DNA of 24,140 nucleotides from a virus: IMG/VR virus record IMGVR_UViG_3300010354_000639, positions 1 through 24,140 of that record; one strand, given 5' to 3'. Both the position numbers and the translations under genes were made by a program. Shown piece by piece: positions 1-24,140 of the stretch. Within the stretch, counting starts at the first letter, position 1. Each line of letters begins with the position of its first letter. Under the pieces are notes generated by a model. That model ran no database searches. It was not told the DNA's origin and saw nothing but the letters and a program-made list of their open reading frames with translations.

Positions 1-463
1 AAAATGCATTTGATATTGATCCAATATCACCTATTAATTGACCAATATTAGATACAAATCCACTTAATGTAGAATCAAGAGACGCTATTCTCATGTAAAG
101 TTCTTTTCCAGCACCAATCCATGTCGGCATATTGGATAATAACCATCCTGCAGCAGTATATCCAATAAACCCAACTATCCTATTTACAAAACTTCCACCA
201 ACTTGAGATAATACTAAAGATCTAGATCCACCAGGACTTATCACTCTAGATGAAGCACTTATCTCATCTCGTTCTTCTTGTCTTAGTTCATTTTGTAATC
301 TTTTATTTTTATAACTAAGAATACTACTTGATATTTTTTTTCTTGAAGATATCCGATTTGTTAAAATATTAGAAATATTTTTAATACTTTTTGATGCTAA
401 AGAAACAGAATTTTTTGTGGAATATGTTGATCTAGATAATCTATTGATAGAAAATATTGCCAT
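1..463 (-). CDS. Virion structural protein, N-terminal part (runs off left edge)
   Basis: The minus frame is open from an ATG at 463 to the window edge, giving 154 residues. It begins MAIFSINRLSRSTYSTKN and continues with a basic Ser/Lys/Arg-rich stretch, a short charged helix (ELRQEERDEI), then a hydrophobic part containing YTAAGWLLSNMPTW. The start lies one base beyond the stop of the upstream gene (465-467), so the two are probably translated together. The product is not identified from sequence alone. Its place directly after a tape-measure-like protein in the tail block, and its mix of basic N-terminus and hydrophobic helices, suggest a tail or baseplate-hub structural protein. The C-terminal part is outside the window. 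Confidence 0.7.
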   Translation of the reverse strand, partial: MAIFSINRLSRSTYSTKNSVSLASKSIKNISNILTNRISSRKKISSSILSYKNKRLQNELRQEERDEISASSRVISPGGSRSLVLSQVGGSFVNRIVGFIGYTAAGWLLSNMPTWIGAGKELYMRIASLDSTLSGFVSNIGQLIGDIGSISNAF

Positions 464-464
464 A

Positions 465-2195
465 TCAGATTATCACGTTATAGTTTAATTGTGAATATAA
501 TGTATAAAAATTATCAATATTTGAAGAAGATACCAAGATAACATCAGTTAACGGATCGGATTGAGTTGATTGTGGTTTTTGTGTTCGCTTTTGATTTTGT
601 GGTAAAGTAGATGCAACTATTATTTCTGGTTTCTGTTCTGGTAAAGAAGAAATAGTGGCAGCAGTATTATTTTGTTTCGGTGGAGGTGATATCTGAGCTG
701 CTGGAGTTATTAAAGAATTATTTTCTCCATCTATTTTATTATTTGGATCTATTTTTATCTCAGATTGTAAAACATTATTATTTTTTGCAAAATTATCATT
801 TCTCAAAGTTGAAAACGTTGTTATTCCACTGAATATTGAAGAAAAACTTTGATTTATAATGGGATTAGTAGATCCAGGAGATTGTCTAATATTTGTATTA
901 AAAATATTAGACATATTCTGAGTTAATTTATTTTCTACATTTTCTTGAGAACTTAAATTTGTTTCATTTTTTTGATTTAAAATTTCTTGTGAATTAGAAT
1001 TTTCAGTGCTTGCTGTATTTAAAGCAAATATACTGGAATTTGCTATGTTAGAAATATTTGATTGATTATTTTGACTTACAGTATTGACAAAACTAACATT
1101 GCTGGGATTAGTGGTATTAGAAGTAATGGGATTAGTGGTATTAGAAGTAATGGGATTAGTGGTATTGGAAGTAATGGGGTTGGGGGTATTGGGACTAGGA
1201 GTACTTTTATTTGGTTTTTCTAAATTAGATGTAAATGAACTGGGATTAAAATTACTAACAACTGTATCATACAATTCTTTTGCTTTTTGGCCCCCAAAAA
1301 TGCTTCCAGAAATTCCAGCAGTAATAGTTCCAACAGGACCCAAAGAAGATCCAAGTCTGGCGCCAAGAGATCCGACAATTGCAGTACCAACACCTCCGGC
1401 AATTGCTCTTTTAGGATCTTCTCCAGTCGCTATATCAACAGCAGCAGAAGCTACTCCACCAATACCTGAAGATAATGCTTTTCCTCCAGTTTTAAAAATT
1501 TTACTAAGAATATCATCAGAAGAAACAGAAGCAGTAGAACTAACTGCAGAAGAAGTACCAGAACCTAATCCAGGTATTTTTTTAAATGCATCTGCTACAA
1601 ATTTAATAGGAGATTTTACAAGATTAAGAGCAATCCCCGATATTTTGCCAATTATATTTCCAACAGATTTTGCGATGTTAGAAAATCCATTTTTTAATGA
1701 TGAAATTGTAGATGTAACAAATCCAAGACTTTTAGTAACAAAATTCTTTACATTAGTTAATCCTTTAATAGCAAAACTAGAAATTTTCGAAATTAATGGT
1801 ATAGTTCCTATCGCTAAAAATCCAAAAAGATTACGAATAGATCTTGAAATTGAATCAAATACCGATGTAAGTTTTGGTTCTAAATTTTTAACTGATTGAG
1901 AAAGAGTTGCATCTATTCTTTTTTCTATTTCTTTTTCCGCACCAATTCTTAACTGCCTTTCAGCAGAAATTTTTTCTCTTTTCTGTTCTTCTAAAAGTCT
2001 CGATTCTTCTAATAAACTATCTTTTTTTATAAGAGACCCAATTGAATTTAAACCAGAATTTATTCCAGCAACTTCTGATTGAATATTACTAATTTGACCC
2101 TGTAATGCAAGAATATTTCTACGTTCAATCTCAACAGAACTTTCGTCTGATAAATTTCTATCAGTATTTGGAAGTAATGGTGTAAGTGCGACCAT
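465..2195 (-). CDS. Large virion protein, candidate tape-measure or baseplate-hub protein
   Basis: This is a 576-residue protein. Residues about 20-105 are strongly helical and charged (coiled-coil-like, rich in E/K/Q/R). Several amphipathic or hydrophobic stretches follow at about 115-215, then a Gly/Ala-rich part with glycine-zipper character (SLGARLGSSLGPVGTITAG) at about 240-300. The C-terminal half is very rich in Asn, Ser and Thr and contains three copies of an 8-residue repeat (NPITSNTT). A coiled coil plus hydrophobic helices, and a place immediately after the gp26/chaperone-like pair, are what a tape-measure gene would show; T4 gp29 has a similar length. No clear homology to gp29 is visible, so the role is inferred from layout and composition. 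A NATAAATA late-promoter-like box lies just upstream. Confidence 0.72.
   Translation of the reverse strand: MVALTPLLPNTDRNLSDESSVEIERRNILALQGQISNIQSEVAGINSGLNSIGSLIKKDSLLEESRLLEEQKREKISAERQLRIGAEKEIEKRIDATLSQSVKNLEPKLTSVFDSISRSIRNLFGFLAIGTIPLISKISSFAIKGLTNVKNFVTKSLGFVTSTISSLKNGFSNIAKSVGNIIGKISGIALNLVKSPIKFVADAFKKIPGLGSGTSSAVSSTASVSSDDILSKIFKTGGKALSSGIGGVASAAVDIATGEDPKRAIAGGVGTAIVGSLGARLGSSLGPVGTITAGISGSIFGGQKAKELYDTVVSNFNPSSFTSNLEKPNKSTPSPNTPNPITSNTTNPITSNTTNPITSNTTNPSNVSFVNTVSQNNQSNISNIANSSIFALNTASTENSNSQEILNQKNETNLSSQENVENKLTQNMSNIFNTNIRQSPGSTNPIINQSFSSIFSGITTFSTLRNDNFAKNNNVLQSEIKIDPNNKIDGENNSLITPAAQISPPPKQNNTAATISSLPEQKPEIIVASTLPQNQKRTQKPQSTQSDPLTDVILVSSSNIDNFYTLYSQLNYNVII
1104..1175 (-). 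repeat. 24-bp tandem repeat, three copies, inside the tape-measure-like gene
   Basis: Three consecutive 24-base units (1104-1127, 1128-1151, 1152-1175) differ by a single base, and a degenerate fourth follows to about 1200. Because 24 is a multiple of three the repeat keeps the frame and encodes NPITSNTT three times in the Asn/Ser/Thr-rich linker. Confidence 0.9.
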
Positions 2196-2217
2196 TTTTT
2201 CAGTTTAAACCATATTA

Positions 2218-2225
2218 TATTTATG
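2218..2225 (-). promoter_or_regulatory. Late-promoter-like box CATAAATA
   Basis: On the minus strand the octamer CATAAATA matches 7 of 8 bases of the T4 late -10 element TATAAATA, and fits the looser NATAAATA form reported for T4-like cyanophages. It overlaps the stop codon of the 57-residue gene and lies 22 bases before the ATG of the 576-residue virion protein, so it could start late transcription of that gene. Confidence 0.5.
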
Positions 2226-2394
2226 AACCTTGGTTCATCTTAAGATTTTCTTCTTCAATATACTGCTGAATAAGACCTACCCATATTTCTCTTTCCCAAG
2301 GTATCATATTTTCTATCTCTGTAATTGAATACTTATGAAATTGGACTAAAGCAAAATTTGTTTTATAATATGACGCAAGATCTTCATGCGCCAT
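2221..2394 (-). CDS. 57-residue protein behind gp26 (gp51-like / GT-type chaperone extension)
   Basis: The reading frame starts at ATG 2394, two bases after the gp26 stop (2397-2399), and encodes 57 residues beginning MAHEDLASYYKTNFALVQFH and containing IENMIPWEREIWVGLIQQYI. T4 gene order places gene 51 directly behind gene 26, and cyanophage genomes often have a short protein of this kind here; I call it gp51-like on position only. There is no Shine-Dalgarno sequence before the ATG. The frame is -1 relative to gp26 and is open back to a slippery heptamer at 2409-2403, so it may be expressed mainly as a C-terminal extension of gp26, as in the lambda G/GT tail-assembly chaperones. The frame and spacing are seen directly; the chaperone role is inference. 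Confidence 0.75.
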   Translation of the reverse strand: MAHEDLASYYKTNFALVQFHKYSITEIENMIPWEREIWVGLIQQYIEEENLKMNQGS

Positions 2395-2409
2395 CGCTAG
2401 GCGAAAAAA
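2370..2409 (-). promoter_or_regulatory. Putative programmed -1 ribosomal frameshift signal (gp26 to 57-aa ORF)
   Basis: At the end of gp26 the codons AGT TTT TTC form the heptamer T TTT TTC (2409-2403) in the correct phase for simultaneous -1 slippage. After slipping, the next codons are CGC CTA GCG ATG, which enter the downstream frame with no stop. Eight bases after the heptamer a hairpin can form: ATGGCGCA (2394-2387) with TGCGTCAT (2377-2370), 8 pairs including one G-U, with a 9-base loop. The product would be about 298 residues. Confidence 0.65.
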
Positions 2410-3116
2410 CTTGTCAGACCCTCCAAAACAACTTCACTTTCTACCCCAGTGTTTGGGTTTTTGAGTTTTACTACATGAGAAAGTTTAGGCATGGTCTCAA
2501 AAAATTTTTCAATTTCTTTGAACTGCTTTGAAGTCAATTGATCTAAAAATTCAGTCAGTTCTTTTTTTGTAATATCCGAAGATGTCCAAGATTCTTCTTC
2601 ATTATAAATTTGTTCTACGCAAGAATAAATCATTTCAAATGTGTCTTCTACGTTTATTTTTCCATTATTTGTAAAGTTATTTTTAACAAATTCATCCATT
2701 GATGGATATTTCATTCTCAAAACTAAATTATCATCTAATTTTATATCTCTATTGTGATTTATATTTTCTTTGACTCTAATTTCATCTAAATTAATTGAAA
2801 TTGGAACTTGAGTTGTTCCATCATCGGGACAAGTAATCAATACATCAACATCTTCTCCTACAGATTTTCCACGAATATTTAAAAACAAATATTCAATATC
2901 AAAAGTTGATAGTTTATCTACTTTAATTCCTTTTGTAACAATGCAGTTTGAAATTACTGTCTTAACAGATTCTGCAATTTGTTTCGGATCTTCACTTTCC
3001 ATCGCAATAATTAAAATCTTTTCTTCCTTTACAAGAAAAGGACGATATTTGATTGTTTTCTTTAATGATGGAATTTCTAATTCGTAAGTTGGTGTTGTAA
3101 TGCGAGGCAAAACCAT
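2397..3116 (-). CDS. gp26: gp26-like baseplate hub protein (T4_baseplate family)
   Basis: This 239-residue protein has the features of the T4 gp26 family found in all T4-like cyanophages: an N-terminal MVLPRITTPTYELEIPSLKK, then KYRPFLVKEEKILIIAMESE, an acidic middle with a CPDDGTTQVPI segment, and a helical C-terminus ending LEGLTSFFA. T4 gp26 is a minor component of the baseplate hub assembly pathway. The gene lies between a tail-tube-fold protein and the tape-measure-like genes. Its last codons contain a T TTT TTC heptamer that may shift some ribosomes into the next frame, which would make gp26 the short form of a two-product chaperone. A GATAAATA late-like box is upstream. Confidence 0.85.
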   Translation of the reverse strand: MVLPRITTPTYELEIPSLKKTIKYRPFLVKEEKILIIAMESEDPKQIAESVKTVISNCIVTKGIKVDKLSTFDIEYLFLNIRGKSVGEDVDVLITCPDDGTTQVPISINLDEIRVKENINHNRDIKLDDNLVLRMKYPSMDEFVKNNFTNNGKINVEDTFEMIYSCVEQIYNEEESWTSSDITKKELTEFLDQLTSKQFKEIEKFFETMPKLSHVVKLKNPNTGVESEVVLEGLTSFFA

Positions 3117-3141
3117 TGCTTTAATTCATTTCAGTATAATT

Positions 3142-3149
3142 TATTTATC
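3142..3149 (-). promoter_or_regulatory. Late-promoter-like box GATAAATA
   Basis: The minus-strand octamer GATAAATA overlaps the stop codon of the upstream gene (3145-3147) and lies 25 bases before the gp26 ATG. It differs from TATAAATA only at its first base. Confidence 0.5.
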
Positions 3150-3924
3150 TCAAAATTATTGGATTAACATTACCTGGTTGATATATAGTACCCCTTACAC
3201 CAGATTCATTTCCTAAAGATTGACCTGTACGATTATAAACTGCATTATTTGGATTATTTGGTTGATTATTATTGGCATTTCCAGTAGAGTAATTTAAACT
3301 CAATGCTCTTCCAGCGATATACCTATCATATTTAAACGCAGCAGATACTTTTAAAATTTCTGAACCATTATATGAAACAGGAACTTGATAAATTTGATAT
3401 GGGAATAAACCAACAAATGTATATTCTATTTCTCTAAAATAACTATAGTCCCTATCAAATTTTACAATTTTTGTCATGTTTGATTTATAAGTGTCTGGAT
3501 ATTGCATTCTTACAAAATATCCATCAACATTTTGTCTAATAGAAGGCAAAGTTCCACTTATATTATTGTGAGAACCACTAGAAATATACTCAACCCAACT
3601 CTCTAAAAAGATTAAAGATCTATAATCCGCATCAACATAAAATTCTAAAGTTATTTCACCAAACATTCTAGCTGTTGCTACATTTTCTTGAATACCCGTA
3701 TAATTTCCATCAACTGATTTTGTTTTTAGAGCACCTGTTGGTAAAGATGCAGAACTACATAACAAACCAGCGTTTTCTGCAATAAAAGAATATTGCACAT
3801 TCCTCACAGACAAATATCTCAAAAGTTCGGTTGGCAATCCACCAAAAATTACTTGGTAGTGAGAAGATTGGGCTAAATTTGTAATTATTGGTTTTATTTC
3901 CGATATTTTAAATTTTTTAGCCAC
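3145..3924 (-). CDS. Tail-tube-fold baseplate protein (gp54/gp19-like)
   Basis: This 259-residue protein starts at GTG 3924; no ATG is available near the N-terminus and the reading MAKKFKISEIK is well formed. Residues about 20-110 contain HYQVIFGGLP, then ASLPTGALKTKSVDGNY and FGEITLEFYVDADYRSLIFL. This pattern (small beta-rich domain with A-LP-G and G-ITLEFY-D segments) is seen in myovirus tail-tube and tube-initiator proteins of cyanophages. After about residue 215 it becomes Asn/Gly-rich and disordered (NANNNQPNNPNN). Close to gp48 and gp26, it most likely corresponds to gp54, the tail-tube initiator, but a tube-like accessory protein is also possible. Confidence 0.65.
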   Translation of the reverse strand: MAKKFKISEIKPIITNLAQSSHYQVIFGGLPTELLRYLSVRNVQYSFIAENAGLLCSSASLPTGALKTKSVDGNYTGIQENVATARMFGEITLEFYVDADYRSLIFLESWVEYISSGSHNNISGTLPSIRQNVDGYFVRMQYPDTYKSNMTKIVKFDRDYSYFREIEYTFVGLFPYQIYQVPVSYNGSEILKVSAAFKYDRYIAGRALSLNYSTGNANNNQPNNPNNAVYNRTGQSLGNESGVRGTIYQPGNVNPIILR

Positions 3925-3925
3925 C

Positions 3926-3932
3926 CTAAATA
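3926..3932 (+). promoter_or_regulatory. Possible late promoter box CTAAATA for gp4
   Basis: The plus strand has CTAAATA 30 bases before the gp4 ATG, in the same divergent gap as the minus-strand TATAAATA. It is a weaker match to the late octamer and could be chance in AT-rich DNA. Confidence 0.3.
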
Positions 3933-3946
3933 CCTTTTATGAGTTG

Positions 3947-3954
3947 TATTTATA
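3947..3954 (-). promoter_or_regulatory. Exact T4 late promoter box TATAAATA
   Basis: The minus strand reads TATAAATA, an exact match to the T4 late -10 octamer, in the 38-base gap between the divergent tail-tube-fold gene (GTG at 3924) and gp4 (ATG at 3963). Transcription would start around 3941, leaving a leader of about 17 bases. Confidence 0.6.
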
Positions 3955-3962
3955 ATATTTAG

Positions 3963-4409
3963 ATGGCATCTTCTTACAAAGGAATATACAAACCATCCTA
4001 TCCAGAAAAATATAGAGGAAACTCTAAAAATATAATTTATCGTTCTTTATGGGAACGAAAATTTATGGTTTATTGTGATAATAATGAAAATATTTTAGAA
4101 TGGGCTTCTGAAGAAATTCCAATTGGTTACTATGACCCTGTGTATAAAAAATCAAGAAAATATTTTCCAGATTTTTATATTAAAGTTCAAGAACAAAATA
4201 ATGTAATCAAAAAATATCTTATAGAAATAAAACCCAAAAAACAAACTGTTCCGCCACAAAGACCACAAAGACAAACAAAAAGATATATCAGTGAGGTTTA
4301 TGAATATACAAGAAATCAAATGAAATGGGAAGCAGCAAGAGAATGGTGTGCTGATAGAGGATATGAATTTAAAATTCTCACAGAACAAGAATTAAATATT
4401 AAGTATTAA
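3963..4409 (+). CDS. gp4: Head completion protein gp4 (TnsA-like nuclease fold)
   Basis: This 148-residue protein matches T4 gp4 (also called gp50/65 in older maps), which acts at the DNA-filled head before tail joining. Visible landmarks are YKPSYPEKYRGNSKNIIYRS near the start, SLWERKFMVYCDNN, ILEWASEEIPIGYYDP, a Y/FPDFYI segment and KYLIEIKPKKQT. The E..D..E-x-K arrangement (ILEW, FPDFY, IEIKPK) is the restriction-endonuclease-type core that relates this family to TnsA N-terminal domains. Length is typical. It is the first gene of the short plus-strand block and is divergent from the tail-tube-fold gene. Confidence 0.9.
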   Translation: MASSYKGIYKPSYPEKYRGNSKNIIYRSLWERKFMVYCDNNENILEWASEEIPIGYYDPVYKKSRKYFPDFYIKVQEQNNVIKKYLIEIKPKKQTVPPQRPQRQTKRYISEVYEYTRNQMKWEAAREWCADRGYEFKILTEQELNIKY

Positions 4410-4412
4410 AAA

Positions 4413-4793
4413 ATGCCAAGAAAAACATTAGATGAAAGAAGATCTAGAAGAAATCGTATCACTCCAATTGTTAAAAAATTAATTGGAACTGAAAATTCTA
4501 ATGATTTAATGAATGAAATAATGAATGTTTTAACAGAAACTCCAATGCCACCTAGAGCAGGAAGAATTTATGTTTTCATTTATAATGCAAAAACTCCAAA
4601 TAAACCATATGATAAAAACCCATTAGTCGCAGTTACAAAAGTTTTTTCTTGGGGATTTACTGGATTCAATTATCATTGGAATGAAGTTAGGCAATATACT
4701 TGGGATGAAGTTGCTAGTGGATTATATGAAGTTTATAGTGAAGAATTATCCGATTTAAGAAAACTACCTTTTGGATTTATTCGTTCTAAATAA
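4413..4793 (+). CDS. Conserved cyanophage protein between gp4 and gp48, unknown function
   Basis: A 126-residue protein starting three bases after the gp4 stop. The N-terminus is basic (MPRKTLDERRSRRNRITPIV), followed by a helical stretch and then an aromatic-rich, probably beta-sheet domain (IYVFIYNAKTP, VFSWGFTGFNYHWNEVRQYT) ending KLPFGFIRSK. I do not recognise a family with a known role. Its tight spacing between gp4 and gp48 suggests a virion assembly or minor structural protein. No signal peptide or membrane segment is visible. Confidence 0.75.
   Translation: MPRKTLDERRSRRNRITPIVKKLIGTENSNDLMNEIMNVLTETPMPPRAGRIYVFIYNAKTPNKPYDKNPLVAVTKVFSWGFTGFNYHWNEVRQYTWDEVASGLYEVYSEELSDLRKLPFGFIRSK
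4786..4792 (+). promoter_or_regulatory. Possible late promoter box CTAAATA for gp48
   Basis: CTAAATA overlaps the stop codon of the 126-residue gene and lies 17 bases before the gp48 ATG. This is the same heptamer seen ahead of gp4. The match is modest and the region is AT-rich. Confidence 0.3.
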
Positions 4794-4808
4794 TTAAAAA
4801 CAACTTAA

Positions 4809-5723
4809 ATGCCAGAACTACTTAGATATCCAGATAAAAAAATAACATCGTCTGATGACTATCTTCAGATTGATGTTTTAGAGTATAAAGCTCCTGGACT
4901 AGGATCGGGACCAAGTTCATTTGGGTTAAATTCTTCTGATACAACTTATGCAAATGTAGATAATAAAATAGCAAATCCTTTATCAATCATTTTACCAATT
5001 CCAGAATCTATTCTAGATAACAATTCTGCGGCATGGTCGGCATCAAATTCTGCCATAGGTCCAGCTGAAGCTTATTTAGCAGGTTTTTCTGTAGAAACAA
5101 TTGGTGATCCAAAGAGTGTGGTGAATAATGCAAAGGAAAGATTTGGGAAGGCTTTAACAGCAGCTGGATCAGCAATGGTTCAACAGGGATTTCAATCTGG
5201 AGCAGTAGCATTAGCTGTCAGAGCAGTGTTGGGTGATGATAAAGGACAAAAATATCTTGAAAGAGGTGCCGGGATTACATTTAACCAAAACATAGAATTA
5301 TTATTTACTGGAGTAAATATGAGATCAGAATTTAGATTTTCATTTGATATGATACCAAGATCTCAAAGAGAATCAAATATAATCAAAAATATTATTCGCT
5401 CCTTTAAAAAATACAGTGCGGTAAAAAAAGGTCTTGACGGTCACGCAACACAGGGTTTATTTTTAAAAGCACCGGAAGTTTTTAGAATTCGTTACATGAG
5501 TGGAGGAAAACCACATCCATTTTTAAATAAATTCAAAATATGTGCTCTAGTTAATATGTCAGTTGATTACACTGGAGAAGGAACTTATTCTACATATTCG
5601 GATGCAACACCAGTTAATATTATATTAAATCTCACTTTCCAAGAACTTACCCCAATCTACTATGAAGATTATCTAACAAGAGGAGAGGGTGGATCTGATG
5701 ACGGAATAGGAGTGGGATACTAA
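4809..5723 (+). CDS. gp48: Baseplate tail-tube cap gp48
   Basis: A 304-residue protein starting MPELLRYPDKKITSSDDYLQ. The N-terminal third carries a Gly/Ser-rich segment and ANPLSIILPIPESI, comparable with T4 gp48 SPIANILLPRSKS. The C-terminal half has FRFSFDMIPRSQRESNIIKN, RIRYMSGGKPHPFLNKFKIC and a final LTFQELTPIYYEDY, the tail-tube-like fold that lets gp48 cap the baseplate and begin the tube. It is slightly shorter than T4 gp48 (364 residues), as is usual in cyanophages. The stop overlaps the gp53 start (TAATG at 5721-5725), so the two are coupled. Confidence 0.85.
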   Translation: MPELLRYPDKKITSSDDYLQIDVLEYKAPGLGSGPSSFGLNSSDTTYANVDNKIANPLSIILPIPESILDNNSAAWSASNSAIGPAEAYLAGFSVETIGDPKSVVNNAKERFGKALTAAGSAMVQQGFQSGAVALAVRAVLGDDKGQKYLERGAGITFNQNIELLFTGVNMRSEFRFSFDMIPRSQRESNIIKNIIRSFKKYSAVKKGLDGHATQGLFLKAPEVFRIRYMSGGKPHPFLNKFKICALVNMSVDYTGEGTYSTYSDATPVNIILNLTFQELTPIYYEDYLTRGEGGSDDGIGVGY

Positions 5724-6370
5724 TGACTTATTTCAGAGAACTACCAGATTTACAATATCAATCATTACTTTCAAGTAGGGTTTCCTCTGATGAATACGTT
5801 ACTGTAAAAAATTTATTTCGTAGAGTAAAACTTCGTGATGATTTACAGAATGTTTTTACGATTTTTCAAAAGTATCAAATTCCTGAGGGTGCTCGTCCAG
5901 AAATCGTAGCACAAGATCTTTATGGAAGTGATACTTATGATTGGGTAGTTTTAATTACAGCAGGAATTACAAGAGTTAGAGATCAATGGCCTTTATCAGA
6001 CAAAGATTTATATGAATATGCATTAAACATTTATGGAAATGATTTAAACAATATTCATCATTATGAAACTACAGAAGTAAAAGATAGTGAAGGAAGAATC
6101 ATTCTCCCAGCGGGAAAAATTGTTGATAGCAATTTTACAATTCCAAATCCAATTAATAAACTTGCAACTTTAAATCCCGTCGTTGGAATCAGCAATCATG
6201 AATACGAGACATTTAAAAATAATAAAAAAAGATCAATTTATGTATTAAAAAAAACATATCTACAACAATTTATCAATGACACTAGAAAAGCAATGGTTTA
6301 TGATTTGTCTTCTCAATATGTAGATATAAGAACTATAAAAACAGAAAATACAAGAGTTACTTTACCATAA
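5723..6370 (+). CDS. gp53: Baseplate wedge subunit gp53
   Basis: This 215-residue protein has the gp53 hallmarks: MTYFRELPDLQYQSLL at the start, VKNLFRRVKLRDDLQN, a YQIPEGARPEIVAQDLYGS segment and DTYDWVVLITAGITRVRDQW. gp53 belongs to the T4 baseplate wedge and shares a LysM-like region in many phages. The gene follows gp48 with a one-base stop/start overlap. Its last nine bases overlap the 3' end of the opposing Mom-like gene (stop at 6362-6364), so plus- and minus-strand transcription units collide here without a spacer. Confidence 0.9.
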   Translation: MTYFRELPDLQYQSLLSSRVSSDEYVTVKNLFRRVKLRDDLQNVFTIFQKYQIPEGARPEIVAQDLYGSDTYDWVVLITAGITRVRDQWPLSDKDLYEYALNIYGNDLNNIHHYETTEVKDSEGRIILPAGKIVDSNFTIPNPINKLATLNPVVGISNHEYETFKNNKKRSIYVLKKTYLQQFINDTRKAMVYDLSSQYVDIRTIKTENTRVTLP

Positions 6371-6949
6371 AAGATTTAAATTTTTATCAAAAATCATTAC
6401 ATATCTATGCTTTCTTGACCGATATTTCCATTCACCTTCAACTCCTTTTACTTTACCTCTTGAATGCTTGGTGCCGTCTGCGTAGTAAAAGTCTTTTTTT
6501 GCATCTGTAAGACCTGCATATTTGAAATTGCAAGCCCGATAGATTGTGCCGCTATGAAAATCGCTATCAGCATAAGAAATAATCGCTTTAACTTCCGTGT
6601 CCTTCCGAAACTGTTTGATTGCTTTTGAAACAAACCAAGAAGTAATATTATATTCCGTAGATTGCGTTTCTGGGTGAATACACAATCTGGAGAGTTCAAA
6701 TAATCCTTGTTGTTGGTTTCTCTCAAGACCAAATGCTCCTTTTGCGATTTCTGGCACAGGTAATCCAGTAAAAATACAAACTCCGTGAATACCACCAATA
6801 TTTAATGGAGAAAATTCATTTTTCTTGTATAAACCATAATTATAACCACTCTTAAAGTCTTTAGATATATCTTTTAAGTAATGGTATTCTAATAAAAGTT
6901 CTTCTGCTTGTTTTTTTGTTACTTTATCAATATAAAAATCTTGTTTCAT
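6362..6949 (-). CDS. Mom-like GNAT-fold DNA modification acyltransferase
   Basis: Read from ATG 6949 the product is 195 residues (MKQDFYIDKVTKKQAEELLL). I prefer this start because the longer frame to 6985 runs through the gp32 terminator hairpin and adds 12 residues unlike the family. Landmarks of phage Mu Mom relatives are EYHYLKDISKDF, GYNYGLYKK, GVCIFTGLPVPEIAKGAFGL, LFELSRLCIHP, SWFVSKAIKQF, AIISYADSDFHSGTIYRA and GWxYR-like ends. Mom proteins change adenine in phage DNA to a carbamoylmethyl form that resists host restriction. Relatives occur in many phages including cyanophages. The gene sits directly behind gp32. The chemistry in this phage is not shown by the sequence; a GNAT acting on another substrate is the alternative. 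Confidence 0.75.
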   Translation of the reverse strand: MKQDFYIDKVTKKQAEELLLEYHYLKDISKDFKSGYNYGLYKKNEFSPLNIGGIHGVCIFTGLPVPEIAKGAFGLERNQQQGLFELSRLCIHPETQSTEYNITSWFVSKAIKQFRKDTEVKAIISYADSDFHSGTIYRACNFKYAGLTDAKKDFYYADGTKHSRGKVKGVEGEWKYRSRKHRYVMIFDKNLNLLW

Positions 6950-6976
6950 AAAATAATAGGGGAGATTTCTCTCCCC
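6950..6976 (-). terminator. Hairpin terminator behind gp32
   Basis: Minus strand: GGGGAGA (6976-6970), loop GAAA (a GNRA tetraloop), TCTCCCC (6965-6959), then TATTATTTT. The 7-pair GC-rich stem begins 8 bases after the gp32 stop. T4 gene 32 is likewise followed by a strong terminator. The tract is only partly U-rich, so some read-through into the Mom-like gene is likely. Confidence 0.75.
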
Positions 6977-6984
6977 ACATAACA

Positions 6985-7902
6985 TCAGTTTTCAGCTAGT
7001 TTCTGAAAATAGGATAGAGTTTCATCATCTTCTTCATCATCATAAGAAACTGATTTAGATGGTTTTAGACTATTCAGTTGTTGCTTAAGATCTTGAGGTA
7101 GTTCGCTTGTTGAACCACGATAATCATCCTCATCTTCAACTTCTTCATCAATACGTTGAGATACCTTAACGTTTAGAACTTGATTTAGACGTTGCTTCAG
7201 TTCATTATAACCTTTGAACTTATCTGGAGAAACAAAATCGGAAAGTGAATGTTGAGTTTTCCAAATTGCTTCTAGTTCTTCATCGTCATTCAAAAGAGGA
7301 CCAGGAGATGCAAACTCACTGGAATCGTAATTTCGGTATCCAGCAACATTTTTTGCTTTCAGTTTAAAATTGGCACCTTTCCAGAAATCAAAGGGATCAA
7401 TTGGAGTTTCATCTTCAAATTCTGGTTGCATTGCAGCAGCAATCTTATCAAAGATTTTTTTACCATATTTGAAGAGGAAAGTTTTTCCTTCATTTTCTGG
7501 ATTTGCAGGATCCTTTACAACATAAATGTTACTGATATAGGTCAACTTACGCTTTTGCTTTCTTGCTTGTTCTTTACCCGTATCAGTTCCATTGTTCCAA
7601 AGTTGTGTATTATACTCTGATACGGGATCTTTTTCGCCAATGGTAGTTCTGCTATTTTCAATATACCATCCACCAGGACCTTGAAATCCATGAGAATATA
7701 GTTTTACAAAAGGTAGATCTTCTCCTTCTGGTGCTGGCAAAAAACGAATAATAGCATATCCATTTCCTGCTTTATCTACACTTAGAGACCATACACGATC
7801 ATCAGAAGATGAATTACTAGAATTCATTTTCTCAACTTCTTTTACCAGTTTTTCAGTAAGAGAACCAAGTTTAGATTGTTTTTTTAGATTTTGGAAAGAC
7901 AT
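6985..7902 (-). CDS. gp32: Single-stranded DNA-binding protein gp32
   Basis: A 305-residue T4 gp32 homologue. The N-terminal basic part (KKQSKLGSLTEKL) corresponds to the LAST-type cooperativity region. The OB-fold core includes GNGYAIIRFLPAPEGEDLPF, SHGFQGPGGWYIENS, NIYVVKDPANPENEGKTFLF and KYGKKIFDKIAAAMQPEF. The tail is acidic (EEVEDEDDY, YDDEEDDETLSYFQKLAEN), which in T4 contacts polymerase, helicase loader and recombination proteins. There is no cysteine anywhere in the protein, so the zinc site of T4 gp32 (three Cys and one His) is absent. A perfect-consensus sigma-70 promoter lies 45 bases upstream and a terminator follows. Confidence 0.95.
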   Translation of the reverse strand: MSFQNLKKQSKLGSLTEKLVKEVEKMNSSNSSSDDRVWSLSVDKAGNGYAIIRFLPAPEGEDLPFVKLYSHGFQGPGGWYIENSRTTIGEKDPVSEYNTQLWNNGTDTGKEQARKQKRKLTYISNIYVVKDPANPENEGKTFLFKYGKKIFDKIAAAMQPEFEDETPIDPFDFWKGANFKLKAKNVAGYRNYDSSEFASPGPLLNDDEELEAIWKTQHSLSDFVSPDKFKGYNELKQRLNQVLNVKVSQRIDEEVEDEDDYRGSTSELPQDLKQQLNSLKPSKSVSYDDEEDDETLSYFQKLAEN

Positions 7903-7946
7903 AAGATTTTTTGGATAAATTGGATTTTGGTTTTGTGACCGTCTTT

Positions 7947-7975
7947 ATTATAGAAGATCTATAAAAGGTTGTCAA
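7947..7975 (-). promoter_or_regulatory. gp32: Perfect-consensus sigma-70 promoter for gp32
   Basis: On the minus strand TTGACA (7975-7970) and TATAAT (7952-7947) are separated by exactly 17 bases, a full match to both hexamers and the optimal spacing. The gp32 ATG is 44 bases beyond the -10 box. It sits between the DUF1825 stop and gp32, so gp32 has its own strong start on top of read-through from the gp33 unit. Confidence 0.9.
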
Positions 7976-7982
7976 GCCTGAG

Positions 7983-8312
7983 TTAAATCATTCTTTTTTT
8001 AAGTGCTTCAATGGTTTTTTGCATACTATCAAACACTAAACTCATATCTGTTTCAGGAGGAAATCCCATAAAGGCAACAGATTTTTTCAAGTTTTCTTTC
8101 ATTTCTACTGCTTTTGGGTCATCAGATAAAGAAAGACGTGTATACATAATTTTTTGTTTTTCTAGTAAATTAGATAATTTATCAACATGTTTTGATTTTT
8201 CTTCAAAAGACATTGAAAGAAAATCAAATATATTTGAATAAATCTCTTGTTGAAGAGAATTAATTTCTCTAATCTCCTCTTGTATAATATCAGATTCAAA
8301 AAAACTACTCAT
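7983..8312 (-). CDS. DUF1825 family protein (cyanobacteria/cyanophage)
   Basis: This 109-residue all-helical protein starts MSSFFESDIIQEEIREINSL and has a central SFEEKSKHVDKLSNLLEKQK and a LSLSDDPKAVEMKENLKK segment, ending SMQKTIEALKKRM. This is the pattern of DUF1825, a family of small proteins found in cyanobacterial genomes (start FF-S-IVQ-E) and in cyanophages, with no established role. Its ATG overlaps the gp59 end by 8 bases, so it is the third gene of the gp33-gp59 unit. Position among replication and late-transcription proteins suggests a role in redirecting transcription or replication; this is inference. Confidence 0.8.
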   Translation of the reverse strand: MSSFFESDIIQEEIREINSLQQEIYSNIFDFLSMSFEEKSKHVDKLSNLLEKQKIMYTRLSLSDDPKAVEMKENLKKSVAFMGFPPETDMSLVFDSMQKTIEALKKRMI

Positions 8313-8901
8313 TTAAAATGCCCCTTAGAATTTTTTTATATTGGAACATGTCTATATTTAGAAATGGTTTATACTTAGAAATTTTTAAAGATACGGTTTC
8401 CCATATAGGGTCCAAGAGTTTTTTATCAAAATTTTCCCCGAACAAAAATATTTTATCCCAAATAGTAATAGTTTCTATACTAATTTTCCCACTCAAGAAT
8501 TTTTTCAGAATGACTGGATGTTGGTTTGAAGCATCAAGAACCTGGTTTAAGTTGCTTTCAGACAACAATTCGCTACTCTGTTCTTTGAATAAGTAACTTA
8601 AACTCTGCTGTCGTTTCATCCAATCTACATAAGTTCTTTCACCAGAATTAATAATCTCACCTATCCACAAATTTCCAGGTGTATCTGCTGCTACAAAGTT
8701 TGATACTAAAAAATCTACGATTTCTTTATCATTATACTTGCGACTTGTGCGTTCAAAAAAGTATCTATCTTTTCTACGATTAAACGAATTCAAACTCGCA
8801 CGAGTTTTAGCACCATACTTAAAGAAATCGTATTTTGGATTTGTGAAATGATTTTTAAGAGCCAAATAATGTTGATAAGTTTCAAAAGGCGTCACTATCA
8901 C
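8305..8901 (-). CDS. gp59: Helicase loader gp59
   Basis: A 198-residue protein starting at GTG 8901, whose GTGA overlaps the gp33 stop. The N-terminus MIVTPFETYQHYLALKNHFT, the basic stretch GAKTRASLNSFNRRKDRYFF, and FLVSNFVAADTPGNLWIGEI are typical of T4 gp59, which loads gp41 helicase onto forks coated with gp32. The C-terminal part is helical (LNQVLDASNQHPVILKKFLS). T4 gp59 has 217 residues, so the length fits. Gene order 33-59-32 is the same as in T4, with DUF1825 inserted between 59 and 32. Confidence 0.9.
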   Translation of the reverse strand: MIVTPFETYQHYLALKNHFTNPKYDFFKYGAKTRASLNSFNRRKDRYFFERTSRKYNDKEIVDFLVSNFVAADTPGNLWIGEIINSGERTYVDWMKRQQSLSYLFKEQSSELLSESNLNQVLDASNQHPVILKKFLSGKISIETITIWDKIFLFGENFDKKLLDPIWETVSLKISKYKPFLNIDMFQYKKILRGILNE

Positions 8902-9203
8902 AGAGGCAATTTAGCACGTGAGGTTTTCTTTATAAAGTTGAGATTAATCGCATCCCATTTTAATTTTTCTTTTAATGGTTTTGAAATTAATTTTGCGACT
9001 GATTCAATCTCAACATCATTTTCTTCACAATAAAGAACAATCGCATCAATGTAATTTGAATTATGTTTAATTACAATTTCTTCAATTTCTATCGCAAATT
9101 TTGAAGGTGTAAGAAACTTTTTTTCTATAGCCTGTTCTAATTCTTCGTTTTTTTCCATTTCTTCTATATTAATACCTAATAAACTTTTTAAACAGTTTGT
9201 CAT
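8898..9203 (-). CDS. gp33: Late-transcription co-activator gp33
   Basis: A 101-residue protein with the cyanophage gp33 pattern: KKFLTPSKFAIEIEEIV, NYIDAIVLYCEENDVEIESV, KLISKPLKEKLKWDAINLNF and KTSRAKLPL at the end. In T4, gp33 bridges RNA polymerase and the gp45 sliding clamp for late transcription; the short hydrophobic and acidic end here (SRAKLPL) could be the clamp-binding tail, though this is inferred. The stop overlaps the gp59 GTG start. A perfect sigma-70 promoter ends just upstream, marking the gene as the head of an early or middle unit. Confidence 0.85.
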   Translation of the reverse strand: MTNCLKSLLGINIEEMEKNEELEQAIEKKFLTPSKFAIEIEEIVIKHNSNYIDAIVLYCEENDVEIESVAKLISKPLKEKLKWDAINLNFIKKTSRAKLPL

Positions 9204-9224
9204 AATTTTTACAATATTATATTT

Positions 9225-9253
9225 ATTATAAAGAAAAAATGAAATATTGTCAA
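9225..9253 (-). promoter_or_regulatory. gp33: Perfect-consensus sigma-70 promoter for gp33-gp59-DUF1825
   Basis: Minus strand TTGACA (9253-9248), 17-base spacer, TATAAT (9230-9225). The -35 box contains the TGA stop codon of the upstream nuclease gene. An AATAAATA late-like octamer overlaps the 3' side of the -10 region, so the same site might also serve late in infection. The gp33 ATG (9203) lies 21 bases beyond the -10 box. Confidence 0.9.
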
Positions 9254-9927
9254 GAAGAAATAAGTTCTAATTTATCATTCACGAATTTTTTAATATATTG
9301 AACCACAAGTTTCATATATTTTTTTAAATCTTTTTCTTCATAAATTACACACTCACCATTTTCACAAGTCATTATGATGACCAATTTTTTAATGGGCGTT
9401 TCAGTCATTTCATAGTATGCCATACCATAAAACATTGCCTGAACGAAATATGAAGTAACCCACTCTTTTGGTTTTGGTTTTTTAGATGTTTTAAAGTCAA
9501 TTACAGAAAGTTCACCATCATGTTCCGCAATACAATCAGTTGTTCCCGCAACACCAAGTTGTTTACTGTATAGAGAACCTTCTAAACAATGAATATTATT
9601 AATTCTATTTAACTCTTTTTTCGCAATCTTAAAAAGAAAATCTGGAAGCGGCGGAACCTGCGGTAAGTCCTGATTATAAAGATAGTTTTCCACAAGAGAA
9701 TGAAGGTCTGTACCACGAGAAGTAGCCGCTTTAGTGATTTTTTGCGCCTCATTCTCACCAACCTTTTTGCGCCAGTTATCGAAGATTTCACGATTAAAAT
9801 AACTGATTACAGATGTGATTGAAACTAATTTAAGTGATTGGTCTTCATCAGAAACTTTGTAATATCTTACGCCATCAATAGTCTCACGCTCCAACTTTGG
9901 GAGTTCAATATCAAGATGAGTAAACAT
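9250..9927 (-). CDS. PD-(D/E)XK nuclease (RecB/Cas4-like exonuclease)
   Basis: This 225-residue protein contains the motifs of the PDDEXK_1/RecB nuclease family in order: RGTDLH (residues 71-76, with the catalytic-type His), GVAGTTDC (125-132, metal-binding Asp131), VIDFKTSKK (142-150, Asp144 and Lys146) and QAMFYGMAYY (163-172, the QxxxY motif). No helicase domain or cysteine cluster is present, so it is a stand-alone nuclease. T4-like cyanophages usually carry such an exonuclease near PhoH. It may act in recombination or host DNA breakdown. Its ATG overlaps the PhoH stop (TAATG at 9929-9925). Confidence 0.88.
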   Translation of the reverse strand: MFTHLDIELPKLERETIDGVRYYKVSDEDQSLKLVSITSVISYFNREIFDNWRKKVGENEAQKITKAATSRGTDLHSLVENYLYNQDLPQVPPLPDFLFKIAKKELNRINNIHCLEGSLYSKQLGVAGTTDCIAEHDGELSVIDFKTSKKPKPKEWVTSYFVQAMFYGMAYYEMTETPIKKLVIIMTCENGECVIYEEKDLKKYMKLVVQYIKKFVNDKLELISS

Positions 9928-11747
9928 TACATTCCACTATTCAATTTTGCTACAAGATATTGCTTTACGATTCCTGAGCGAACAATATCATCAATACCAA
10001 ACTCAATAATATCAAAGGAAGGCATAGTTCTAATAATTTTCATAAAATCAACAATCCCATTTCTTTCATTTGTTTTCACTAAATCACTTTGAGATGCGTC
10101 ACCACAGAACATAATCTTACAATTCTCACCAACACGGGTCATAATTGAATCTAATTCATGAAAATTTAAATTGGCAAATTCATCTACAACTACAATAGCA
10201 TTATCAATTGTTACACCACGTAGAAAAGAAGTGCTCCAAAATTTAACTGTTTCTTGTGACTTAAGATTTCCATAAAGCATTTCAAAATCAGCATCACTTG
10301 GCATTTGGAACATGTATTTTACCATATTTTTATATGGTATTTGATAGATGTCTGCTTTATTATCGTGGTCTCCAGGAAGAAAACCAATTTCTCTTGTTGG
10401 AACAAGAGACCTTACGATATAAATTTTTTCATAAGGTGTTCTTTCATCTAAAACATCACGAAGAGCATTATAAAGAGTGATGAATGTATTATGAGTAATA
10501 ATATAATCATCAGTTATGTAAAGATGTTTTTCATCTTCTATCATAATACATTGTGCTTCTTCCTCACCAATGTAATTAACATTTTTAATTTTTCTTCTAT
10601 ATTGAAGTTCATTGTATTTTTCTCTACAACGATCTTTCTTTCTTTGTAGAGAAAATAGTTCTTTTGGATTTCTAACAGTAATCCAAACATTATAAGATCT
10701 TCTACCTATTTTTTTAATACCATCATATGTATATGTTGGAATTTTGGAAGTAATTTTACAAATACCACCTAAAGACCAAATAATTTCTTGAACTTGTTTT
10801 GCCAAAATTTCACTTGTTGTTGAAAATGAAACTGTTCCGGTTTTACAATCAACAGTTCCATCAGTATCCATCAATCCTCTTATAAGATTCAGTTTTTGCT
10901 CTGTTCCAGAATTAATGTATGATGTGGGAATAATTTTCTCATATGATTTTTTACCGTGTATTCCAAGTTCTTTCAATACTTTTGTTACACTATTAAATTT
11001 ATTTTTTCTTGCTAGAGAATCAACAAAATTGTAATCATAATTTGTTTCGCCACAAGATTTTATCGTAATATTTTCATCAAGAATTTCTTGTAAATATTCT
11101 ACTATTTCAGTATCTTTTGTTGTAAATTTAGGAGTATTTGTTGTTAAACAACCATCACCAATTAAACACCCAATAATATAAGGATCTAAAGGTAAATCAA
11201 CATCCCCAGTTTTAATAGGATCAATTAAATCAATTGAAATATTAGTTGTAGATTTTCTAACTTCTTTTTCTCTTAAAAAATCAATAATGTATTGAGTATT
11301 GACTATTTTTTTAGTTCCTCTTTTTCTTCTACTCCAATCACTTGGAGCATTAATTTCCCAAAGATGTTCTAAACAACATCTAGTTTTAGATCCATCGTGA
11401 AAAACAATTTCATAAATGTGCTTTTTTCCTTGAGGGAAAATTCCACAAATTTTTGTTTTTTTACCTGTTGGAGTTAATACATAATCACCAATTTTAATTT
11501 CACTCATAAATTTCCAACCACTAGGAGTTAAAACTTTAGAGTATAATGGTTGTGCTTTACCAGTGCCAGCGGCACCATAAGCAATCAAATGTTTGCCTTC
11601 AGCATAAGAATTAAACAAACGTTTTTGATTTTCTGTTAGAGGGTCAATATCTATAAGATAATCTAAATTGATTGGTTTTTTTCGTTTAATTTGTTTTGTA
11701 GTAAGACCTACACCGATTGGTTGTTCTGCTCTTTTTCTTCTTGCCAT
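9927..11747 (-). CDS. phoH: PhoH-like ATPase interrupted by an intein
   Basis: The 606-residue precursor is a PhoH-family ATPase with an in-frame insertion. N-extein residues 1-64 end in the start of Walker A (GAAGTGK); C-extein residues 421-606 start with the missing Thr. The joined protein has 250 residues with a complete GAAGTGKT, Walker B AIVVVDEFANL, and a CGDASQSD sensor segment. PhoH is very common in marine phages; its role is unproven, with RNA or nucleotide metabolism proposed. The intein cuts Walker A between the essential Lys and Thr, so ATP binding should need splicing. The TAA stop overlaps the downstream nuclease start, and the ATG directly follows the stop of the 80-residue gene. 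Confidence 0.93.
   Translation of the reverse strand: MARRKRAEQPIGVGLTTKQIKRKKPINLDYLIDIDPLTENQKRLFNSYAEGKHLIAYGAAGTGKAQPLYSKVLTPSGWKFMSEIKIGDYVLTPTGKKTKICGIFPQGKKHIYEIVFHDGSKTRCCLEHLWEINAPSDWSRRKRGTKKIVNTQYIIDFLREKEVRKSTTNISIDLIDPIKTGDVDLPLDPYIIGCLIGDGCLTTNTPKFTTKDTEIVEYLQEILDENITIKSCGETNYDYNFVDSLARKNKFNSVTKVLKELGIHGKKSYEKIIPTSYINSGTEQKLNLIRGLMDTDGTVDCKTGTVSFSTTSEILAKQVQEIIWSLGGICKITSKIPTYTYDGIKKIGRRSYNVWITVRNPKELFSLQRKKDRCREKYNELQYRRKIKNVNYIGEEEAQCIMIEDEKHLYITDDYIITHNTFITLYNALRDVLDERTPYEKIYIVRSLVPTREIGFLPGDHDNKADIYQIPYKNMVKYMFQMPSDADFEMLYGNLKSQETVKFWSTSFLRGVTIDNAIVVVDEFANLNFHELDSIMTRVGENCKIMFCGDASQSDLVKTNERNGIVDFMKIIRTMPSFDIIEFGIDDIVRSGIVKQYLVAKLNSGM
10488..11555 (-). mobile_element. LAGLIDADG-bearing class 3-like intein in PhoH Walker A
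   Basis: Precursor residues 65-420 (356 residues) form an intein. The N-terminal block is AQPLYSKVLTPSGWKFMSEI followed by KIGDYVL; the C-terminal end is DDYIITHN, followed by extein Thr421. Residue 1 is Ala, not Cys or Ser. The three class 3 marks are present: Trp130 two residues after the block B His128, Cys400 at block F position 4 (AQCIMIED), and Thr418 before His-Asn. Two LAGLIDADG helices, IIGCLIGDG (191-199) and LIRGLMDTDG (288-297), mark a homing endonuclease likely to be intact. Confidence 0.88.
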
Positions 11748-11990
11748 TTAGTTCCTTCTTACGTTTGATCCAGGCATTTTGCCCGCACGGTCTAAAATTG
11801 TGTTCCAAGAAGGATGAGATTTGTTTAACTTATCCTTCCATTCACCCACTTCACCTACGCCAGCAACTCCTGCCTGCCAATCCTTATCCCAATCCGAATT
11901 TTCTTTTCGCCATTCCTCATATTGAGAAATACTCATTTCAAGTTCTTTCGTTTCTCCTGTTTTTAGATTTTTAACTGGATATGTTGGCAA
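11748..11990 (-). CDS. Small conserved phage protein upstream of PhoH, TTG start
   Basis: An 80-residue protein (MPTYPVKNLKTGETKELEMS). The start codon is TTG at 11990, placed 8 bases after a strong GGAGG Shine-Dalgarno sequence; an ATG just after the GGAGG is in another frame that stops after eight codons, so TTG is the true start. The N-terminal MPTYP and target spacing recall FmdB-type zinc ribbons found in cyanophages, but no cysteine is present, so zinc binding is lost or the resemblance is superficial. Conserved-looking parts are EYEEWRKENSDWDKDWQAG and the C-terminal AGKMPGSNVRRN. Function is unknown. It is directly ahead of phoH and probably translated with it. Confidence 0.75.
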   Translation of the reverse strand: MPTYPVKNLKTGETKELEMSISQYEEWRKENSDWDKDWQAGVAGVGEVGEWKDKLNKSHPSWNTILDRAGKMPGSNVRRN

Positions 11991-12016
11991 AGTTCATTCC
12001 TCCATAAAATATAAAA

Positions 12017-12024
12017 TATTTATT
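12017..12024 (-). promoter_or_regulatory. Possible late box AATAAATA before the 80-aa gene
   Basis: The minus strand has AATAAATA, 7 of 8 bases of the T4 late octamer, 26 bases before the TTG start. A TTGACA precedes it (12029-12024) but no sigma-70 -10 box stands at a suitable distance, so a late-type start is the better reading. Confidence 0.35.
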
Positions 12025-12025
12025 G

Positions 12026-12679
12026 TCAAACAACCCATTCATTTTCAACTCCACCTAAAGAGGATGAAGTTGTAGGAAAACATTCATTAAAGACAACCTT
12101 ACATTCTTTTGCGATATCCATATGTTCTTTCTGAGTTCCAGATTTTTCTCTTAGAGCAATATAAGTTATCCAAGACCTCACAGAACCCGTCATATAGATA
12201 CGTGTAGGCGTTGCTAAGGGCAATACAAAGCGAGCACTCTCCTTGGCAACCCCCATATCAAGAAGACGCTTGTAGAGGTTATTAGAGCGGGTAAAATGCT
12301 CTCTAATTTCTGTTTCAAGAGTAAGTTTTAGATAACCATCAAGGTCATCTGTAGAATTCTGACGATTTTTTTGGTCTTGACGACGTAGTTTTGGAACAGG
12401 AATGTCAGATGTTATAAGATTAGTATCTGCGTATCTTTGTGAAAATTCTTGAAATGTAAAACTTCTATGACGAAGTATTTGAGCGGCAATTGCCCGAGTA
12501 GTTTCAATTTCCAAAGTCATAGTTGCCATCTCAAAAATAGACCAATGCTTATGTTTAATACAATAGCGAATAAGTCCTTCAAAATTATCGGAATTTTGAT
12601 TTGATGGATTACTTACTCTTGCACAATAAGCAATATGTTTTTCAGCATCAGGAGTTACACTAATGAGTTTTACTGTCAT
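12026..12679 (-). CDS. thyX: Flavin-dependent thymidylate synthase ThyX
   Basis: This 217-residue protein makes dTMP from dUMP using FAD, NADPH and methylene-tetrahydrofolate. The ThyX signature RHRx7S is seen at residues 70-80 (RHRSFTFQEFSQRY), with the nearby WSIFEMATMTLEIETTRAIA and the C-terminal RSWITYIALREKSGTQKEHM substrate-binding part. Length is typical. Cyanophages carry thyX instead of the T4 td gene, to supply thymidine for replication. The start ATG overlaps the stop of the upstream micro-gene (ATGA at 12679-12676). Confidence 0.95.
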   Translation of the reverse strand: MTVKLISVTPDAEKHIAYCARVSNPSNQNSDNFEGLIRYCIKHKHWSIFEMATMTLEIETTRAIAAQILRHRSFTFQEFSQRYADTNLITSDIPVPKLRRQDQKNRQNSTDDLDGYLKLTLETEIREHFTRSNNLYKRLLDMGVAKESARFVLPLATPTRIYMTGSVRSWITYIALREKSGTQKEHMDIAKECKVVFNECFPTTSSSLGGVENEWVV

Positions 12680-12837
12680 TTCTTTCCAAATCCCCTATAA
12701 TCTTTATGTGAAAGTTCTTTGATTTTTTCCTCCATAAAACTCAGTTGTTCTTTCATATACTGAAGTTCTTCTGAAGAATATAAATGTTCGCTCTTAATTG
12801 CTTTTTTTAATTGACTGATAATCTTAGTTGTTCTCAT
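12676..12837 (-). CDS. 53-residue helical protein coupled to thyX
   Basis: The frame from ATG 12837 encodes MRTTKIISQLKKAIKSEHLY and ends YRGFGKK. A highly charged helix (SSEELQYMKEQLSFMEEKIK) makes most of the chain. Such short basic/acidic helical proteins beside thyX are common in T4-like cyanophages; no role is known. Start and stop overlap both neighbours (TAATG upstream, ATGA downstream), which supports translation as part of one unit. Confidence 0.7.
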   Translation of the reverse strand: MRTTKIISQLKKAIKSEHLYSSEELQYMKEQLSFMEEKIKELSHKDYRGFGKK

Positions 12838-12989
12838 TATTTTTCATCATAAATTTCGTCATAATCTTCTTCATACGGTTTTATATCATCGTAACTGTAA
12901 GAAGGAACATCAGTATAGATTTCTGCCTTTAAACTGTCAAGAAGAAGTTCCATATTTCGTATGATTACTTTTACTTTGTCTCTATCCAT
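12837..12989 (-). CDS. 50-residue acidic protein
   Basis: From ATG 12989 the frame gives MDRDKVKVIIRNMELLLDSL followed by KAEIYTDVPSYSYDDIKPYE and an acidic end EEDYDEIYDEK. The stop overlaps the start of the next micro-gene (TAATG). The N-terminal half is helical and the C-terminal half rich in Asp, Glu and Tyr, possibly disordered. No family is recognised. A plausible sigma-70 promoter lies immediately upstream. Confidence 0.65.
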   Translation of the reverse strand: MDRDKVKVIIRNMELLLDSLKAEIYTDVPSYSYDDIKPYEEDYDEIYDEK

Positions 12990-13013
12990 AGTTTATGAGT
13001 GTTTTCTTCAGGA

Positions 13014-13042
13014 ATCATATCATAAAAAAAGAAAGGGATCAA
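13014..13042 (-). promoter_or_regulatory. Probable sigma-70 promoter for the micro-gene/thyX unit
   Basis: TTGATC (13042-13037), 17-base spacer, TATGAT (13019-13014) on the minus strand: 4 of 6 and 5 of 6 matches. The -35 box lies in the loop and stem edge of the preceding terminator, so one unit ends where the next starts. Confidence 0.5.
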
Positions 13043-13052
13043 CCCTTTCTTT
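13024..13052 (-). terminator. Strong rho-independent terminator behind the DUF4278 unit
   Basis: Minus strand AAAGAAAGGG (13052-13043), loop TTGAT, CCCTTTCTTT (13037-13028), followed by further T residues. The stem is a perfect 10 pairs. The reverse complement is also flanked by A/T tracts, but no converging plus-strand gene exists here. Confidence 0.9.
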
Positions 13053-13072
13053 CATTAAGATTTAATTGCAAC

Positions 13073-13156
13073 TTATTTGTATAAGTATTGAATACACAAG
13101 GATAAAAGAGTAATCATCACAGCAGATGCGAGTGTAATTTGTGCTACGATTGCCAT
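13073..13156 (-). CDS. 27-residue single-membrane-helix micro-protein
   Basis: ATG 13156 opens a 27-residue frame, MAIVAQITLASAVMITLLSL ending CIQYLYK. Nearly the whole chain is one hydrophobic helix with a short positive end. Its start overlaps the stop of the previous micro-gene (TAATG), and a terminator follows 20 bases after its own stop. It resembles in size the single-helix subunits of photosynthetic complexes, but no specific match is recognised. Expression is supported by its coupling, not by homology. Confidence 0.6.
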   Translation of the reverse strand: MAIVAQITLASAVMITLLSLCIQYLYK

Positions 13157-13254
13157 TACTTTGCTCCAATTAACTGAACTAATTGTGCTTGATGACGACG
13201 TTCTTCTTTTTGTTTTTGTTCTTTAATTAATTGAAGAAAGTTTAGTTTTTTCAT
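13156..13254 (-). CDS. 32-residue basic helical micro-protein
   Basis: ATG 13254 opens MKKLNFLQLIKEQKQKEERR, ending HQAQLVQLIGAK. The chain is a single very charged, probably amphipathic helix. Its start overlaps the DUF4278 stop (TGATG) and its stop overlaps the next start (TAATG), placing it in the middle of a three-gene coupled cascade under the riboswitch. Function unknown. Confidence 0.6.
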   Translation of the reverse strand: MKKLNFLQLIKEQKQKEERRHQAQLVQLIGAK

Positions 13255-13442
13255 CACTTAACTCCCTTTACATAATTAACTCCACGATAATTTAAATCAA
13301 ATTGTTGTGGTTGCTGTTGCTTCTGATTACAAACTTTCGTATTGTAATGAACTCCACGATAAGTTAAATCGCAATGTTGAGATTGTTGATGATGAGATTT
13401 TTCAGTGTCATAAGAGACACCTCTGTAAGTTGCTTGTGCCAT
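13254..13442 (-). CDS. DUF4278 protein with three YRGV-Y repeats, riboswitch-controlled
   Basis: A 62-residue protein with three copies of the DUF4278 motif: TYRGVSYDT (residues 5-13), TYRGVHYNT (27-35) and NYRGVNYVK (51-59), linked by Gln/His-rich spacers. Cyanobacterial DUF4278 proteins normally hold one copy. From memory, this family includes small nitrogen-metabolism regulators such as the PII-interacting PirA of Synechocystis, and members lie behind glutamine riboswitches in picocyanobacteria and cyanophages. Here a strong GGAGG stands 8 bases before the ATG, and a glutamine-type aptamer precedes it. A role in tuning host nitrogen metabolism is therefore a reasonable inference. Confidence 0.8.
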   Translation of the reverse strand: MAQATYRGVSYDTEKSHHQQSQHCDLTYRGVHYNTKVCNQKQQQPQQFDLNYRGVNYVKGVK

Positions 13443-13474
13443 TAGGATTTCCTCCAGATTGAGATGATTAATCC

Positions 13475-13569
13475 CGTTCCTTTGGGCGGTTTGCGTTCGC
13501 TATTTGCGAATAGCGAATGAACGACTTCCGTTCCGCCGTCCTACTTGCGTCAGATTTCTCTGATGAACG
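13475..13569 (-). ncRNA. Glutamine-type riboswitch (glnA / downstream-peptide class)
   Basis: Minus-strand leader ahead of the DUF4278 gene. P1 is CGTTC (13569-13565) with GAACG (13479-13475). P2 is TCAGA, loop GAAA, TCTGA (13563-13550). It is followed by CGCAAGTAGG (13549-13540), close to the conserved core CGGAAGTAGG, and the 3' side reads CAAAGGAACG, as in the downstream-peptide consensus. P3 is GGCGG (13537-13533) with CCGCC (13489-13485), and encloses two more hairpins: GAACG/CGTTC (13533-13519) and TTCGCTATT/AATAGCGAA (about 13516-13495). The downstream gene is a short peptide, as the class name says. Confidence 0.8.
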
Positions 13570-13577
13570 TAATGTAT

Positions 13578-13606
13578 ATAGTAGCATAAAATTCAAAAAG
13601 TAGCAA
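13578..13606 (-). promoter_or_regulatory. Promoter for the riboswitch-DUF4278 unit
   Basis: TTGCTA (13606-13601), 17-base spacer, TACTAT (13583-13578) on the minus strand. Each box matches 4 of 6 consensus bases. Initiation about 7 bases after the -10 box would fall at about 13571, two bases before the first aptamer stem. The -35 box lies in the 3' arm of the hairpin at 13595-13639. Confidence 0.55.
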
Positions 13607-13639
13607 CCGATACTAAATTGTATCAGCACGCTACTTTTT
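13595..13639 (-). terminator. Second, bidirectional terminator-like hairpin
   Basis: Outer stem AAAAAGTAGC (13639-13630) with GCTACTTTTT (13604-13595), 10 perfect pairs; inner stem GATAC/GTATC (13624-13620 with 13613-13609) around a 6-base loop. The T-rich 3' arm allows termination on either strand. On the minus strand the 3' arm also carries the -35 box of the riboswitch promoter. Confidence 0.7.
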
Positions 13640-13656
13640 TAAAAAACCTTAGAGAT

Positions 13657-13685
13657 AAAAAAATTGCCGAAATTTTTTTTCGGCA
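13657..13685 (-). terminator. Rho-independent terminator behind the 117-aa gene
   Basis: Minus strand TGCCGAAA (13685-13678), loop AAAAA, TTTCGGCA (13672-13665), then ATTTTTTT. The 8-pair stem starts 10 bases after the stop of the preceding gene. Confidence 0.88.
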
Positions 13686-13695
13686 TTCTGGAAAA

Positions 13696-14049
13696 CTACT
13701 TTCGTTTTTTGTTTTTGGGTGATGTATATCCCCAGAGTTTTGGATTAAATCTTCCATATCCAAAATCTATACTCTTCAAATTTTCACGAAACTTATCCCA
13801 ATACATATCAAACAAACGAATTCTTGAACCCCTTGTTAAATCAAAACAAATCTTACCTTCCACAAAATACTTAATAATATAAGCATCACTTGGTGCTTCT
13901 TTAGTACAAACATCAACATAAGAGCCATTTTCCACCAGAATATCGCATCCATATCTGGACTTACACGTTTCTTTTTCTGCTGGGGTCCAATGGTTCATGG
14001 TTTCTTCCGTATCTTGTGTTTTTTCTATCACATCACGAAGTTTGCTCAT
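13696..14049 (-). CDS. Conserved cyanophage protein, unknown function
   Basis: Read from ATG 14049, a 117-residue protein starting MSKLRDVIEKTQDTEETMNH. A GTG at 14070 would add seven residues but lies inside the upstream gene; a GGAGG at 14066-14062 precedes the ATG by 12 bases. It has three cysteines in the first half (TCKSRYGCDI, VDVCTKE), an aromatic middle (DAYIIKYFVEGKICFDLTRG), and a basic end (YTSPKNKKRK). I recognise it only as a type of protein that recurs in T4-like cyanophages. Two terminators follow. Confidence 0.7.
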   Translation of the reverse strand: MSKLRDVIEKTQDTEETMNHWTPAEKETCKSRYGCDILVENGSYVDVCTKEAPSDAYIIKYFVEGKICFDLTRGSRIRLFDMYWDKFRENLKSIDFGYGRFNPKLWGYTSPKNKKRK

Positions 14050-14051
14050 AG

Positions 14052-14651
14052 TTATGAACGACCTCCCCACTGAATATCAGGAAATGCTTGAGAAACAATC
14101 TCCTTTGTAATCTTATACTTAGTATCCAATTTTTTATCCTTGACTAAACAAAGAATTTCTGCCTCAAGAGGATGAAGTCCTTGTAGAAGATTAATAAACA
14201 TGGTTTCTCTACGAAGAGAACTCAATCCATCATTTCCACCTTTAACAAAATTATAAAACTTTTGATATTCTTTACGAATACTTGACCTTCCTTGATCTTG
14301 AGACCCGATTGAATTTGAATTCAATTCATCCATTTTTATTACAGCATCTTCAATTTTTTCAGATACAGTTCCACTAAATGAATTTTGTTCCCCTACACTC
14401 GCATAGGGAACTTCACCAGGAGGAAGAACAGAAACAATACTTTCATCAAAATTCCAAATAAGAATTGATTTGATTGAAGGGTGTTCGTATTTTTTTAGAA
14501 CCTCAACTTTTTTATCATTGGTTCTTTGCTTAGAAATTAATTTAAAAACCTCAAACACAAAAGGATTTGCTGGCAATTCAATTGATTCAACTACCTTCGG
14601 TTTTGTTTTTGTCGTAGTAGGTTTTTTAGCAATAACAGTTTTCGTAGTCAT
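14052..14651 (-). CDS. DUF6433 family protein
   Basis: A 199-residue protein with a Lys/Thr-rich N-terminus (TTKTVIAKKPTTTKTKPKVV) followed by NPFVFEVFKLISKQRTNDKK, HPSIKSILIWNFDESIVSVL, PPGEVPY, QKFYNFVKGG, RRETMFINLLQGLHPLEAEI and LCLVKDKKL, ending QWGGRS. This run of motifs is that of DUF6433, found in marine T4-like phages and without known function; I do not know of an experiment. The basic N-terminus may bind nucleic acid. It ends two bases before the next start. Confidence 0.8.
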   Translation of the reverse strand: MTTKTVIAKKPTTTKTKPKVVESIELPANPFVFEVFKLISKQRTNDKKVEVLKKYEHPSIKSILIWNFDESIVSVLPPGEVPYASVGEQNSFSGTVSEKIEDAVIKMDELNSNSIGSQDQGRSSIRKEYQKFYNFVKGGNDGLSSLRRETMFINLLQGLHPLEAEILCLVKDKKLDTKYKITKEIVSQAFPDIQWGGRS

Positions 14652-14689
14652 AAAAATTCAAATATAATGTTTATATAGTATCTTATATA

Positions 14690-14941
14690 TTATTTGTTTT
14701 CATCATCGTCATCATCGTCAAGTGTCTCATTATATTCTTCCATAAACTCATCATAAAATCCAGGTTCAATTTTAAGGGATACAACCTCATCAGAGATAAT
14801 ATTTCCTTCATCATCAAAAAATTCAGGATGCATTTTTGGAAATTGTCTATAATTTTCTCTTACAATCCATCCACTAATTATACCAACAATAAAAAATAGA
14901 ATTATAAGAAATGAACCAAATACTAGACTAACTGCTAACAT
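14690..14941 (-). CDS. Small membrane protein with acidic cytoplasmic tail
   Basis: An 83-residue protein with one strong membrane helix at residues 2-27 (SLVFGSFLIILFFIVGIISG), a short basic turn (RENYRQFPK), then HPEFFDDEGNIISDEVVSL and a very acidic end (DDDDDDENK). No cleavage site is evident, so it is an anchored protein, N-terminus out by the positive-inside rule. A GGAG lies 9 bases before the ATG. Similar proteins occur in cyanophages, role unknown. Confidence 0.75.
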   Translation of the reverse strand: MLAVSLVFGSFLIILFFIVGIISGWIVRENYRQFPKMHPEFFDDEGNIISDEVVSLKIEPGFYDEFMEEYNETLDDDDDDENK

Positions 14942-14958
14942 GGTTGTTCTCCAGGAAA

Positions 14959-15180
14959 TTACTTTTTTTCCTTCTTTCTTAAGGAAAATTCAAAAAAGAT
15001 AGAAACTTCCCGATTTAGAAAGCAAACTATCTTCTTGAAGATAATCTGAAATGGTTGCGTTTGCTTTCTTTTACCTCCATTAAGTAAAAATTCAAAACCA
15101 CGATTAATATAGTCTTCAGAGTTATTTATGTTTTTATCAGACGAGTTTTTGTTCTTTGAGGAATTTGATTGTTTCAACAC
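14959..15180 (-). CDS. Doubtful 73-residue protein overlapping the glutaredoxin end
   Basis: The frame opens at ATG 15180 inside the glutaredoxin gene, with a 44-base overlap, and ends at 14959. Residues after about 22 (EDYINRGFEFLLNGGKRKQT, KKIVCFLNREVSIFFEF) read like a small basic protein, whereas the first 18 are a low-complexity shadow. No ATG lies closer to the glutaredoxin stop. An 11-pair inverted repeat sits within the frame. The stretch may be a real gene with a non-standard start, or a structured RNA. Confidence 0.35.
   Translation of the reverse strand: MLKQSNSSKNKNSSDKNINNSEDYINRGFEFLLNGGKRKQTQPFQIIFKKIVCFLNREVSIFFEFSLRKKEKK
15017..15069. repeat. Large inverted repeat with nested hairpin
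   Basis: Outer arms AGAAAGCAAAC (15017-15027) and GTTTGCTTTCT (15059-15069) pair perfectly over 11 bases. Between them lies a 7-pair hairpin, TATCTTC/GAAGATA (15028-15043) with a 2-base loop, and 15 unpaired bases. A second, smaller hairpin (TTTTCCTT/AAGGAAAA, 14966-14988) follows on the minus strand. Confidence 0.8.
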
Positions 15181-15373
15181 ATCCTCCTATTTTTTCATCA
15201 TTATACAATACTTGTGGAAAAGTTGACCCTTCTCCAAATTGAAAATAAAAATCTTCTCTTACAAAATCTTTATCTAATGTATAAACCTGATACTGAAGAT
15301 TTGACAAATCTAATACTTTTTTAACTCTTTCGCAATAAGGACAGTTTTCTTTTGAATAGATTACGAAGTTCAT
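15137..15373 (-). CDS. nrdC: Glutaredoxin
   Basis: A 78-residue protein of glutaredoxin length and layout. The redox site CPYC is at residues 11-14 (YSKENCPYCERV), followed by STFPQVLY with the cis-proline, and KIGGCVETIKF with the glutathione-binding Gly-Gly. It supplies electrons for ribonucleotide reductase in phage-infected cells, as T4 nrdC does; no nrd subunit genes are in this window. A good sigma-70 promoter lies directly upstream, so it heads the unit that runs through the DUF6433 gene. Confidence 0.93.
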   Translation of the reverse strand: MNFVIYSKENCPYCERVKKVLDLSNLQYQVYTLDKDFVREDFYFQFGEGSTFPQVLYNDEKIGGCVETIKFLKEQKLV

Positions 15374-15395
15374 AGTGCTCTAAAATCTCATGTTT

Positions 15396-15424
15396 ATTTT
15401 AAGGTAAAGAAAACTTTATGTCAA
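15396..15424 (-). promoter_or_regulatory. nrdC: Near-perfect sigma-70 promoter for glutaredoxin
   Basis: Minus strand TTGACA (15424-15419), 17-base spacer, TAAAAT (15401-15396): 6 of 6 and 5 of 6. The -10 box ends 22 bases before the ATG. It begins right behind the stop of the three-domain FkbM gene. Confidence 0.85.
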
Positions 15425-15430
15425 ATTTCT

Positions 15431-17284
15431 TTACTCAGTATCAAAGAAAAACATTTGCCATAGTCTTGCATTTTCTTTTACTGTTCCGAAATATTGCGAA
15501 GCAGAATGAATACAACTTGCATCAAAAATAACAAGACGATTATAAACATTTCCAAGAACATCTACTGGCTCAAATGGTGTTCCATCTAAATGACAGTCTC
15601 CCGGAACATCCTTCCAGGCATCATCCCACCCTTCATGATAATAAGTTCTTGCTTTTGTTTTTTTATTTGCATACAAAGTTGTTCCACATTGATAAGGAGC
15701 ATCTGGAGTTAAATATAACATTCCTCCCCATTTTTGACTATCACAATGATATACTAATGGTTCTCCGGACCAAGAGATCTGAAATCTTCCATTCATTCCA
15801 TGTTCTTCCCAAGCAGTAATCTTTCTTCCCATAATCTCCTCAAATCGTTCTTTGAGACCAGGAAACAAAAATTGTTGATATGTTCTTCTGCCTATAAAAC
15901 CTCTACCAAGTCCACCTTCAAGATAATCTTGTTGTAGTGCGAATTCTCTTACTTCATTTGGATTATCATAAAAATTATCTACAATCCAGGAAGTTGATTT
16001 TAAATTTGCACTTACATTAAAAAAATTAAATTCTTCCTCTCCTGGTGTAAGAATGTATTCCTTTACGTGTTGAGTACCACTAATTATTGATTTCATTTTT
16101 GTAATGATATTTGCATTAACTAAATCGGGATGAACCCACCAGTCTTCGAAGTTGGATTTACCATCAGGTGAAATGTCATTTGCAATTAATTCATAACCTT
16201 TACTCTTGAGAAACTCTCTTGATTTCTCACGATAAGATCTGGTTACATCTACATAATAATCGTGTTCATAAGTAATCACAGCAAACTTATACTTCTCAAA
16301 AGGAATTCTTAACATACATTCATAAGTATGTCGTGCTGGTTCAATGTCTAGTTGAAGATAATCAACTACATCTCCGTCAAAGTTTTCACTCAAAAGTTGT
16401 TCGTAATTCAATGAAAGTGCATCAGTATGAAGTAACTTTGCACTTCTGTTATTTCTGTAATTTTCAATAAATTTCTTATCATATTCCAGTGAAATTCCTG
16501 TCCAATTGAAAGACTTCTCAAGTAGTGCAGTATTATTTCCTTTGAACGGATCTGCTCCACCAATTTCTAAAAAAGTTCCTCCTCTCTTTCCATTTAACAT
16601 AGAAAGAATAAACATATCCTGGTAAACTTGAGAATAATTTCTTTCAATATTTTCAGATCCTTGAAATTTAAATCTTAATTTTGGGTGATCATTTTTAGTA
16701 TATGTATGAAATGCTTGAGATTCTGGTCCTGATCCTAAACGAGTGATACTGCCTTCTACTGAATTTTTATGTCGATCATCCATTTCATCCCAATAATTAT
16801 CAACAAGATAATGAAATAATTCACGACACTCCATTCCTTTTCCCCACCACCAAGCGGCAACTGCTTTTTGAAAAATTAATAAATATTTTCCATAAAATTC
16901 TGGAATATCTATACTATCAATATTTTCTTTATAATTCGCTAGTCCTAAATTTGCATACATATAACAATTTTGCCACTCTTGTTTTTTCTCATAAAGTAAG
17001 GAAAGAAAATAATATGCTTCTGGTCTTTCTGGAGAAAATGTTAATGCATTTTCTAACATAACTTTTTCAGTTGCATCTCTAGACCCTTGAGATTTATAGC
17101 AGAAAGATGCTCTGATAAGTGATTGATATACAATATTTTTATCATCCGATCTTTCAGATGCTCTTAAATAATATGTATGTGCTGGAGCAGTATGACCAAT
17201 ACTTTCATACCAACGAGCAAGATTATAATTTTTTTCTCCGTTTTCTGTGTCAATTGAAAAATCAATTAATTCATTCGTAATCAT
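15431..17284 (-). CDS. Three-domain protein: TPR, FkbM-type methyltransferase, DUF6445 dioxygenase-like
   Basis: A 617-residue fusion. Residues about 15-180 are helical repeats of TPR type (NLARWYESIGHTAPAHTYYL, PEAYYFLSLLYEKKQEWQNC). Residues 218-385 are an FkbM-like methyltransferase: SQVYQDMFILSMLNG, SAM loop FLEIGGADPFKGNNT (238-252), and YLQLDIEPARHTYECM. Residues 433-617 match DUF6445: WIVDNFYDNPNEVREFA, a double-stranded-helix core with HCD (513-515), then H593 and R607, the HxD...H...R layout of 2-oxoglutarate/iron dioxygenases. Substrates are unknown; sugar or peptide modification is most likely. Neighbours are a methyltransferase/glycosyltransferase fusion and a glycosidase-like protein. 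Confidence 0.85.
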   Translation of the reverse strand: MITNELIDFSIDTENGEKNYNLARWYESIGHTAPAHTYYLRASERSDDKNIVYQSLIRASFCYKSQGSRDATEKVMLENALTFSPERPEAYYFLSLLYEKKQEWQNCYMYANLGLANYKENIDSIDIPEFYGKYLLIFQKAVAAWWWGKGMECRELFHYLVDNYWDEMDDRHKNSVEGSITRLGSGPESQAFHTYTKNDHPKLRFKFQGSENIERNYSQVYQDMFILSMLNGKRGGTFLEIGGADPFKGNNTALLEKSFNWTGISLEYDKKFIENYRNNRSAKLLHTDALSLNYEQLLSENFDGDVVDYLQLDIEPARHTYECMLRIPFEKYKFAVITYEHDYYVDVTRSYREKSREFLKSKGYELIANDISPDGKSNFEDWWVHPDLVNANIITKMKSIISGTQHVKEYILTPGEEEFNFFNVSANLKSTSWIVDNFYDNPNEVREFALQQDYLEGGLGRGFIGRRTYQQFLFPGLKERFEEIMGRKITAWEEHGMNGRFQISWSGEPLVYHCDSQKWGGMLYLTPDAPYQCGTTLYANKKTKARTYYHEGWDDAWKDVPGDCHLDGTPFEPVDVLGNVYNRLVIFDASCIHSASQYFGTVKENARLWQMFFFDTE

Positions 17285-17346
17285 AATTTTTTTAATTTGA
17301 AATAAATTTTTTTTTATGTATAATTGTATAATATTATCTTATTATT

Positions 17347-19515
17347 TCAATCGTACAAATTAACTTGAATTTGATTTTGAATATTACTCATAATTTTTTT
17401 CCACCATTCATTAATTTTAAATTGAATTTTTTGTAATTCTTCAAAATCAGACAGTAAATTCTTACATATATTAGCAGATTTTTCCCACGAATCGGCGTAA
17501 ATAAATGGAGGAACTTCAATAAATGCAAATACACATTCTATTTCATGTTGATTAGCAACAATTACAGGTATTGCTCCAGCAAGTAATGATTCATAGATTC
17601 TCCAACAATCTAAACTAGAATTACCTCTTCCACAAGGAACAAATATTGAATCATTGTAAATATCAAACATTTCAATTTGATTTATTGCACCATTTAATCC
17701 AACAATTCCTTTGGGAATATCCATAAAAGAATTAATCATTTCTCTTCGATCTGATTTTAAATTTCCAATCCAAGACCAATTATATTTTCTATCTTTCATT
17801 AAAGTTATAACTTTATTTTCATCAAAAAAACCATTTACATATCCTAAAGGAATTTGTAATGTGTTTGGTGTATATGTTTCTATTTGACAATGATGACGAT
17901 GTTGCTTTAAAAATAAGTTACAATAATTTCCTAAACTATTATGAATTTCATTATGTTCATGCCAATATTCATCTATTAATTGGATAATAATTTTTGGAGA
18001 ATGTCTGATTACTGCATCTTTTACTTTGTTAAAACTTGGTGCATACCCAAAATGAGCGAATCTATTCTCATCAATACAATGATAAACAAATATATCATAT
18101 TTTTCATCAGTATTTTCCGAATCTTCAAAACTTAATACATCTACATCAAAATTTACATTTTCAGAATAGGGAATTAAATAATTAATAATAAAATCATAAT
18201 TTACACATTTTTCTTTAGAGTCAATACCATAGAATAGTATTTTTTTAGTTACTTTATTTGAATTCTGTAATTGATATATCCAACAATTTTCAGAAAATTT
18301 TAGTTCTTTATTATTAAAAAATTCATTTACTGCTCTTGATACTCCAGGAAACCAATCTGTACCATTAATATAATAATCATGACCAGCTAAAACTCCACCA
18401 ACTTTAACTTTTGGCAACCAAGCAATAATATCCGATTTTACATCTTCATACTCATGAGAAGCATCAATAAAAACAAAATCTAAAGATTCATCTTTAAACA
18501 TATCTGCTGCTTTTAATGATGTCATTTTCATTGGAGTGTAATATTTTTCCAATGGTTTCATGTTTGAAACAAATGTATCATAAAGATTTTCTAAATCATA
18601 TCCTGTTTTATGATCTGGACCACCTTCCCAAGTATCAACACAATAAAAATCAATATTTTTACTTGAGTTGGCGATTTCTACTGCCATAAATGCAGTAGAT
18701 TTTCCTTTCCATGAACCTATTTCAACAAATTTAGACCCAGATGAAAATTTTTTAACCATTTCTCGATAGAGATTAGGATAAGAAAACCAATTTTCTCCAA
18801 ATTGGGGTTCTCTATAGATATGATCTAATCTTTGGTGACTAATTTCAACTATATTTGTTCTTTTAAATACTTGGGCATAATCAACATAGTGTATTAATTC
18901 AAATCCCATATCTATTAGTAAATCGGGAACTTTTCCTACTTCCCCCCAATTAATATCATCAACAACACAATATCCTCCAAGATTTATTTGAGATGCATAT
19001 TTTTTAGCATCTTTTAATGCTTGCGCTGTATGTTGCCCATCAATATAAAGAAGATCAATATTTTTGATATCTGGAGCATCATCACTCGATGACTTTATAA
19101 CTTTAATTCTATTACTGAGATTAAATTCTTGAATGGAATTGATAAAAATATTATAATACTTCTCCAAATCAACATTTTCCCAAAAATTTAAATTTTCATT
19201 TTCATATCCAACTATTGCGTCTTCATTCGACCAAGGATCTATTGCATAAACTAATCCTTTATTGTGTCTTTTTAGTTCAAGTGCTACTGGTAAAATACTT
19301 TTACCACCATAAACTCCAATTTCAAGACATATTGGATTATCTTTTTCTTTACATATATTATCAACACAATCAATTAAATATCCTGCTTTATCTAAAGAAC
19401 ACCATCCCCAACAACCATATCTGCGATCATAATCGAAATATATTTTTATAATTTGATCTTTTGTTAGGTCTTTTGTTGATTGCATAATTTGACTAATCGT
19501 TAAATTTTTTTCCAT
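17347..19515 (-). CDS. Three-domain protein: two methyltransferases and an exostosin-like glycosyltransferase
   Basis: A 722-residue fusion. Domain 1 (about 60-220) has CLEIGVYGGKSILPVALEL, VYAIDPW, LLYIDGQHTAQALKDAKKY and CVVDD, a Methyltransf_24-type fold. Domain 2 (about 260-415) repeats it with FVEIGSWKGKSTAFMAVEIA, YCVDTW, FVFIDASHEYEDVKSDI and GGVLAGHDYY. Domain 3 (about 425-722) has an exostosin/GT47-like donor-binding part, PCGRGNSSLDCWRIYESLLA followed by GAIPVIV. Both methyltransferase copies retain the SAM glycine loop and the D-x-x-H motif. It probably builds or decorates a sugar, perhaps host surface glycan or virion glycan; the target is not visible. Confidence 0.85.
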   Translation of the reverse strand: MEKNLTISQIMQSTKDLTKDQIIKIYFDYDRRYGCWGWCSLDKAGYLIDCVDNICKEKDNPICLEIGVYGGKSILPVALELKRHNKGLVYAIDPWSNEDAIVGYENENLNFWENVDLEKYYNIFINSIQEFNLSNRIKVIKSSSDDAPDIKNIDLLYIDGQHTAQALKDAKKYASQINLGGYCVVDDINWGEVGKVPDLLIDMGFELIHYVDYAQVFKRTNIVEISHQRLDHIYREPQFGENWFSYPNLYREMVKKFSSGSKFVEIGSWKGKSTAFMAVEIANSSKNIDFYCVDTWEGGPDHKTGYDLENLYDTFVSNMKPLEKYYTPMKMTSLKAADMFKDESLDFVFIDASHEYEDVKSDIIAWLPKVKVGGVLAGHDYYINGTDWFPGVSRAVNEFFNNKELKFSENCWIYQLQNSNKVTKKILFYGIDSKEKCVNYDFIINYLIPYSENVNFDVDVLSFEDSENTDEKYDIFVYHCIDENRFAHFGYAPSFNKVKDAVIRHSPKIIIQLIDEYWHEHNEIHNSLGNYCNLFLKQHRHHCQIETYTPNTLQIPLGYVNGFFDENKVITLMKDRKYNWSWIGNLKSDRREMINSFMDIPKGIVGLNGAINQIEMFDIYNDSIFVPCGRGNSSLDCWRIYESLLAGAIPVIVANQHEIECVFAFIEVPPFIYADSWEKSANICKNLLSDFEELQKIQFKINEWWKKIMSNIQNQIQVNLYD

Positions 19516-19623
19516 TGTTTTCCATCAATTTAATACTGAATCGTGAGATTTGAAATGATCGTCTCTTTAATTATTATGTATATCCTCTTGCTCATATAAT
19601 AAATTGATAGTGAATCATCTAAT

Positions 19624-20598
19624 TTATTCATTGATAAAATTCTCCACTAAAATTTTAGGCACTCTTAAAATATATGCCGCATTATCCTGACATCCAAAAG
19701 TAATTAAAAAATCATTTTTATATACTGAAAGACCACAACAAAACTCAATTTTCATATTGAGAAATGAAAATAATTTAGAGAATTTTTGGTTTTTAAATTC
19801 GCTATCCCAAAAAACAAATCTGTGTCTATATGTAGCATTTTTTCTTCCTTGTTCTGATCTATACAATTCAGTTTCATGAATTAAAGTTAAATATCCATCT
19901 TTCCATTTAATTACCTGAGATCCTCCTCTCATATCATTATAACCTGTTTTATAATCAGTTGTTGTATATACTTCAGTTTCCTTTCCGTTTGGATCAAATT
20001 TCATCAATGCAGTTGGATTTGTCCATTTTAATAAATGAAATATTTTTCCTTCAATTGGAGTACAGTTCTTCATACAATATTCATTATCTGGTGGTGGTCC
20101 AGGAATTCTATATCTTGCAATTTCTTTAACTTGCATATTATCAAATTCAAGTTCAGAAAGTTCCATTCTCCCAGTTCCCTTTGTATCTAAATCTCTTCTT
20201 ACGCCAATTCCATAAATCTTATTGTTCCAATTAATTAAACGAACATCTTCTAAACCAACAAATTCCCATTGAGGAGGATAAGTATCAAATTTAGATGTAT
20301 CTATTTTTGAATAATATGACACATCTAAATTGTCATCTAATTCTAAAATATAATTTGTAGTTCTCAAATGAAGATCATTTTCTGGATGAATATAAACTAA
20401 AGGTCCCCAAGCATGTTCAAATTTATTAAGTTCAGAATGATATAATGTATAATTTACATTACGAACATTTACTAAAATTTTATCATCTACAACAAGAACA
20501 GAGGGATTTGTGAGAGATGGTCCAGAAAGATCTTGAGATGATATTAATAGTGGTTTAATACTGCCACCATTCTCTAATGCTAGTTTGACGAAATTCAT
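19624..20598 (-). CDS. Five-bladed propeller glycosidase/phosphorylase-like protein (GH130/GH43-like)
   Basis: Read from ATG 20598, a 324-residue protein; a TTG at 20604 gives two extra residues and is less likely. It has the repeating strand pattern of five-bladed sugar-acting propellers: NPSVLVVDDKILVNVRNVNY, FVGLEDVRLINWNNKIYGIG, GYNDMRGGSQVIKWKDGYLT, and near the end EFCCGLSVYKNDFLITFGCQ followed by DNAAYILRV. The GLEDVRL and CGL-x-FGCxDN segments are those of GH130 mannoside phosphorylases and relatives. It follows the methyltransferase/glycosyltransferase genes and probably acts on the same glycan. Confidence 0.75.
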   Translation of the reverse strand: MNFVKLALENGGSIKPLLISSQDLSGPSLTNPSVLVVDDKILVNVRNVNYTLYHSELNKFEHAWGPLVYIHPENDLHLRTTNYILELDDNLDVSYYSKIDTSKFDTYPPQWEFVGLEDVRLINWNNKIYGIGVRRDLDTKGTGRMELSELEFDNMQVKEIARYRIPGPPPDNEYCMKNCTPIEGKIFHLLKWTNPTALMKFDPNGKETEVYTTTDYKTGYNDMRGGSQVIKWKDGYLTLIHETELYRSEQGRKNATYRHRFVFWDSEFKNQKFSKLFSFLNMKIEFCCGLSVYKNDFLITFGCQDNAAYILRVPKILVENFINE

Positions 20599-20649
20599 AA
20601 ACAAATAATTAATACAGTTTTACTTTTTAATTGTTCTTTAAATTACTAA

Positions 20650-20677
20650 TCTTATATTATAACACAGATTAGCAGAT
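20650..20677 (-). repeat. Inverted repeat ahead of the glycosidase-like gene
   Basis: On the minus strand CTAATCT and AGATTAG flank a 13-base A/T-rich loop just after the stop of the 84-residue gene. It contains TATAAT but no matching -35 box at a normal distance, so neither terminator nor promoter is clear. Confidence 0.4.
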
Positions 20678-20931
20678 TATTCTACAACAGGTAAAGGAGG
20701 AGTCCATTCAGGACCACTCAGTATCTCTAAAATTTCTGAATTTGTATAAGGACCTTCAGCATCTAAAATATCAACAATAAATGTAGGTACTTCCCCATCC
20801 CATTTAATAAAAGTTTTAGTTTGATCTACAGAAAATCTTAAAGTTTCTGCAGAGGTCTCACATATTTGTGAAAAATCAACTTTAGGAACTTCAGTTGAAG
20901 GAATAATAAGATACTCTATATTTTCAAACAT
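20677..20931 (-). CDS. Small conserved virion-type protein of the fibre region
   Basis: An 84-residue protein (MFENIEYLIIPSTEVPKVDF). Segments KVDFSQICETSAETLRFSVD, QTKTFIKWDGEVPTF and EGPYTNSEILEILSGPEWTP form a pattern repeated in short proteins beside tail-fibre genes of cyanophages. No catalytic or membrane feature is visible. The acidic and beta-rich make-up would fit a fibre-bound or assembly protein; this is inference. A CTAAATA box (20959-20953) precedes it. Confidence 0.65.
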   Translation of the reverse strand: MFENIEYLIIPSTEVPKVDFSQICETSAETLRFSVDQTKTFIKWDGEVPTFIVDILDAEGPYTNSEILEILSGPEWTPPLPVVE

Positions 20932-20952
20932 AATAGTAGGTAATTTTAAAAG

Positions 20953-20959
20953 TATTTAG
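20953..20959 (-). promoter_or_regulatory. Possible late promoter box CTAAATA
   Basis: The minus strand has CTAAATA 21 bases ahead of the 84-residue gene, overlapping the end of the LamG gene. Same heptamer as ahead of gp4 and gp48. Weak on its own. Confidence 0.3.
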
Positions 20960-21699
20960 ATACCAAATCTTCCTCTAATAGCATCAAAGTTTTGTTTTAC
21001 TTCTGCTGCCGTAATGGCTCTGTTGTAGACAATGAAGTTTGCCATTTTTCCCTTTAGAGGTCTGCTGTCCTGCTGCTCATTTGCAATGTAAATAAATTCA
21101 GAAGTTGTAGATGGATTTATATCTGCATTCCAGTCGCTGATCGTTGAAGAATATACACCATTTCTATAGAAATCAACAGAACTCCCAGTTTTGACAAAGG
21201 TTAAGTGATACCAGACACCAGTTGATGGGATGAAAGAAACGAATTTCTCGAATGTAGTTGAAGATGTTCTACTGATTAAAATAATCCTTTGACTTCCCCC
21301 ACCAAAATTCGCATACCTCATAAGAAAAAAGTCACCAGAAGTACGACCACTTTCAAAAAATCCTTCATATAACTGAGTTAATGTATTAAAGTTTATGGTA
21401 AATGTGTAGGTCCAGTTAGCAGTCCTATGAATTAATTTTGAATTTGATGCCCGAATATAGGTATCAGTCCCATCAAATACAAGAATTCCACCATTAGCAC
21501 TACTAAATGTTGGTCCATTTGTCAATGTACCATCTGTAGGATTACCAAAACCAGATATATCTCTCCAAATTGTTCCTATTCCATTATAAGAATTCTGCTG
21601 TCCTGCATCATAATGAAATATAAGACCATTAGTTACAATTTTTGGAAAAGTAGTTGCAGTAGCAAAACTATGACTTATAGAAGAATTTATTGGACTCAT
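20956..21699 (-). CDS. LamG/concanavalin-fold tail protein, copy 1
   Basis: A 247-residue protein with a single LamG_3-type domain: VTNGLIFHYDAGQQNSYNGI, the D-x-SG-GN signature (WRDISGFGNPTDGTLTNGP), SSANGGILVFDGTDTYI, WYHLTFVKTGSSVDFYRNGV and the final NFIVYNRAITAAEVKQNFDA followed by RGRFGI. This fold binds sugars and is common in cyanophage fibres, where it may touch the host surface. A short N-terminal extension (about 15 residues) precedes it. It shares its beginning and end with the copy at 23112-23807 on the other side of the fibre gene. Confidence 0.85.
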   Translation of the reverse strand: MSPINSSISHSFATATTFPKIVTNGLIFHYDAGQQNSYNGIGTIWRDISGFGNPTDGTLTNGPTFSSANGGILVFDGTDTYIRASNSKLIHRTANWTYTFTINFNTLTQLYEGFFESGRTSGDFFLMRYANFGGGSQRIILISRTSSTTFEKFVSFIPSTGVWYHLTFVKTGSSVDFYRNGVYSSTISDWNADINPSTTSEFIYIANEQQDSRPLKGKMANFIVYNRAITAAEVKQNFDAIRGRFGI

Positions 21700-21711
21700 T
21701 TTTAATTAAGA

Positions 21712-23079
21712 TTAAGAAGATTTAAAGTTACCATTCACCATTGCAAGAACAGTATAATTTGCAGTGGTACTTCCAGAACCAACTGTATTTATTCCTGTAA
21801 AGTTAAAGATATCAATTGAATTTGTAGATGCAGTGGAAACAACTGCTCCTGGATATCTTAAAAATCTATTAGCAGTAGTTCTTGAAACACCATTTAAATT
21901 AACTGTAGTACATGCATATCCAGTTGAACCTTGTAAAGTAATAACAGTAAATGAAATAACTCTATTATCAAAAGTACTATCTGTTGGTATTCCAGTTACG
22001 TTTATTGTAATTACTCCTGTGGGATTAGTGCATATAGCAACATTACCTCCACCAGTATTATAAACAAGATTTACTGTATTTCCAGAAACTATTGTGGATT
22101 TTTCAGATACTGAATTGATTCTACTATCATTGGCAAATGATGTACCTTCAACGTGAAGATTGTATGATGGACTACTATTTCCAACGCCAAGTCTTGTAGT
22201 TGATGGATTAAATACAAGACCAGATGTAGTTACACCAAATCCAGCAACGTTTCCAGTAGAAACTACATAAGGAATATATTGTGCTTGGTTTGTAGTATCT
22301 ATAGATATCGATACTTCTGCTGCGACTTCGATGCCTGTTAATTCAGACCCATCACCATAATAAGTAACTATACCAGGAGTACCTACAGTAGCACCAGTTC
22401 CAACAGGAGTAATTATAAAGTTTCCAATTGTAGAAACACCAGTAATTAAAGAAGTTCCTGCAACATGAAGTCCTGATGTTGGATTTGTGGTTCCAATACC
22501 AAGATTACCAGTAGAAGGAGTAAATACAAGTTTTGATGAAGATACACTTAAAGATGATACATAACCTGATGTAATATCTTCAAAAGTAAGATATCTTGGT
22601 GTTGTTGTCGAATCGTCATCAGTAAGAGATACAGAAGTAGGACCAGCCCAACTTACACCAGCACCGGTTGAAATTAATACATTACCAGAAGAACCTACGA
22701 GATTATTTGTATCATATAAACCATTACGAAGTCTTAGATTTCCCGAAATATCTACTTTTTGTGTTGGATTTGTAGTTCCAATTCCAAGAGAACTACCAAA
22801 AGAAACTATACTTACATTTCCATTGGCATTTACCTCAATACTAGGAATGCCAGAAACATCATTTACAGAAAAAATAGATCCTGATGTAAGATTATTTGTA
22901 ATAGAAAGAAGCTCTCCTTCTGATGCTTGAAAACTTAAAGTTCCATTATTTGCGGAAGAAACAACGGCAGTAATAGTTGATGGTCCAACACTTTCACTTG
23001 CACCAATAAAATCTATCTTTGGATTATTTGCAGATCCAATATTTGGGGTAATAATGATATTTTTATCGTTTAGTGCCAT
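21712..23079 (-). CDS. Tail-fibre-like protein with GIGTTNP repeats
   Basis: A 455-residue protein of beta-rich, Ser/Thr/Gly-rich make-up, starting MALNDKNIIITPNIGSANNP. It has three repeats of a fibre motif, LGIGTTNPTQKVDISGNL, LGIGTTNPTSGLHVAGTSLI and LGVGNSSPSYNLHVEGTSF, at roughly residues 95, 195 and 295, with long beta stretches between. The C-terminal part (VICTNPTGVITINVTGIPTD-like, FTGINTVGSGSTTANYTVLA) is a separate domain. These repeats are typical of cyanophage fibre and tail-appendage proteins that trimerise. No chaperone or peptidase motif is visible in this gene. A late-like GATAAATA box lies 26 bases upstream. Confidence 0.8.
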   Translation of the reverse strand: MALNDKNIIITPNIGSANNPKIDFIGASESVGPSTITAVVSSANNGTLSFQASEGELLSITNNLTSGSIFSVNDVSGIPSIEVNANGNVSIVSFGSSLGIGTTNPTQKVDISGNLRLRNGLYDTNNLVGSSGNVLISTGAGVSWAGPTSVSLTDDDSTTTPRYLTFEDITSGYVSSLSVSSSKLVFTPSTGNLGIGTTNPTSGLHVAGTSLITGVSTIGNFIITPVGTGATVGTPGIVTYYGDGSELTGIEVAAEVSISIDTTNQAQYIPYVVSTGNVAGFGVTTSGLVFNPSTTRLGVGNSSPSYNLHVEGTSFANDSRINSVSEKSTIVSGNTVNLVYNTGGGNVAICTNPTGVITINVTGIPTDSTFDNRVISFTVITLQGSTGYACTTVNLNGVSRTTANRFLRYPGAVVSTASTNSIDIFNFTGINTVGSGSTTANYTVLAMVNGNFKSS

Positions 23080-23105
23080 TTTCTTATTATTTACCTTTTA
23101 TTAGA

Positions 23106-23113
23106 TATTTATC
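23106..23113 (-). promoter_or_regulatory. Late-promoter-like box GATAAATA for the fibre gene
   Basis: GATAAATA on the minus strand, overlapping the stop of the upstream LamG gene, 26 bases before the fibre ATG. Same octamer and placement as ahead of gp26. Confidence 0.5.
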
Positions 23114-23807
23114 ATATTCCAAAACGACCACGAAAAATATTGAAGTTTTGGGTGATTTCTGATGCTGTGAGGGCTCTATTGTATATTAAAACGTTTGATA
23201 TTCTTCCATTAAAAAAGTTGTCATCAACTACCCCCCTATATCCCAAATAAAGTGGAGTTGTGGAAGTTAATGCTGGATGGGTAATATCGTCAGGTGCTCC
23301 CTCCTGTACAGAATTTAAGTAAAGTAAATAAACACCACTCTGCCTATTTACGACCCATGTAAGCATATTCCACGTATTTAGTGAAGGAGTAAAATTTCTT
23401 TCAAAATCGTTTGATCCTTCTTCTCCAGAATAAACTATATTGCCTGGTCCTATATTGTAACCTTGCCAAGCATTTTTATCTCTATTCATAATCCACCCAC
23501 CTACAGCAGCAGCAAAATACCAGATATTAATAGTTGTTGATGTGACTAAATTAAATGTAGAATTGTAAGGAACTGATGCTCTATCATTATCCCCATCAAA
23601 AACAATAGACCCACCATTTGCACTATTAAAAGTTGGTCCACCTGATGGTGGGTCTAATGTTGCATTATTACCATTGCCGCTCAAATCAGACCAAGTAGTT
23701 GCACTAGAACCAGAATAAGATCTTGGATTTCTTGCATCTAGATATAAAAGTAACCCATCAGTGACTATTTTTGGACCAAAGTGAGTATTTTTAATAATTA
23801 AAGCCAT
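23112..23807 (-). CDS. LamG/concanavalin-fold tail protein, copy 2
   Basis: A 231-residue protein with one LamG_3-type domain: VTDGLLLYLDARNPRSYSGS, WSDLSGNGNNATLDPP, SANGGSIVFDGDNDRASVPY, NTWNMLTWVVNRQSGVYLLY, TPLYLGYRGVV and the final NVLIYNRALTASEITQNFNI followed by FRGRFGI. Its first 15 residues (MALIIKNTHFGPKIV) differ from copy 1. A GGAG lies 10 bases before its ATG, and its ATG lies a few bases behind the stop of the right-hand fibre gene, suggesting joint translation. Confidence 0.85.
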   Translation of the reverse strand: MALIIKNTHFGPKIVTDGLLLYLDARNPRSYSGSSATTWSDLSGNGNNATLDPPSGGPTFNSANGGSIVFDGDNDRASVPYNSTFNLVTSTTINIWYFAAAVGGWIMNRDKNAWQGYNIGPGNIVYSGEEGSNDFERNFTPSLNTWNMLTWVVNRQSGVYLLYLNSVQEGAPDDITHPALTSTTPLYLGYRGVVDDNFFNGRISNVLIYNRALTASEITQNFNIFRGRFGI

Positions 23808-23810
23808 TTC

Positions 23811-24140
23811 TTATATCTCCACTATTAATTTCTCCACATCATTTCTTTCTGCAAATACAGTATAATAATAATCAAGTTCTCCATTTCCAACACTAAAGAC
23901 ATAAACAGAATTGTCAATAATTTTTTCAATTCTTGGAATCGCAGTATTTCCAATTGGTGTAAGATTAACAGTAACACTATCAGGATCTACAAGTTTAGTC
24001 CAATATTCTGGAAGTTCAATCACCTTATCTTGTGTTCTTCCTCTTACGTATACACCTAATTCTGGACCTTCAAGAGAACCATATTGAAGTTTCTTACCTT
24101 CTTTTGTTGGGTGAGGAATAACGAAAGATTTGGTTGTTGC
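23811..24140 (-). CDS. Fibre-type protein, C-terminal end (runs off right edge)
   Basis: The minus frame is open from the window edge to a TAA at 23813-23811, giving 109 residues; its start lies outside. An internal GTG at 24023 is not the true start, because the frame continues upstream with ATTKSFVIPHPTKEGKKLQY then GSLEGPELGVYVRGRTQDKV. This KSFVIPHPT...GSLEGPE-GVYVRG run is a frequent C-terminal module of cyanophage fibre proteins, followed here by IELPEYWTKLVDPDSVTVNL. It resembles the region after the chaperone-type repeats in S74-like fibres, but no peptidase core can be seen in the part present. Confidence 0.8.
   Translation of the reverse strand, partial: ATTKSFVIPHPTKEGKKLQYGSLEGPELGVYVRGRTQDKVIELPEYWTKLVDPDSVTVNLTPIGNTAIPRIEKIIDNSVYVFSVGNGELDYYYTVFAERNDVEKLIVEI

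Follow-up and report, generated by a model that had tools for sequence, protein, structure and literature searches.

In cyanophages, the gene annotated as gp51 has about 20% of its usual length, and in phage Aeh1 it is reported missing (Sullivan et al. 2010; PMC3037559). Frameshifting in tail-chaperone genes is described as widely conserved, with T4 as an exception (Atkins et al. 2016; PMC5009743). We asked what the small frame behind cyanophage gp26 encodes, and how it is expressed, in a 24-kb cyanophage fragment (hereafter the window, 24,140 nt) that carries the junction genes on its minus strand. Our sequence comparisons make it very probable that gp26 is a tail assembly chaperone produced in two lengths through a −1 frameshift, with stimulatory elements around the slip site.

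Layout of the gp26 junction

Read on the minus strand, the junction runs ...CTG ACA AGT TTT TTC GCC TAG CG ATG GCG CAT... The relevant features of the window are as follows.

3145..3924, minus: preceding gene, tail tube protein (PF23849 Phage_TTP_2, E = 7e-18; phrog_45 tail tube, E = 2.2e-35)
2397..3116, minus: gp26, putative tail assembly chaperone, short form (TAC-N), 239 aa (PF12322 T4_baseplate, E = 1.5e-75; phrog_150 baseplate hub, E = 1.1e-80)
2419..2424, minus: Shine-Dalgarno (SD)-like GGAGGG, candidate internal Shine-Dalgarno stimulator, 9 nt 5′ of the slip site (codon choice; gapless alignment)
2403..2409, minus (reads 2409-2403): slippery heptamer T_TTT_TTC in −1 slip phase (sequence; conservation; codon background)
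2221..2409, minus: −1 frame extension, predicted TAC-C / gp51 C-terminal domain, fusion residues 237-298 (phrog_634 baseplate hub assembly catalyst, E = 3.9e-25; phrog_150 positions 239-278; BLASTP to the T4 gp51 C-terminus, E = 3e-6)
2370..2394, minus: predicted downstream hairpin of 8 pairs (2394-2387 with 2377-2370), 8 nt 3′ of the heptamer, with the ORF57 AUG in its 5′ arm (folding; covariation over 94 sequences)
2221..2394, minus: ORF57, 57 residues, usually annotated as gp51 (ATG at 2394-2392; start codon missing in many relatives)
465..2195, minus: next gene, 576 aa, tape-measure-like (phrog_794 tail length tape measure, E = 1.6e-7, partial match)

An earlier sequence-only reading had placed T TTT TTC in the correct phase at the last gp26 codons, and the heptamer is indeed found there; it is followed by a single sense codon, GCC, and the gp26 stop TAG at 2399-2397. 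The −1 frame is open back to the heptamer, as that reading also held, with 62 codons running to a stop at 2223-2221. Recomputed as 238 + 60, the predicted fusion has the 298 residues originally given, and the 8-pair hairpin proposed 8 bases past the heptamer is likewise present. ORF57 itself is probably not an independent gene.

These elements suggest a simple scheme. Most ribosomes would end at the gp26 stop and release the 239-residue short form, and a minority, we infer, would slip back one base on TTT TTC preceded by T and enter the −1 frame. The slipped ribosomes would complete a 298-residue long form carrying the gp51 C-terminal domain. Two elements probably promote the slip: the upstream GGAGGG, by pairing with 16S rRNA, and the downstream hairpin.

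Other frames in the window drew attention in their own right. Antisense to the tape-measure-like gene lies a 271-codon open frame (1084-1899, plus), probably a by-product of that gene's repetitive, biased composition. A PhoH-like protein (9927-11747, minus) has its Walker A motif (AAGTGK...HNT) split by an intein-like insertion with LAGLIDADG_3, whose first residue seems to be Ala instead of Cys or Ser. This cyanophage also encodes a Mom-family protein (PF25680, E = 3.8e-25; 6362-6985, minus), from the family to which the DNA modification protein of phage Mu belongs.

Conservation of the predicted slip site and its flanking signals

Comparison with relatives found the heptamer, its phase, the open −1 frame and the hairpin conserved, the check on which the sequence-only reading had staked its frameshift proposal. 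In the first set of loci (L001-L083, including 80 viral-contig loci and two cyanophage isolates), TTTTTTC occupies the same place and phase in 81/83, the exceptions being T4 and a locus with both genes in one frame (L013). A wider set adds Methylophilales-like and more distant phages: T_TTT_TTN stands in the slippery phase in 173 of its 179 loci, which are not all independent, since the window enters a second time as L084 and identical or near-identical sequences occur among them. The base after the in-phase T6 is C in 120 of these 173 loci, A in 28, T in 24 and G in 1. The six loci without an in-phase T6 are a truncated one (L116), T4, the fusion L013 and three distant phages.

Distant holders of the T6 include phiM19, BUCT608, Aeh1, PG216 (KVP40-like), OLIVR6, Melnitz-2, S-PM2, S-CAM4 and Vibrio D479; additional to the 173, it is present in Cronobacter LPCS28 and Pelagibacter HTVC008M. 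The original claim spoke of cyanophages, where it holds, and was too narrow: the arrangement also occurs in Aeh1 and in KVP40-like, Emdodecavirus, Stenotrophomonas, Pelagibacter and Methylophilales phages. A scan of viral contigs with a KVP40-like gp26 returned two loci only.

Codon usage around the site indicates what is being kept. Among 68 less-redundant relatives, the codon 5′ of TTT is AGT, TCT, GCT, AAT or GAT, ending in T throughout: the residue varies, but the T does not. In the rest of gp26, 9 of 24,256 codon positions carry an in-phase T6, and the form xxT TTT TTC appears at none of 104 other Phe-Phe pairs. The less-redundant set was chosen for TTTTTTC, and its TTT/TTC columns are no independent evidence; the unselected heptamer counts are those of the 83- and 179-locus sets. 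Conservation and background counts together rule out a chance T run.

Folding energy alone is a weak guide to the hairpin (z = −2.1 for a 44-nt stretch and −0.85 for 72 nt), and covariation was therefore used, in a gapless alignment of 94 relatives. There the hairpin extends to up to 11 pairs, and standard pairs fill 88.1% of cells, vs. 26-45% with one arm slid. Double-changed cells number 44 vs. 12.8 expected by shuffling, where cells count sequences, not events; pair 45-59, for example, is U-A in 53 and G-C in 30 of the 94 sequences. These compensatory changes argue strongly for the hairpin in terms of covariation, a measure that is not a probability. The ORF57 AUG sits at the base of the 8-pair stem, a point that had been missed. 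In phages beyond the main cyanophage group, the hairpin takes a weaker or different form and is not clearly kept.

Upstream of the slip site, the GGAGGG element had also gone unnoticed. Its Glu codon is GAG in 57/67 relatives vs. a 29% background (binomial P = 2e-21, with related sequences treated as independent), and the preceding Leu codon ends in G in 41/66 vs. 29% (P = 2e-8, on the same treatment). Codon choice thus indicates synonymous selection on GGAGGG. The −1 signal of Escherichia coli dnaX has the same three-part layout of SD-like element, slippery heptamer and hairpin; its heptamer is A_AAA_AAG and its gene is a different one, so the likeness is one of layout only.

Expression of the second frame

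The extension measures 58-69 codons in every untruncated locus, and the second frame is open to the slip site. Its codons 20-52 differ by 0.21/0.05/0.42 at positions 1/2/3; the −1 frame evolves like coding sequence, with second positions diverging least. About 69 loci, including S-CAM4, Aeh1, Melnitz-2 and Vibrio D479, have no ATG, GTG or TTG close to the junction, and fusion is therefore the simplest way to express their second frame. Because of this missing start codon, the gp51 part is unannotated in S-CAM4 (L095), Aeh1 (L089) and LPCS28 (L179), where a gap of about 160-180 nt separates gp26 from the next gene.

In L013 (3001-3891), two bases have been lost at the slip site, and gp26 and gp51 form one frame of 297 aa. 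Unless it reflects an assembly error—which, for a single case, it may—this locus would make only the long chaperone. Together, the start-less relatives and the in-frame homologue point to a fusion product.

Alternatively, ORF57 could be a small gene in its own right, with ribosomes that have terminated on gp26 reinitiating at its ATG, and the T run would be incidental. We regard this as improbable. The ATG is certainly well kept, standing at codon 5 of the −1 frame in 60/64 close cyanophage relatives and only 2 nt after the gp26 stop, and some independent initiation from it is possible. The sequence-only reading had argued from the lack of a Shine-Dalgarno sequence before this ATG; the observation stands (0/64 relatives), but it is not diagnostic and says nothing against initiation, because gp26 rarely has one either (6/68 relatives). 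Yet the AUG lies inside the conserved hairpin, where base pairing can explain its conservation; the heptamer occurs far above codon-usage expectation; about 69 relatives would have no start codon to use; and both L013 and T4 gp51 carry the domain fused.

Junctions that favor reinitiation occur farther afield. The heptamer-less Ackermannviridae-type relatives (L091, L180, L088 and L090) are the Ackermannviridae phages VAP7 and Kuja and the Vibrio phages K362 and K444, in which the T6 is missing and the two-frame arrangement kept. VAP7, K362 and K444 have a TAATG stop-start overlap at the junction. In Kuja, CTT TTT takes the place of the heptamer and the junction has no start codon nearby; for other families, GTTTTT has been put forward as a slip motif (PMC12846349).

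Slippage by RNA polymerase on the T run, rather than by the ribosome, could also yield the −1 frame, and the site does carry runs of 6 to 8 T's; we consider it more improbable still. Polymerase slippage needs no X_XXY_YYZ phase, yet 173/179 loci keep that phase, with C usually ending the run after the sixth T. Bacterial polymerases ordinarily require longer runs to slip, and a hairpin at 8 nt together with an SD-like element at 9 nt fits a ribosomal signal instead. A sequencing or annotation error that splits what is truly one gene, as the single frame of L013 might suggest, is refuted by the number of separate sequences, with the same two frames and heptamer in >170 loci from many metagenomes and isolates. 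Ribosomal frameshifting thus remains by far the most probable reading.

Correspondence with T4 gp26/gp51 and chaperone assignment

ORF57 matches phrog_634 and positions 239-278 of phrog_150, directly past the part matched by gp26. Residues 1-201 of T4 gp51 match PF12322 (E = 3.9e-52), and T4 gp51 follows phrog_150 to its end. T4 gp26 and T4 gp51 can be aligned with each other (E = 2e-6), and the T4 gp51 C-terminus aligns with cyanophage ORF57 (BLASTP, E = 3e-6), and alignment continues through the junction. Membership in the gp26/gp51 family is thus supported by significant profile matches for both the body and the C-terminal domain. These homologies indicate that T4 gp26 and gp51 are paralogues and that T4 gp51 is the long form, in which a gp26-like body is followed by the tail found in the −1 frame of cyanophages. 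By the same comparison, joining of gp26 to the −1 frame is what a cyanophage would need to obtain the matching long form.

In T4, by contrast, 26 and 51 are two separate, divergently oriented genes without a slip site, and the short and long forms are paralogous; the same two products would come from the two genes. Two full-length genes as in T4 were not found: the 24-kb window gave one copy of the body, and tblastn one place per phage record. Since T4 gp51 is a gp26-like body plus this tail, the cyanophage gp51 would not be truncated, nor would Aeh1 lack gp51.

The assignment of chaperone function leans mainly on T4 gp26/gp51 homology, gene order and the literature. By Pfam and PHROG matches of the neighbors, the order is tail tube, chaperone, tape measure (the last a partial match), which agrees with the arrangement that the earlier reading had cited for lambda and P2, directly ahead of the tape measure gene. 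The proposal that gp26 and its follower are the tail-assembly chaperones is likewise supported by T4 homology and gene order; fold comparison adds a weak match to HK97. An AlphaFold2 model of the natural fusion L013 has a mean pLDDT of 85.8, with a low-confidence linker (239-261) right at the junction and helices after it. In a Foldseek search of the PDB, the HK97 tail assembly chaperone (2ob9, 3fgx) had the highest probability (0.57) among the matches listed, at nonsignificant E values of about 2.5-2.8; a comparison with viral models gave matches to baseplate hub chaperones of T4-like phages. A profile search of PDB sequences returned nothing meaningful.

Lambda gpG/gpGT likewise arises by a −1 frameshift near the end of the chaperone gene, ahead of the tape measure gene, with a short and a rarer long form; its slip site, G_GGA_AAG, differs from the cyanophage T_TTT_TTC, and the profile searches made found no sequence similarity to lambda gpG. 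In P2 E/E+E′, the slip site is a T run of the T_TTT_TTN type, again 5′ of the tape measure gene. If lambda gpG/gpGT is a guide, the tape measure protein may be coated by the abundant short form and supplied with tail tube subunits by the rare long one.

Vladimirov and colleagues reportedly found frameshifting conserved in several T4-like groups, with T4 encoding the two forms separately. As described in papers that cite it, their 2022 study identified the T4-like tail assembly chaperones TAC-N and TAC-NC (Vladimirov, Gautam & Davidson 2022, Virology 566:9-15; PMC10885494, PMC12846349). In the same citing papers, some T4-like phages do without frameshifting and have one short gene and one fused long gene (PMC10885494), and poly-T slip signals are known in their TAC-N genes (PMC12846349). 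The remark in the sequence-only reading that a slip site is not commonly cited for T4 genes 26/51 needs correcting: by these accounts, T4-like poly-T slip sites have been published since 2022 (PMC10885494, PMC12846349). The window appears to hold another member of the same gene family with the same poly-T slip idea, so our frameshift finding would be a correct rediscovery, not new in kind. Beside that study as its citing papers present it, this analysis adds breadth, the start-less relatives, the hairpin covariation, the SD-like element and a resolution of Aeh1.

A broader scenario, which we rate a little short of an even chance, combines these elements. The signal would be a dnaX-like, three-part one whose hairpin also hides the ORF57 AUG and so suppresses a free gp51 tail; the T4 group would later have swapped the frameshift for a gene duplication, and an occasional lineage (L013) would have joined the two genes, giving up the short form.

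At the level of annotation, the comparisons indicate that a habit is wrong in very abundant marine viruses: the cyanophage gp51 would not be a shortened gene. Its missing 200 residues would be gp26, joined by predicted frameshifting, which would resolve the apparent absence in Aeh1. T4's exception to the tail-chaperone frameshift rule (PMC5009743) would then be explained by two paralogous genes in place of the slip site.
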